A stretch of DNA of 58,297 nt from NCBI GenBank assembly GCA_947632565.1, contig CANRPT010000003.1, positions 1 through 58,297 of the forward strand, in the 5' to 3' direction. The DNA is from an uncultured Bacilli bacterium. Its GTDB lineage: Bacteria; Bacillota_I; Bacilli_A; RF39; UBA660. Position numbers and translations under genes: made by a program. Of this stretch, positions 1 through 58,297 are shown one piece after another (within the stretch, counting starts at the first letter, position 1; the number at the start of each line of letters is the position of its first letter). A model generated the notes under the pieces. It was given only the letters and a program-made list of their open reading frames with translations. It searched no databases and had not been told where the DNA came from.

Positions 1-80
1 AGTGCACTTTCCTTTATAAATACTCTTTTTCCTATCTATTGCACTTAATTGTGCACTTTACTTAAAATTTAACGAAAGAA

Positions 81-100
81 AAACAGTGATATTACTGTTT
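81..100 (-). terminator. Terminator hairpin after the Tam41-type gene
   Basis: Seven-base-pair inverted repeat AAACAGT/ACTGTTT with a 6-nt loop, followed on the minus strand by a T-rich tract. It sits directly after the stop codon at 101-103, so it probably ends the leftmost minus-strand transcript. Positions 1-60 also hold two copies of GTGCACTTT (2-10, 52-60) and nothing else recognisable. Confidence 0.6.
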
Positions 101-1015
101 CTATTTATATTTCCATTTCTTTTTTATTTTTTGAAAAGCATACTGAATAGAACGTACTGGACCATTGGTAAAAATTCCTTTGATGGTTTGTTGCATACTT
201 TCTTTCTTATTTAATTTAGTAAAATAGAAAAGTATTTTCTGTTGCACTTGTTCCAAATCTTGAGTTACATTTTCTTCTTCTAATTCTTTTCTAAGAGAAC
301 TAGGTAAACTAGATAGATTTTGCATTAATAATGGATAATCAATCACGATTTCACCTTTTTGATCAAGATGAAAATAAGAATTTTTTTCTCCATAAATATC
401 ATGATACTTTTCAAAACTACCTGCTACAATGTTACTGACTTTCTTAGGGTTTTCTGCAAACCTCATTCTAGTATCACCGAAATAAGATAATCCACAGATT
501 TGGGTATAAACATCTACTAATTTTTTTTCTTTTTCAACAGGAAGTGTGAGTAAAGCTACCTTCAAAACTTGTTCTCTATTTTTTTGATTGTATGCTTTTA
601 TTTTCTGATTTTCAACAAGAGGAAGAATGGTTTTTTGAAATCTTCCAGGTACATAAAAACTCTCCCAAGTTTCTAAATATCTCATGAAATCTTTTTCTTC
701 AATGGTTCCATATTTATAAAGATTTCCATTTTCTAAAATATTACTTAAATAAGTAATTCCAGTCCTTCCTTTTAACTTAGAAATAGAAGCATAACGAAAG
801 AAAAGTTTTCCAAACCAAGAATAATCTTTCGGATTTCTTTTCATATTTTCGAAATGCCATTTTTTTAAATCTTCTACTACGAAAATGAAATCAATTTGTG
901 GATGATCATTTTTTTGATACCCACTTTGCTGAAAAACCCCAGATCCATATCCATAAGCTGCTTTTACTGTTGGTCGTTTTTGAATAAATTTTTGAAATTC
1001 TTTTACATTTTTCAT
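101..1015 (-). CDS. Tam41-type CDP-diacylglycerol synthase
   Basis: A soluble or peripheral 304-residue protein resembling Tam41/Mmp37, the mitochondrial nucleotidyltransferase-fold enzyme that makes CDP-diacylglycerol from phosphatidic acid and CTP. The family signature is visible: YGYGSGVFQQ at residues 21-30, then an acidic ID-FIFVVED strand at 42-49, then WHFENMKRNP with the Tam41-type His near 54. Length fits the family and there is no membrane segment, unlike the integral-membrane CdsA. The start follows an A-rich weak ribosome site. It lies 9 bp downstream of the SDR gene and so probably shares its transcript. Tam41 homologues are known in a few Firmicutes. The enzymatic role is inferred from the family; whether a CdsA also exists cannot be seen here. 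Confidence 0.85.
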   Translation of the reverse strand: MKNVKEFQKFIQKRPTVKAAYGYGSGVFQQSGYQKNDHPQIDFIFVVEDLKKWHFENMKRNPKDYSWFGKLFFRYASISKLKGRTGITYLSNILENGNLYKYGTIEEKDFMRYLETWESFYVPGRFQKTILPLVENQKIKAYNQKNREQVLKVALLTLPVEKEKKLVDVYTQICGLSYFGDTRMRFAENPKKVSNIVAGSFEKYHDIYGEKNSYFHLDQKGEIVIDYPLLMQNLSSLPSSLRKELEEENVTQDLEQVQQKILFYFTKLNKKESMQQTIKGIFTNGPVRSIQYAFQKIKKKWKYK

Positions 1016-1024
1016 TTTTTCTTT

Positions 1025-1960
1025 TTACCTTCTATATACATTTTGAAAAGCTCGATATGTCTTCTGAATTCCCTCCACATGAGGAGTATAAGAAAAATCA
1101 ATATCTTCTGTAATTTTACTACCATCACATAATTCCGTTTCCCATTCATGATAAGGAAAAGGAAGAAATTCAGGATGTTCTAAAAAGAAATCGTCTTCTA
1201 AATAATAATCTTGATAAGGACAATCTACTGCTGACAAAAAAAGCTTGGCAAATCTAGAATAATCTAAGATATCATTAGAACATAAGTTATAAGCATGAGA
1301 ATTCGTTTTGACTTGACATAACTTTAACATCGCATCACAAACATCTTTCACATATACAAACTGAAACTTTCCCTTTGCTTCTTTTGGAAAAATAATTTGT
1401 CCTGATTGCATCAACATTTGTACATATAAACTTTCCCTTGGAACATAATTATAAGGACCATAAATGAGACTTGGTCGAATACTAATATAATCGATATTTT
1501 TCTTTTCACATGCTTCTATCAATTCCTGCTCTAAGGCAATTTTTCCATCAATATAATCTTTTAAATCATTAGGATAAATACTGGTATCCTTTTGAAAGGG
1601 AGTATCTTCCTTCTTTAAAAGACAAGGATTTTGATATTTCTGATAAACATCTACTGTACTGACAAAAAGATATTTAGTAGTATCAATAAAATGAGTAATC
1701 AGTTGAATATCTCCTTTTTGATAACCACAACAATCAATGATAGCATCAAAATGTATGGAAATATTAGATAATTTTTCGAAATCATGACGATCGCAAATAT
1801 ATTCTTTTTGAATCATGGATAAAATAGGATCCTTTACTCCATATTTTTCCATTTCATGATGACTTCCACGATTTAAAGTATAAATTTCATGGTTTTGATA
1901 GGCTTGCATAATCAAAACTCTACCCAGAAATTTATTACCCCCAATTACTAGAATTTTCAT
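1025..1960 (-). CDS. NAD-dependent epimerase/dehydratase (extended SDR)
   Basis: A 311-residue Rossmann-fold protein. The N-terminal dinucleotide motif IGGNKFLG lies at residues 6-13, and the catalytic YxxxK appears as DYIDGK near 136-141, followed by SIRPSLIYGP, a typical extended-SDR strand. Such proteins act on nucleotide sugars or similar alcohols using NAD(P); the substrate here is unknown. The start codon comes one base after the stop of the superoxide reductase gene (1962), which implies translational coupling. Specificity cannot be assigned from sequence alone. Confidence 0.75.
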   Translation of the reverse strand: MKILVIGGNKFLGRVLIMQAYQNHEIYTLNRGSHHEMEKYGVKDPILSMIQKEYICDRHDFEKLSNISIHFDAIIDCCGYQKGDIQLITHFIDTTKYLFVSTVDVYQKYQNPCLLKKEDTPFQKDTSIYPNDLKDYIDGKIALEQELIEACEKKNIDYISIRPSLIYGPYNYVPRESLYVQMLMQSGQIIFPKEAKGKFQFVYVKDVCDAMLKLCQVKTNSHAYNLCSNDILDYSRFAKLFLSAVDCPYQDYYLEDDFFLEHPEFLPFPYHEWETELCDGSKITEDIDFSYTPHVEGIQKTYRAFQNVYRR

Positions 1961-1961
1961 G

Positions 1962-2327
1962 TTATTCTACATCCGTCTCCCATAATCCATGTTGATTGCA
2001 ATAACTATATAATTTACTATGTGGGTAATAAACAAATGTAACCGTAGCTTCCTGATTTGGAGTAAGAGTAACCGTCTCTTCTATATTTTCATGAACATAA
2101 CAAATCATCATAATATAATGCTCATCTTCCATCACATGAGGAACGATTACTTTGATTTGATCTCCTACTTTTTCATATTGTGGTAAATGTTTTTCAAAAG
2201 ATGCTTCCATAGAATTGGGAACAACCTCCTCCATCTTTTCTCCACAACACTCAATTCCACAACGACAATGACAATCTTCTAAAACTTTTACAACTGCATT
2301 GCATGATTTGCATTTTAATATTTTCAT
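1962..2327 (-). CDS. Desulfoferrodoxin-type superoxide reductase
   Basis: A 121-residue non-haem iron protein that reduces superoxide to hydrogen peroxide without making oxygen. It has both desulfoferrodoxin sites: an N-terminal desulforedoxin-like Fe(Cys)4 site (Cys6, Cys9, Cys27, Cys28) and the catalytic Fe(His)4Cys centre (His47 in EKH, His64 and His70 in HVMEDEHYI, Cys110 and His113 in CNQHGLW). The Glu45-Lys46 pair before the first His is the catalytic EK motif. A good ribosome site (AAGAGGTGAAAG) precedes the ATG. It is the first gene of a short run with the SDR and Tam41-type genes. It points to an anaerobic or microaerobic lifestyle. Confidence 0.92.
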   Translation of the reverse strand: MKILKCKSCNAVVKVLEDCHCRCGIECCGEKMEEVVPNSMEASFEKHLPQYEKVGDQIKVIVPHVMEDEHYIMMICYVHENIEETVTLTPNQEATVTFVYYPHSKLYSYCNQHGLWETDVE

Positions 2328-2382
2328 ATTCTTTCACCTCTTTTATATTTTATCATGTTATTTTCTAAAATACTACTAAAAA

Positions 2383-2401
2383 TAGACTACATAGTAGCCT
2401 A
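2383..2401 (-). terminator. Intrinsic terminator downstream of ddl
   Basis: On the minus strand TAGGCTAC-TAT-GTAGTCTA forms an 8-bp stem with one G-U pair, followed by TTTTTAG. It lies 6 bp after the ddl stop and separates that operon from the superoxide reductase gene. Confidence 0.7.
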
Positions 2402-2406
2402 TCTAT

Positions 2407-3627
2407 TTAAATTTTTCTTCCATTCTTTATTCCTTTTGCTCCTTTTAAACCACCCAATTCTGTAAATCCTTTTAAAATATTGGTATCAAAAGAATGTGTT
2501 TTATTTATTCTCCTTTTATAATCACGAATTCCGATATTAATCATGTCATCTAATAATTCCGTATATTCTTTTCCAACAGGTTCCCACAAATAGAAAGATA
2601 AAGAACCAGGAATATTATTTACTTCGTTAATATAAACTTTATTTGTTTTAGTATCTACTAAGAAGTCAATACGAACTACTCCACTAGAACCAAGAGATTG
2701 AAAAGCACGTACTGCAACATCTTCGATTTCTTCTTTCATTTTATCTGGAAGAGGGGCAGGAATCACACGATTCGCAGAAACCATTCCCTTGGAAGACTTA
2801 AACTTTCCTCCTAATTTTCCTTTTGATTTAGAAGAACCAATATATTTATCTTCATAAGTTAAAAAATCTTTAGTTGGAATTACCTGTTCAATGGCACTTA
2901 CTTGTTGATTCTCATAATTTCCTAGTACACTAATATTTACTTCCATTAAATTTTCTACTAATTTTTCAACAAGAATTTTATGATCATATTTTATAGCTTC
3001 ATCAATTGCTTCTTTTATTTCTTCTTCCGTATGTGCTATTTGAATCCCTACACTACTACCTAAAGTAGCTGGTTTCACAATCACAGGATACCCTAATTTT
3101 TGAATGCGATTGAAAATTTCACTAGAATCATCTTCATATTCTGTATCATAGAACCAAAGATACTTACAAATTGGTAAATCAGAAGAAGCAAAAACTTCTT
3201 TCATAAATAATTTATCTTGTCCGACAACAGAAGCATAGATATCACTTCCGACAAATGGAATTCCAATCGATTGTAAGTATCCTTGTAGGACTCCATCTTC
3301 TACATTTGTTCCATGAACGATTGGAAATACCATATCTAATTCTTTCACAATTCTTCGAAGTCCTTTTTTATTCTGTAAAACAAATCTTCCTCCTTTTTCA
3401 TACAAAACAACATTTTTGGCATAACGATGAATCAAAGAAAGATCACTATAAGTTTCTATTTCTTTTAACATTTCTCCTGTATACCATTGTCTATCTTTCG
3501 TGATATAAATGGGAATAATTTCATATTTTTCACTATCCATTTTATTCATCGCCTGAATAGCAGAAATAATACTAACTTCATGTTCTACACTTTCTCCGCC
3601 AAAAATAACACCTAATCTAATTTTCAT
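2407..3627 (-). CDS. ddl: D-alanine--D-alanine ligase
   Basis: ATP-grasp enzyme that joins two D-alanines for peptidoglycan precursors. It shows the N-terminal GGESVEHEVSIISA motif, the ATP-grasp strand YPVIVKPATLGSSVGI, and the C-terminal metal-binding stretch EVNNIPGSLSFYLW, close to the usual EVNTxPG. The ATG at 3627 is preferred over a GTG three codons upstream because GAGGAG sits about 8 nt before it. About 406 residues, longer than E. coli Ddl because of an extra ~35-residue Lys/Gly-rich C-terminal tail. The next gene upstream is the MurF-like ligase, which would use its product. Confidence 0.95.
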   Translation of the reverse strand: MKIRLGVIFGGESVEHEVSIISAIQAMNKMDSEKYEIIPIYITKDRQWYTGEMLKEIETYSDLSLIHRYAKNVVLYEKGGRFVLQNKKGLRRIVKELDMVFPIVHGTNVEDGVLQGYLQSIGIPFVGSDIYASVVGQDKLFMKEVFASSDLPICKYLWFYDTEYEDDSSEIFNRIQKLGYPVIVKPATLGSSVGIQIAHTEEEIKEAIDEAIKYDHKILVEKLVENLMEVNISVLGNYENQQVSAIEQVIPTKDFLTYEDKYIGSSKSKGKLGGKFKSSKGMVSANRVIPAPLPDKMKEEIEDVAVRAFQSLGSSGVVRIDFLVDTKTNKVYINEVNNIPGSLSFYLWEPVGKEYTELLDDMINIGIRDYKRRINKTHSFDTNILKGFTELGGLKGAKGIKNGRKI

Positions 3628-3644
3628 AATCTTCACTCCTCATC

Positions 3645-5240
3645 TTATTCATTATATGTATCTGGTAAATCATTTTCAAATAATGCATATAAATCTTTTT
3701 TCGTTTGCATAGTTTTTAACAAATCATAAGCTTCATACACACTATTAACAATAAAAATTTTATCTTTCTCATAACCTTCTTCATTTAAACCTTCAAAAAT
3801 TGGTTTTGTTTTCTTTTCTCCTACTAAAATAACACTATCAGCAACATGAGCAATCTGGGTACCAAAAATATGATTCAATTCTTTTTCCTTTTCCCCTAAT
3901 TCTGTCATTCCAGGAGTAACTACTACTTTTGTTCCAGGCATCATACCTAGTACATCTAAGGCAGCTTTTGCTCCTACCGGATTAGAATTATAAGCATCGT
4001 TTATTTGATACATATAACCAAAGTTCTTTAACTCTAATCTACTTTCTACTGGTCTTACTTTTCTTACTCCTTGTTGAAGTTCTTTGATACTAATTCCAAA
4101 TTCTTTTCCTAAGGCAATTCCAGCTAGAATATTATAGATATTATGATTCCCTAACAATTTTGTTTCAAATGGATATTTTTTGGAATCTCCTTTCCATATG
4201 ACATTAAATTTACTTCCTTTATAATCACATTGAATATCACATGCTTTTACATCAACATCTTCTTCTAAAATTCCTATCCATATCTTTTTACATTTACTTT
4301 GAATTGGATAAGATACTTGTTTGGGATCATCTCGATTTAAGACTGCAATTCCATCTTCTGGCAAGCTTTCAATTAATTCAAATTTTGTTTTAATAATATT
4401 TTCTGGACTTCCAAATGTTTCTAAGTGAGCAAGTCCAATTCTCGTTAGAATTCCAAATTGGGGATGTACTAAATCACATAGTTTTTTGATTTCTCCTCTT
4501 TTATAAGCTCCCATTTCTGCAATAAAAATATCATCAAATTTATCCAAATAATGATTAATTGTAATCATTAAACCATATTCTGTATTTAAATTTTTTGGTG
4601 TTGATCTAGAAATAAATTTTATATTTAATATGTCATTTAAAATATTTTTACTACTCGTTTTTCCATAACTACCAGTAATTCCAATTACTTTTAAATGATT
4701 CATATTTTTTAGTTTGGTTTTAGCTTTCGTTTCATAGTATTTATAAACAAATTTTTCAACGGGAGTATTTATTACTTTCGCAATCCAAACTACAATATAA
4801 CTAAAATAAGTAACCATTGCTTCTACCAATAATAACAGTAACCCATTACTACGATCTAATAAATAAATGATAACTGGTAATATCATTAAAACGGTAATCG
4901 TAAAAATTAATCTTTTTACTCTTTTGGTATAAACAAGTGGTTTTTTTACTTGTTCTGTTTTTCGAAGATTAAGAATTCGAATGGCTTCTAAAAAATAGAA
5001 AATAAGAGCAATTACTACTAAAACAGTGGATAATGTATTCGAAAGATAATAACTTAATCCTAGAAGGAATAAGGCAATCAAATCCAAAGTTACAAAAACA
5101 GATTTGAAGTTTTTGATTATCCATTTGATATAACGATTATTTTCGTTATAAAGATTTTGTTGTAACATATGTAAGCTTTTTTTATTTTTGATAACATTAA
5201 ATATTAAAAGGAATAGAAAACCGATTGTATAAAGATTCAT
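3645..5240 (-). CDS. MurF-type Mur ligase with N-terminal membrane domain
   Basis: A 531-residue protein with about five hydrophobic segments in the first 155 residues, followed by a Mur-ligase catalytic region. The P-loop ITGSYGKTSSK is at about 188-198. The central-domain motif NHYLDKFDDIFIAEMGAYKRGE and the C-terminal substrate region (VESRLELKN, NDAYNSNPVG) match UDP-MurNAc-tripeptide--D-Ala-D-Ala ligase (MurF). It lies 17 bp upstream of ddl, which supplies D-Ala-D-Ala. The membrane domain is unlike the classical soluble MurF but occurs in some low-GC lineages. The start has a strong AGGAGG site. An alternative is another Mur-ligase-like amide synthetase, but MurF fits best. Confidence 0.85.
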   Translation of the reverse strand: MNLYTIGFLFLLIFNVIKNKKSLHMLQQNLYNENNRYIKWIIKNFKSVFVTLDLIALFLLGLSYYLSNTLSTVLVVIALIFYFLEAIRILNLRKTEQVKKPLVYTKRVKRLIFTITVLMILPVIIYLLDRSNGLLLLLVEAMVTYFSYIVVWIAKVINTPVEKFVYKYYETKAKTKLKNMNHLKVIGITGSYGKTSSKNILNDILNIKFISRSTPKNLNTEYGLMITINHYLDKFDDIFIAEMGAYKRGEIKKLCDLVHPQFGILTRIGLAHLETFGSPENIIKTKFELIESLPEDGIAVLNRDDPKQVSYPIQSKCKKIWIGILEEDVDVKACDIQCDYKGSKFNVIWKGDSKKYPFETKLLGNHNIYNILAGIALGKEFGISIKELQQGVRKVRPVESRLELKNFGYMYQINDAYNSNPVGAKAALDVLGMMPGTKVVVTPGMTELGEKEKELNHIFGTQIAHVADSVILVGEKKTKPIFEGLNEEGYEKDKIFIVNSVYEAYDLLKTMQTKKDLYALFENDLPDTYNE

Positions 5241-5255
5241 TCTACATCCTCCTTA

Positions 5256-5978
5256 CTACAAAAATTTTTTTAAGATATTCGTTACTTGTGGTAATGCTTC
5301 TAAATAAGCATAATGACTATATCCTGGTAATTCTACTAAGCCCCCATCCGGAAGAATTTTTTCTAATTTTTTGGCTTCTTCTAAAGGAGCTTGTTCATCG
5401 GCAGTTCCCCAAATCAATAAAGTAGGACAGGTAATTTTTTCAGCATCTTTACTTAAATCAGTATTGACGACATGAACTAATGTTTCTCTTAACATAGGAG
5501 AAGCATTTCGATAATCTTCAGATCCAATATATTTTTTAGCATATTCTCCTAATCGAGACATACCAGGTAATTTTTTTATTTTTTTCAAGAAAGATTCTTT
5601 CCATGATTTTCTTTTTTCTCTAATACAAGGACTTGCGAATAATACTAATTTATTAACAGGGTTTCTAGAAGCATAAAGAATTGCTACTCTACCTCCAAAA
5701 GAATGCCCCATTAAAATAGGATTTTGGATGTTTAAGGCTATGAAAAATTCTTCTAAAATTTCTGTATAGTCATTGATTGTCATACTATTTTCTAAAGGAC
5801 TACTCTCTCCAAAACCAGGAAAATCTAAAATCGTAATATGATAATCTTGAAATTGATTTCCCAATGGCTTCATCATTTCAATATTTTGTCCCCAACCATG
5901 TAATAAGACTAAATCGGAACCATCTTCCTTACCATATTGTATGTAATGAATACTCATATTTCTAATATTTTTTCTCAT
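5256..5978 (-). CDS. Alpha/beta hydrolase
   Basis: A 240-residue soluble alpha/beta-hydrolase. The oxyanion-region HGWG lies at 27-30, the nucleophile elbow GHSFGG at 91-96 (Ser93), the acid in LIWGTADEQAP, and the catalytic His in PGYSHYAYLE near 222. Substrate unknown; the small cap and the family resemblance suggest a small ester or thioester. It lies 15 bp upstream of the MurF-like gene, so it is probably co-transcribed with wall precursor genes, but no wall role can be shown. Confidence 0.85.
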   Translation of the reverse strand: MRKNIRNMSIHYIQYGKEDGSDLVLLHGWGQNIEMMKPLGNQFQDYHITILDFPGFGESSPLENSMTINDYTEILEEFFIALNIQNPILMGHSFGGRVAILYASRNPVNKLVLFASPCIREKRKSWKESFLKKIKKLPGMSRLGEYAKKYIGSEDYRNASPMLRETLVHVVNTDLSKDAEKITCPTLLIWGTADEQAPLEEAKKLEKILPDGGLVELPGYSHYAYLEALPQVTNILKKFL

Positions 5979-6037
5979 CTTACCACCAAAAATAGTATAA
6001 CATCAAACCCAAACAAGCACAACGAAATTACAGATTT

Positions 6038-6787
6038 TTACAGTTCTTTTCTCAAAAATTCGTAAAATCTTTTCTCCTTTTGCAAACTTGCCGAAGAATC
6101 ATAAAAAGTAACCATTCCTTGGGATTGCTGAGAAAGTAATTTTTTTTCTTCTAAAATAGATTTTAACCTTCTACTCACTCCATTTCCTCCATCGTAAAAT
6201 ACCACATTTCCTAAAACCTTTCTGATTTCATTTTGAATCAGCGGATAATGGGTACACCCTAACACAACTACTTCTATCTTTTCTTCTTTTGGTAAATTTT
6301 TTTCTAAAAATTGACTAATAGAAAAAGTATCTCCCTTCTCAATCCATTTTGCTAAATTAGGACATGGTAACAAGATGGTATTCTGATTATCATATTGATG
6401 AAAAAGAGCTAAAAACTTTTCACTTTGTATGGTTGCAGGGGTTGCCATGACTAATGTTTTTTTCAAAAAAGAAAAGTCATGTGCCATTTTATAAGCTGGT
6501 TCTATTCCAATAATCGGTAGATTGGGATATTTTTTTCGAAAGTCAGAAATCGTTAAAGCAGTAGCTGTATTACAGGCAAAGACAATAGCTTTACAATTCT
6601 TTTCTAAAAAAAATTGAATCATTTCATCTACATAAGAAAAAATTTCTTCTTTCGTTTTTTCTCCATAAGGATTATGAAGTGAATCACTATAATACAGATA
6701 ATTTTCATGAGGAAGAAGTTTTAAAATTTGTTTTAAAACAGTTACTCCCCCAATTCCAGAATCAAAAATACCAATTGGATTATTCAT
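6038..6787 (-). CDS. murI: Glutamate racemase
   Basis: A 249-residue cofactor-independent racemase that makes D-glutamate for the peptidoglycan stem peptide. Motifs: GIFDSGIGG at 6-14 (the conserved DSG), catalytic Cys72 in ACNTATA and Cys178 in LGCTHYPL. Length is normal. Together with ddl and the MurF-like ligase just downstream it forms a peptidoglycan precursor block on one strand. Confidence 0.95.
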   Translation of the reverse strand: MNNPIGIFDSGIGGVTVLKQILKLLPHENYLYYSDSLHNPYGEKTKEEIFSYVDEMIQFFLEKNCKAIVFACNTATALTISDFRKKYPNLPIIGIEPAYKMAHDFSFLKKTLVMATPATIQSEKFLALFHQYDNQNTILLPCPNLAKWIEKGDTFSISQFLEKNLPKEEKIEVVVLGCTHYPLIQNEIRKVLGNVVFYDGGNGVSRRLKSILEEKKLLSQQSQGMVTFYDSSASLQKEKRFYEFLRKEL

Positions 6788-6840
6788 ATTCTCATCACCA
6801 TTTAAAACTTATTCTATCACATTTTATGTCAAAAAGAAAA

Positions 6841-6857
6841 AAGTGTTGAAAACACTT
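6841..6857 (-). terminator. Terminator after the phosphodiester glycosidase-domain gene
   Basis: On the minus strand AAGTGTT-TTC-AACACTT is followed by TTTTCTTTTT. The stem overlaps the stop codon region at 6857, so the gene ends inside its own terminator. Confidence 0.8.
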
Positions 6858-7915
6858 TACTCTGTTACAATCCAAGCCGTTGGTATTCTTCTAAGAACAC
6901 CTTGACTACCAGTAGATGAAATAGGATTATTAATTAATTCTTGTCCTTCTAGTAAAGCAGAAGAAGTTCCTCCATCTAAGTTAGCAGCATTAACAGCACC
7001 ATAATTTTGCATTAATTCGGTTAATTCTACCATATCAATTCCTAAAATTCCTTTTTTTACATCTCTACCATTGATTACTACAAATAAAACAATTCCATCT
7101 GCTCTTTGACCAATGGCACTACGAGGGGCAATTCCCCAACCACCATTTCCTTTTACAAAGGATGGTTTTCCATTAACGATTAAGAATGGTCCAAATTCTA
7201 TCGCATCACGCATTCCTTTATTGATGGCTTGTTCTTTTGTCATTCTACCGAGAATTAATTTATTATTTTTATCAAAACCAATAAATCCACCACCAACTTG
7301 TGCATCTACATAATCATAAATAATTCTTCCATCTTTAATGACGGTTCCATGAGGGATTCCCCCATTTCCAGACCAAGTTGGATCAAAAAAACCTCCCCCA
7401 TTCATGGTAATTAAGGCATGATTTTTTTGAGCCATGGTTTGTAAAGTTTCTCCTTCTGTTCCTAATTTAGAACTAACTGCTAATTTTACTTTTTCTGGTT
7501 TATAAATAGCGATTACATAGCCATCATATCCAGAACCACTGACTTTAATTTTTTTATAAATCGTATTTTCATCTACTCCTTCAAAAATATCTCTTTCATA
7601 TTTTGAAGAATATTTCTTGTCATTTTCAAAGTCAGGCATATCAATTAAATCTGGATTCGTATCTTCATCTGGTTCTATGATATAATTCCCAGCTAATACT
7701 TTAGTAATCAGTTCTTCAGAATAAAACCATCTTGCTAGATATTGGTGACTTTGGGTAGTCATAGCAGTAGTAATTAAAGTATTACGAACCCAAGAATAAG
7801 GTCCATATAATAAAAACAATCCAGAAGATAACCCAATTAAGGCAAGAGAAAATAATAATAAAAAGGTTCGTTTTACTTTTAAATTAATTTTTAATTTTTT
7901 CTTCTTTTCCTTCAT
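6857..7915 (-). CDS. Membrane-anchored phosphodiester glycosidase (NAGPA) domain protein
   Basis: About 352 residues. One N-terminal signal-anchor helix (LLLFSLALIGLSSGLFLLY) is followed by an extracellular domain of the phosphodiester glycosidase/NAGPA family (related to YveD-like exopolysaccharide proteins). Family hallmarks are ALITMNGGGFFDP, GFIGFDKNNKLILG, and near the end NLDGGTSSALL. In animals this fold removes GlcNAc from phosphodiesters; in bacteria the substrates are thought to be wall or capsule glycans. The ATG at 7915 is preferred over an upstream TTG because AGAAGAGG precedes it. It lies directly downstream of, and probably in an operon with, the small anchored protein at 7934-8488. 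Confidence 0.85.
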   Translation of the reverse strand: MKEKKKKLKINLKVKRTFLLLFSLALIGLSSGLFLLYGPYSWVRNTLITTAMTTQSHQYLARWFYSEELITKVLAGNYIIEPDEDTNPDLIDMPDFENDKKYSSKYERDIFEGVDENTIYKKIKVSGSGYDGYVIAIYKPEKVKLAVSSKLGTEGETLQTMAQKNHALITMNGGGFFDPTWSGNGGIPHGTVIKDGRIIYDYVDAQVGGGFIGFDKNNKLILGRMTKEQAINKGMRDAIEFGPFLIVNGKPSFVKGNGGWGIAPRSAIGQRADGIVLFVVINGRDVKKGILGIDMVELTELMQNYGAVNAANLDGGTSSALLEGQELINNPISSTGSQGVLRRIPTAWIVTE

Positions 7916-7933
7916 TTTGATACCTCTTCTCAA

Positions 7934-8488
7934 TTAATCTTTTCCCACAAACTTTCCATCTGAATTTAAATCAATATAATCATATTTTAAAGAAAATTCT
8001 TGGATTTCCTCTTTCTCCTTATTTTCTTTTTTATAAGATTGAATAAGTTCGTTTACAGCTTTTAAATCTTTTGTATAATAATTGATTGCAGTTTCATAAG
8101 CAATTACAAAAGAAGAGCATTTATTTTGTATATTTTCTTCTGCATAGTAATGCGCAATACAAAGATTCTTAAGTTGAATAGAATTGTTTTCTACTTCATC
8201 TATTGCATCGGTATACTGATGAATAATCCCATCCCAACTTTCATATTCTTCTTCTACTGATTCTAAAAATAAATTATTTGCAACTTGATGATAGTAAGTA
8301 TCTCTTACTTCATTAAAAGATTCTGTTTTTTTTCTAAAGATTTCATAATCTTCTATAATTTGATTTTCTATTTCTTGTTTTTCTTTTTTATTTTGATCAA
8401 AATATCTATATACGATAAATGATAAACCTATCAAAACAAATACAGCAGCTATAATAACTAAGACTATCATTATCTTTTTATTCTTCAT
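7934..8488 (-). CDS. Small membrane-anchored protein, function unknown
   Basis: A 184-residue protein with one N-terminal membrane helix (residues about 7-28) and a charged, largely helical outer region rich in Glu and Lys. It ends in DYIDLNSDGKFVGKD, which resembles a calcium-binding DxNxDG loop, but a single loop is not enough for a call. I do not recognise the family. It has a well-placed GGAG ribosome site and its own promoter (8514-8542), and it precedes the phosphodiester glycosidase-domain gene. Confidence 0.7.
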   Translation of the reverse strand: MKNKKIMIVLVIIAAVFVLIGLSFIVYRYFDQNKKEKQEIENQIIEDYEIFRKKTESFNEVRDTYYHQVANNLFLESVEEEYESWDGIIHQYTDAIDEVENNSIQLKNLCIAHYYAEENIQNKCSSFVIAYETAINYYTKDLKAVNELIQSYKKENKEKEEIQEFSLKYDYIDLNSDGKFVGKD

Positions 8489-8513
8489 CTTTAACTTCTC
8501 CTATTCTTATGAC

Positions 8514-8542
8514 AGTATACCAAAAAAAATATATTTTGTCTA
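8514..8542 (-). promoter_or_regulatory. Sigma-A promoter for the 8488 operon
   Basis: On the minus strand TAGACA, a 17-bp spacer and TATACT lie 25-55 bp upstream of the ATG at 8488. Good match to the housekeeping consensus. Confidence 0.6.
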
Positions 8543-8621
8543 CCAAACTTTTTCTTATTACTTTTTCCTTATTATTTTTTCTTGTTCTTTCTATTTTATG
8601 CTATCAACCAAAAAAGTAATG

Positions 8622-9212
8622 TTATTTTCTTCTATAAAAATAAGAGATTACTTTTGAAAAATAAAATAAAATGGGAGTACTTTTATTAATAGCTGTTGCT
8701 TTTCCGATTGCTTTTCCACCGATTGTTAAGGATGCAATCGTTGCTGTAATGACTAAACTAACTACAAATAAATTCCAATGGAAAGTAGTTGCTAATATTG
8801 TAGATAATGCTACTCCAGCGGAACCACTTATAATTCCACAGATATCTCCAATTACATCATTACAGAAACTAGATGCTTTTTCATTATTTTGAATTAATTT
8901 TACTGCTAATTTTGCTCCTCTTACTTGTTTTGTTGCCATAGAATTAAACGTTTTGATATCAGCAACAGTAACACTAATTCCAATCATATCAAAAAGAATT
9001 CCAATTCCAATAAATAGTAAAATAATAATAGCTGCAGCAATACTACTAGCATTAGGAATTGATGTTTCTGAGATAAAGGAAAAGAAAAAAGAGATAGAAA
9101 ATGCTAGAATGGTTACAGTAAAAATCCATTTATAATCTACTAACTTTTTATTTTTGAGTGGTTTTTTATTTACTTTTTTCGAATATTTTTCTTTCATTTT
9201 TTTTAATTTCAT
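8622..9212 (-). CDS. oapA: Four-helix membrane protein, probable OLE-associated protein OapA
   Basis: A 196-residue protein with a Lys-rich cytosolic N-terminus and about four membrane segments (roughly 29-48, 57-82, 125-145, 150-170). Between segments two and three is a conserved-looking cytosolic region containing CNDVIGDICG, a D-x3-D motif. OapA, the membrane partner of OLE RNA, is a ~200-residue four-helix protein with an essential DxxxD motif, encoded directly downstream of the RNA gene. The same order is seen here: the structured RNA at 9231-9811 ends 19 bp before this ATG. GAGG lies about 7 nt upstream of the start. Length, topology, motif and position are observed; the OapA identity is inferred from them. 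Confidence 0.8.
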   Translation of the reverse strand: MKLKKMKEKYSKKVNKKPLKNKKLVDYKWIFTVTILAFSISFFFSFISETSIPNASSIAAAIIILLFIGIGILFDMIGISVTVADIKTFNSMATKQVRGAKLAVKLIQNNEKASSFCNDVIGDICGIISGSAGVALSTILATTFHWNLFVVSLVITATIASLTIGGKAIGKATAINKSTPILFYFSKVISYFYRRK

Positions 9213-9230
9213 TTTTCAACCTCATTGCAT

Positions 9231-9811
9231 AAAAAAATAAGAAATGGTTATTAATATAGTAAACTTTGTATCTTAGGTCAAGTTGGATTTCCCTACTTTC
9301 TACTTACCGTTACCAATAAGCGGTTCCCCTTCAAAGAAAGCAATAGATTGTCGCCAATTCTATGACTTGATTGCCACTTAGTATACACTGCAATCCTATA
9401 TTAACAGTACACCCTAGGAGATTTCCTCTGACACTTTACTGGTTTATTACTATGCTTTTTTGCAACAAATGTTTCAAGTAGCGATACGAATTAAAAAGAT
9501 GTACACCTTTTAATCCGTTGTCTCTATCCCCACATATCACGCAAGCCAAGCTACGCTATCCATAGATTTCTCCACAAGATAGGTTTCACCCTAAGTCGTA
9601 AAGCAATTGCCTCACAAGATTAGGTCTCCACGAGTAGATGGGTCGTTCCTCATATGCCATTATAAGCGCCCATAAACTCATTCCCTCCAGCACTCACCCG
9701 ATACTGGGCGTACCAAGCAAGCACCAAAGGTTTCATAGATGTGCTCTTTAACGAATTTTTAAGCTCGTCTTCGTAATAATTGAAAGCGACTAGAATAATG
9801 CACCATTTCTT
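9231..9811 (-). ncRNA. Probable OLE RNA (ornate, large, extremophilic)
   Basis: This 581-nt stretch has no ORF, is clearly richer in G+C than its surroundings, and is highly structured. Its ends pair perfectly over 13 bp (AATAAGAAATGGT at 9801-9813 with its complement at 9236-9248), giving a closing helix followed by a T tract. Internal helices include CGCCCA/TGGGCG (9667-9672 with 9705-9710), GATTGC/GCAATC (9369-9374 with 9390-9395) and an arm at about 9489-9515. It has its own promoter, and the next gene is a DxxxD four-helix membrane protein. Size (OLE is about 600 nt), closing helix and the OapA-like neighbour point to OLE RNA. ROOL RNA is similar in size but is not known to be linked to such a protein. 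A covariance search is needed to confirm. Confidence 0.8.
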
Positions 9812-9816
9812 ATTAC

Positions 9817-9845
9817 ATTATATTATATTTTGAATTGTTTTTCAA
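9817..9845 (-). promoter_or_regulatory. Promoter of the structured RNA
   Basis: On the minus strand TTGAAA (9840-9845), a 17-bp spacer and TATAAT (9817-9822) give a near-perfect sigma-A promoter. The predicted start, about 9810, coincides with the first bases of the closing helix of the RNA. The -35 box begins only 4 bp after the upstream gene's stop codon (9850-9852). Confidence 0.85.
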
Positions 9846-9849
9846 ATTC

Positions 9850-10683
9850 CTATTTTTCTCTTACAGAGTATTTTTTTATGTAAGATTCACTGTATTCTAT
9901 TTCTTGCCCTTCTCTTTCAAACATCACAGCATGCATAAATCTTCCATCTTGACTAGGATCTTGTGTTAATCTTGCTCTTTGAGAAGAATAATAATTTGGA
10001 TTTTGTAAAGAATTTTCCCTTACATAAATATTTTCCATTTTGATTCCAGATTGTACAAGTTGATAGATTAAAGCATTCTTCTGATCAACATATAAGATTC
10101 CATCTTTTTGAATAATGCAATCTTTCCAAACAAAGGAATTATCAATCCATGTTGGTTCCTCTCCTACCAATGGTAAAAGATAAGCAAAAGGAGAAATATC
10201 TACTACAATATCTTCTGGATTTCCGCCTAAATGGGAGGCAATGGTAAACGGAACTCCTTGATTAATATGGCTACCGCTACAATAAGTGGAGGTTGCCTCT
10301 TGTGTTTTTAAGTTCATTGCAATTACATTTGCACTATCAGATACATTAAATCCTATGATGACTCCTGGTGTATTTCTCGTTAATTTTACGGTATCTGCCC
10401 AAACGTTATAATCATATAAATCATGGTATTCTACTACATCTTCTGGTGTAACGATATAAGATGTACCAGGAACATAAGGATGATTTTGATCTTTTTGATT
10501 TGCCATGAAAATATTTCTTCTATCAAAACCAATCTCTCTGCCAAGTAAAATCTTATTTCTAATCATTAATCTTTTTCTTTCGGCTGGATCATTTTCTAAT
10601 CCTGGGTAGAATTGTTTTGCGGAATTCATTTGTCCGTGTTTTATTTGTGAATTAAATACTACAAAGTTTTTTATTTCTTTCAT
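9850..10683 (-). CDS. Divergent YfiH/laccase-domain-like protein
   Basis: A 277-residue soluble protein with no signal peptide. The order ERKRLMIRNKI..., ADTVKLTRNTPGVIIGFNVSD, an SHIN segment and GNPEDIVVDISPFA resembles the YfiH (polyphenol oxidase/purine nucleoside phosphorylase, DUF152) fold. The usual zinc ligands look altered: the ADC motif reads SDS and HAGWRG is replaced around STYCSGSH. It may therefore be a catalytically changed member. The start has a clear GAGGGGG site. It lies just upstream of the OLE-like RNA but has its own promoter. Family call is tentative. Confidence 0.5.
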   Translation of the reverse strand: MKEIKNFVVFNSQIKHGQMNSAKQFYPGLENDPAERKRLMIRNKILLGREIGFDRRNIFMANQKDQNHPYVPGTSYIVTPEDVVEYHDLYDYNVWADTVKLTRNTPGVIIGFNVSDSANVIAMNLKTQEATSTYCSGSHINQGVPFTIASHLGGNPEDIVVDISPFAYLLPLVGEEPTWIDNSFVWKDCIIQKDGILYVDQKNALIYQLVQSGIKMENIYVRENSLQNPNYYSSQRARLTQDPSQDGRFMHAVMFEREGQEIEYSESYIKKYSVREK

Positions 10684-10715
10684 TTTCTTTTCCCCCTCAA
10701 ATGAATACGTTCATA

Positions 10716-10744
10716 ATTATAGCAGAAAAGATAAGAAAAGTCAA
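10716..10744 (-). promoter_or_regulatory. Promoter of the YfiH-like gene
   Basis: On the minus strand TTGACT, a 17-bp spacer and TGCTATAAT (extended -10). A short inverted repeat ATGAA-CGTA-TTCAT (10701-10714) lies between the -10 box and the ribosome site and could be an operator. Confidence 0.75.
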
Positions 10745-10753
10745 AATTTTTAT

Positions 10754-11299
10754 CTATATGATCTCTAAATCTCTATCTTTTAAAAAATGAAATAATCTTT
10801 CGTGTTCTTCTGTATAAGGTACATAATCTTTATCTCCTTGTTTAAAGATATCTTCTAAGTACGGATAATAAACATATTTAATATCTGTTAATTCTTCTAC
10901 TTGCAGTTTCGTTTTTTCTATATCAATATTACGATGCAGTAAATACACATCATCTAGTACGCGAATATAAGAATGATGGTAAGGTTGAATTCTTTTGATG
11001 GTAAATAAGTATTCTAGTTCTTCCTCTTTTACATCTAAATTTACTTCTTCTTTTAATTCTCTAACCGCTGCTTGTCTACTAGTTTCTCCACTATCAACAT
11101 GACCTGCTACAGAAATTGCCCAAAGATTAGGAAAAGTTTTTTTATTGGGATTTCTCTTTTGTACTAGTAGTTCTTGATTATCATTTTCAATCCAAATATG
11201 ACTTGAACGATGCCAATATCCTTTTTCGTAAACTTCTTCTTTGGTTGCTATTTTTCCAGTTGGGTTTCCAAATTCATCTAATATATCTATTCGTTCCAT
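10754..11299 (-). CDS. Nudix hydrolase
   Basis: A 181-residue Nudix protein resembling the IPP-isomerase-like/YfcD subgroup: it opens with MERIDILDEFGNPTGKI and WHRSSHIWI, then has the Nudix box GHVDSGETSRQAAVRELKEE. The box matches Gx5Ex7RExxEE, with the catalytic REL-EE glutamates present. It would hydrolyse a nucleoside-diphosphate or isoprenoid-diphosphate type substrate, not determinable here. It is followed by a promoter-bearing gap before the YfiH-like gene. Confidence 0.88.
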   Translation of the reverse strand: MERIDILDEFGNPTGKIATKEEVYEKGYWHRSSHIWIENDNQELLVQKRNPNKKTFPNLWAISVAGHVDSGETSRQAAVRELKEEVNLDVKEEELEYLFTIKRIQPYHHSYIRVLDDVYLLHRNIDIEKTKLQVEELTDIKYVYYPYLEDIFKQGDKDYVPYTEEHERLFHFLKDRDLEII

Positions 11300-11389
11300 G
11301 TTATCACCATTACTATATTATCATATACTTTCATATACTTTCCAAAATTAGACATTCTTTTTCTTCTTCTTGACAGAATTAGTCACGAA

Positions 11390-11412
11390 AAAAAGTAGTC
11401 AAGCTACTTTTT
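11390..11412 (-). terminator. Terminator after the GtrB-like gene
   Basis: On the minus strand AAAAAGTAG-CTTGA-CTACTTTTT continues into more T residues. The gene's own TAG stop (11404-11406) is part of the stem. Confidence 0.85.
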
Positions 11413-12345
11413 ATCTTTTTCTGTTTCTTTTACTATGTAAATTGGTCTTTTCTTCGTTTCTAAATAGGTTTTCGCTAGATACTCTCCAATGATTCCTGTT
11501 GAGAATAATTGAATTCCTCCAATCATAAACATGATACATACCATACTAGGCCATCCACTTACAGGATCTCCCCATACAATCGTTCTTACGATAATAAAGA
11601 TAATCAAACAGAAAGATATGATACAAAAGATTACCCCTACTAATGCTGCAAGTACTAAAGGTGCTGTTGAGAAAGCCACAATTCCTTCAATTGCATAAGA
11701 AAATAATTTCCAGAAATTAAATTTTGATTTTCCTGCTTTTCGATCTTCAATTTCAAAGTCAATCCATTTTGTTTCAAATCCTACAAAACTAAATAATCCT
11801 TTCGAATAACGGTTATATTCTTTCATAGAAAGAATGGCATCTACCATTTGTCTAGTCATCAAACGAAAGTCTCTTGCACCGGGTATCATCTCTGTTTTCG
11901 AAATATGACCAATAATTTTGTAAAACCATTTGGTAAAGATTTTGCGAAGAAAAGAATATCCTTTTCGATTGGTACTCTTTGTTGCACAGCAATCATATTC
12001 TTTGGTTTCTAGTGTATCAAACATTTCGATTAGCAAGCTAGGCGGATCTTGTAAATCAGCATCCATAGTGGTAATATAATCACCTGTTGCATTTTCAAGA
12101 CCTGCATACATAGCAGCTTCTTTTCCAAAATTTCTGGAAAAAGATAGATATCGTACTCTTTTATCCTTTTTAGCTAGGTTTCTTAATTCTTCTAGTGTTT
12201 TATCTTTCGATCCATCATTCACAAAAACAAATTCAAAATCACATTTTTCTTTCATCTTTTCTGTGATTTTATTTACTTCTTGATAAAATAAGGGAATTGA
12301 TTCTTCTTCATTATAACAGGGAACAACAACTGATATTTTTTTCAC
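11404..12345 (-). CDS. GtrB/DPM1-like membrane glycosyltransferase (GT2)
   Basis: A 313-residue GT2 enzyme. It opens with SVVVPCYNEEESIPLF, has the metal site in MDADLQDPP near 94-102, and ends with two membrane helices (about 230-255 and 265-290). This is the architecture of bactoprenol-phosphate glucosyltransferases (GtrB) and dolichol-P-mannose synthase-like proteins, which charge undecaprenyl phosphate with one sugar. The start is GTG with AGAAGGTG upstream. It follows the Alg13-GtrA fusion gene by 32 bp; a GtrA-type partner for a GtrB enzyme is therefore encoded next door. Confidence 0.88.
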   Translation of the reverse strand: MKKISVVVPCYNEEESIPLFYQEVNKITEKMKEKCDFEFVFVNDGSKDKTLEELRNLAKKDKRVRYLSFSRNFGKEAAMYAGLENATGDYITTMDADLQDPPSLLIEMFDTLETKEYDCCATKSTNRKGYSFLRKIFTKWFYKIIGHISKTEMIPGARDFRLMTRQMVDAILSMKEYNRYSKGLFSFVGFETKWIDFEIEDRKAGKSKFNFWKLFSYAIEGIVAFSTAPLVLAALVGVIFCIISFCLIIFIIVRTIVWGDPVSGWPSMVCIMFMIGGIQLFSTGIIGEYLAKTYLETKKRPIYIVKETEKDKK

Positions 12346-12377
12346 TTTTACACCTTCTTAGACAGAATTTTACCATA

Positions 12378-13289
12378 TTATTTTTCTTTTTGAAAGACAA
12401 ATACCTTAGAGAATACATAATTAGACACAATCACTACTATTTGAGAAATTAATTTTAAAATTTTATCATTTCCATGAAGAAGAGTTACTCCAACAAACAT
12501 CATTACCATATCCATCATCAGTGTTACTACTCTTGCTAATACAAAGTGGGTTGCTTCTTTGAGTTTATTTTTATTTTTACTTTGAAAAACCATACTACGA
12601 TTGGTAATATAAGCAAAAGCTACGCCAGCAATCCAAGATAAGATATTGGCAATCTGAAGTTCTACTGCCTGATCCGGATTTAAAATCGTATCCACAAGAA
12701 TATAATAAACTGCTAAACTCACTACTGTTGTTAATACTCCAAAAATAAGATACATAATAATTTCACGGTACTTTTTGAAAAGTTCTTTCATACTTCTTTT
12801 TTCCTTTCCCTTCACACTTTCCATATAGTGATCTATTAAATGAATCATGTTTTGATTATTACTTTGATAGATATTTGGTTTAAACTTTTTCACTTTTTGA
12901 ATTGCTTTTTCTAATTCACTCATTTCATAAACAGGTAAGATTAATTTTTGCTTTCCTAACTCATCCACAATTTCTAATTGATGATTATTATGGTGTTCTT
13001 GATATTTGGCTAACCTCGGTACTGCAATTACTTTTTTGTGTTTTTTTAAACAATCAAAAATACTACCAACACCAGCATGCGTAATCACAAAACTACTTTT
13101 TTCCATATATTCTTCTAATTTCTTTTTGGGAACATAATCAAATATTTTCATATTTTTAGACTGAAATTTGGTATAACCAGCCTGAACAATTACTTCTTCT
13201 TGAATTACTTTTTTTTCAATTAAAGCATCAATCTCTTGTAATAGTCTAGTAAACTGTTTATCTTGAGTTCCTAACGTTACTAAAATCAT
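12378..13289 (-). CDS. Alg13/PssE-like glycosyltransferase fused to GtrA-like membrane domain
   Basis: A 303-residue two-domain protein. Residues 1 to about 160 match the PssE/Alg13 half of a bipartite UDP-sugar transferase (MILVTLGTQDKQFTRL at the N-terminus, then VITHAGVGSIFDCLKKHKKVIAVPR). Residues about 170-303 form a four-helix GtrA-type domain (YLIFGVLTTVVSLAVYYI ... YITNRSMVFQSK ... SNYVFSKVFVFQKEK), the family thought to flip lipid-linked sugars. It is followed by a GtrB-like gene and preceded by the Alg14-like partner 12 bp upstream. The fusion of a cytosolic transferase subunit to GtrA is unusual. Confidence 0.85.
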   Translation of the reverse strand: MILVTLGTQDKQFTRLLQEIDALIEKKVIQEEVIVQAGYTKFQSKNMKIFDYVPKKKLEEYMEKSSFVITHAGVGSIFDCLKKHKKVIAVPRLAKYQEHHNNHQLEIVDELGKQKLILPVYEMSELEKAIQKVKKFKPNIYQSNNQNMIHLIDHYMESVKGKEKRSMKELFKKYREIIMYLIFGVLTTVVSLAVYYILVDTILNPDQAVELQIANILSWIAGVAFAYITNRSMVFQSKNKNKLKEATHFVLARVVTLMMDMVMMFVGVTLLHGNDKILKLISQIVVIVSNYVFSKVFVFQKEK

Positions 13290-13301
13290 AGTTCCTCCAT
13301 T

Positions 13302-13772
13302 TTAATAAATCCATCCACCATAGGTAGCTTTTGGATACAGCTCTAACATACTTTTCCACTGTACAATAAATAAATCGGCAAAGTAGTAAATCAATCTTCC
13401 TGTAATGGTTTTAGTATGAATATTAGCAAATGTTTCAATATAAATAATTTTACTTCCCAATAATTTTCCGATACAACACATCGGTCCTGCTGTATGGGCT
13501 CCTGTTGTAATGATAAAATCTGGTTTTATTTTTAGATAAAGGTAAAAACTCTTTAAACAATTCGCAAATAATTTAAAAGGATAACTAAAGATATGATCCT
13601 TGGTCCCATAAATTAGATAATCTATTCTTTTTTTATACTTTGTTTTTAAGCTTTCTGTTGATTTTGTCTTTTCTGTGATAATATGATAATCATACTTCTC
13701 GAATAAGGGACTTAACATCATCAATTCTGATAAATGTCCTCCTGTACTAGAAATAAATAATACTTTTTTCAT
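13302..13772 (-). CDS. Alg14/PssD-like glycosyltransferase subunit
   Basis: A 156-residue protein of the Alg14/PssD/Cps14F family: FISSTGGHLSELMML near the N-terminus, PDFIITTGAHTAGPMCCIGKLLGSKIIYIETFA in the middle, and FIVQWKSMLELYPKATYGG at the end. These subunits anchor an Alg13-like partner to form a UDP-sugar transferase that adds the second sugar to a lipid-linked repeat. The partner is the adjacent gene at 12378-13289. It lies one base after the stop of the GT4 gene, indicating coupling. Confidence 0.9.
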   Translation of the reverse strand: MKKVLFISSTGGHLSELMMLSPLFEKYDYHIITEKTKSTESLKTKYKKRIDYLIYGTKDHIFSYPFKLFANCLKSFYLYLKIKPDFIITTGAHTAGPMCCIGKLLGSKIIYIETFANIHTKTITGRLIYYFADLFIVQWKSMLELYPKATYGGWIY

Positions 13773-13773
13773 A

Positions 13774-14919
13774 TTAGGCCTTTCTTTTTAATAAGCTAAT
13801 CCACTCTTTTTTAATATTTTCACTACTATACTGTAAACTAGTAGTTCTAGCATTTTTTCCAAGTTCTATTCTTTTCTTTTTATTCTTTATCAAAAAGATC
13901 ATTTTATTTCTCATTTCTTGAAAGTCCCTATTCTCAATTAAATATCCATTCTTATCATTTTGAATTAAGTCATTGGCTCCCTCTGCTGAAGTAAAAGCAA
14001 GACAAGGAATACCAAAAGACATTGCTTCTATTAAGACAATTCCAAAAGATTCTGTATAAGAAGTCATTACATAAAGGGATGATTTTTTTAATAATTCATT
14101 AATTTCTTTTTTCTTTAAGAAACCATGGACTGTAATTGCATCCGTTAATTGGTACTCATATATTTTATCTACTAGTTTATTTTTTAAAGCTCCTCCACCT
14201 ACAATATCTAAATGCCAATCAGGGTATTGTTTATGGAAATCACGATAAATCTCAATTAAATCTTCATATCCTTTTTCTTTTGATAATCTTCCTATTGTAA
14301 TCATTCTTTTCTCTGTTAATTTCGAAGTGTTGTTAGGAATACTTTCTAACATATTAGGAATAAAAACACATCTACATTTGATATTTTTTTCCTTCATTTT
14401 TTTCTTATAAAAATTCCTTAAAGAATCAGATACTAATACTAAACTATCTAAATTACTACAAGAATGTACCACTCCATTCGCATAATCTATATCATCATGA
14501 TAATGGTTATGCTCCCAAGCAATTTTATAGGCTTTCTTTTTTCCATATTGTCCTAACCATTTATTAAATAACACTCTAGTAGAAATCATAATATCACTAT
14601 CGCATTTTTTCATTGCTTGGATTGTTTTTTCTTTTCTTAAAAATAAGACAAGGAACGCATTTTTCGTTTCCTTTAAAATTCTAATGGGATGAATGTGCCT
14701 AATTGCATCTTTCCATTCTTCTCGATTTGGTTTATATTTTTCAATCAAATAGGTTACTTTTACTTTTTCTGATATTTCAAATGCGGGATTTTCTTCTAAT
14801 TTATAAGTAGAAACAATTTCTACTTTATAATCATTTGCTAAAAGATTAGCGAGATTGACTACGCTCTGCTCTATTCCTCCATAGCCTAAATGTAGAGAAA
14901 AAATTGTCAATTTTTTCAT
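13774..14919 (-). CDS. Glycosyltransferase family 4
   Basis: About 381 residues, GT-B fold. The N-terminal LGYGGIEQSVVNLANLLA motif and the C-terminal nucleotide-sugar region MITIGRLSKEKGYEDLI plus SYTESFGIVLIEAMSFGIPCLAF (the Ex7E motif) identify GT4. Retaining transferase; donor unknown. The ATG at 14919 is preferred over a GTG three codons earlier because AGGTGA lies 5 nt before it. First gene of the four-gene glycosyltransferase set running to 11404. Confidence 0.88.
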   Translation of the reverse strand: MKKLTIFSLHLGYGGIEQSVVNLANLLANDYKVEIVSTYKLEENPAFEISEKVKVTYLIEKYKPNREEWKDAIRHIHPIRILKETKNAFLVLFLRKEKTIQAMKKCDSDIMISTRVLFNKWLGQYGKKKAYKIAWEHNHYHDDIDYANGVVHSCSNLDSLVLVSDSLRNFYKKKMKEKNIKCRCVFIPNMLESIPNNTSKLTEKRMITIGRLSKEKGYEDLIEIYRDFHKQYPDWHLDIVGGGALKNKLVDKIYEYQLTDAITVHGFLKKKEINELLKKSSLYVMTSYTESFGIVLIEAMSFGIPCLAFTSAEGANDLIQNDKNGYLIENRDFQEMRNKMIFLIKNKKKRIELGKNARTTSLQYSSENIKKEWISLLKRKA

Positions 14920-14936
14920 CTTTATCACCTATCTTT

Positions 14937-14965
14937 ATTATAGTAAAGAAATAAAAACAAGTAAA
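14937..14965 (-). promoter_or_regulatory. Promoter of the 14919-11404 glycosyltransferase operon
   Basis: On the minus strand TTTACT, a 17-bp spacer and TATAAT, with the -10 box about 18 bp upstream of the ATG at 14919. Confidence 0.7.
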
Positions 14966-15045
14966 GAAAAGTTAAAAAATATGTATAAATATTAAGAAAA
15001 TACATCAATATATGATTGAATATCCGCAAACATATTCACAAAACA

Positions 15046-15065
15046 AGGACTATAAAAATAGTCCT
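15046..15065 (-). terminator. Terminator after the sortase gene
   Basis: On the minus strand AGGACTA-TTTTTA-TAGTCCT is followed by TGTTTTGT. It lies 5 bp after the sortase stop and ends the surface protein-sortase operon. Confidence 0.75.
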
Positions 15066-15069
15066 CCTT

Positions 15070-15633
15070 TTATTTTAAATAATTCACTTCATCTATTAAA
15101 TAGCCAATATATACTAATTGCTTATTTTTATCCTTTTGACTACAAGTAATTAAAGTGATTGTTTTTTTTGTTTTATCTCTATCAATAGTGGCATAACCAT
15201 TTTTCATAATTTGATAGTAATGATCAATTAGGTATACATATTTTGTATTTTGGTAATAGAATTCTATTAAACTATCGGTATTTAACTTTTCTAAATCATT
15301 AAAGAAAGCAATCTCTCCGCTACCAGAATGTGCCATTAAAATGACATTGGAACCTTCTTCTGTTGGATAAGTAGAATCTTGATGAATGGTAACATTTTCT
15401 GAAATGGTATTTCTTTTATCATTTTTCTGATAAATTCCTTTTTTTAAATGGATTTGAGGAATTTCTAAAATAGCATCATAGGTATCTACTTCTTCTTTGA
15501 TATAACCTACTTCTTTTTGTAATGTTATTTCAATCTTATTTTCTTCTTTTTCTAATTGATATTGCTCAGATAAATATTGGTATCCAATGGTAATAATCCC
15601 TAATAATAAGAAACAATAACCGCTAATTTTCAT
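15070..15633 (-). CDS. Sortase, probably dedicated to the adjacent surface protein
   Basis: A 187-residue transpeptidase with an N-terminal membrane anchor (about 4-20). The catalytic His is in AHSGSGE (His102) and the catalytic Cys in TLITCSQ (Cys164). The active-site Arg normally found 8-13 residues after the Cys is not evident: the segment reads KDKNKQLVYIG, with Lys171 or Gln172 at the expected place. Its start overlaps the end of the surface protein gene by 11 bp, a typical substrate-sortase pairing. It would cleave the VPNTE signal of that protein and attach it to the wall or to another subunit. Confidence 0.88.
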   Translation of the reverse strand: MKISGYCFLLLGIITIGYQYLSEQYQLEKEENKIEITLQKEVGYIKEEVDTYDAILEIPQIHLKKGIYQKNDKRNTISENVTIHQDSTYPTEEGSNVILMAHSGSGEIAFFNDLEKLNTDSLIEFYYQNTKYVYLIDHYYQIMKNGYATIDRDKTKKTITLITCSQKDKNKQLVYIGYLIDEVNYLK

Positions 15634-18415
15634 TCTTTTTCTCTTTCCTTAATAAGTAAAATCCGCTTAGTAGAAGGAAGGTTCCAAAATAAGAAATATT
15701 AGATTGATGTATTTCCGTATTGGGTACTTCAATTCTTTCTTGTTCATCACTATATTCAAAAACTTGTTCTAATAGCTCTACTTTCTTTGTTTCTAAACTA
15801 TCTAATAATACTTCTATTACAGATTCATTCGTTGGATCTATCAAATAATAACTACCTAAATATAAGTCATCTGTTAGAATGGTTTTTCCATTCCATTTTG
15901 CTGTTGATACCAAAGAATCTTTGGCATATAGTTTTACTCCATCCTTGGAATAAATATCTTCTTTCGCATAAATTGGAATTTCAATTTCAATATCCTGCTT
16001 CTTATCTTTTAAGATATCATTGAAATAGTATTCCATCCATTTTTCAATCTCAATTCTACTTTTTATTTTCTGATTTGGTACAATGATTTCCATATATTTT
16101 TGGTGATTTTCATCTTCTAAATAATTCGTATTATCATTGATTTCAAAAAGGAATATATTTTCATTCATTACATAACCATCTACTGCTTTTATTTGTTCTA
16201 CTTGATAAGTACCACTTGTTAATAAGTACATTGTAGTAATTCCTAAATTATTTGTTGTAAGAATAAAAGTATTTCCTTTCTCATCTTTTAAATATTCTCC
16301 TGTTTCCCTATTTTTAATACGAAAGCTTGCTCCCTTTTCTAAAATTGGTAAATGGGAATCAAAATCCGTATTTTTGACTTGGATGTAAACTTCAATTTCT
16401 TTACTATACTCATAAATTTGTTCTAATAAGTCAATCTTTTTTGGTTCTTCACTATCTAGAGTGACTTCCATTCTGGAATGATTGATTGGATTCGTAAAAT
16501 AAAAGGTACCAAGATATAAATCTTCTGTTAAAATCATTTTTCCATTCCATTTTGCAATTGATACCAAAGAATCTTTGGCATATAATTTTAAACCATCTTT
16601 CGAATAAACATCTTCTTTGGCATATATTGGAATGGTAATTTCTTTATCTTGTATTTTATTCGTTAAAATATCATTGAAATAATATTCTGTCCATTTTTCA
16701 AATTCAATTCTACTTCTTATTTTCTGATTTGGTACAATGATTTCAATATACTTTTGTTGATTTTCGTCTTCTTGATAAATGGTATCTTCATTTATTTGAA
16801 AGAAAAATACATGTTGATTCATGCGATAAGTATCTACAGCTTGAATCTGTTCTACCTGATATACACCACTTGATAATAAGTATAAATTGGTAACTCCGAA
16901 ATTATTGGTAGAAAGTAGTAAAATATTACCATTGAAATCTGTTACATATTTTCCTGTTTCTAAATCTTTTATTCGAAATACTGCACCTTTTTCTAAAATT
17001 GGTAAATGAGAATCAAAATCAATATTTTGAATTCTAATATTTAAAGTCAATTCTTCATTATATAATGGAAAGTTTTGGATTTGATTTGCCTCCACTACAT
17101 GAATTTCAAAGTCTTCTACAAAAGCATGATTTTTAGCTCCTTCTTCTTGTACAACGGTATAAGTTCCATAAGGAAGAGTCAAAGAATAAGTACCATTTTC
17201 ATCGGTTTTAAAGGTAGTTACCTTGCGATGATTTTTATCATAGATAGAAAATTTTGCATCTTTTTCTTCTTTGATTTCTCCTGTTATTGGATTTTTCAAA
17301 TATTTTTGAAAGGTAATTTGATTTTGGATAACTTGATTATAAAAAGAAACATTTTTTACTTCTTCATTCACTTCAATTTCTAAAGTATTAGGATTTAATT
17401 CATATCCAGTTCCTGCTTGAATTTCTTTTAAATAGTAAGTTCCATAATCTAAATCATCAAAGGATAAAGTAAAATCTTCTCCTATTTCTTTTTCTGCAAC
17501 GAAATAATTATCTTGATCCAATAACTGAAATTTACTTCCTTTTAAGCTTGCCTCTCCTAATGATTCTGTAGTACCAGTAGTCATATCTAGTTTATTGACA
17601 ATGATTTTAGCTGGATTTACATTCAGAGTAATTACCATATATATGGGATAATAATTCCCTGGTGCTAACACATCTTGTCCTGTTTGGTCTACATAGATAA
17701 TTGGATCTGAGGTAAACCTTTTTCCACTATTCGTAAAATATAGTATGGTCTCTCCTTTCGTTTTTTTGGTTACAGTCAATTGATTTCCTTCTTTTTGAAC
17801 TTCAATCGTACCATTATGATGATAGTCAAATCTATCTAATACTTGATTTGTATCTGTAATCGTTATTGGTGTGTTATAAGTTAAGTCATAATGTTCATTA
17901 TAAAAGGATGGGGTAATGCCATGAGCTTTTATTAAGGATTGAATTTCTTCCATTTCTTCTTCATATTTGGTAACTTGATTACCATTTAAGGTATCTGTAA
18001 AATAGAAAGTAGAGTCTTTCGATACTTCCTTCCAAATCATAAATTGCGTAATGGCGAACCACTTACTATCCATATGACCATCATACCCATATCCGTAATA
18101 TGCAATTAACATTACTTTTTCCCAAGTTGCATAGTCAAGACTAGCTTGTTGATAGGGTTTAGAGTCATACCCCGTTAAATTAGTATTTTCTTTTAAATTT
18201 TCCCAAGGTTCTAGGCAATAAACTGGTTCGTTATCACTATTTCTTCTAAAAAATCTTAATTGTTCATATTTCCCAGAAGATCCTTTGAATTTCTTGATGT
18301 AGGCACCAGGAATGTATTCCGCTGCATGAAAGCTATCCTCCAATGCTTCTACTTTAAAATTTGGTATCACAAAAAGTGATAATAATACTATGAAAACCGT
18401 CATTAATTTTTTCAT
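15623..18415 (-). CDS. Thioester-domain surface adhesin with SpaA-like repeats and VPNTE sorting signal
   Basis: A 930-residue secreted wall protein. Signal peptide at 1-24. A TQxA-type thioester domain follows, with Cys67 (PVYCLEP) and Gln124 (AITQFMIW) positioned for an internal Cys-Gln bond, which in streptococcal adhesins reacts covalently with host amines. Next are two SpaA/prealbumin-like domains (about 270-355 and 365-455), then two tandem ~218-residue repeats (about 468-900), each starting FDSHLPILEKGA. The C-terminus has VPNTE at 897-901, a hydrophobic helix and a Lys-rich tail: a sorting signal that departs from LPxTG. A strong AGGAGG site precedes the ATG. The sortase gene follows immediately. 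Function as a host-binding adhesin is inferred from the domains. Confidence 0.92.
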   Translation of the reverse strand: MKKLMTVFIVLLSLFVIPNFKVEALEDSFHAAEYIPGAYIKKFKGSSGKYEQLRFFRRNSDNEPVYCLEPWENLKENTNLTGYDSKPYQQASLDYATWEKVMLIAYYGYGYDGHMDSKWFAITQFMIWKEVSKDSTFYFTDTLNGNQVTKYEEEMEEIQSLIKAHGITPSFYNEHYDLTYNTPITITDTNQVLDRFDYHHNGTIEVQKEGNQLTVTKKTKGETILYFTNSGKRFTSDPIIYVDQTGQDVLAPGNYYPIYMVITLNVNPAKIIVNKLDMTTGTTESLGEASLKGSKFQLLDQDNYFVAEKEIGEDFTLSFDDLDYGTYYLKEIQAGTGYELNPNTLEIEVNEEVKNVSFYNQVIQNQITFQKYLKNPITGEIKEEKDAKFSIYDKNHRKVTTFKTDENGTYSLTLPYGTYTVVQEEGAKNHAFVEDFEIHVVEANQIQNFPLYNEELTLNIRIQNIDFDSHLPILEKGAVFRIKDLETGKYVTDFNGNILLLSTNNFGVTNLYLLSSGVYQVEQIQAVDTYRMNQHVFFFQINEDTIYQEDENQQKYIEIIVPNQKIRSRIEFEKWTEYYFNDILTNKIQDKEITIPIYAKEDVYSKDGLKLYAKDSLVSIAKWNGKMILTEDLYLGTFYFTNPINHSRMEVTLDSEEPKKIDLLEQIYEYSKEIEVYIQVKNTDFDSHLPILEKGASFRIKNRETGEYLKDEKGNTFILTTNNLGITTMYLLTSGTYQVEQIKAVDGYVMNENIFLFEINDNTNYLEDENHQKYMEIIVPNQKIKSRIEIEKWMEYYFNDILKDKKQDIEIEIPIYAKEDIYSKDGVKLYAKDSLVSTAKWNGKTILTDDLYLGSYYLIDPTNESVIEVLLDSLETKKVELLEQVFEYSDEQERIEVPNTEIHQSNISYFGTFLLLSGFYLLRKEKKNEN
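15720..17014 (-). repeat. Two tandem ~654-bp coding repeats in the surface protein
   Basis: The sequence encoding FDSHLPILEKGA recurs with an offset of 654 bp (16995 versus 16341), and similarity extends across the unit, including VPNQKI, IPIYAKED and KLYAKDSLVS blocks. Each unit is about 218 residues: a SpaA-like fold plus a second beta-rich part. Recombination between units could change the length of the protein. Confidence 0.85.
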
Positions 18416-18543
18416 TTTTCTTCCCTCCTATTAAATTTGGTTTCTATAGTATTATTTGAAAAAAATTGCATTTGACTAAAAAAAAAGAAAAATTCTTTCA
18501 ATTTTCTTCATTTTTTAATAAAATTTGACACTTTTTGACATAA

Positions 18544-19263
18544 TTAATTTTTCTTTTTTTGAAATAATTCTTTTACACTAGGAAGAGATAGTTCTTCATT
18601 TCTAAAATCAATCAAATCGAAAAAACGATACATGGTAGTACAACTTTCACATTTGGCTGGACTCTCTTTCTTATCTAACCACTTCTCGTGAATCTTCTTT
18701 GCTCGTTTGATTGCCTCTAATAAATCCCCATATTGATAAAAAATATGGAAAATTTTTAATAAATTTTTTTGATATTTTTGGCTACAACCGTGAGATGCAA
18801 GTTGTTCATCTATTTTTTGTTTATAATCTTTTCGATCAATCCCACTATCACAATAGAAGAAATGTAGTAAAAAGAAATATTCAATAGCTTGATTGGACCA
18901 ACATGCAATGTATCCTTCTTTCTCGCACATTTGAATTGCTTTATTAAAATCATTATCACTAAAACTATCTTTATCGAATACCACAATTGTATATTTATAT
19001 GGTATTAACACTTCTCTTTTCTTACTATCTACTAAATTTTGAAGTTCCATTGCTTTATCTACTAAGGAAGTAGTATTCATTCCCATCCCTGTAATAGTAA
19101 CATCTAATTGCATATCTTGAGGTATTTTAGTATTCATAAATTCAATAACGCCTTTTAAATAGTTAGGTTCTGTTTTTGTTCCTTCACAGACAACCAACCA
19201 TTTACTTTTTTCTTGTCTTAAAATTCCACTTTTCCTTGGTGTTCTTTCCTTTCTACTTCCCAT
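18544..19263 (-). CDS. rloB: RloB-like Toprim-fold protein (AbiL-type defence, effector)
   Basis: A 239-residue RloB-family protein. The N-terminal WLVVCEGTKTEPNYLKG (Glu27) and the IVVFDKDSF acidic motif (Asp96, Asp98) form a Toprim-like metal site; SNQAIEYFFLLHF is the third conserved block. RloB-type proteins are the putative nuclease effectors of RloAB/AbiL phage-defence pairs. Its ATG lies 5 bp after the stop of the ATPase gene. No methylase or restriction gene is nearby. The defence role is inferred from the family pairing. Confidence 0.88.
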   Translation of the reverse strand: MGSRKERTPRKSGILRQEKSKWLVVCEGTKTEPNYLKGVIEFMNTKIPQDMQLDVTITGMGMNTTSLVDKAMELQNLVDSKKREVLIPYKYTIVVFDKDSFSDNDFNKAIQMCEKEGYIACWSNQAIEYFFLLHFFYCDSGIDRKDYKQKIDEQLASHGCSQKYQKNLLKIFHIFYQYGDLLEAIKRAKKIHEKWLDKKESPAKCESCTTMYRFFDLIDFRNEELSLPSVKELFQKKKN

Positions 19264-19268
19264 ACTGA

Positions 19269-20447
19269 TTACCTCTCTTGAAATGGAATTGCTCCAAATT
19301 CTCCTGCTAAATATTTCTTTTCGTAGTCTGCATCCCCTCTTAAATTTTCAAAATCAGATAAAGAATACAAATTAGACATTCCATTTTTATCTTTTTCTAC
19401 TAAATAAATCTGATCTCTTCTTAATTCATCTTTATCAAATAAATAAGTACTATGAGCACTATAAATTAATTGTGCATGTTTTTTATTGAAAGATGGATTA
19501 TTAAACATGGAAACAATTTTACGATATAAAAGAGGATGAAATTTCGTATCTAATTCATCAATAAATAAAGTTCCACCATCTTCTAAGGAAAGGATAATAA
19601 ATGGGGCCAATGCTATTGCTTTAAAGGTTCCATCCGATTCTAAGGATATTTCCATTTTATATTTCTTTTTCCTATTCTTAGGATCGGAGTGAACACAATA
19701 TATTTTATATTCTTCCTTCTCCAATTTATTTTCTTTTTCTATAATAATCTTTTCAACACAAGAATCAATTTCACTCATAAATCTTTCTACTTTTTCTACT
19801 AAATCTGGATTATTATATAATAATTCATAAATAGAAGTAGGGATATTCATAAAATCTTTTGCATAAAATCCATTTATAAACCAATCATAGATTTTATCCG
19901 CTATTTGAATTCTTCTTCTTCCTAATATACTAAGTAATAACGTTTTTTGATCTAAAAATGGTTCATAGTCTTTAATATCAGCAAATTTTTCTACGATAAC
20001 ATTATTTTTTTCTCTTTCAAATAACATTTTTTCTTTTGCTGTTGTATTGCTTTTAAATGGCTTTTCATAAAGCCATTCTTCCTTAATTTCCTCTCTATTG
20101 GCAATAAAACCATAACGATATTCTTTCTCATCAATGTTTAAAAATATTTCAAATTCACTGTCTTCTTTACGATATTCATCGGTAAAAATAAAGGGATTTA
20201 CCTCAAATGGTTTTGTTTTATTCATATCAAAGGACTTTATCACTAAATATGCCATGGTAAAAAAAGCATCTAAAACGGTTGTTTTTCCAGAAGCATTAGC
20301 ACCTTGTATTTCTACTACAGGTAATGTTTTATTTCCATTTTTCTCTATTAGATAATCAGAATGTCTTTGTTCTAAAGTTGCTGTCATATCCAATATAGCC
20401 TCATGATAAAAACTTTTATGATTTTTAAAACGAAATTGTATTAACAT
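19269..20447 (-). CDS. rloA: RloA-like AAA ATPase (AbiL-type defence, sensor)
   Basis: A 392-residue ATPase of the RloA/OLD-like, SMC-related group. Walker A is GANASGKT at 49-56, Walker B TLFIDELD near 293-300, and a conserved YSAHSTYLF follows. It opens with the typical LIQFRFKNHKSF strand. The ATG at 20447 is chosen over one at 20474 because the latter lies next to the -10 box and upstream of the predicted transcript start, and because AAGAAGTGAG precedes 20447. With the RloB gene it forms a two-gene operon. Such ATPases are thought to hold the effector inactive until phage infection. Confidence 0.88.
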   Translation of the reverse strand: MLIQFRFKNHKSFYHEAILDMTATLEQRHSDYLIEKNGNKTLPVVEIQGANASGKTTVLDAFFTMAYLVIKSFDMNKTKPFEVNPFIFTDEYRKEDSEFEIFLNIDEKEYRYGFIANREEIKEEWLYEKPFKSNTTAKEKMLFEREKNNVIVEKFADIKDYEPFLDQKTLLLSILGRRRIQIADKIYDWFINGFYAKDFMNIPTSIYELLYNNPDLVEKVERFMSEIDSCVEKIIIEKENKLEKEEYKIYCVHSDPKNRKKKYKMEISLESDGTFKAIALAPFIILSLEDGGTLFIDELDTKFHPLLYRKIVSMFNNPSFNKKHAQLIYSAHSTYLFDKDELRRDQIYLVEKDKNGMSNLYSLSDFENLRGDADYEKKYLAGEFGAIPFQER

Positions 20448-20474
20448 AATCTCACTTCTTTCTTTTTCAAGCAT

Positions 20475-20502
20475 ATTATATCATCTCTTTTCTAAATTTC
20501 AA
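20475..20502 (-). promoter_or_regulatory. Promoter of the rloAB-like operon
   Basis: On the minus strand TTGAAA (20497-20502), a 16-bp spacer and TATAAT (20475-20480). The predicted transcript begins near 20468, which supports the start codon at 20447. Confidence 0.8.
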
Positions 20503-20504
20503 TG

Positions 20505-20529
20505 ATTTAGGAGAAAATTTCTCCTAAAT
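20505..20529. promoter_or_regulatory. Perfect 12-bp palindrome upstream of the rloAB promoter
   Basis: ATTTAGGAGAAA and its exact complement are separated by one base, ending 2 bp upstream of the -35 box. No T tract follows on the minus strand, and the upstream gene already has a terminator at 20595-20612, so an operator is more likely than a terminator. The binding protein is unknown. Confidence 0.5.
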
Positions 20530-20594
20530 TATTAAATTATTTTTATTTTACTACTTATTTTTGATAAAATATGTCGTTTTATAGAAAAAGAAAA

Positions 20595-20612
20595 ACGTGA
20601 TATAAATCACGT
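20595..20612 (-). terminator. Terminator after the GT2 gene at 20660
   Basis: On the minus strand ACGTGA-TTTATA-TCACGT is followed by TTTTTCTTTTTC. Confidence 0.8.
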
Positions 20613-20659
20613 AAAAATACACAACAATTAATTTTATTTTTAAATTACTTATATGTATT

Positions 20660-21613
20660 TTATTTTAATAATTCTTTTTCAATAAAATACCTTGGTCTTT
20701 GTTTTGTTTCATGATATATTTTGCCAATATATTCTCCTATAACTCCAATAGATAGCATTTGAAGTCCTCCAATAAACCAAATAGATATAGTAATAAATGT
20801 CCATCCTGGTACTACTTTTCCCATTATTTTCACAACTAAGGAATATATCATGATAACAATACTTATTAACAATATAATCATTCCTAAAATTAGTACCATT
20901 CTTAATGGTTTAATACTAAATGACGTTATTCCATCACAAGCAAAAGATAACATTTTTTTGAAAGGATATTTACTTTCACCAGCAAATCTTTTATCTCTTT
21001 CATAGTAAACTACACTGCTTTTATAGCCTATTAAAGGGAATATTCCTCTTAAAAATAAATTTACTTCTTTATAATTTTCAAAACAATCTAATACTTTTCT
21101 ACTAGTTAATCTAAAATCAGCGTGATTATATATAACATCTACACCCATTATTTTCATCAATTTATAAAAACTTTGAGCAGTAGTTTTCTTAAACCAAGAA
21201 TCTTTTTTTCTACTATTTCTTACTCCATATACAATTTCATTACCCTTATAATACTCTTCTAACATCTTATCTATAGCATGAATATCATCCTGTAAATCAG
21301 CATCCATACTAATTATTACATCTGCATATGACTTAGCTGTTAATAATCCTGCTACTAAAGCATTTTGATGTCCTTTATTTCTCGATAATTTAATACCTAA
21401 AAAGGTATTATTATTTTTATGTATACTTTCTATTAAGCTCCAGGTTTTATCTTTAGATCCATCATCTACATATAGTATCTTACTTTCCTTAGAAATTAAT
21501 TTATTACTAATTAAATTCTTATATTTTTCTTTTAATCTTTTAGTTGTTTCTAACAGAACTTCTTCTTCATTATAACAAGGTATTACCATATAAAGTATTA
21601 CTTCTTTATTCAT
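20660..21613 (-). CDS. GtrB-like membrane glycosyltransferase (GT2)
   Basis: A 317-residue GT2 protein with the N-terminal YMVIPCYNEEEVLLETTKR, a metal site in ISMDADLQDD near 101-110 and two C-terminal membrane helices. It resembles the GtrB-like protein at 11404 in architecture. It probably charges undecaprenyl phosphate with a sugar for glycan decoration by a GT-C transferase; a decayed GT-C gene lies divergently upstream. It stands alone, with its own terminator at 20595. Confidence 0.87.
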   Translation of the reverse strand: MNKEVILYMVIPCYNEEEVLLETTKRLKEKYKNLISNKLISKESKILYVDDGSKDKTWSLIESIHKNNNTFLGIKLSRNKGHQNALVAGLLTAKSYADVIISMDADLQDDIHAIDKMLEEYYKGNEIVYGVRNSRKKDSWFKKTTAQSFYKLMKIMGVDVIYNHADFRLTSRKVLDCFENYKEVNLFLRGIFPLIGYKSSVVYYERDKRFAGESKYPFKKMLSFACDGITSFSIKPLRMVLILGMIILLISIVIMIYSLVVKIMGKVVPGWTFITISIWFIGGLQMLSIGVIGEYIGKIYHETKQRPRYFIEKELLK

Positions 21614-21727
21614 AACATCACATCCATAATATTATTTTACTAAAAATTTTAAAAAAGTATATTATTTTTAAAAATTTGCAAACTAATTGTATCATATTTA
21701 CATTGCTTTTTAATTTGAATGATTATA

Positions 21728-21756
21728 TTTACATTATTCGCTATATAAGTTATAAT
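21728..21756 (+). promoter_or_regulatory. Promoter of the GT-C pseudogene
   Basis: TTTACA, 17-bp spacer, TATAAT, followed by GAGAGGTAGG and ATG at 21807. The promoter looks intact although the gene is interrupted. Confidence 0.7.
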
Positions 21757-21806
21757 TATTCTCATAATATATCACAATTTAATCTAATGAGAGGTAGGAA
21801 CACAGT

Positions 21807-23002
21807 ATGAAAATCACAAAAACGGAACAAAAAATAATTAATTATATCACGAAGCACAAAAGAATCATATATATAATCATTATATCTCTTTGTGCTTTAT
21901 TAGTGAGATTATCTACATTTAAATTTCAATCAGGAGATTATATTATTTTTTTAAATCAATGAATGGAACAATATCATTCCTATGGTATATTTGCATTAGG
22001 TCATAAAATTGGTGATTATAATTGTATATATAATATAATTTTATCATTATTATCCTACATACCACTACCTGATTTATATACCATAAAAATAGTATCCGTA
22101 ATATTTGACTTTGTTATAGCAATATTTGGCTATAAAATAACAAAAGAAGTAACAAGAAATGATAACTTATCTTTGATAACATATACAACTTTATTATTTC
22201 TACCTAGCACTATTTTGAATTCAGGAGTTTGGGCACAATGTGACTCCATATATACAGCATTTGCTGTAATATCCATATATTTTTTAATAAAAGAAGAATA
22301 TATAAAATCATTTATTTTTGCAGGAATATCATTTTCTTTCAAACTACAATTTATATTTCTTTTACCTGTATTTGTAATATATTATGTTTATAAAAAGAGA
22401 TTTTCTATTTTGAATTTTTTAATAATTCCTTTCGTAAATTTTATATTTGCAATACCTTCAATACTCCTAGGGAGAGGAATAATAGACGTACTATTAATAT
22501 ATTTTAATCAAGCAAATGAATATCAGGATTATACCTTAAATTTTCCAAATTTATACAAAATACTAGGTGGCACTGAACACTTAAAATATCTAGGTATTAT
22601 TTTATGTATGTCAGCTTTTATTATAATTCTCTACTGCGTTATAAATAAAAAAATAAAACTCAATAGTAATAATATATTATTGTTATGTGCAATAAGTCCT
22701 ATTATTGCACCATTTTTCTTACCGCATATGCATGATAGATATTTATTTATGGGAGATATATATACAGTTATATGGTTTATTTGTTCTAAAAATAAAAAAT
22801 ATCTATATGTACCTGTAACTATAAATTTAGTATCTTTATCAACATATACTAGTTTCTTATTTGGTTATGAATTTTTAAATCCAACATTTATAGCCGTTAT
22901 TTATTTACTTGTTTTAATAAAATTTATGTACGATATTATATGTCAATTTAATACAGGAACAAAAAATAGTAAAAGCACTAAAATATTTGAAAAAAGCAAC
23001 CA

Positions 23003-23006
<4 letters not shown>
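21807..23006 (+). pseudogene. GT-C family mannosyltransferase-like protein, interrupted by TGA
   Basis: An ATG at 21807 with a good ribosome site opens a frame that reads through 51 codons to a TGA at 21960-21962 and continues without break for 347 more residues. Joined, it encodes a ~399-residue polytopic protein: first helix, SGDYIIFLNQ-stop-MEQYHSYGIFAL, then NYIILSLLSYIPL-type helices, and later GVWAQCDSIYTAF. In related GT-C proteins the residue at the stop position is normally Trp (FLxPW), so TGG to TGA is the likely lesion. Its 3' end overlaps the end of the converging galE pseudogene by two bases. The downstream part could be translated alone from 21963 but would lack the catalytic acidic loop. 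Confidence 0.75.
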
Positions 23007-24002
<996 letters not shown>

Positions 24003-24029
24003 TTAAATTACACCTCTTTATTATATTTT

Positions 24030-25559
24030 TTATTTATATTCAAACTCTATATCTTGTGGTAAATCATAATAGTATTTCATATATGTTTGAATATAACTAT
24101 AACCTTCATCATATGGCATTTCAATAGCATATAGATTATCAGGAATTTTCTTTAAATTTTTTACTACTGTTATGTCTTCTCCTTGTTTTATCTTTTTACT
24201 AGTTTCTTTTAAAAGAGCATCATTACTTTTCATAACATTATTATTTTTATAATATCCATATGTTACTAAACTGAAGTTTACTATACTTACAACTAACAGT
24301 GAAAACATTACATACTTATAATCCATCTTTGATTTTAAGATATCAACGAAGACATATACTGCTATAATAAACATAGTTATATCAAACATTATTGTTGATC
24401 TTAAAGGGAAATATGGTGCTACTGATATTACTCCTAATGAGCATAATCCACTAATTATCAAATATATAAATAGATATTCTTTATGAGAATAAAAGTATCT
24501 TAATACTGACCACAATAATCCTAATAACTGAATAATCATAAAACTCATAGATAATAATTTATAAATATCTTTATCAATTAAACTATAAAAATATGAGAAA
24601 TATCCTTCATTTCTAATGCAAGTAAATAATAAAATACATAATGTTGATATAAATACTATTTTATGAATTAAAATATATTTTTTATCTTTTTTAATATTTT
24701 TATAAACTAAATATAGACATACTAATAAAAATAATATTGTAAATATTTTAGTATACATACCAAATACATTATTTATAATATTTGGTAAATTAACTTTTAT
24801 CTTACCCAATAAACTTAATTTACTAAAATCATCAGTAGTTGTTAATCTTACTCTAGAACCGGGTGCTATCATTAAAACAGCAAAACCCGCTATACTAGAT
24901 AAACACATCAAAATATTTTTCCAATTTATTTTTTTATCAATAATTGCTTTATGAATGGTATAAAGTACAATAAATGCAACAACCATAGCACTAATTTGTT
25001 CTTGTGACCATGCGGCGATAAATATAAAGAATAAACATAAGATATATTTTATATTGCTAATATTATCATCATATAAATATACTACTATTAAAAATGGTAA
25101 TAATGGATATACATAAAGAACAGAAGCGGTTGCCCAAAATATTCCTGATCTAATGGTCATTATTTCAAAAATTCCATAACATAAACAAGATACTATAGCT
25201 ACTTTATAATCACTAACTTTCGTATGCTTACTAACTATTTTATATATTAAATAAAATATTAAGGTTATTATTATACTTTGTAATAATCTAAAGAAGGGAA
25301 GACCTATTCTTAAAGAAAGAATTTCTATTAAAAAGTATAGTACTCTTCCTCCCCAATTATTATAATGAAATATTAAAAAATTTACTATTTCTTTAAATGA
25401 TGTATTAGTACCCATTACTCCATCATAGTTAAATAAATAACTTAATGAAACATACCCATAATCATCATGATATAACCATAAAAATTGATGTTGTAAAAAT
25501 ACTAATAGAAAAAATATTCCAAAAACCCATAATACTTTATTTGATAAAATTTTTTTCAT
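24030..25559 (-). CDS. DUF6056-like polytopic membrane protein
   Basis: A 509-residue protein with about eleven membrane helices. After the first helix it has WLYHDDYGYVSLSYLF, a DD-containing outer loop of the kind that carries the catalytic acids in GT-C glycosyltransferases, followed by HYNNWGGRVLYFL. This matches the DUF6056 group often found in polysaccharide loci. It ends in a soluble ~60-residue segment. Probable role: transfer of a sugar from a lipid carrier outside the membrane, not demonstrated. It has its own promoter. Confidence 0.75.
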   Translation of the reverse strand: MKKILSNKVLWVFGIFFLLVFLQHQFLWLYHDDYGYVSLSYLFNYDGVMGTNTSFKEIVNFLIFHYNNWGGRVLYFLIEILSLRIGLPFFRLLQSIIITLIFYLIYKIVSKHTKVSDYKVAIVSCLCYGIFEIMTIRSGIFWATASVLYVYPLLPFLIVVYLYDDNISNIKYILCLFFIFIAAWSQEQISAMVVAFIVLYTIHKAIIDKKINWKNILMCLSSIAGFAVLMIAPGSRVRLTTTDDFSKLSLLGKIKVNLPNIINNVFGMYTKIFTILFLLVCLYLVYKNIKKDKKYILIHKIVFISTLCILLFTCIRNEGYFSYFYSLIDKDIYKLLSMSFMIIQLLGLLWSVLRYFYSHKEYLFIYLIISGLCSLGVISVAPYFPLRSTIMFDITMFIIAVYVFVDILKSKMDYKYVMFSLLVVSIVNFSLVTYGYYKNNNVMKSNDALLKETSKKIKQGEDITVVKNLKKIPDNLYAIEMPYDEGYSYIQTYMKYYYDLPQDIEFEYK

Positions 25560-25607
25560 CTCTATACTCCTTATCTTATACTTTTAAATAATCTATATAC
25601 CATCTAA

Positions 25608-25637
25608 ATTATACCTGCCCATTTATAAAAAAGTCAA
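25608..25637 (-). promoter_or_regulatory. Promoter of the DUF6056-like gene
   Basis: On the minus strand TTGACT, an 18-bp spacer and TATAAT. It is divergent from the plus-strand promoter at 25709. Confidence 0.7.
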
Positions 25638-25708
25638 GATGACAACCTATCGTATAATTAATAAAAATAAACTCTATGCAAGAACAATAGTAGATTCTTA
25701 ATACCTAA

Positions 25709-25737
25709 TTGAAACTTAACTTACAGAATAGTATAAT
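25709..25737 (+). promoter_or_regulatory. Promoter of the plus-strand glycan cassette
   Basis: TTGAAA (25709-25714), 17-bp spacer, TATAAT (25732-25737), followed by GAGGAG and ATG at 25762. It would drive the four-gene cassette to 30474. Confidence 0.85.
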
Positions 25738-25761
25738 AATATTATACGAGGAGTATTTAAA

Positions 25762-26964
25762 ATGAAAAAACTTATACAAATTAATTCTGTGTGTAATGGA
25801 TCTACAGGGAAAATAATGGCTAGTATACAAGATGAAGCTAATAAAAATAATTATGAAACACTTTCAATATACGGAAGAAGAAAAGGGTATAAAAATTTAA
25901 AATGTATTAAAGTTGGAGGATTATTATCTTTTTTTGACCATATTTTCTTAACAGCTCTTTTTGATTTGCATGGTTTAGGTTCTTATTTTAAAACTAAAAA
26001 AATGGTAAAAATTTTAAGGAAAGAAAATCCTGATATTATTCATTTACATAACATACATGGTTACTATTTAAATTATCCTGTATTATTTAAATATTTAAAA
26101 AATGAATATAAAGGTAAAATTTTTTGGACTCTCCATGATTGTTGGACTTTTACTGGTCATTGTCCTTTTTTTTCAACAGTTAACTGTAATAAATGGAAAA
26201 CAAAATGTAATCATTGTCCACAAAAATACAACTACCCTATAAGTATTTTACTTGATAATTCCTCTAAAAATTTTTTGGAAAAGAAATCTTATTTTACTGG
26301 TATTAAAAATTTGACTATAATTACTCCATCAAAATGGCTAGAAAAATTAGTTAAACAATCTTTTTTAAAAGAATATAATGTTGAAACAATTAACAATGGA
26401 ATAGATTTAAGTATTTATAAACAAATTAATAATGATTCAATTAAATTAAAATATAATATACCTCAAGATAAAAAGATACTGTTAGGAGTAGCTAATATTT
26501 GGGAGGCAAGAAAAGGATTATGGGATTTTATAGAACTATCTAAAAGAATAAAAGATGATTATCTAATTATATTAGTTGGAGTTACTAAAAAACAAATGAA
26601 AAATTTACCAAATAATATAATTGGAATCAAAAGAACAGATAATCAACAAGATCTTGTAAAATTATATTCGATAGCAGATTTTTTTATAAATCCTACATAT
26701 GAGGATAATTACCCAACTGTAAATTTAGAAGCTCTTGCTTGTAATACTAGAGTGATAACATATGACACAGGAGGCTGTATAGAACAAATTGGTAATAATT
26801 GTGGTTATGTTATAAAAAAAGATTCTAATAAAATTAAAAATGTGGAAAATATTCTAAAAATTATTTATAATGATAATAAGAAAGAATTTAAAGTTGATAT
26901 AAATTTAGATAAAAAAGAAATGGCTAAAAAAATATTAAAATTATATGAGGAGAATGATAAATGA
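25762..26964 (+). CDS. Glycosyltransferase family 4
   Basis: A 400-residue GT-B enzyme resembling WcaC-type GT4 proteins. It opens with IQINSVCNGSTGKIMASI, has DIIHLHNIHGYYLN and WTLHDCWTFTGHCPFF in the N-domain, and the C-domain Ex7E motif in PTYEDNYPTVNLEALAC. Its TGA stop overlaps the ATG of the next gene (ATGA), so the two are translationally coupled. Codons are notably richer in A and T than in genes outside the locus. Confidence 0.88.
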   Translation: MKKLIQINSVCNGSTGKIMASIQDEANKNNYETLSIYGRRKGYKNLKCIKVGGLLSFFDHIFLTALFDLHGLGSYFKTKKMVKILRKENPDIIHLHNIHGYYLNYPVLFKYLKNEYKGKIFWTLHDCWTFTGHCPFFSTVNCNKWKTKCNHCPQKYNYPISILLDNSSKNFLEKKSYFTGIKNLTIITPSKWLEKLVKQSFLKEYNVETINNGIDLSIYKQINNDSIKLKYNIPQDKKILLGVANIWEARKGLWDFIELSKRIKDDYLIILVGVTKKQMKNLPNNIIGIKRTDNQQDLVKLYSIADFFINPTYEDNYPTVNLEALACNTRVITYDTGGCIEQIGNNCGYVIKKDSNKIKNVENILKIIYNDNKKEFKVDINLDKKEMAKKILKLYEENDK

Positions 26965-27935
26965 AAAAAATGTGTATATTTGATACTGCAACTGGCAGTA
27001 TGAATATTGGTGACCAAATAATTATGAATGCATTTGAAAAAGAAATGCAAGATATAATTAATCAAAATTTTTGTATAAGAATTTCTACTCATACACCAAT
27101 TTGCCATTTTTATCAAGACTTATCAATAAATCCTATGATAAATTATTTACAAAATTGTGATTTCAAATTTATAGCAGGCACTAATATATTATTAAAAAAT
27201 ATGATGCTTCCTTTAACTCAATGGAATATTAATTCTTTTAATTGTAAAGGATATAAAAATGTAATATTAGTAGGATGTGGTTTAAATTCTAATAGTAAAA
27301 AAACAAATTTATACACTAAGAGATTATATAAAAGAATATTATCCAAAGAATATACTCATTCAGTAAGAGATGAAGAAACAAAAATATTTCTAGAAAGTTT
27401 AGGGTTTAAGGCTATAAATACTGGGTGCCCTACTATTTGGTCTATTACACCTGATATGTGCAAAAAAATTCCTACAAAAAAATCTAAAAACGTTATTTTT
27501 ACCTTAACTGATTATGCTAAAGATAAAGAACAAGATCAAAAACTTATAAATATATTAATTAAAGAATATAAAAAAGTGTACTTTTTTCCTCAAGGAGCAA
27601 ATGACGAAGAATATTTAAATGAATTTAGTAACAGAAAAGATATAATAATTCTAAAACCAAATTTACAAAGTTTTTCTGATGCGCTTTTAAACAATAATTG
27701 TGATTATGTTGGAACAAGATTACATGCCGGAATTTTTGCAATTAATCATCAAGTTAGATCAATTATAATTATTGTAGATAATCGTGCTCGTGATATGAGT
27801 AAAAGTTATAATTTCAATTGTATAGAAAGAAAATCTTTAGACAATTTAAGCACTCTTATAAATAGTAAATTTGACACATCTATTAATATTAATAAACAAA
27901 ATATTGAAATATTTAAAAATCAATTCAGGAAGTGA
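26961..27935 (+). CDS. Polysaccharide pyruvyl transferase family protein
   Basis: A 324-residue protein of the CsaB/WcaK-like pyruvyltransferase family. The N-terminal TGSMNIGDQIIMNAFEKEM and the C-terminal YVGTRLHAGIFAINHQVRSIIIIVD match the two conserved blocks. The family adds ketal-linked pyruvate from phosphoenolpyruvate to sugars, or acts as a related transferase. Fourth nucleotide overlap with the GT4 gene before it and 6 bp to the flippase after it. Confidence 0.85.
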   Translation: MKKMCIFDTATGSMNIGDQIIMNAFEKEMQDIINQNFCIRISTHTPICHFYQDLSINPMINYLQNCDFKFIAGTNILLKNMMLPLTQWNINSFNCKGYKNVILVGCGLNSNSKKTNLYTKRLYKRILSKEYTHSVRDEETKIFLESLGFKAINTGCPTIWSITPDMCKKIPTKKSKNVIFTLTDYAKDKEQDQKLINILIKEYKKVYFFPQGANDEEYLNEFSNRKDIIILKPNLQSFSDALLNNNCDYVGTRLHAGIFAINHQVRSIIIIVDNRARDMSKSYNFNCIERKSLDNLSTLINSKFDTSININKQNIEIFKNQFRK

Positions 27936-27941
27936 TTAATT

Positions 27942-29456
27942 ATGAATAATAATTCTCGCATAAAAAACTCACTTATTAATTTAACAGGAGCAATTATTAA
28001 CCAGGTAACATTAATATTACTCACTTTTATATCGAGAACAATTTTTATAAAGGTTTTAGGAGTAGAATATTTAGGATTAAGCGGTTTATATACAAATATT
28101 ATAACCATATTTTCTTTGGCAGAACTAGGATTATCTACTTCAATATTATACTTGTTATATAAACCAGTTGCTGAAAATAATCAAGAAAAATTAAATAGTT
28201 TAATTAAATTTTTTAGTCAAATTTATAAATATATTATAATAGTTATATTGATTGGTTCATTAATTTTAATGCCTTTTTTGCCTTTTATCATAAAAACAAC
28301 CATTTCTTCACAAGAATGTTTAATATACTATCTTTTATTTGTTGTAGATACAGTTTTTTCATACTTATTTATGTATAAAATTTTATTATTAAATGCTGAT
28401 CAACGTAATTATATCGTTACTAATACTAGTACAATTATAATCATTATTAAAAGTATTCTTCAAATTTTTTTATTATTATATTATAAAAGTTATACACTAT
28501 ATTTAATAATCCAAATAATATCAACTCTTTCTAATAATTTAATTTTATCTTTTATTGCAAATAAAAAATATCCATTTCTTAAAGATAAAAGTCAGGAATT
28601 AACAATAACTGAGAAAAAAGAAGTTAAAAAAAATATTGAATCACAATTTATATACAAATTTTCTAATGTTTTATTAAATGGCACTGATTACATATTAATA
28701 TCAATTTTAGTTTCAACTGAATGCGTGGGATATTATTCAAATTACAATGTCATTGTGGCAACAGTAAATACCATAATTACTTTATTATTTACAGCTTTAA
28801 TGGGAAGTCTTGGAAATTTTATAGCTAAAGAAAATAAAGAAAAAATGACTGCAATGTTCAAAATTTTTAATTTTATAGGTAACTATCTTGGAACAATATG
28901 CAGTGTTCTATTATTATTTTTACTTAATGATTTCATTACCTTATGGTTAGGTAACAGTTTTATACTTGATACTAATGTTTTATTAATAATTGTAGGCAAT
29001 TTTTATTTACAAACTGTACTTCAACCTATTAATTCCTTTAGAAACACAACCGGATTATTTAATGAAACAAAATATATTATGCCAGTTGCAGCAGCATTGA
29101 ATATACTTTTATCAATCATTTTTGGATTATGGTGGGGATTATTCGGTATTCTATTTGCATCATTTATTGCAAGATTCGTAACAGTATTTTGGTTTGAACC
29201 AAAAGTATTATTTAAAAAGTTTAAAGATTATAATCTTCAAAAATATTTTTTCAATCAAACTACAGAATTTGTTATACTTATTGTGATAGTTTTTATCATC
29301 AACTTTATATCTAAAAACTTGACATTAACTTGGTTCTATTTCATTTTAAAGGCTTTAATAATCTTCTTAATAGCTAATGTAATAATATTAATTTTAAATT
29401 TTAGAAAAAAAGAGTTTAAAGATTTAACAAATACATTATTTAGAAAGGTGAATTGA
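27942..29456 (+). CDS. Wzx-type polysaccharide flippase
   Basis: A 504-residue membrane protein with about twelve to fourteen helices, of the MOP/Wzx family: NLTGAIINQVTLILLTFISR at the start, VEYLGLSGLYTNIITIFSLAELGLSTSI next, typical of RfbX-like exporters. It moves undecaprenyl-linked repeat units across the membrane. A matching polymerase candidate is at 48598, about 18 kb away. In-frame separation from the gene before it depends on a TGA stop at 27933, showing TGA is not Trp here. Confidence 0.9.
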   Translation: MNNNSRIKNSLINLTGAIINQVTLILLTFISRTIFIKVLGVEYLGLSGLYTNIITIFSLAELGLSTSILYLLYKPVAENNQEKLNSLIKFFSQIYKYIIIVILIGSLILMPFLPFIIKTTISSQECLIYYLLFVVDTVFSYLFMYKILLLNADQRNYIVTNTSTIIIIIKSILQIFLLLYYKSYTLYLIIQIISTLSNNLILSFIANKKYPFLKDKSQELTITEKKEVKKNIESQFIYKFSNVLLNGTDYILISILVSTECVGYYSNYNVIVATVNTIITLLFTALMGSLGNFIAKENKEKMTAMFKIFNFIGNYLGTICSVLLLFLLNDFITLWLGNSFILDTNVLLIIVGNFYLQTVLQPINSFRNTTGLFNETKYIMPVAAALNILLSIIFGLWWGLFGILFASFIARFVTVFWFEPKVLFKKFKDYNLQKYFFNQTTEFVILIVIVFIINFISKNLTLTWFYFILKALIIFLIANVIILILNFRKKEFKDLTNTLFRKVN

Positions 29457-29457
29457 T

Positions 29458-30474
29458 ATGGAAAAGAAAATAATAAAAATTAAATTTGTTGATTTTTGGG
29501 CACATTGGAATAAGGAAAATAATTTTTTAATAAATTGTTTAAAAGAAAAATATAACGTAGAATTCAGTGATAATCCAGATTATATCTTCTTTTCAAATTT
29601 TAATCCAAAATTTGATCATATGAAATATAATAATAGTGTAAAAATATTTTATACTCAAGAAAATATTTGTCCGGATTTTAATTATGCAGATTATGCCATA
29701 GGATTTGATAACATAAATTTCGAAGATCGTTATTTAAATTATCCAATATATTATATTCCTGAAAGATATAAAGATAAATGGGATTTAATGCTTAAAAAAC
29801 ATTTAAATATTAATGAAAGTATGGCGAAACGTGAATTTTGTAGTTTTGTTGTTTCTAATAAAAATGGAGACTTAATTAGAGAAACTTTTTTTTTAAAATT
29901 ATGCGAATATAAAAAAGTTGATTCTGGTGGAAGATATTTAAATAATATTGATAATGATACCCCCCCCCCTAACAAATTTGTAAAAAATAAATTAGAATTT
30001 GATAGTAAGCATAAATTTTCTATATGTTTTGAAAATTCTTCACATCCAGGGTATACTACAGAAAAAATAATTGAAGCTTTTGCTGCTAAAACTATTCCTA
30101 TTTATTGGGGTGACCCAAATATTTGTAAAATGTTTAATCCAAAGTCCTTTATTAATGTTAACGATTTTAAAAAATTAGAAGATGCCATAGAAAAAATTAA
30201 AGAAATTGATAATGATGATACTCTTTACCTAAAATATTTAAAAGAACCAGCATTACTTACTTCAAATAATTACAATCAAAAGCAAAAAGAATTACAACAT
30301 TTTCTTTATAATATTTTTGATCAACCAGTAGATAAAGCTAAACGAAGAAACATGGTCTTTTGGGGTGCTGAATATCATAATAGATATAAAGAAATGAAAA
30401 ATGCTTATCTTTTCCTTTATCCATATTTTTATATAAAACATTTAATAATTAGAGTTTATAAAAAATTTAAATAA
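29458..30474 (+). CDS. GT10 alpha-1,3/4-fucosyltransferase with a poly-C tract
   Basis: A 338-residue GT10 family enzyme that would transfer L-fucose from GDP-fucose. Conserved block: KFSICFENSSHPGYTTEKII at about 183-202, then AAKTIPIYWGDP. Just upstream, at codons for DTPPPN, the gene has ten consecutive C residues (29960-29969), striking in so AT-rich a gene. As written the frame is open. Slippage of one or two C would shift the frame before the catalytic block, so the gene is probably phase-variable, as in Helicobacter GT10 genes. GDP-fucose genes are not in the window. It starts one base after the flippase stop. Confidence 0.88.
   Translation: MEKKIIKIKFVDFWAHWNKENNFLINCLKEKYNVEFSDNPDYIFFSNFNPKFDHMKYNNSVKIFYTQENICPDFNYADYAIGFDNINFEDRYLNYPIYYIPERYKDKWDLMLKKHLNINESMAKREFCSFVVSNKNGDLIRETFFLKLCEYKKVDSGGRYLNNIDNDTPPPNKFVKNKLEFDSKHKFSICFENSSHPGYTTEKIIEAFAAKTIPIYWGDPNICKMFNPKSFINVNDFKKLEDAIEKIKEIDNDDTLYLKYLKEPALLTSNNYNQKQKELQHFLYNIFDQPVDKAKRRNMVFWGAEYHNRYKEMKNAYLFLYPYFYIKHLIIRVYKKFK
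29960..29969 (+). repeat. C10 homopolymer in the GT10 gene
   Basis: Ten C residues in a row inside an AT-rich coding region, encoding Thr-Pro-Pro-Pro. A simple-sequence contingency tract is the most likely explanation; the written length is the ON state. Confidence 0.85.
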
Positions 30475-30482
30475 AAATTTGT

Positions 30483-30527
30483 AAATTAAAAAGTAAGGCA
30501 ATAATATTTTGTCTTACTTTTTAATTT
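30483..30527. terminator. Bidirectional terminator between converging genes
   Basis: AAATTAAAAAGTAAG pairs with CTTACTTTTTAATTT across a short loop, with A/T tracts on both sides. It serves the plus-strand cassette and the minus-strand GT4 gene whose stop (30514) lies in the right arm. Confidence 0.8.
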
Positions 30528-31707
30528 GCTTTTCTAACACTTTAATTAAATCATCAATACACTTTTCTTTTTCAAAATGTTTGGCATAATAATCATAACT
30601 ATTTTTAGACCATGTACTAATTCTTTTTTTATCTTTACTCATTTCTAAAATTAATTTAGCAAGTGTTTCATAATCAAAAGATGAAGTACAAAGTCCACAA
30701 TCAGATTCTAAAATTACATCTTTTACTTCGCCATTTATAGCTCCAACAATTGGTTTTCCCGCCACCATATATGATTGGACTTTGGCAGGTAAAGTATTAT
30801 TTACAACTTCATTATCAACCATAGTTATTAAGAATGCATCAGCTAAATTATAAAATTTAGGCATTTTATCAACAGGAAAATAACCATAAAATTTTACATT
30901 TTTAAGTTTATATTTATTAGCTAAATCTTCACATTTCTTTCTACTTAGTCCATCTCCTACGATATGAAATAATATATTTTTATTATCTTTTAAAAGGTTA
31001 GCAGTTTCGATAATTGTTTCAACACTTTGCGCAGGACCTATATTTCCTGCAAATACTAAATCAAAAACATTATTATTAGTTTTCTTAGTATTTTTATAAT
31101 CATCTTCTGCATAACTTGGTAAATATAAATATTGTTTTTCTTTAGGTAATTTTAGCTCATTTATAAAGTAATTTTTAAATGACTTACTACTACAAGTAAT
31201 TAAATCGGCACTATTATAAGCATTATAACTCCATCTTGTAAGAATTTTATATAGTAGACTTTTTTTAGAAATACCACCTGTGGTAATACTTACTGGCCAT
31301 TGATCTAATACATGAATTACTAAAGGAATATGTTTTAATTTCTTTACTACTCTAGCAGGCCATGTCATAGTTATTGGCGATAATTGATAAACATAAACAA
31401 TATCAAAGTCTTTTTTCATAAAAAAAGCTTTAATACTACTTGATATAGCAAAAGACATATAATTTATAATCATTTTTAAAGTAGATAATCCCCTACCAAA
31501 TAAGAAGCATCTTCTTACTTTAACTCCGTTTATTACTTCTTTTCTTTTCTTGAACCATTTATATCCTTTTAAAACTTTTCCATTAGGGTAATTTGGTAAG
31601 CCCGTTAAGACTGTAACATCATGGCCTCTTTTAACAAGTTCAAAACAAATATCATTAATTCTAAAATTTTCAGGATAAAAATGTTGGCATACTACTAAGA
31701 TTTTCAT
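30514..31707 (-). CDS. WbuB-like glycosyltransferase family 4
   Basis: A 397-residue GT4 enzyme. VVCQHFYPENFRINDICFEL, then TVLTGLPNYPNGKV and HVLDQWPVSITTGG are typical of the WbuB group, which includes L-fucosamine transferases; the nearby capEFG genes would supply UDP-L-FucNAc, so that donor is plausible. The C-domain carries the donor-binding segments VFAGNIGPAQSVETII and ALITMVDNEVVNNTLPAKVQSYMVAGKPIVG. AAGGAGAG precedes the ATG. Last gene of the minus-strand array starting at 40396. Confidence 0.87.
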   Translation of the reverse strand: MKILVVCQHFYPENFRINDICFELVKRGHDVTVLTGLPNYPNGKVLKGYKWFKKRKEVINGVKVRRCFLFGRGLSTLKMIINYMSFAISSSIKAFFMKKDFDIVYVYQLSPITMTWPARVVKKLKHIPLVIHVLDQWPVSITTGGISKKSLLYKILTRWSYNAYNSADLITCSSKSFKNYFINELKLPKEKQYLYLPSYAEDDYKNTKKTNNNVFDLVFAGNIGPAQSVETIIETANLLKDNKNILFHIVGDGLSRKKCEDLANKYKLKNVKFYGYFPVDKMPKFYNLADAFLITMVDNEVVNNTLPAKVQSYMVAGKPIVGAINGEVKDVILESDCGLCTSSFDYETLAKLILEMSKDKKRISTWSKNSYDYYAKHFEKEKCIDDLIKVLEKQIKK

Positions 31708-31739
31708 ATACTCTCCTTAATAATTATTAAAATACATCT

Positions 31740-32078
31740 CTATTTCTTGATTTTTTGTTTTATAATACTTATTTCTTGAATCAAATTTTTGATTTGTTCT
31801 TTTTGAATAGAAACTATTATGGTTAAAGAAATTGTAATTATGAATAATCCACCTATCATTATAGCAAAAATCATATTAGATGCTACTTGGATTCCGAAAA
31901 AATTAGTAATTGGTCCTAGTAAATTTGGAAATAAAGTTAAAATTGCTAATATTAAACATATAAAATACCATATTATAGAATATTTAATGCTTATTTTGTT
32001 CTTTTTGACAAACAAAGTTATTACAACTGATATTAAAATTATGAAAACAAGTGACAATATTTTTAAATTATTTGACAT
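31740..32078 (-). CDS. DUF2304 small membrane protein
   Basis: A 112-residue protein with three membrane helices and a short Lys-rich C-terminal coiled tail (IVSIQKEQIKNLIQEISIIKQ). It matches DUF2304, a family commonly encoded beside DPM-like GT2 transferases; the gene overlaps the GT2 gene upstream by 11 bp. It may be a membrane partner of that enzyme. Function not established. Confidence 0.82.
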   Translation of the reverse strand: MSNNLKILSLVFIILISVVITLFVKKNKISIKYSIIWYFICLILAILTLFPNLLGPITNFFGIQVASNMIFAIMIGGLFIITISLTIIVSIQKEQIKNLIQEISIIKQKIKK

Positions 32079-32808
32079 TTTTATACCTCTTAATACTTTC
32101 TATAAATATTGATAAAGAAACATTTATCATATAATAAATATTTTTCCAAGTATGGATAGATGATTTTCCTCCTGCCCTTTCATTCATTACTACAGAAACT
32201 TCTTTAACGCCATACCCTTTTTTCAATATAGGAACATAAGATATTGGTTCAGGATATTCAATGGGGTATTGATTAGCAAACATTTTTATAATATTTTTAT
32301 TTACAGCTCTAAATCCTGATGTTGGATCGTATATTTTTTTTCTAGTAAAAAGTTTTATTAAACTAGATATTAATTTAATACCTATTCTTCTTGTTTTTGA
32401 AGATTTAAACCCCTTTTGATTAGGTAAAACAAACCTTGATCCAACACATATGTCACATTCCCTAGATAACACAGGCTCTACAATCTCTTTTACATACTCA
32501 ATATTATGTTGCCCATCACCATCAAATTGAACAGCAATATCATAGTTATTTTCATAAGCATATTGATACCCTGTTTGAACAGCTCCGCCAATGCCTAAAT
32601 TTTCTATTAAATTAATATGAGGTATATTGTTGCTTTCTAATATATATTTTGTATTATCTGTCGACCCATCATTTATAACAATTACATCATAATCAGTATG
32701 AAATTTTTTATTGTAATTCATAATACTTAAATAGGTATCTAGAATATTAGTTTCTTCATTATAAGCAGGTATAATAATTAAAATCTTATTCTTATTATTT
32801 TTTAACAT
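32068..32808 (-). CDS. DPM1-like glycosyltransferase (GT2)
   Basis: A 246-residue GT2 enzyme without C-terminal membrane helices: ILIIIPAYNEETNILDTY, VINDGSTDNT, the metal site QFDGDGQHN near 93-101, and DPTSGFRAVNKNII. This is the short polyprenyl-phosphate sugar synthase type (DPM1-like). It probably relies on the DUF2304 protein, whose gene overlaps its 3' end, for membrane attachment. Confidence 0.88.
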   Translation of the reverse strand: MLKNNKNKILIIIPAYNEETNILDTYLSIMNYNKKFHTDYDVIVINDGSTDNTKYILESNNIPHINLIENLGIGGAVQTGYQYAYENNYDIAVQFDGDGQHNIEYVKEIVEPVLSRECDICVGSRFVLPNQKGFKSSKTRRIGIKLISSLIKLFTRKKIYDPTSGFRAVNKNIIKMFANQYPIEYPEPISYVPILKKGYGVKEVSVVMNERAGGKSSIHTWKNIYYMINVSLSIFIESIKRYKNVK

Positions 32809-32902
32809 AAAACATCTAACCTTCTATAAAAATTATAACAGATAATGATAGAAATAGAAATATTTTTGGATATAAAAAGACCTAAATCGCTAAATTTCAT
32901 TT

Positions 32903-32960
32903 GGTTCTATAATAAATAGTGTTGGTGAATGAAATCACTAACACTATTTATTATAGAACC
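32903..32960. repeat. Near-perfect 26-bp inverted repeat in an intergenic region
   Basis: The arms 32903-32928 and 32935-32960 match at 25 of 26 positions around a 6-nt loop, starting GGTTCTATAATAAATAGTG. No T tract follows closely, so it is not a standard intrinsic terminator. It lies between the stop at 32973 and the start at 32808. It could stabilise or attenuate the transcript, or be a small mobile remnant. Confidence 0.7.
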
Positions 32961-32972
32961 TATTTATTTGCA

Positions 32973-34694
32973 CTATTTATTGCATAAACAATATCTTTTA
33001 CTTTTATCCATAAATGATATTATAACACATAAAAGCATTAAGGGGTAAACTGGATAAATATATCTATCAATTATAGCACTTGTTATACAGTAAAAAAATA
33101 TATGACCAAAAGACATCCCACTTAATAACGAAATTGTAAAATACGATAAATTATCTCTATGTTTTATAAACATAATAAAGCTATATATAAATATTGGTAA
33201 TGTAAATAATAATATAATTTTATATGTGATTTCAGACCAATCTTCAAAAATTTGCATTATTGAAACCATTGTAGAATTAGTAGATGTCTTTGTTTCAAAG
33301 TTTTTCATATTATCCATTTCAGCTAAATGTTCACTATTATTATAATCTACCCAATCAGGAGCATAGATCCACCAACAATTATCATAGTTATAATTGAATA
33401 CATAATATCCTAACGCAATATTTTCTCTAACAATATTTGAATCTAATTTACCAGTTGTGATATATCTTTCTGTATTTGTTGTATATAAATTAATTAATGA
33501 CATATAACTCTTATAATAAGAATCTAACACTAGTAAAGGATGTTTTACTACTGACTTAGCTACAAACTTCAAACTTTCGCCAATACTTATTTGCGGAGCA
33601 TTTTGCACAATTACTTGAGTTTCAATCTTTTTCATTGATAAATCATATACTTCATAGAATCTTAAATAACTGCACCAATTTTCATTAGAATTTTTTAATT
33701 GATTAATTTTATCTCTTGTCTTTTCATTAATTGCAACTGTGCTAATAAATTCATTATTACAGTATTCATCTTTAAGAAGTGGTTTATAATGGTATAAATA
33801 TCCTATTAATCCTGTTGATATATAGCCAGAATTTATATTATAAACTTTTTGATGACCTTGCCATTTCAAAAAACCATCCCATAAAAATACACCACCAATA
33901 GTTGCAACAATACATAATATAAAAACTATAAATTTTTCTATAAATACTCTTTTATTTTTATAATAAATTCCACTTAATATACTAGTACCTAAAAGTGCAA
34001 CCCAAATTGCAGGAGCATAGGGTTGTTTTATAAACCAAGTATATACCCCTAAAAAAATTAAAATTAAAGAATATATAATAAATCTTTTTTTATTTTTTGA
34101 ATAAGTAATATTATTCCATTTTAAACATAAAAAGGCAACTAACATATAGAAAAATGGCATTATAGCTTCAGTTAATAAAGTATGAGAATAACCTAAAATT
34201 AATGGATTGGGAAGAAAGAATATTAAAAACATTATCCAGTATGGAACTTGACGTTGCTCCAAATTATTATCTTTTATTAATAAACGTATAATTTTAATAC
34301 CAAAATATAACATTAAAAGATAAAAAATAAAAAAACCTATTAATAACCCCATTACAGATTCACCAAATATACTAGTAATAATGAATAAAATAACCGGAAA
34401 TCCAAATCCACGAATAATTCTCCAATTTTCAAATCCTAAATCGCCTTGAAAAAAATCTAAATATCTATAATAAGCTGAACCATCAGGAGTTACTAATAAA
34501 GAAAATTGAAAAAAAGTATAAGTTATCAAACCAATTATAGATAAAATCATAATATAAATACATATTTTTTTTAATGTTAAATTACTGATGAAATTTTTCA
34601 ATGTTTTTTTAGTTTTATTACATAATTTTGTAAAATAATCTTTCATATTTATCTGATTATTTTTTTTATTAGTTACTTTTTTTGTTTTACTCAT
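32973..34694 (-). CDS. Polytopic GT-C-like membrane protein
   Basis: A 573-residue protein. A Lys/Asn-rich cytosolic N-terminus is followed by about ten membrane helices, with a long extracellular loop (about 285-460) and a final set of helices. The first outer loop reads LVTPDGSAYYRYLDFFQGD, an acidic D-bearing loop like that of GT-C transferases. No specific family recognised. Position among glycosyltransferases supports a role in glycan assembly or decoration. Confidence 0.65.
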   Translation of the reverse strand: MSKTKKVTNKKNNQINMKDYFTKLCNKTKKTLKNFISNLTLKKICIYIMILSIIGLITYTFFQFSLLVTPDGSAYYRYLDFFQGDLGFENWRIIRGFGFPVILFIITSIFGESVMGLLIGFFIFYLLMLYFGIKIIRLLIKDNNLEQRQVPYWIMFLIFFLPNPLILGYSHTLLTEAIMPFFYMLVAFLCLKWNNITYSKNKKRFIIYSLILIFLGVYTWFIKQPYAPAIWVALLGTSILSGIYYKNKRVFIEKFIVFILCIVATIGGVFLWDGFLKWQGHQKVYNINSGYISTGLIGYLYHYKPLLKDEYCNNEFISTVAINEKTRDKINQLKNSNENWCSYLRFYEVYDLSMKKIETQVIVQNAPQISIGESLKFVAKSVVKHPLLVLDSYYKSYMSLINLYTTNTERYITTGKLDSNIVRENIALGYYVFNYNYDNCWWIYAPDWVDYNNSEHLAEMDNMKNFETKTSTNSTMVSIMQIFEDWSEITYKIILLFTLPIFIYSFIMFIKHRDNLSYFTISLLSGMSFGHIFFYCITSAIIDRYIYPVYPLMLLCVIISFMDKSKRYCLCNK

Positions 34695-34709
34695 AAAATT
34701 ACCTCATTT

Positions 34710-35762
34710 TTATTCAATATTTGCTGAGTCTTCTTTTTCTTTTTCAAGAAATGCATCATCAAAAAATTTTTGAAATTTCTTAGCAATTTTTTTCCATTCC
34801 CAATTTTTGATTTGTCTTTTATTTTCTTTTCTTAATTCCTCTAATGAATCTAAATTATTTATAAACTCTTTAATGGTTTGTTTTAAGCAATCTTTTGATC
34901 TTTCTTTTAAAATATATTTACTTTGCTCTGGTCCTAGAGCATCTGGTACAATTCCAACTCTTGTCGATATAATTGGCACACCGCAAGCCATTGCTTCTAA
35001 TACGGGATTAGGAGTTCCTTCACATTTGGAAGTACAAATTAATACATCAATTTTTGAATAATACTCTACCATTTTATTGTGAGGTATCATCCTGACCTGA
35101 CGATCTGCAAAATACTCTTCAATTTTGATTCCCTCTTCTTGCAGTTCTTTAATTGCAGGCTTTAAAATAGTATTTACTCCTTTAAAATCATCAATATCAT
35201 TTTTCCATGCACTATTTCCAACCCAGCCAATAACTAAATTTCTATTTTTTATATTTTGAAATCTTTTTTCATTTATTGGATAAAATTCTTCAAAATCAAC
35301 TCCATCAGTTATAACACATGTTGGTTTATTTTTTAGATTAAGTTTATTTGCATAAATATCATATAAAATATTAGAAGAAACGTAGTATCTTTTACACTTA
35401 GAAAATATTTCTCTAGTTTTTTTTATAGCATTTCCTTCACTAAATAAATGATCGTATACACAAGTTGTTATTATTTTATTGTTCACAAATTTTTCAAGGA
35501 AATCATCCATGGTTAATGTTAAAGTTCTAATATACCAATTCCAATTTTTATTAGTTAAAAATACTATATTTTCTCTCCAAAAAAAGTGAATTAAATCAAA
35601 ATCTTCAGCATACAAATAAACTTTAACTAAATTGTTATCTAAATATGTTATGGGGATTATTTCAAAATCATATTTTTTTATATTTTTCTTTATATTTCGT
35701 GCAATATTAGCAAATGCCCAATTGTCAGAATCTACGACTAATGCTATTTTTTTCGTTTTCAT
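34710..35762 (-). CDS. Glycosyltransferase family 4
   Basis: A 350-residue GT-B protein: KKIALVVDSDNWAFANIARNI at the N-terminus and VLICTSKCEGTPNPVLEAMACGVPIISTRVG (Ex7E) in the C-domain. Similar proteins occur in rhamnan and teichoic-acid type loci with ABC exporters, as here. It lies 15 bp upstream of the GT-C-like gene. Confidence 0.85.
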   Translation of the reverse strand: MKTKKIALVVDSDNWAFANIARNIKKNIKKYDFEIIPITYLDNNLVKVYLYAEDFDLIHFFWRENIVFLTNKNWNWYIRTLTLTMDDFLEKFVNNKIITTCVYDHLFSEGNAIKKTREIFSKCKRYYVSSNILYDIYANKLNLKNKPTCVITDGVDFEEFYPINEKRFQNIKNRNLVIGWVGNSAWKNDIDDFKGVNTILKPAIKELQEEGIKIEEYFADRQVRMIPHNKMVEYYSKIDVLICTSKCEGTPNPVLEAMACGVPIISTRVGIVPDALGPEQSKYILKERSKDCLKQTIKEFINNLDSLEELRKENKRQIKNWEWKKIAKKFQKFFDDAFLEKEKEDSANIE

Positions 35763-35771
35763 GTTATCAAC

Positions 35772-36095
35772 CTACTTTATAATTTTCTGTTTAACTTTTT
35801 TTAATTTTTGATAAAGTTTCCATGATTTAGATGATTCAATATTTGTAAGACGATTGTATAAATAATTTACATCATTATCTTTTTTGATATATCCATTAAG
35901 TATTAATTGCTTTTCCATTTCCGCTACTTGTTCTTTCATTTTTATGGAACTACTTAATCTATTATAATCGGTTTGAATATCTAAAAGAGCGTTAATTATT
36001 TTTTCTTTCTCTTCAATAGTAATTTTTAATTTTTCAACTTCACTTATTAACTCTTCTAATTTTTTATATTCTTTTTCTACTTTCTTTTTTGACAT
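35772..36095 (-). CDS. Small coiled-coil protein
   Basis: A 107-residue, highly charged protein predicted by eye to be a coiled coil over residues 5-80 (KLEELISEVEKLKITIEEKE). No membrane segment. It ends in SSKSWKLYQKLKKVKQKI, a pattern often seen after glycosyltransferase domains in polysaccharide loci, so it may be a scaffold or a split-off tail of a neighbouring transferase. AGGGGGA precedes the ATG. 9-10 bp separate it from both neighbours. Confidence 0.65.
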   Translation of the reverse strand: MSKKKVEKEYKKLEELISEVEKLKITIEEKEKIINALLDIQTDYNRLSSSIKMKEQVAEMEKQLILNGYIKKDNDVNYLYNRLTNIESSKSWKLYQKLKKVKQKIIK

Positions 36096-36105
36096 ACATA
36101 TCCCC

Positions 36106-38031
36106 CTATTTTAAATTCCATGATTTTTTTAGAAAATTAATTCTATTCTTCATTTGAAGTTGATGATTCTTACTTAATTTAAATTGCTCTACGCAATAAT
36201 CATAAATTCTTTGAATTTCTTCAATATGCTTTTGATGAGACATAGTTGATGAAACATTATCACCATGTAATCGATAATAATTTAATACTTTATTAGTATA
36301 AGCAATATCTCCTTTAGCCATAACATTTATATAGAAAAACCAATCTCCTGCTTGTTTAAAACTACCAGATGTTTGTAAATATTTTTTATAATCTCCTTTT
36401 TTTATTATGGCACTAGATACATTAGCAATTGTGCAATTTAAATAACTATAATCATGTATTTCTTTTATCCCATTATTTACAAAAGATTTATCCCAGTGCT
36501 TCGTTTTATTTATATCAATTTCTGGCTTAATTGATTTTATCAAAATTTTTCCAAAAACATCTATAAATGCAGTGTCAGAATAACTTATAACTATATTTTT
36601 ATTATTTAAAATAGGCTTTATTAAATTTTTAATTAAAGTATTTTCACAATAATCATCAGCTTCTGCTATCCAAACATAATCTCCAGAAGCAATCTTAAAT
36701 CCTTTTTCCCATTGTCTAAATGCAGATCCACTATTAGTAGTATTATATATTGTTTTTATACTCACATAATTTGATATTTGTTCTTTAATTTCATCAATCA
36801 TTGCTAGGGAATCATCTTTAGAGCAATCATCTAATATTATTAATTCAAATATCTTATAATTTTGATTTAGGATGCTATAAATTCTTTGATACATGAACCT
36901 TGCATAATTATAATTTGGTACTATTACTGAAACTTTAATTTTTTCTTCAGGTAATGATTGTTGATATTTAGCCGCCTTTATCACTTTTGTTAAATCGATA
37001 TCCGTTAATATTACATCTTTTTTTTTCAAAAATTTAGCTAAAATATTGTAAATATTGATTAAATTATTTGCCAATATATAATGCCCTGTACAATTTAGTT
37101 TGAATAACATTTTATAATAGATTCGATGCTTGCTTCCAGATTGTTCTAAAAAATTCCAAAAATAATGATTTTGACGTATATTATATTTTTGTGAAAGCTG
37201 ATTAAATTTTTTTAATACATTTTTTCTTCTAGATATAGATTTAATATTTGGAATGACATATATTAACAGTACTATTAACTGATTATAAACAATAGCTTGT
37301 TTTAATTCAGCATAATCCTTATGTTTTTTTATTCTTTCTAAAGTTGTATCAACTCCGTAGAAAATGTCAAATCTCTTATCAGAAAATCCTGAATTCTGGA
37401 TAGATCCTCCTCTTTGAATATAATAATAATAAGTTTGTGCATAAGAAATTTTTTTAGCATTTACCAAAGCTGGTATTACCACAGCCAAATCCTCATTCAC
37501 TTTTCCAACTTCAAATTCATATTTAGAAATAATACTTTTTTTAAATAATTTATTGCAGGCACTAGCAGCAAGTCCATTATTAATAATATTGATTAAATTA
37601 AATTCTTTAGCATTGCAGCACTTAGACAATACTTCCATTTTATTATTTTCATAAATTACTTTCATATCGCATATAGCAATTTCAGAATTATTTTTAATAA
37701 TGGAATTAATTAATTTTTCATAATAATCTAGTTCTACATAATCATCCGAATCAATATATCCAATATACTCTCCTGTAGCAAATTTTAAACCAATATTTCT
37801 TGAAAAAGATAAGCCACTATTTTTTTTATTATAAATAATTTTAATTTTTTGATTTTTCCCATATTTTTTTAATACTTCTCTTGAATTATCTGTAGAACAA
37901 TCCTCTACTACAATTATTTCTAAATTATCATAGGTTTGATTTAGTAAACAATTTAGACACTTATCTAGATATTTAGAAGTATTATATACTGGTACAATGA
38001 TTGAAATCTTATTTTTCAATACTTTTTTCAT
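36106..38031 (-). CDS. Bifunctional protein with two GT2 domains
   Basis: A 641-residue protein with two complete GT2 catalytic domains. The first is at about 8-110 (ISIIVPVYNTSKYLDKCL; metal site YIDSDDY). The second is at about 380-490 (VSVIVPNYNYARFMYQRI; acidic site AEADDY). Linking and C-terminal regions are helical. Such tandem transferases often extend a chain with two linkages, for example in rhamnose-containing polymers. Donors unknown. The TAAGGAG site fits the start. Confidence 0.88.
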   Translation of the reverse strand: MKKVLKNKISIIVPVYNTSKYLDKCLNCLLNQTYDNLEIIVVEDCSTDNSREVLKKYGKNQKIKIIYNKKNSGLSFSRNIGLKFATGEYIGYIDSDDYVELDYYEKLINSIIKNNSEIAICDMKVIYENNKMEVLSKCCNAKEFNLINIINNGLAASACNKLFKKSIISKYEFEVGKVNEDLAVVIPALVNAKKISYAQTYYYYIQRGGSIQNSGFSDKRFDIFYGVDTTLERIKKHKDYAELKQAIVYNQLIVLLIYVIPNIKSISRRKNVLKKFNQLSQKYNIRQNHYFWNFLEQSGSKHRIYYKMLFKLNCTGHYILANNLINIYNILAKFLKKKDVILTDIDLTKVIKAAKYQQSLPEEKIKVSVIVPNYNYARFMYQRIYSILNQNYKIFELIILDDCSKDDSLAMIDEIKEQISNYVSIKTIYNTTNSGSAFRQWEKGFKIASGDYVWIAEADDYCENTLIKNLIKPILNNKNIVISYSDTAFIDVFGKILIKSIKPEIDINKTKHWDKSFVNNGIKEIHDYSYLNCTIANVSSAIIKKGDYKKYLQTSGSFKQAGDWFFYINVMAKGDIAYTNKVLNYYRLHGDNVSSTMSHQKHIEEIQRIYDYCVEQFKLSKNHQLQMKNRINFLKKSWNLK

Positions 38032-38041
38032 AACTAACTCC

Positions 38042-38872
38042 TTAAATTTGTTTTAATAATAGTTTTAGAGATTTTAATCTTTCATTTTCTCTAAATAATT
38101 TACTAAGTCTTATGTTTTTATTACTATTTTTAATACTTAATCCCTCTTCATGATACACTTTTATTTCAGGATTGTAAACACTTATTAATCCATCTTTTAT
38201 TACTCTGTTATATAAAAACTCTTCTTCATGAAACAAGAAAGTTTCGTTATAAAATGGGAATTTATACTTTGTAATATATTTTTTTGAAAAAACCAAAGCG
38301 CATCCATGTAAGGCTACACCTGTTTTAATACATTCTCCATTGGTAGGTGTTTTAGGTTTTTTTATTAAATATTTTAATTTTAAATATATTTTTAAAATTA
38401 GATAAAATATGCTATTATTATATATTCTAATTAATTTTTTACATTTATTAATTTCTGCCTCTATTTTTTCTTTACCATAAATAATAGGAAAAGGATTTAT
38501 CGACTCACCAGTAGGAGAATCAATATAAGGTCCTAACATATCAAATTTATATTCATTATATGTTTGAATAATCTTATCATTTATGTTGACATCACTGATG
38601 TACACATCATTATTAATGATAAAGTAAAAATCTGAGTTATATTTCTTTTTTGCATATTCAATACCAAAATTGTTTGCTTTTGCATAACCATAATTTTTAT
38701 CTAATTTTAAAATATCCATAGTATATTCAGTAATTCTTATTTCATCTTCAGCACTTAAGGTGTTATTATCAACAACAATAATACTTTTATCTCCGTTTAG
38801 TTTTTTTAAATGTTTTAAGCAAGTTAATGTCTCAGAAATATTCTTGTAATGCAAAACTATAAAACTTATCAT
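38042..38872 (-). CDS. Rhamnosyltransferase-like GT2
   Basis: A ~276-residue GT2 enzyme: ISFIVLHYKNISETLTCL, DNNTLSAEDE, NYGYAKANNFGIEYA, INNDVYISD and FLFHEEEFLYNRV, the pattern of WbbL/RfbF-type rhamnosyltransferases. The ATG at 38872 is preferred to one at 38890 because GAGGAAA lies about 7 nt upstream of it and it falls directly after the stop of the exporter permease gene (38874). Confidence 0.85.
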   Translation of the reverse strand: MISFIVLHYKNISETLTCLKHLKKLNGDKSIIVVDNNTLSAEDEIRITEYTMDILKLDKNYGYAKANNFGIEYAKKKYNSDFYFIINNDVYISDVNINDKIIQTYNEYKFDMLGPYIDSPTGESINPFPIIYGKEKIEAEINKCKKLIRIYNNSIFYLILKIYLKLKYLIKKPKTPTNGECIKTGVALHGCALVFSKKYITKYKFPFYNETFLFHEEEFLYNRVIKDGLISVYNPEIKVYHEEGLSIKNSNKNIRLSKLFRENERLKSLKLLLKQI

Positions 38873-38873
38873 A

Positions 38874-39647
38874 TTATATTTCCTCAGCAAATCTTTTTTC
38901 TAATTTATTAAAAATTTTATAACAAATTATTAGTACCATCACTCCAACAATTAATAGTACTCCTAAATTAGATAAATTAGGTATTCTTTGTAAATAGAAA
39001 ATATCTCTATAAGCATTAATTAGATGTGCTAACGGGTTAAGTTTAAATATCCAAGTAATAGCACCACTAAACATATCAGTTGTATATAAAATTGGTGTGG
39101 CATAAAATAACATATTAATTAAAAAATTAACAATATATTCGACATCTTTTACATAAACATTAAATGCACTTAATAAGAAAATTATAGCTAAAGAAATTAT
39201 ATATTGAATAATTGCTATAAATGGTAAAAAAATTAAATGCCAAGTAATCCCTATACCACCAAATAATACAAATATTAATATAATTATGCATGATATAAAG
39301 AAATTAACCAATCCACTAGTTACTACAGATATTGGTAATATTTCTCTTGGAAAATATACCTTTTTAATTAAATTGCTATTATTAGTTATACAGGTAGTTC
39401 CTTGCGATATAACAGTTGTAAAAAAATTCCAAGGAATAATACCGCAGATAAGGAATATTAAATAATTTTCAGTTTTTACTCGCATAATATAAGGAAATAC
39501 TATAGCATATACTAATACCATTAATAAAGGATTTATAAAGGACCATAATACTCCTAAAAAAGATGCTTTGTATTTTCCTCTTATTTCTTTTTGAACATTA
39601 GTTTTTAACAATTCTCTATAATTATATAGTTCTTTAAACAATCCCAT
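38874..39647 (-). CDS. Polysaccharide ABC exporter permease (TagG/Wzm-like)
   Basis: A 257-residue ABC-2 type permease with six helices: KEIRGKYKASFLGVLWSFINPLLMVLVYAIVF, then the ABC-2 motif IPWNFFTTVISQGTTCITNNSNLIKKVYFPREILP. It forms the channel exporting a completed lipid-linked polymer such as O-antigen or teichoic acid. Its ATPase gene lies 8 bp upstream. Confidence 0.92.
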   Translation of the reverse strand: MGLFKELYNYRELLKTNVQKEIRGKYKASFLGVLWSFINPLLMVLVYAIVFPYIMRVKTENYLIFLICGIIPWNFFTTVISQGTTCITNNSNLIKKVYFPREILPISVVTSGLVNFFISCIIILIFVLFGGIGITWHLIFLPFIAIIQYIISLAIIFLLSAFNVYVKDVEYIVNFLINMLFYATPILYTTDMFSGAITWIFKLNPLAHLINAYRDIFYLQRIPNLSNLGVLLIVGVMVLIICYKIFNKLEKRFAEEI

Positions 39648-39655
39648 AAATACAC

Positions 39656-40396
39656 CTACTTACATTCCTCTAAATATTTACTGATCACAGACTTACAGTC
39701 CCCATCTAGAGCTACTTCACCATTATTAATCCATATAGCTCTCTTACATAATTTTTTTATCGCATCTAAGCTATGCGAAACAATAACAATTGTTTTATCG
39801 CTATTAGCTAATTCCTCTAATTTAGCAAAACATTTATCACTAAAATGTTGATCTCCAACAGCTAATATTTCATCAATAAGTAGTATTTCAGCATCAACGT
39901 TTATTGCTACACTAAATGCGAGACGCATATACATACCTGAAGAGTATGTTCTTACTGGCGAATCAATAAAATCTCCTAACTCAGAAAACTCTATGATATC
40001 ATTCATTCTATTATCTATCTCATTTTTATTAAGTCCAAATATAGCAGCATTAAAATAAATATTTTCTCTTCCTGTAAAATCAGGATGGAATCCCGCTCCT
40101 AGTTCTAATAAAGAGGTTAACTTTCCATAAGTTTCTATCGTCCCTTTATTAGGATATATTATTTTAGTCATTAACTTTAACAGAGTTGACTTACCACTCC
40201 CATTTACGCCAATTAAGGCAACCGTTTCACCTTTGTTTATTTGTAAATTTATATTCTTTAATACTGTCCTTACCTCAATTTTATTTTTTTTTCCTCTAAC
40301 AATTCTTTCCTTTAAAGTGTTAGGTTTATCAGAATAGAGTTTAAATGTTTTAGTCATATTTTTAACTTCAATAGCAACATCTTTATTCTTTTTCAT
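39656..40396 (-). CDS. Polysaccharide ABC exporter ATPase (TagH/Wzt-like)
   Basis: A 246-residue ATPase: Walker A GVNGSGKST, signature YSSGMYMRLAFSVAI, Walker B EILLIDEILAVGD, and the KpsT/Wzt marker LTSLLELGAGFHPDFTGREN. It lacks the extra C-terminal carbohydrate-binding domain seen in some Wzt proteins, so export may not depend on a terminal cap. GGAGG-like site before the ATG. First gene of the 40396-30514 array. Confidence 0.93.
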   Translation of the reverse strand: MKKNKDVAIEVKNMTKTFKLYSDKPNTLKERIVRGKKNKIEVRTVLKNINLQINKGETVALIGVNGSGKSTLLKLMTKIIYPNKGTIETYGKLTSLLELGAGFHPDFTGRENIYFNAAIFGLNKNEIDNRMNDIIEFSELGDFIDSPVRTYSSGMYMRLAFSVAINVDAEILLIDEILAVGDQHFSDKCFAKLEELANSDKTIVIVSHSLDAIKKLCKRAIWINNGEVALDGDCKSVISKYLEECK

Positions 40397-40417
40397 TTTC
40401 TATCCTCCATTGAAATA

Positions 40418-40423
40418 ATTATA
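40418..40423 (-). promoter_or_regulatory. Extended -10 promoter for the ABC exporter operon
   Basis: On the minus strand TTGCTATAAT, an extended -10 element, with no convincing -35 box. It lies between the terminator at 40433-40463 and the ATG at 40396. Confidence 0.55.
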
Positions 40424-40432
40424 GCAAAAATA

Positions 40433-40463
40433 AAAGTGTAAATCTACTACTCTTTACACTTTT
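40433..40463 (-). terminator. Terminator of the capEFG transcript
   Basis: On the minus strand AAAAGTGTAAA and TTTACACTTTT form an 11-bp stem with a 9-nt loop, followed by ATTTTTG. It lies ~270 bp after capG, so the transcript would include the small ORF at 40573. Confidence 0.75.
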
Positions 40464-40572
40464 TACGCTTTTTATAATAACTGATTAAAGACTAATTTTT
40501 ATATTTATATTTATAAAACTAGGACTAGTTTAATTTTATTATTGTTTTGAATTTTATATAATTATTTTATGC

Positions 40573-40743
40573 TTAATCCAATATCTGAATTTTTAAATAA
40601 AGATACATTAATTTTTCTAAAAATGGCTTAAAGCAGAAAAAATAAAAATAAATTTTATTATATATCTTTTTCATAAAATTTTTACCATTTAATTCAAAAT
40701 AATCATAATATGATGTCATTTTCTTTATGTTTATTTTTTCCAT
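40573..40743 (-). CDS. Possible 56-residue ORF after capG
   Basis: Starting at an ATG inside the last codons of capG, a frame encodes MEKINIKKMTSYYDYFELNG and continues as a basic, aromatic-rich helix-like peptide (KKIYNKIYFYFFCFKPFLEK). No ribosome site is visible; a second ATG at codon 9 is no better. It lies before the operon terminator. It may be a real small protein or the remnant of a lost gene. The rest of 40397-40730 holds only the terminator and promoter described. Confidence 0.3.
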   Translation of the reverse strand: MEKINIKKMTSYYDYFELNGKNFMKKIYNKIYFYFFCFKPFLEKLMYLYLKIQILD

Positions 40744-41852
40744 ACTCTACTATTCACAATATTATAATAGCTTTGGATAATTTTAACAACTTTTAAAGAA
40801 ACATCTAAATCACAATAATCTCTAACTGGATTTTTCCTTCCTTCACGATAAGAATTAACAGCAAGTTCGATTGAATTTATAATGTCTCTTTCATTAACTC
40901 CTCCTAAAACTATACTACCACCATCTAAGGCTTCTGGTCTTTCGGTACTAGTTCTAAGTGATATACCTGGTATATTTAAAATAGCACTTTCTTCTGGAAT
41001 TGTTCCGCTATCAGACAGAACACAAAAAGCATGTTTTTGTAATTTTACATAGTCAAAAAATCCTAATGGCTCCATATTAGTTATTAATTTGTGAAATTTA
41101 ATATCTTTTTCTTTTATTTTTTTTGCAGTTCGTGGATGAGTAGAAAAAATTACTTTTTTTTGATATTTTTCAGCAACCTTATTTAAAGAATTAACAAGTT
41201 CCATAAAATTTTTATCATTATCGATATTTTCCTCGCGGTGAGCACTAACCACAAAATAATCTTTTTCTTTTAAATTTAACCTTTCTAATATGTTCGATTC
41301 ATCAATACTTTCCATATTTTTTGTTAATACTTCAGCCATTGGTGAACCAGTAACATAAAGAAAATCATTTGTTATTCCCTCATTAATTAAGTATCTTCTA
41401 GCATTCTCAGTATATGCTAAATTAACATCGCTAATATGATCTACTATCCTACGATTAATTTCTTCAGGCACATTAAAATCAAAGCATCTATTACCAGCTT
41501 CCATATGAAAAATAGGAACTTTTAATCTTTTTGCTGCATAAGCTGCTAAACAACTATTCGTATCTCCAAGTACTAATAAAGCATCAGGTTTTACTTCATT
41601 TATTACTTCATAGCTTCTAGCAATTATATTGCCTACTGTTTCACCCAAATTTTTACCTGGTGAATCTAAATAATAATCAGGATTTCTTAGCCCAAACTCT
41701 TCAAAGAAAACTTGATTTAAAGTATAATCATAGTTTTGCCCTGTATGAACTAATACTAATTCAAAATATTTATCGATTGCTTTCATTACCTCTGACAATC
41801 TAATAATTTCAGGTCTTGTTCCTACTACTACCATTATTTTTAATTTATTCAT
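40731..41852 (-). CDS. capG: UDP-N-acetylglucosamine 2-epimerase family (CapG/WecB-like)
   Basis: About 373 residues of the WecB family: VVVGTRPEIIRLSEVM, LVLGDTNSCLAAYAAKRLKVPIFHMEAGNR, VSAHREENID and SDSGTIPEE. After CapE and CapF it would act as CapG, epimerising C2 of UDP-N-acetyl-L-pneumosamine to yield UDP-N-acetyl-L-fucosamine. The order capE-capF-capG on one strand supports CapG over the generic epimerase. The ATG at 41852 is preferred to an upstream GTG because AGGTGA is about 9 nt upstream. Confidence 0.88.
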   Translation of the reverse strand: MNKLKIMVVVGTRPEIIRLSEVMKAIDKYFELVLVHTGQNYDYTLNQVFFEEFGLRNPDYYLDSPGKNLGETVGNIIARSYEVINEVKPDALLVLGDTNSCLAAYAAKRLKVPIFHMEAGNRCFDFNVPEEINRRIVDHISDVNLAYTENARRYLINEGITNDFLYVTGSPMAEVLTKNMESIDESNILERLNLKEKDYFVVSAHREENIDNDKNFMELVNSLNKVAEKYQKKVIFSTHPRTAKKIKEKDIKFHKLITNMEPLGFFDYVKLQKHAFCVLSDSGTIPEESAILNIPGISLRTSTERPEALDGGSIVLGGVNERDIINSIELAVNSYREGRKNPVRDYCDLDVSLKVVKIIQSYYNIVNSRVWKK

Positions 41853-41898
41853 AAAATCTATCACCTATCTACTTACCTTAATATAATTCTTTTTATCT

Positions 41899-42999
41899 TT
41901 ATTTTACTTCTTTAAAATAGGTATCAGGATGATTCTTATCAAATAATTCATTACACCATATTGCAAGAATCATTTCTCCATCGCCAATATTTTCAATATT
42001 ATGAGTGTATCCTACAGGTATAGTTACTATCTTTATTTCATCGTCATCAACAATAAACGAATACTTATCATCATTTACTATACTTTTAAAACTAATTTTT
42101 GCCTTACCTTTAATAACCATAAATCTTTCCATTTTAGTATGATGATAATGATTACCCCTTATTATTCCTGGCTTAGAAAATGAAACAGAAAACTGACCAT
42201 TTTCATATGTTCTCACTAATTCGATAAATGCTCCGCGATCATCAACATTTTTTGTTGCATTAATGGTCATTTTATCTAATTCCATATAGCTAACATATGT
42301 AGCAAATAATTTTTTTATAAAATCATTACCAGTATTAGGAACATAGATAGAATTCATACTTTTTTTAAATTCTTCTAATTTATCCACAATATATTGTAAA
42401 GTAACTTTATATCTTGGATTTATATAACAATAATTTTCTACCTTTTCATCAGGACTATAACCATTTAATATTTTTATAAATTCTTCACATACATCATCGA
42501 TATAAACTAATTCCAAACTAGCTTGTGGATCATCAATCCTAATTTCTAAATCGTGGCTAATATTATAGCAGAATGTAGCAACAACTGAATTATAATTTGG
42601 TATGCACCACTTACCAAAAACATTATGCAATCTGTATATATAATATTTGCTTAAATTATCTATAACATAGTCTTCTGCTATTTTCTTACTTTTTCCATAG
42701 TCATTATCCTTTATAGCTTGGATACTAGAAGTTATTAACAAAGGAATATTTTTATCTTTAATTAAATCAACTATTTGTTTAGTCAAATCACTATTTCCTT
42801 CATAAAACTCTTTAGAATCTATAGGTCTATTAACTCCTGCTAAATGAAAAATAAATTCAATATTATCTATATTACTTTTTATTTTTTCAAAATTATCATC
42901 TTTATCATAAGTAATAATTTCAAGATTATCAATCTCTTGTAAATGGGCTATTAAATTTTTTCCAATAAAACCATTGCTACCTGTTACTAATACTTTCAT
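41899..42999 (-). CDS. capF: CapF: bifunctional reductase/epimerase for UDP-L-FucNAc
   Basis: About 366 residues. An N-terminal SDR domain (VLVTGSNGFIGKNL, GKSKKIAED) is joined to a C-terminal cupin domain beginning around 245, with the metal-binding block GNHYHHTKMERFMVIKG. This two-domain layout is diagnostic for CapF (WbjC), which reduces and epimerises the CapE product to UDP-N-acetyl-6-deoxy-talosamine-type sugar. The start at 42999 is preferred to a GTG at 43011 because TGAGGGA lies just before it. Confidence 0.92.
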   Translation of the reverse strand: MKVLVTGSNGFIGKNLIAHLQEIDNLEIITYDKDDNFEKIKSNIDNIEFIFHLAGVNRPIDSKEFYEGNSDLTKQIVDLIKDKNIPLLITSSIQAIKDNDYGKSKKIAEDYVIDNLSKYYIYRLHNVFGKWCIPNYNSVVATFCYNISHDLEIRIDDPQASLELVYIDDVCEEFIKILNGYSPDEKVENYCYINPRYKVTLQYIVDKLEEFKKSMNSIYVPNTGNDFIKKLFATYVSYMELDKMTINATKNVDDRGAFIELVRTYENGQFSVSFSKPGIIRGNHYHHTKMERFMVIKGKAKISFKSIVNDDKYSFIVDDDEIKIVTIPVGYTHNIENIGDGEMILAIWCNELFDKNHPDTYFKEVK

Positions 43000-43010
43000 T
43001 TTATCCCTCA

Positions 43011-44006
43011 CTACTTAAATAAATCTAATTTTCTTAATAAATCTTTCATACCTTCGACATCTAATCTTTTAGTATTATGCGAATTATATTCTTCTATTTT
43101 TTCTAAGTCTGCATTTCCTTCATTAATATATTTTTGATAATTTAAATTACGATTATCCGCTGGGATACGATAATAATCTCCTAAATCCTCAGCATTAACC
43201 ATTTCCTCTTTAGTAACTAATACTTCATATAATTTTTCGCCATGTCTTGTGCCAATACAATTGATTGGTACATCACTATTTTTTAGTTCTTTTATTGCTT
43301 CAGCCAAAGTGCCAATTGTAGCAGCAGGAGCCTTTTGAACAAATAAATCTCCTTGTTTGCCATGTTCAAAAGCATAAATAACTAAATCTACAGCATCTTC
43401 TAATGTCATCATAAATCTTGTCATTTCTGGATTGGTGACAGTTAATGGCTTACCTTCAGTAATTTGTTCACAGAAAAGAGGTATTACTGAACCACGACTA
43501 GCCATAACATTACCATATCTTGTGCGACAAATAATAGTATCGTTATTTTTTAAATTTCTTCCTTTTGCAATTGCTACTTTTTCCATTAATGCCTTACTCA
43601 TCCCCATCGCATTAATTGGATAAGCTGCTTTATCTGTACTTAGAACAATAACTTTTTTTACTTTATGATTTATTGCGGCTTCCAAAACGTTATCAGTACC
43701 TAAAACATTGGTATTAACTGCTTGCATTGGAAAAAATTCACAAGAAGGTACTTGTTTTAAAGCTGCTGCATGAAAAATATAATCTACACCATCCATTGCA
43801 TCATCTATACTTCTATAATCTCGTACATCACCAATATAGAATTTAATTTTATCATTTTTGTATTTGATACGCATATCTTCTTGTTTTTTTTCATCTCTTG
43901 AAAATATTCTTATCTCCTTTAAATCACTATCTAAAAATCTTTTTAGCACTGCATTACCAAACGAACCAGTACCTCCTGTAATTAATAAAACTTTGTCTTT
44001 AAACAT
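43011..44006 (-). CDS. capE: CapE: UDP-GlcNAc 4,6-dehydratase (inverting)
   Basis: A 331-residue short-chain dehydratase: LLITGGTGSFGNAVLKRF at the N-terminus, HAAALKQVPSCEFFP, and STDKAAYPINAMGMSKALMEK. The Met in place of Tyr in the usual YxxxK is characteristic of CapE/PseB-type enzymes, which remove water and invert C5 of UDP-GlcNAc. First committed step to UDP-L-FucNAc. AGAGGTG lies upstream. It follows the rmlA remnant. Confidence 0.92.
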   Translation of the reverse strand: MFKDKVLLITGGTGSFGNAVLKRFLDSDLKEIRIFSRDEKKQEDMRIKYKNDKIKFYIGDVRDYRSIDDAMDGVDYIFHAAALKQVPSCEFFPMQAVNTNVLGTDNVLEAAINHKVKKVIVLSTDKAAYPINAMGMSKALMEKVAIAKGRNLKNNDTIICRTRYGNVMASRGSVIPLFCEQITEGKPLTVTNPEMTRFMMTLEDAVDLVIYAFEHGKQGDLFVQKAPAATIGTLAEAIKELKNSDVPINCIGTRHGEKLYEVLVTKEEMVNAEDLGDYYRIPADNRNLNYQKYINEGNADLEKIEEYNSHNTKRLDVEGMKDLLRKLDLFK

Positions 44007-44115
44007 TTTTTCACCTCTATACCCTTCTAAATTTTATCAAAATTAATTATTAGATATTTCTATTTTGTCTTTTGAATAAAACTTTTGTTTAAATTTCATA
44101 TTAGTTAGTATTTTC

Positions 44116-44538
44116 TTACTTTTTATTCTTTTCATAAACTTTTATTAAATACTTCCCATAATCGTTTTTCTTTAATATTTCTATTCTTTCTAACAGTTCT
44201 TCATCAGTAATCCAACCATTTTTATAAGCAATTTGCTTTGGACAACTAATAATTGAATTTCTTAACTTTTGTAATGTTTTAATGGTATTACTAGCATCTA
44301 ATAAACTATCTGTTAAACCAGTATCAAACCAAGCATAACCTCCACCTAAAAGCTCTGCTCTTAATCTATTTTCCTGTAGATACATTCTGTTGATATCCTT
44401 AATTTTTGCTAACATTAATATAGATAAAGGATAATATATCATTGGTTTGTCATATATAGGAACTAACTATTTGCTAATTCCCTCTGTAATAGGATAGTGT
44501 CTAGTTCCTGATTCTCCCGCCAAGATAATACCTTTCAC
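44116..44538 (-). pseudogene. rmlA: Remnant of glucose-1-phosphate thymidylyltransferase
   Basis: A GTG start after AGGAGG opens KGIILAGESGTRHYPITEG, the RmlA N-terminus with GGSGTR changed to GESGTR. A TAG at 44467-44469 follows (LLPIYDKP region, probably Gln to stop). The frame continues MIYYPLSILMLAKIKDI and then jumps directly to NRMYLQENRLRAELLGGGYAWFDTG and GWITDEELL, which lie near the C-terminus of RmlA. About 180-190 internal residues, including the sugar-binding region, are missing. It cannot be active. The intact rmlC and rmlD lie just upstream. Confidence 0.9.
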
Positions 44539-44568
44539 ATCAAAAACCTCCTATATTAAGTATAAACT

Positions 44569-44604
44569 AAAAAGTGCCATATCTCAAGAAATATGACACT
44601 TTTT
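44569..44604 (-). terminator. Terminator after rmlD (copy 1 of a repeated hairpin)
   Basis: On the minus strand AAAAAGTGTCATATTT-CTTG-AGATATGGCACTTTTT forms a 16-bp stem using G-U pairs. Its 18-nt core is identical to that of the hairpin at 46107-46142. Confidence 0.85.
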
Positions 44605-44616
44605 CACATAAAAATG

Positions 44617-45480
44617 TTATTTTTTTAAGATCTTTTCTTGTTTTAATTCTTGATGAAATCTATCTACTGCATCCTGCCAACTAGGAAGTCTTTGAAAACC
44701 ATTTGCTTCTAATTTATCTTTACTTAATCTAGAATTGAAAGGTCTTTTTGCTTTTTGTGGATAATTGCTAGTTGGTATTCTATTTACTGTTACATCTAAA
44801 CCATTACTTTGAAATACATATTCTGCCAAATCTGCCCAAGAACAAAATCCTTCATTGGTTGCATGATAGATTCCATACTTTTCTGTTTGAGCCATACTAA
44901 CTAATAATTTGGCTAAATCAACAGTATAAGTAGGACTTCCTATTTGATCACATACTACATTAACTTCCGTATAAGACTCAGCTAATTTTAACATCGTTTT
45001 GATAAAATTTTTTCCATTGATTCCAAATACCCATGAAATTCTCACAATAAAAGTTTTGGGATTGATTCTAGTATATAATTCTCCTTGATATTTGGTCATA
45101 CCATAAACATTCTGAGGATTTGCTAAATCATCTTCAAAATATTCCCCCTTTTTATTACCATCAAAAACATAATCAGTACTGACATAAATTAATTTAGCAT
45201 TAATTCTCCTACAAGCAATAGCTATTTGTTTTGTTCCTATAGCATTTACCTGCTCACAAAGTTTACTTTCCTCTTCTGCTTGATCTACCTTCGTATAAGC
45301 AGCGCAATGAAACACAACATCTGGTTTTAAATTTATGATTGTTTTTTGAACTTCTATCGGGTTAGAAAGATCCATATCTTCATGGGTTAAACCAATAACT
45401 TCATCATAACCTTGATTCTCTAACTCTTTAATCAAATCATGGCCTAATTGTCCTGATACACCTGTCACTACACATTTCAT
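44617..45480 (-). CDS. rmlD: dTDP-4-dehydrorhamnose reductase
   Basis: A 287-residue SDR: VTGVSGQLGHDL at 6-17, STDYVFDGNKKGEYFEDD and YGMTKYQGE (YxxxK), WVFGINGKNF, and ANEGFCSWADLAEYVF. This is the last enzyme of dTDP-L-rhamnose synthesis. It lies 11 bp downstream of rmlC. rmlA nearby is decayed and no rmlB is seen, so the pathway is incomplete within the window. Confidence 0.93.
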   Translation of the reverse strand: MKCVVTGVSGQLGHDLIKELENQGYDEVIGLTHEDMDLSNPIEVQKTIINLKPDVVFHCAAYTKVDQAEEESKLCEQVNAIGTKQIAIACRRINAKLIYVSTDYVFDGNKKGEYFEDDLANPQNVYGMTKYQGELYTRINPKTFIVRISWVFGINGKNFIKTMLKLAESYTEVNVVCDQIGSPTYTVDLAKLLVSMAQTEKYGIYHATNEGFCSWADLAEYVFQSNGLDVTVNRIPTSNYPQKAKRPFNSRLSKDKLEANGFQRLPSWQDAVDRFHQELKQEKILKK

Positions 45481-45491
45481 TATTAATTCAC

Positions 45492-46079
45492 CTAATATTT
45501 AAATAAAATTCCTTTCTTCACTAATGTTGGATGTTTTTTATCTTTATCCGATAAGATTGGTTCCTCTCCATCAGTTATTTTCCAATCAATTGCTAACTCT
45601 GGATCATTCCAAATAATACCACCATCATGTTCATAAGAATAATCATTATCCACAACATAGTTAAAAATAACATGATCACTTCTCGTAATAAAACCATGTA
45701 AAAAACCACGTGGTACTAATAACTCTTTCTTATTTTCTTCACTTAATCTTACCATAATCCACTTTTTGTAAGTAGGAGACCCAAATCTTGCATCAACTAC
45801 CACATCATCAACAATTCCTCTTGTACATCTAACAAGTTTTGCTTGTGTATAAGGCTCTGATTGATAGTGTAATCCTCTAATCGTATTTTTATGTTCGGTA
45901 CTAGACTCATTTCCTTGAACAAAATGATAATCAAATCCTGCTTTTCTTAGTGCTGTTTCATTATGACTTTCCATAAAGTAACCTCTATTATCTCCATGTA
46001 CCTTTGGTTCTATGATATAGCAATCTTTTAATTTTGTTGGAATCATTACAGTTCCATTATCTAAATTGATCTTTTCCAT
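45492..46079 (-). CDS. rmlC: dTDP-4-dehydrorhamnose 3,5-epimerase
   Basis: A ~195-residue cupin-fold epimerase: DNRGYFMESHNETALRKAGF, NTIRGLHYQSEPYTQAKLVRC (catalytic His) and LVPRGFLHGF. The start at 46079 is preferred to 46118 because AGGAGGG lies about 6 nt before it and the family normally begins there. In an operon with rmlD. Confidence 0.93.
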   Translation of the reverse strand: MEKINLDNGTVMIPTKLKDCYIIEPKVHGDNRGYFMESHNETALRKAGFDYHFVQGNESSTEHKNTIRGLHYQSEPYTQAKLVRCTRGIVDDVVVDARFGSPTYKKWIMVRLSEENKKELLVPRGFLHGFITRSDHVIFNYVVDNDYSYEHDGGIIWNDPELAIDWKITDGEEPILSDKDKKHPTLVKKGILFKY

Positions 46080-46106
46080 AAACCCTCCTACTTTCCAGTA
46101 TAACCT

Positions 46107-46142
46107 AAAAAACAACATATCTCAAGAAATATGTCGTTTTTT
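46107..46142 (-). terminator. Terminator after the Rpn-family gene (copy 2 of a repeated hairpin)
   Basis: On the minus strand AAAAAACGACATATTT-CTTG-AGATATGTTGTTTTTT. Same loop and inner stem as the hairpin at 44569; the outer stem differs but still pairs. The two copies bracket rmlC-rmlD. Confidence 0.85.
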
Positions 46143-46179
46143 CTTTATTTTTTATTTATTTTTTTGTGATTTTAGAACT

Positions 46180-47520
46180 CTATTCATCCTTTAATAATCG
46201 ATTGATTTCTTCTATTGTGAAAGAAGTATATTGAGAAATCTTTTCTAGTGGTACTTGATCTTTCATTAGTTCTTTCACAAATTCCATAGTTGCTTCTTTC
46301 TTTCCATCTCGAAATCCTTCATCTTTTAAGGTCCATTCTTTATCATAAGCCTCTCCAAATCCTTCTTTAGCACATGCTTCTTCCAGATTTAAATTTTCTT
46401 TTTCTTCCTCATAAATTTCTTCTACTTCTTCCTCTGTTAGTTTCGTAATAGAAGCTATTTTTTCGATTTTCATTCCTTCTTGCAGTAATTCTTTTGCGAT
46501 TTCTGCCCCTAATTCTCTTTTTCCATCTCGAAATCCTTCATCTTTTAAGGCCCATTCTTTATCATAAGCCTCTCCAAATCCTTCTCTAGCACATGTTTCT
46601 TCTAGATTTAAATTTTCTTTTTCTTCCTCATAAATTTCTTCTACTTCTTCTTTCCTTAATCCTGAAATAGAAATAATTTCTTCTTTTGGAAATCCTCTTT
46701 TCATTAACTTCTTTGCTACTTCTGTTCCTACTTCTCTTTTTCCATCTCGAAATCCTTCATCTTTTAAGGCCCATTCTTTATCATAGGCCTCTCCAAATCC
46801 TTCTGTGTCACATACTTCTTCTGATTCTTTTATATACTCTTCCATCACTTCATCCCCTCCTAAATCTTTGATATCTTCTATCTTTCGTTCTACTAAAGCT
46901 AATAAATATTTTTCTACTTCTAGTAAACTTTCTTTACCTTTAGTATACCATTTCTTTCTTAAGTTGGGTACATATATTTGAATAATAATCAATTTATCCG
47001 TTAATAATGTTTGTTCCTCATTTTGTAGGGTATATAAGTCAAACACTTTTTCTTCTCCTTGAAAAGAAAAATTATTGAGTTGAAATCCTATCGTATGAGT
47101 ATATTCATATTTCTTTCCTTCTTGAACATTCTTAGCATAAAGTCTTAATAAATACTCAATATTTCTTTCCATTGATTCTAAATTAGAATTATTATTTACC
47201 TCAATATTGAAATAAGTGTTATCAATCGATGCTACATAATCACATCTTTCTTGCTTTTCTTTTTTCTTTTTCTTATCTAATTCATTTTTACATAAATGAA
47301 TATTTGCTAGTAAATCTTCATAACGAATCTCTAGAAAATAAGATAAAAGCTTACAAGAATACTTTAATCTATTTTCATTTTGAAACATCGTTTTAAACAT
47401 GGTATCCGATAAAATCGATGCTTTTTCTCCTTCTTCCAATGGTTTTAAATCTACTGCATATTTTTTGGATACCGTTTTTTGATAGAGTGTTTTCAAGTCA
47501 TGCTCTTTTAATTGAATCAT
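46180..47520 (-). CDS. Rpn family PD-(D/E)XK nuclease with C-terminal repeats
   Basis: About 446 residues. The N-terminal ~230 residues match Rpn/transposase-like PD-(D/E)XK nucleases: ILSDTMFKTMFQ, YEDLL, then CDYVASIDNTYFNIEVNNNS, in which the Asp and the IEVN Glu form the active-site core. The rest consists of three ~73-residue repeats containing EGFGEAYDKEW, DEGFRDGKRE and a helix EIAKELLQEGM...ITKLTEEEVEEIYEEE. Rpn proteins have been linked to recombination, phage defence and toxicity. The start at 47520 is preferred to 47526, where the ribosome site would touch the codon. Flanked by a repeated terminator hairpin. Confidence 0.85.
   Translation of the reverse strand: MIQLKEHDLKTLYQKTVSKKYAVDLKPLEEGEKASILSDTMFKTMFQNENRLKYSCKLLSYFLEIRYEDLLANIHLCKNELDKKKKKEKQERCDYVASIDNTYFNIEVNNNSNLESMERNIEYLLRLYAKNVQEGKKYEYTHTIGFQLNNFSFQGEEKVFDLYTLQNEEQTLLTDKLIIIQIYVPNLRKKWYTKGKESLLEVEKYLLALVERKIEDIKDLGGDEVMEEYIKESEEVCDTEGFGEAYDKEWALKDEGFRDGKREVGTEVAKKLMKRGFPKEEIISISGLRKEEVEEIYEEEKENLNLEETCAREGFGEAYDKEWALKDEGFRDGKRELGAEIAKELLQEGMKIEKIASITKLTEEEVEEIYEEEKENLNLEEACAKEGFGEAYDKEWTLKDEGFRDGKKEATMEFVKELMKDQVPLEKISQYTSFTIEEINRLLKDE
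46183..46803 (-). repeat. Three tandem 219-bp coding repeats in the Rpn-family gene
   Basis: The block CCATCTCGAAATCCTTCATC recurs at 46304, 46523 and 46742, exactly 219 bp (73 codons) apart, with nearly identical flanking bases. The high DNA identity suggests recent duplication or gene conversion. Confidence 0.92.
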
Positions 47521-47609
47521 GTCCATCCCTCCTTTTTTGAAAACGAAACCACTATAACATCAAAAAAAGATCCTGTAAAATGGGTAATTTTCAATTTTCA
47601 GAGAACAAA

Positions 47610-47660
47610 AAAGAGTGAATTTTTAAAATTCTTAATCTGAAAATTAAAAATTCATTCTTT
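47610..47660 (-). terminator. Terminator after the GT2 gene at 47693
   Basis: On the minus strand a 17-bp stem, AAAGAATGAATTTTTAA with its complement, one G-U pair, ending in TCTTTTTTG. The loop is about 17 nt. Confidence 0.75.
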
Positions 47661-47692
47661 CTTCTATTGGAATAGATAAAAAGATAAGTTTT

Positions 47693-48559
47693 TTACTTTT
47701 TTAACCAATCTTTGAAAGCATACACTACCGTTAAAATCATTCGACTGGTAAAAGCTGTTAATTTTAATAATCCTTTTTCTAATAAATTAGCTTGATTGTA
47801 ATGTGTTTGGAAATAATATTGACTCTGTTTTTGAAGTTTTAATTTTTTTATTTTCTTGAGATTTTTATCGATTGAAACAGAGTGATTATGAATAATGGAA
47901 ATTGTATTACTAACTAAAATCTTTTTTCCTATATTTTGAATTTTCTTCGCTAAAATGTTTTCTTCATAATATAAGAACGTATTTTCATCTAGATAATGGA
48001 TTTGTTGAAGAGTTTGAGATTTCATTAAGAAAAAACATCCACTTACTACTTCTACCATGCTTTCTTCCTTAGCATAATGACTTTCTGGATAGAAGATGTA
48101 TTTTTTTCGAATCAAACGATGAATATAAATTAAATTTAAGAAACTATCTAACATAGGAGAAGGATTTTTCCATCCTCTATTTTTTTGTCCCTGCTCTAAG
48201 ATAGTTGGAGCAACGACTCCAATGTCTTTTGGTTGAAGTAGAACGATTAACTGTTTTAAATCTTCTTCTTTGGTAAGAATTATATCACTATTGGAAAGAA
48301 TTAAATTACAATCTCCTAATTCCTTGATTGCTTGTTTACTTCCAATATTGATTGCTTTAGCAAAACCATGATTGATTTCATTTTCGATGATTTCTATTTT
48401 TTTAGAAGACAACTTTTTTATTTTTGCTAGTGCTTCTTGAGAAGAATGGTTATCCACAATGATAATTTTATCTAAAATCTGATAGTTTTGGATTTGATGA
48501 ATCAATTGGATTGTAGATTCTGGATCATTATAATGAATTACGATAAAACATGTTTTCAA
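47693..48559 (-). CDS. Rhamnosyltransferase-like GT2
   Basis: A 288-residue GT2 enzyme with CFIVIHYNDPESTIQLI, IVDNHSSQEAL, NHGFAKAINIGSKQA, LSNSDIILT and LDENTFLYYEENIL, the WbbL-type rhamnosyltransferase pattern. The start is TTG at 48559 with only a weak GAG site; no nearer ATG exists. It follows the polymerase and GT-C genes in an operon ending at 47610. Confidence 0.85.
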   Translation of the reverse strand: MKTCFIVIHYNDPESTIQLIHQIQNYQILDKIIIVDNHSSQEALAKIKKLSSKKIEIIENEINHGFAKAINIGSKQAIKELGDCNLILSNSDIILTKEEDLKQLIVLLQPKDIGVVAPTILEQGQKNRGWKNPSPMLDSFLNLIYIHRLIRKKYIFYPESHYAKEESMVEVVSGCFFLMKSQTLQQIHYLDENTFLYYEENILAKKIQNIGKKILVSNTISIIHNHSVSIDKNLKKIKKLKLQKQSQYYFQTHYNQANLLEKGLLKLTAFTSRMILTVVYAFKDWLKK

Positions 48560-48597
48560 AATATCAACTCATCTCTCTTTCATTTTAACATAAAAGT

Positions 48598-49722
48598 TTA
48601 TAATAAGGCGAAATAAATACTAACCGCTGGATAAAATAGAACATGTCCCGAGGTACAAGAAACAAAAAGAAGTAAGAGCAAGGAAACTTTACTCGTTTGA
48701 TCTAATTTCTTCCATGTTATCTTTTGAACAAGACAACCAGCAAAAAGAACGAACCCTAATATACCATAACGAAACAAAATATCAAAAGGATCAATTTCTA
48801 CCATTTTAATCTCGGTATTAGCTAATCCAATTCCAAATAATTTTTGATCGATTGTTTTCGTCTGATAATAACGATAATTTTCTTGTAAGAACGTAAGACG
48901 ATCATTATAAATCACACGATTTACAAAATCCATGGAAAATACATTTTTTACTTGAAAAAATTCTTGTTGAATCATCATGTTATGATAAGTTCTCGTTTTC
49001 GTAAATAGAAATCCCCCACTTCCTAATAAGAGCATGCATCCCACAACAATACCAATCTGTTCTATTTTTTTTCTTTGGAAAAATAATACTTCTCGTTTTT
49101 GCCATAGTAGGTAAAGAGTAGTAAAAATCACTCCACCCATTAGAATCTTTGTACCAATCAACAAACTACAAATCCCAGCTGCGAATAAAAATAAAATACT
49201 AATCCAGACTTTCTTTTTCTTTTGAAAATAAACCGTAACAAGAGGAAGTAATCCCACTACAATAGCACTAAATTCATTAATAGAAGAAAATAAACCTTTG
49301 TAACCACTTTTTCCATCTGTTACTAAATAAGCATCTGCTCCAATTTGCAAAACATAGGATAATAAATAAATTCCTAAATAAAGGGCTAATAGAATGGTAA
49401 ATATTTGATTTTTTTCTATTTTCCATTCATAAGTAGAAAAATAAAGAAGAGAAATTGGTAAATATAAAAATTTAAAGATAGAAGAAATGCTGGTCATGAT
49501 TCCAAATTTGAAATAAAAAACTTGCAAACAAAAACTAATCATACTATATAGAAGTAAAATTCCCATCCATTTTAATTCTTTTTTTTGCAGAATTAAAATT
49601 CCTAAAATTGATACTAAAAAAATTCCCCTTACCAAAATACTAATCGATGTTCCTAAAAAGCTCAATACATCTAAAAAAGGATTCAAAATTAAGAAAAGAG
49701 GAACAAAATATTCTTTTTTCAT
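48598..49722 (-). CDS. O-antigen polymerase/ligase family membrane protein (Wzy-like)
   Basis: A 374-residue protein with about ten to eleven helices and one long outer loop (about 230-300), the usual Wzy/WaaL layout. YLVTDGKSGYKGLFSSINEFSAIVVGLLPL is the region where this family has a conserved GxxxxxN pattern. It polymerises lipid-linked repeats outside the membrane, or ligates them. A flippase candidate is at 27942. One base separates it from the GT-C gene upstream. Confidence 0.8.
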   Translation of the reverse strand: MKKEYFVPLFLILNPFLDVLSFLGTSISILVRGIFLVSILGILILQKKELKWMGILLLYSMISFCLQVFYFKFGIMTSISSIFKFLYLPISLLYFSTYEWKIEKNQIFTILLALYLGIYLLSYVLQIGADAYLVTDGKSGYKGLFSSINEFSAIVVGLLPLVTVYFQKKKKVWISILFLFAAGICSLLIGTKILMGGVIFTTLYLLWQKREVLFFQRKKIEQIGIVVGCMLLLGSGGFLFTKTRTYHNMMIQQEFFQVKNVFSMDFVNRVIYNDRLTFLQENYRYYQTKTIDQKLFGIGLANTEIKMVEIDPFDILFRYGILGFVLFAGCLVQKITWKKLDQTSKVSLLLLLFVSCTSGHVLFYPAVSIYFALL

Positions 49723-49723
49723 G

Positions 49724-51358
49724 TTATTTCTCCTTATATTCTAAATAATGGTAATAAAGTTCTTTACCTTCTATATTTTCTTGTAACTCATAAGAAATTT
49801 GATAATCTTTTAAATTGTATAAAATACCATGCATTCCTTTTTCTTCTATGATAATTTCTTGGTGAGATAGTGCATGAAAATCTTTTAAAATTTTAATACT
49901 TTGCGTAAGGGTATAATAACTATTTCCTAATAAAGGAATCAAAGAATTTAAAAATAGATAGACTATGAAAATCGTAGAAAACCACTTTTTCTTTCCATAA
50001 CACAATAAAATATAAAGAGTAAAAAGAGGAAAGAAGTAAAAGTGTGGAGTATATCTTGCCCACCAGCTTTCACTCATAATGATTAATAAAAATATAGTAA
50101 TGAATAAGGTATAAAGAATCCAAGATTCTTTTTGATAAGAGCGATAATAACGAATCAAGGTAAATATACTCAATAATAAAATTCCACTAAAGAATAATCC
50201 CCAACCACTGATTCTTAAATCATTCGACATTGCTGGTATGATTTCTGATTTTGATACGGTAAACGGAATTTTTAAAGTAGTTTCTTGATTTTCTAATAAA
50301 TTGTTAGCTTTGGAAAAAGTAGCAATCCATAGTTTTTCGAAAGAATTCATCTTTAAAAAGCCTTTTGGTTGTTGCTGGGTAATAATATCTTCTCCGTTTT
50401 CATCATAAAGTGGAAAAAATGGATTTTGATGATCTAGGGTATTTTTTACATAAGTTGTATATCCTGCTAATAGGAAAGATACGATAAACAAAGGAATAAA
50501 GAAAAGGCATAACTTTCGAAAAGTAGGAAAAAACTCTTTTTTTCGGTAAGCTTGATATAAATATCTACAGACAAAGAAGAAACTAAATACAAGTAAATAG
50601 CCTAATCCATTAAATTTGATATTCGCTAACAGAATAAAGGTTAATAGATATCCATACCAAGAAAGTTGATCCTTCCTGTTATCATCGATTCGAATTAAGA
50701 AAAAGACGGCTAGAAAGAGATAAAGACAAACTAATTGATCATTATAATAAGTAAATAACTGGGCAGCTGTAATCGGATTAAAAACAACTGCAAGAGATAA
50801 TAGAAAAGCTTTCTTCCAACTTATTTTGGTCTGTAAAAAAGAAAATAAAATACTAAAGACAATATAAATAGAAAGAAAATTCATTGCTTTTCCAGATTCT
50901 ATATTTCCCGTAAAGGCATAAAAATTACTAGCAATGATCCAATTTGCTTTTGCATAATGATCAATCCAAATACTATAGTCCGTAAGAGACTTATCGTCTC
51001 CTTCTCTTTTTTCTATCCAATCTTTACTAGATTCATAAACCGGATTCCATCCTTCTTTTAATACTCCAATTGCATCTTTATGATACGTATTTCCATCACT
51101 AGAACGATCGAATAGAAGACAAGATATCAAAATACTAACCGATACTAGTAAGATACAAAGTACCATCTTTTTTAGAAAGAAATGCCAATGGGATTCTTTT
51201 CTGGTGAAGAAATAATCTATGATTCCTGCTACTATGAACGATAAAATAAAATGATAGGGGGTAATCGAAACCGATAGAAAAAAGAAGAAGGTACTTCCTA
51301 ACAACATTACCACAAACCACAATAAGAAAAAATATCCACTCTCTTTTAGCAATTTCAT
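49724..51358 (-). CDS. Polytopic GT-C-like membrane protein
   Basis: A 544-residue protein with about twelve helices. The first outer loop contains LFDRSSDGNTYHKDAIGVLKEGWNP, an Asp- and His-rich loop typical of GT-C transferases that use polyprenyl-phosphate sugars. A second outer loop follows residue 300. It ends in a soluble segment. Family not identified more closely. In an operon with the Wzy-like and GT2 genes. Confidence 0.68.
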   Translation of the reverse strand: MKLLKESGYFFLLWFVVMLLGSTFFFFLSVSITPYHFILSFIVAGIIDYFFTRKESHWHFFLKKMVLCILLVSVSILISCLLFDRSSDGNTYHKDAIGVLKEGWNPVYESSKDWIEKREGDDKSLTDYSIWIDHYAKANWIIASNFYAFTGNIESGKAMNFLSIYIVFSILFSFLQTKISWKKAFLLSLAVVFNPITAAQLFTYYNDQLVCLYLFLAVFFLIRIDDNRKDQLSWYGYLLTFILLANIKFNGLGYLLVFSFFFVCRYLYQAYRKKEFFPTFRKLCLFFIPLFIVSFLLAGYTTYVKNTLDHQNPFFPLYDENGEDIITQQQPKGFLKMNSFEKLWIATFSKANNLLENQETTLKIPFTVSKSEIIPAMSNDLRISGWGLFFSGILLLSIFTLIRYYRSYQKESWILYTLFITIFLLIIMSESWWARYTPHFYFFPLFTLYILLCYGKKKWFSTIFIVYLFLNSLIPLLGNSYYTLTQSIKILKDFHALSHQEIIIEEKGMHGILYNLKDYQISYELQENIEGKELYYHYLEYKEK

Positions 51359-51433
51359 CGTATCACTATCCTTATTTCTATTCTAACATAAACTATTTTG
51401 AATACCAAACAAAATTCTTTTGAAAAAGGATAT

Positions 51434-51461
51434 TTGCGATTATTTCATTTTATTATATAAT
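51434..51461 (+). promoter_or_regulatory. Promoter of the PASTA protein gene
   Basis: TTGCGA, a 16-bp spacer and TATAAT, 25 bp upstream of the ATG at 51487. GGTGGTAGG is the ribosome site, close to the start. Confidence 0.65.
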
Positions 51462-51486
51462 AGAATTATCATAGGACGGTGGTAGG

Positions 51487-52965
51487 ATGAAAGAAAAAAA
51501 AGAATTGGATTTTTTGCAGATTTTTACTTATTTTTGTTTAGCACTTGCTTTGGTTTCTAGTATTACTTATATGATTCATACGATTTTAACGGTAGGTAGT
51601 ATTTTAGATTATATCATTAGCATTATTGGTGTTATTTTATTTTCTTGTTTTGCGGTATTATTTGTTGTAAGTAGTATGTTTGCTAAAGAAAAAGTGCAAA
51701 AAATTCTCATTATTATTGGGGCTTTGTTATTATCTTTTTATAGTATTTTCCAAGTCATTACTGCTTTTATAAAGGGAAAAGATCGTGTTTTAGATTTTAC
51801 TTCTATGGATATTACTGAAGTCGCTAGTTGGGCAGAAGAACGAGATATTTTATTAACGCAAATATTTGAAAATAGCGATCAAGTAGAAAAATATAAAGTG
51901 ATTCGTCAAGGAATTAAAGCTGGAACACCTAGTAAAGATGTTAAAAATATAGAGATTGTGGTTTCAGATGGTCCAAGTGAAACGGTAAAAACAGAAGTTA
52001 CTAGTTTAATTGGTTGGAAATTAGATGATGTTTTATCTTATATTCAAGAAAATCATTTAACGAACGTTACGATTTTGTTTCAATTTCAAGATGATACACC
52101 TAAGGATGTTATTTTTGAACAAGATAAAATGCAAGAAATTCGTAGAAATGAACCTATCACTTTGGTATCTTCTCTAGGAAAAGAAGAAGATTTAAAAAGT
52201 GTAACCTTAAAAAATATGGTTGGGATGAGTACTTTTGAAGTCATGACTTATCTCGGAAGAAACCATTTAAATTATAAAATCGAATATGGATATAGTGAAA
52301 ATCAAGAAGAAGGTACTGTTATCAAACAAAGCATTCGAGCATGGGAAGTAATCAATCCAAAGGAAAATCAAACGATTACAATTACCGTTGCTAGAAAAAA
52401 TGGAATTTCTATCGTTGATTTAAGTAAAATGAGCGCAACAGAAATTACTTCTTGGGCTAGTAAAAATCGTTTAAAGGTGGAATTTCAAGAGGAATTTGAT
52501 GAAGCCATCCAAAAAGGAAAAGTGATTTCTTATTCCCCTCCTGTTGGAAGTACCATGGATATTGATAGTACGATTCAGGTTGTGATTTCAAAGGGTCCCC
52601 TTCGTATGATTGATTTTACCAATCTCAAACAATTTTATCAATGGGTAGAAGAAAATGAGGTTTCTTATCAAATTGATTACCAATTCAGTAATGAGGTCGA
52701 AAATGGAAAAATCATTTCTTGTAATTATGCCAAAAATCAAATCATTCAAAATGGTGATACGATTCGTTTGGTAATTTCTCAAGGAAAAAGTACGATTATT
52801 CCAGGCTTGATTGGTTTAACCAAAGAAGAAGCGGAAGAACGTTGTAAAAAAGCCAATATTCAATGTAAATATTTGGGAGAGGAGAATGGCAAAGTCATCA
52901 AACAGTCTATGAAAGAAGGAAGTAATGTTGCTATAGAAGCGACCGTAACACTTACCTTAGAATAG
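51487..52965 (+). CDS. Membrane-anchored multi-PASTA protein without a kinase domain
   Basis: A 492-residue protein. Three N-terminal membrane helices (about 10-32, 38-60, 70-92) are followed by an extracellular run of about six PASTA-like units, recognisable by phrases such as VVSDGP, IIKQSIRAWEVINPKE, VISYSPPVGSTMDIDSTIQVVISKGP and PGLIGLTKEEAEERCKKANIQCKYLGEENGKVIKQ. PASTA domains bind muropeptides or wall glycans and normally follow a Ser/Thr kinase or penicillin-binding domain; neither is present. It may be a wall sensor or scaffold. Isolated on the plus strand. Confidence 0.85.
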   Translation: MKEKKELDFLQIFTYFCLALALVSSITYMIHTILTVGSILDYIISIIGVILFSCFAVLFVVSSMFAKEKVQKILIIIGALLLSFYSIFQVITAFIKGKDRVLDFTSMDITEVASWAEERDILLTQIFENSDQVEKYKVIRQGIKAGTPSKDVKNIEIVVSDGPSETVKTEVTSLIGWKLDDVLSYIQENHLTNVTILFQFQDDTPKDVIFEQDKMQEIRRNEPITLVSSLGKEEDLKSVTLKNMVGMSTFEVMTYLGRNHLNYKIEYGYSENQEEGTVIKQSIRAWEVINPKENQTITITVARKNGISIVDLSKMSATEITSWASKNRLKVEFQEEFDEAIQKGKVISYSPPVGSTMDIDSTIQVVISKGPLRMIDFTNLKQFYQWVEENEVSYQIDYQFSNEVENGKIISCNYAKNQIIQNGDTIRLVISQGKSTIIPGLIGLTKEEAEERCKKANIQCKYLGEENGKVIKQSMKEGSNVAIEATVTLTLE

Positions 52966-52967
52966 AA

Positions 52968-52997
52968 AAAATGTGTATTCCAACGAATACACATTTT
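52968..52997. terminator. Bidirectional terminator between converging genes
   Basis: AAAATGTGTATTC-CAAC-GAATACACATTTT, a perfect 13-bp stem with T runs on both strands. Ends the PASTA gene and the cadherin-like gene at 52996. Confidence 0.9.
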
Positions 52998-54393
52998 ATT
53001 TTTTGGATTTTGTTTTTTTCGTTTCAGATTTTTTTTCTTTGGAATTGGATGTATCCTTTTCCAATTTTTGTTCTGGTTCCTTTTTTTCTTCTACCGCTTG
53101 TTCTTTCTTTTCAGTCTTTTCGCTTTCCTGCTTCATGGATTTTATTTTTTGAATATATTTTCTTTTCATCTTATTTTTGAATATTAGTTCTAAAACTAAT
53201 AAAATTAATAATAAGATAGAGATACCAGCCATCAATAATAATACTACTTTATATTGTTGTAAAGAAGAATGATAATCTTCTTGCATTTGTGTAACAATAT
53301 CTTTCATATAAGTTTGAATGCTTTCTTCTTTGGGATGATAAGAATACCAACCTTTTTGACCTGTTGTTAAATCCGTTCCATAAATTAACAGATAATCAGG
53401 ATTATGATTGTTTTGATATACCGTTACTTCTTTGTCTAAAACATTGATTTGTTTCTGGGTATAACCTTCTATTTCTTCCTCACTAGGTTCTAAAACAATT
53501 GTTTTTTGGATAGAAAAAAAGGCTTCATATTTTTGATAAGAATTGCTTTGTTCCTCATATCGATAAAAAGCAATTTCTCCATTTTGATTTTTTAATCCTA
53601 CTAAAGTAATATTTGTTTTTTCATGATAAAATGCAGGAATCTCTGTTTCTTGGATGGTAACTGTTTTTTCGATAAAAGATTCCGGTGGTATAAGGGAACT
53701 TTTTCTCTTTACAACAGTGAAATTTTCTTTTTCTACTTCTACTACAATAGGATTACTGTCCTCAACAACAACATTTATTGTATAGGTTTTACTCACTCCT
53801 GTTTCAGAAGTTACTTTTATTTCGAATTTGTTATCTCCTTCTAAAACTTCTTTTTCTCCAGTTCCTTCTATACTAGCATAAGAATCTTCTTTCGTGGCAT
53901 TGATTTTTATTTTCTCTATATTAGATTCTACATGAACTGTATATTCTAAGGTATTTTTATTAAAATTAGGAGAAAGAGAATATCCTTCTACTGCTAAACT
54001 ACTTAAATTATTATTCGTAGATTTTTCACGTGGTTTCACTACATTAATCGTGACTGATTTTTTGGTAGTAAAAGGACTTCCATTCGAATCTGCTACATCC
54101 ACAGGAGTAACGGTAATGGTTGCACTACCTGTATTTTTGGCAGAAAATTGAAAACTTTTAGATTCATTTTCTAACCATATACTAGCATTTCCACCCGATA
54201 ATATATTTCCATTCGAACTAGTAATTGAGAATTTTCCCGCTAAACCACTGGCATTGACAGTAACCGTTACTTTTCCACCGGTTGTAACACTTTTGGTATT
54301 GACACTAATCGTTAAAGATGCGGCATTTACATGTCCTAAAAAGCCAAAAAATAGGGCTATTAAAACGATTCCATATCTTATTTTCTTTTTCAT
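52996..54393 (-). CDS. Cadherin-like beta-sandwich surface protein with C-terminal membrane anchor
   Basis: A 465-residue protein with a signal peptide (1-24), a BIG-like beta domain (about 25-115), then a cadherin-like beta-sandwich (NNNLSSLAVEGYSLSPNFNKNTLEYTVHV, about 125-210), a linker, and a late membrane helix (about 387-410). The tail is a highly charged Lys/Glu-rich cytosolic region. Such domains mediate carbohydrate or protein binding at the surface. It follows the glucosaminidase-dockerin gene by 12 bp, so they are probably co-transcribed. Confidence 0.85.
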   Translation of the reverse strand: MKKKIRYGIVLIALFFGFLGHVNAASLTISVNTKSVTTGGKVTVTVNASGLAGKFSITSSNGNILSGGNASIWLENESKSFQFSAKNTGSATITVTPVDVADSNGSPFTTKKSVTINVVKPREKSTNNNLSSLAVEGYSLSPNFNKNTLEYTVHVESNIEKIKINATKEDSYASIEGTGEKEVLEGDNKFEIKVTSETGVSKTYTINVVVEDSNPIVVEVEKENFTVVKRKSSLIPPESFIEKTVTIQETEIPAFYHEKTNITLVGLKNQNGEIAFYRYEEQSNSYQKYEAFFSIQKTIVLEPSEEEIEGYTQKQINVLDKEVTVYQNNHNPDYLLIYGTDLTTGQKGWYSYHPKEESIQTYMKDIVTQMQEDYHSSLQQYKVVLLLMAGISILLLILLVLELIFKNKMKRKYIQKIKSMKQESEKTEKKEQAVEEKKEPEQKLEKDTSNSKEKKSETKKTKSKK

Positions 54394-54405
54394 TTGTACT
54401 CCTTT

Positions 54406-56490
54406 TTATCTTCCGTTTTGAATGACGTTGGCAGAACCCATAATATAATTTTTGACATTTACATAATCTACTGCTGATACCTGATTATCTTTATTGACAT
54501 CAGATGCTTTTAAATAAATATCACTTAAAATACTCGTTGCCATAATATGATTTTTAATTCTAACATAATCACTAGCCGTAATATTTCCATCTCCATTGGT
54601 ATCACCATAAATTAAAACGACTAATTTTTCTGTTAATCCAGAAGTAATATTGACGATATCTCCTGTACCGATAATTCCTGATTCTTTGGTATTTCCCCCT
54701 GCATCTGTGATGGTTACCACCCCACCTGTATGAGTTAAATTATTTTTGATTGTTTCTACGGTGGTAGATGGTTGAATACCATAAATTAATCCTGCTTGAT
54801 AATCGTAATTGGCTTCTTCTACAATTGCCTTGATTGCTTTTGGTGTTGGTACTGCTTTCTCTGGATTGGTAGGAGTTGTAGGTGGGGTTACTTCTTCCGG
54901 CTGTGCATTACTTTCAAAATTTATTTTGGTAAAGTAAGAAGCGGAAACGTAAACTTGGGAAGTATTCCAATCATATAAAACCCTAGGATTACTTTTAGAA
55001 CTTCCGGTATAATCCAGATTACTGTCGATAACAGGATCACTCATAATCTTATACCAAAGATTACTTCCATTTTCCATAGGTCCTATTACTTCTTCTATGA
55101 CTGCTACACTAGAATCTTTTAATTTGTATTGATAATAATCAGTAGAAACATTCACTCCTCCTGGTGTTTTTTTGGCATAAACTTGATTGTTATAAGAATT
55201 ATTTAAAACGGCTAATTTTACACTATTGCGATCTTGAAAGCCAAAATATTTATCCAATTCATAATAGTAGTGAGCAGCTTTTTCTCCCCAAAATGGATCC
55301 GAAGCATATCGATAATTTAAACCTTGTAACTTATTACCTAAATTTGCCCCTCTAAATTTTCCATAATACTCCCCTGGCTGTAAATATTTATACGATAACC
55401 AACCATAAGCATAATTATAGATACAATCTTCAATACTTTCAAAAACACTGGCATTTCCATAAGGATTACTATCTACGGCATCTAAACCGAATAAATTATT
55501 TTTGTTACGAGCAATAGGACTAGAACCATAGCCAGATTCATTAATTCCAATTGCCATCATTAAAGCCGCATTTACTCCATACAAATTTTGGGCATCTACA
55601 AAGAAATGACCCGTATTTTTCATGGTGTATATTTCTCCTTTTGTTGCTTCTAATTTAGTAATTCTATCATTTAAAAATTGATTTAAATTTTCTTCACTAT
55701 AGCTTGTTTTGGTACGAAAAGATAAATATTGATAATAATTATAATATGGTTTATCTGGATTCACAGAATGTTCATAGGTATGGTTTTTGTAATCCTCTAA
55801 TAAAGTTTTTAAATCTTTATAAAAATAATGACCATCATAACTATAATAATTTCCTACTTCTAACATTTCTGGTTTTAAATCAAGAGTAGTAGAGCCTCCA
55901 CCTTGATTCGTTTCATCCATAATACTGGCTGGAAAAACATGAATCAAATTATCATTGGTAACTTGATAATACTGCGATTTTTTGACCCATACGAGAGGCA
56001 CAATTTCATATAATCTTAAAGAGCCATCATAACGATTAATCCATCCTTCTAAACCAGATATTTTAATTCTAGCACGCTTGGTAGCATAATCCATTTCCAA
56101 AAATGCAGCATCATCTGGAGTTCCTCCTTTAATATAGGCTCCATCTGCATTATTGGAATCTTTGGTTGGATAAACAGATATATAATTATTATGACCAGCT
56201 GGATAGGAAATCTCGTAATCAATTAAAGCATATTTTGCATCTAATATTTTTCCTTCTTCTACTAACACCAAATTATCATTTGGCGTATTATTCATAATAT
56301 TCTTTGCTTCTTCATAAGTTTCATAACAAGCAACAGTCGTTAAACTGCCATCTTCTTTTGCTTCTGCTAATTCTATTTTTTGACATTCTGTCACACGAGA
56401 TTCTATTTCTGGTGCTGTTAATGCTTTTACTTTGAAATTCGGAATAGAAATCAAAAAAACAAAAAGAAATAATAATATTTTTCTCTGCAT
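54406..56490 (-). CDS. Secreted glucosaminidase-domain hydrolase with C-terminal dockerin
   Basis: A 694-residue secreted protein. Signal peptide (1-23), an SH3b-like beta region, then a glucosaminidase domain of the LytG/Atl type at about 295-420 (LYGVNAALMMAIGINESGYGSSPIARNKNNLFGLDA, with the catalytic Glu in INESGYG). A Pro-rich linker (TPPTTPTNPEKAVPTPK) leads to a type I dockerin at about 629-690, with two calcium loops, DTNGDGNITASD and DVNKDNQVSAVD. It would cleave peptidoglycan glycan strands. The dockerin implies a cohesin partner, not seen in this window. Strong AGGAAGGAAG site. Confidence 0.88.
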   Translation of the reverse strand: MQRKILLFLFVFLISIPNFKVKALTAPEIESRVTECQKIELAEAKEDGSLTTVACYETYEEAKNIMNNTPNDNLVLVEEGKILDAKYALIDYEISYPAGHNNYISVYPTKDSNNADGAYIKGGTPDDAAFLEMDYATKRARIKISGLEGWINRYDGSLRLYEIVPLVWVKKSQYYQVTNDNLIHVFPASIMDETNQGGGSTTLDLKPEMLEVGNYYSYDGHYFYKDLKTLLEDYKNHTYEHSVNPDKPYYNYYQYLSFRTKTSYSEENLNQFLNDRITKLEATKGEIYTMKNTGHFFVDAQNLYGVNAALMMAIGINESGYGSSPIARNKNNLFGLDAVDSNPYGNASVFESIEDCIYNYAYGWLSYKYLQPGEYYGKFRGANLGNKLQGLNYRYASDPFWGEKAAHYYYELDKYFGFQDRNSVKLAVLNNSYNNQVYAKKTPGGVNVSTDYYQYKLKDSSVAVIEEVIGPMENGSNLWYKIMSDPVIDSNLDYTGSSKSNPRVLYDWNTSQVYVSASYFTKINFESNAQPEEVTPPTTPTNPEKAVPTPKAIKAIVEEANYDYQAGLIYGIQPSTTVETIKNNLTHTGGVVTITDAGGNTKESGIIGTGDIVNITSGLTEKLVVLIYGDTNGDGNITASDYVRIKNHIMATSILSDIYLKASDVNKDNQVSAVDYVNVKNYIMGSANVIQNGR

Positions 56491-56639
56491 TTTTTCACTT
56501 CCTTCCTAGTCATTCAATTTTATTATAGCAAATAATCATTCAAAAGTATATGTTTCGACTTTTTCTTTTCGAAATCTCTTCATTTTGTCAACCAAAAAAT
56601 GTAAAGTATGTCAATTTTTTAGATTCTTATTTTGAAAAA

Positions 56640-56668
56640 TTGTATAATTTCTGTAATTTGGTTATAAT
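56640..56668 (+). promoter_or_regulatory. Promoter of the LCP gene
   Basis: TTGTAT, a 17-bp spacer and TATAAT, with GTGAGG as the ribosome site before the ATG at 56687. The glucosaminidase gene is divergent and has an extended -10 TGCTATAAT about 40 bp upstream of its start. Confidence 0.6.
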
Positions 56669-56686
56669 GATAATAGTGAGGATTAT

Positions 56687-58222
56687 ATGAGTGCAAAAAA
56701 GAAAAAAAAGAAAACTTATCAATTCAACAACTTACTTATTCTATTAGTCATTATTAGTAGTTGTTTTTTAATTTATCATATTTTATTATTAGGACCAATT
56801 GAACCAAAAATTCGTTATTTTTTGATTGCTGTGATTATTTGTATCAATTTCTTTTTCTTTTTATATAAAAGAAATAAACCCAAAAAATTAGCTATTTTGA
56901 TGATGATTTTATTTATTGCTATCAATATTATTGGATGTTATTCCATTAATAAAGTATACCGTATTATTGATTCCATTCATAAAAATAAGATTGTATATTC
57001 TTCTAGTTTAATTGCCATGCAAAATAGTAAGATAGAAACAATCGATGATGTTACGAAATTAAAAATTGGTATTATTGATGATACATTATCAGTTGATAAC
57101 TATATGATTGCTCAAGAAATGATTGCAGAAAATCATTTAGAAAATGATAATGAAATGATATCTTATCATGATTTATTAGTAATGTTAAATGATTTATATC
57201 AAGGAAAAATTGATACCATGTTTATTTCTAGTAATTATCGTATGATGTTTCAAAATACAGAGGGATTTGAAAATATCAATAATGATGTAAAAGTTATTAT
57301 GGAAAAGGATAAAACAATACAGAAGGAAAATAATACCCTTTCTGTATTAGCAGATTCTTCTGATTTAAAACCTTTTTCTGTATTATTAATGGGAGTAGAT
57401 TCTGAAAAAGATGGCTTAAAGAAGAATGCCTATGCAAATGGAGATGGATTAATTTTACTTACGTTTAATCCAAAGACTTTAAATGTTACAATGATGTCTA
57501 TTCCAAGAGATTCCTATGTACCAATTAGTTGTCGTGATAATACCAAAAACAAATTAACACATGCTGGATGGTTCGGAACAGATTGTATGATAGAAACGAT
57601 TGAAAATGTATTTGACATTGAGATTCATTATTATGTGAAAGTTAATTTTAAAGGTGTTGTTAGTATTGTAGATCACTTAGGTGGAGTTACGGTAGATGTT
57701 CCTAAAAGGTTATGTACAGATGATTCCAACCGTCAAGGGGAAGTTTGTATTGAAAAAGGAATCCAAACTTTAAATGGTGAACAAGCTTTGGTACTGGCTA
57801 GAAATCGTTATGATTTGAAACTTGGAGATATTGATCGTGGATATAACCAACAATTATTAATTAAAGGTCTTTTAAATAAGGTTACAGAAATTAGAAATGT
57901 AAATACTCTGTTAGAATTATTAGAAACAGTATCCAATAATTTAGATACGAATTTAACAACAGAAGAAATTTTATCTTTTTATAATATTTTTAAAGATATT
58001 TTAGTATCCAGAGAGTACCAAACTAATAGCAATGATTTCATTAATATTGTGCAATTAAGATTAAGCGGAGTGAATCAAAAGCATTATTTTGAAAACTTAA
58101 AAAGTAATTTATGGTGCTATTTCATCAATCAAGATAGCATTCAATCTGTAAGCCGTGAAATGAAGATTAATCTCGGACTAGAAGAAGCAAAAATGGAAAA
58201 AAGCTTTCAATTTACGCCATAA
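56687..58222 (+). CDS. LytR-CpsA-Psr (LCP) family wall-polymer ligase
   Basis: A 511-residue protein. Three N-terminal membrane helices (about 15-37, 43-62, 66-90) are followed by an extracellular part with two domains. Residues about 120-210 look like a periplasmic-binding-protein fold (KLKIGIIDDTLSVDNYMIAQEMI). The LCP domain, at about 230-440, has FSVLLMGVDS, MMSIPRDSYVPI, DHLGGVTVDVP and LNGEQALVLARNR, with the conserved Asp and Arg residues. LCP enzymes transfer undecaprenyl-linked polymers to peptidoglycan. The extra domain and three helices fit a minority subfamily. It may attach the glycans made in this window. Confidence 0.9.
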   Translation: MSAKKKKKKTYQFNNLLILLVIISSCFLIYHILLLGPIEPKIRYFLIAVIICINFFFFLYKRNKPKKLAILMMILFIAINIIGCYSINKVYRIIDSIHKNKIVYSSSLIAMQNSKIETIDDVTKLKIGIIDDTLSVDNYMIAQEMIAENHLENDNEMISYHDLLVMLNDLYQGKIDTMFISSNYRMMFQNTEGFENINNDVKVIMEKDKTIQKENNTLSVLADSSDLKPFSVLLMGVDSEKDGLKKNAYANGDGLILLTFNPKTLNVTMMSIPRDSYVPISCRDNTKNKLTHAGWFGTDCMIETIENVFDIEIHYYVKVNFKGVVSIVDHLGGVTVDVPKRLCTDDSNRQGEVCIEKGIQTLNGEQALVLARNRYDLKLGDIDRGYNQQLLIKGLLNKVTEIRNVNTLLELLETVSNNLDTNLTTEEILSFYNIFKDILVSREYQTNSNDFINIVQLRLSGVNQKHYFENLKSNLWCYFINQDSIQSVSREMKINLGLEEAKMEKSFQFTP

Positions 58223-58270
58223 AAAGGGGCTGTCGGGAAATTAAATAATTAATTTCCGATAGTCCTTTTT
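58221..58270 (+). terminator. Terminator after the LCP gene
   Basis: AAAAAGG...AAATTAA pairs with TTAATTTCC...CCTTTTT, about 20 bp including G-U pairs, followed by ATTTTT. Confidence 0.85.
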
Positions 58271-58297
58271 ATTTTTGCTTTACACTTGGAAAAATTT

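Follow-up and report, generated by a model that had tools for sequence, protein, structure and literature searches.

The analysed window, a stretch of 58,297 nucleotides from an uncultured member of the Bacilli, carries on its reverse strand an OLE RNA gene followed by a gene for a 196-aa membrane protein, OapA (Table 1). The Rfam OLE model RF01071 was matched at positions 9822-9228 (minus strand) over its entire length (model positions 1-616 of 616) with 407.6 bits (E = 2.5e-116), as compared to a gathering score of 50 bits, and no other Rfam family reached the gathering threshold anywhere in the window. OLE is present as a single copy in the 1.44-Mb assembly, which is 94.7% complete. As described in the initial annotation, the stretch is free of ORFs (none longer than 37 aa overlaps 9228-9822), richer in G+C than the flanking windows (0.38 vs 0.24-0.33) and strongly folded, with a minimum free energy of -173.7 kcal/mol, whereas 100 shuffles average -142.2 (z = -5.6) and none of them is equally stable. 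Size and a gut-type host alone would also suit another large structured RNA such as ROOL or GOLLD, an assignment whose probability is negligible and which is refuted by RF01071 being the sole family at threshold, with no match to either ROOL or GOLLD in the window, and by the adjoining oapA gene. The locus is an OLE RNA with an adjacent OapA gene, and the identification proposed earlier is correct. Few well-conserved bacterial RNAs that lack a known biochemical function are as large as OLE, which gives the locus its importance.

Table 1. Features of the OLE-oapA locus, in coordinates of the window
Feature	Position	Strand	Remarks
Sigma-A-type promoter of OLE	9817..9845	-	TTGAAA 9845-9840, 17-nt spacer, TATAAT 9822-9817
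OLE RNA gene (Rfam match)	9228..9822	-	Covariance model and folding z; RNA body ~9814-9231
P1 closing helix, 5' arm AATAAGAAATGGT	9802..9814	-	Pairs with 9248-9236
J6/7 junction (CGUGGAGACC)	9623..9632	-	One side of the cryo-EM k-turn; deleted in the short copies L025-L028
P7 and P8 helices (Rfam columns 199-277)	9556..9626	-	Present here; absent from variant-2 OLE RNAs
P9.3 hairpin with loop L9.3 UGUACAU (9505-9499)	9487..9517	-	Self-complementary GUAC, predicted dimer kissing loop
P1 closing helix, 3' arm ACCATTTCTTATT	9236..9248	-	Followed by U-run 9235-9231
Ribosome-binding site GAGG	9220..9223	-	7 nt 5' of the oapA start codon
oapA, 196-aa CNNM-type membrane protein	8622..9212	-	Orthologues, CNNM profile, predicted structure

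The 196-aa protein is OapA by homology to an OLE-adjacent protein, by linkage and by predicted fold, the identity being taken from these three lines because Pfam and NCBIfam searches at E 1e-3 named no family; neither the protein nor its profile retrieved anything meaningful from the PDB sequences. The gene starts 15 nt past the Rfam match and 18-23 nt past the end of OLE. Its product is 44% identical over 191 aa (167 bits) to the protein whose gene is flanked by OLE and dxs in Oscillibacter sp. ER4, with which it shares the position after OLE and the motif CNDV(I/V)GDICGI. Gene order in Oscillibacter sp. ER4, with names read from ORFs, is rpsB-tsf-OLE-oapA-dxs-tlyA-NAD kinase-argR and fits the isoprenoid-type OLE neighbourhood, whereas the window oapA has no adjoining dxs, tlyA or argR. 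Homologues of the 196-aa protein sit 3' of OLE in related genomes, and conserved OLE motifs were observed just 5' of the protein in nearly all of the best 80 named loci of a protein-profile search, Oscillibacter sp. ER4 being one of them. With the CNNM profile (PF01595) the window protein scores a sub-threshold 22.8 bits and some homologues pass, up to E 7.6e-8; OapA has been described as the next-closest group to CNNM (PMC11332333). In the AlphaFold2 model, whose mean pLDDT is 84, there are four long helices (residues 27-51, 57-83, 110-144 and 148-176), predicted as transmembrane in a CNNM-type fold. The model superimposes on the archaeal CNNM protein MtCorB (7m1t) with Z 15.0 and rmsd 2.2 over 129 residues and on CorC with Z 13, and no different fold scores above Z 8.2. 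As compared to the CNNM/CorB/MpfA Mg2+ transporters, window OapA has the same transmembrane fold but lacks CBS and CorC domains and stays below the Pfam cut-off. The four-helix membrane protein with a D-x3-D motif noted from the letters is thereby borne out, the motif being D119-VIG-D123 with both aspartates invariant in 39 aligned proteins.

OLE in the window's family has a predicted promoter of its own that is conserved across the family, since 76 of 106 related loci carry an 11-12/12 match to the scored pattern TTGACA-N16-19-TATAAT just 5' of OLE, as compared to ~0.2 expected from shuffles. The window promoter matches the consensus at 11 of 12 positions, and in related loci exact TATAAT clusters 15-24 nt 5' of the conserved GG(T)GCA. 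Presence of a TTGAAA-17-TATAAT promoter, claimed initially, holds, while the statement that it starts exactly at the closing helix is true only approximately, as the -10 element ends 2 nt before the helix, which puts the usual start at ~9810, slightly within the 5' arm. This own promoter distinguishes the window OLE from that of H. halodurans, where the OLE cluster has been described as one polycistronic transcript (PMC12265935). The ends of the RNA pair as noted before, the P1 arms forming a perfect helix of 13 bp. The P1 closing helix covaries and selection acts on its structure: among 92 related loci, 70-100% are paired at the innermost eight positions, two-sided changes occur at positions 1 and 5-8, and pairing between a locus's own arms exceeds that of arms mixed between loci (97% vs 79% at position 1 and 72% vs 41% at position 7).

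The L9.3 loop is the element through which two copies of the RNA might contact each other. The cryo-EM structure of C. acetobutylicum OLE is a dimer, in which L9.3 loops kiss via self-complementary GGCC, GAUC or AGCU (PMC12286853). A self-complementary tetramer is present in 102 of 108 related L9.3 loops, as compared to ~53 after shuffling with a maximum of 70 in 500 shuffles. The commonest central tetramer in these 108 loops is GGCC, followed by GUAC and AGCU, with GCGC and UCGA being rare. On a quickly built tree, from which the loop region was left out and on which the states include a few non-self-complementary loops, there are 14 or more transitions between loop states. Variation of the letters with self-complementarity being held may be read as support for dimerisation in the family, and we read the states found as extending the published set of tetramers. 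At the genomic level, this covariation (GGCC/GUAC/AGCU/GCGC/UCGA) lends independent support to the cryo-EM RNA dimer existing in cells.

The window copy contains both P7 and P8 and belongs to the full-length type, which accounts for approximately three quarters of the family matches as estimated by score and length. Like full-length-type OLE (RF01071), it has the complete model 1-616, the conserved 3' domain, the closing helix, the L9.3 loop and oapA downstream, and it differs by the missing Rfam 4-bp hairpin at 424-435, by GUAC in L9.3 and by its occurrence in a family of small-genome uncultured Bacilli without L7Ae/OapC. Shorter copies within the family (L025-L028), without Rfam columns 198-277, correspond to the published variant 2 that lacks P7 and P8. 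Variant 2 of the RF39 clade (PMC11332333) shares with the window the missing OapC and probably the same broad lineage; the window copy differs from it by keeping P7, P8 and J6/7, its family holding the short copies as well. Both elements of the k-turn, as described by cryo-EM, are present in the window, AUC-UAU-GAA in J4a/5 and UGGAGA in J6/7. Both were found in 45 of 77 long copies, a count made by exact motif matching that is too strict, and the claim is limited to the window copy.

Distribution of the pair was followed across the window's family, with 244 genomes that are each at least 90% complete. OLE was found in 163 and OapA in 166 of them, with 160 genomes having both, 75 neither, three OLE only and six OapA only (Fisher p ~1e-51), in agreement with the near-perfect OLE-OapA association already published (PMC11332333). 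Among the nine discordant genomes, OLE is cut by a contig end in three (G508, G559 and G596), two are at contig edges by coordinates (G464 and G652) and one is marginal (G549, E 4.6e-4), leaving G475, G545 and G551. Approximately one third of the family is without both OLE and OapA, and hence the complex is dispensable in the niche. G475 has a strong OLE with no detectable OapA, while G545 lacks OapA and combines a weakly matching OLE with a full-length CNNM protein, which could represent decay and replacement.

Members of genus g4 demonstrate that the pair can be unlinked, because OLE and oapA are found on separate contigs or no OLE neighbours oapA (loci L007 and L040 of G019, and genomes G620 and G551). 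Such arrangements weigh against a reading in which the 196-aa protein transports metal by itself, as a small protein of the CNNM type, and OLE is chiefly a leader that controls translation or transcription of oapA in cis. The short distance between the OLE end and the oapA start, the U-run after P1 and the predicted fold of a Mg2+ transporter domain would suit a leader, but separation on different contigs in G019 and G620 and by more than 1 kb in G021 would be intolerable for it. Also, the self-complementarity of L9.3 points to an RNA-RNA dimer, and in H. halodurans OLE is bound by OapA and acts jointly with it (PMC12265935), so that we hold a leader function to be improbable. Separate from the intact pairs, a 47-residue C-terminal oapA fragment, 70% identical, lies far from the intact gene in L043 (G014:C17:27326-27466), and a ~40-nt near-identical relic of the contig's own OLE promoter and 5' end was observed at L091:1640-1679, 2.1 kb upstream of the intact OLE copy.

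Among the partner proteins, the L7Ae family, which includes OapC, was detected in none of the 244 family genomes, while the control detects L7Ae in B. subtilis and 14 of 15 Bacilli sampled outside the family have a match at E <= 0.001. The KOW-domain search of the window genome, at its 94.7% completeness, revealed only L24, next to L14, and NusG, next to SecE, a result that a diverged OapB could escape; more generally, Pfam profiles could miss diverged OapB or OapC. Retention of the k-turn elements while the L7Ae family is absent suggests that here the k-turn probably serves the RNA itself. Fernando and Breaker (2024) have described OLE in the gut RF39 and TANB77 clades without OapB and OapC (PMC11332333). 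Of the new host announced in the initial annotation, the real presence of OLE here stands, and the novelty of the host type does not. What has been published already thus comprises the OLE class, its occurrence in gut clades and the lack of OapB and OapC in these clades, and the new points are modest: the L9.3 covariation, the own promoter, the complete loss of L7Ae with k-turn elements kept and the lack of an exchange for MpfA. As to the last point, OLE and MpfA anticorrelate across Bacillota (PMC11332333), but full-length CNNM (MpfA-type) proteins are found in 16 of the 163 family genomes with OLE and in 7 of the 81 without it (Fisher p 1.0). In the absence of an anticorrelation, MpfA as a replacement in OLE-less genomes of the family is unsupported, and 68 of the 244 genomes have none of the three, OLE, OapA or a full-length CNNM protein. 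The published replacement idea is limited by this lack of a swap for MpfA in the family.

With its partners OapB and OapC gone, OLE could also be viewed as a decaying, non-functional remnant in a reduced genome. Such a view would be in line with L7Ae/OapC in 0 of 244 genomes, with no OapB-like KOW protein being seen in the window genome and with one third of the family lacking OLE and OapA, yet we consider it very improbable, as the match is full-length, the promoter is maintained, oapA is intact with invariant residues, and OLE and OapA are jointly present or absent. Compensatory changes in P1 and L9.3 largely refute decay.

The best explanation, to which a probability of roughly 85% is given, is an OLE RNA-OapA ribonucleoprotein locus that would encode a minimal membrane RNP for metal-ion and stress handling. 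Function of the complex outside the window's family has been addressed in several studies (PMC10898510, PMC12265935, PMC12286853). In H. halodurans, membrane localisation and a stress phenotype of OLE are known, and cells that have lost the complex are sensitive to cold, alcohol and Mg2+, grow poorly on certain carbon sources and show defects related to Mn2+ (PMC10898510). By analogy with H. halodurans and with the clostridial OLE cryo-EM, which are the sources for membrane anchoring, dimer contacts and the metal/stress role, the following course can be proposed. The dedicated promoter would direct synthesis of an OLE RNA of ~585 nt, probably with read-through into oapA, and this RNA would fold with ends closed by P1 and dimerise, partly by the self-complementary L9.3 kissing loop. 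OapA with its CNNM transmembrane fold would anchor the OLE dimer in the membrane and, being a metal-transporter fold without regulatory domains, would receive its regulation from the OLE RNA, which has been proposed as a stand-in for the domains missing from OapA (PMC12265935). The OLE-OapA complex would most likely adjust divalent metal ions (Mg2+/Mn2+) under stress. In the window's family it would work without OapC and probably without OapB, and hence OLE RNA and OapA would be the core.

The window lineage seems to run a stripped-down OLE lacking a helper protein that other lineages cannot do without, and a lineage with the full RNA and OapA but no OapC narrows the possible core of the OLE machine. 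A more far-reaching proposal, for which we see even odds, is that of a natural minimal OLE machine composed of a full-length RNA dimer and OapA, in which the k-turn, elsewhere bound by OapC, is kept though the family lost L7Ae, no exchange for MpfA takes place upon loss, and OapC is accessory rather than core. If true, the k-turn and the dimer loop would serve the RNA's own architecture.

Around OLE-oapA in the window lie genes for a NAGPA phosphodiester glycosidase, glutamate racemase, a Mur ligase, D-Ala-D-Ala ligase and glycosyltransferases. The wall-polymer context pointed out initially is true of the window but is not a conserved feature: near OLE in 80 related loci, the NAGPA gene recurs in 10 and a 184-aa gene in seven, and, oapA aside, no window gene is found in more than 10. 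A conserved operon with wall genes is ruled out by these counts, and a functional tie to wall polymers beyond close relatives is not supported; cell-wall genes are already among the published OLE neighbourhoods (PMC12265935). A Nudix gene at 10754-11299, considered as an IPP isomerase that would provide an isoprenoid link, reaches 59.6 bits where the cut-off demands 127 and is a non-member. Further along the reverse strand, the interval 15070-18415 encodes a sortase and, after it, a 930-aa surface protein carrying thioester and SpaA domains, in a pilus-like arrangement, and at 18544-20474 an RloB-like protein lies next to an AAA_21 ATPase, called by PADLOC as AbiLii and AbiLi, a two-gene phage-defence system.
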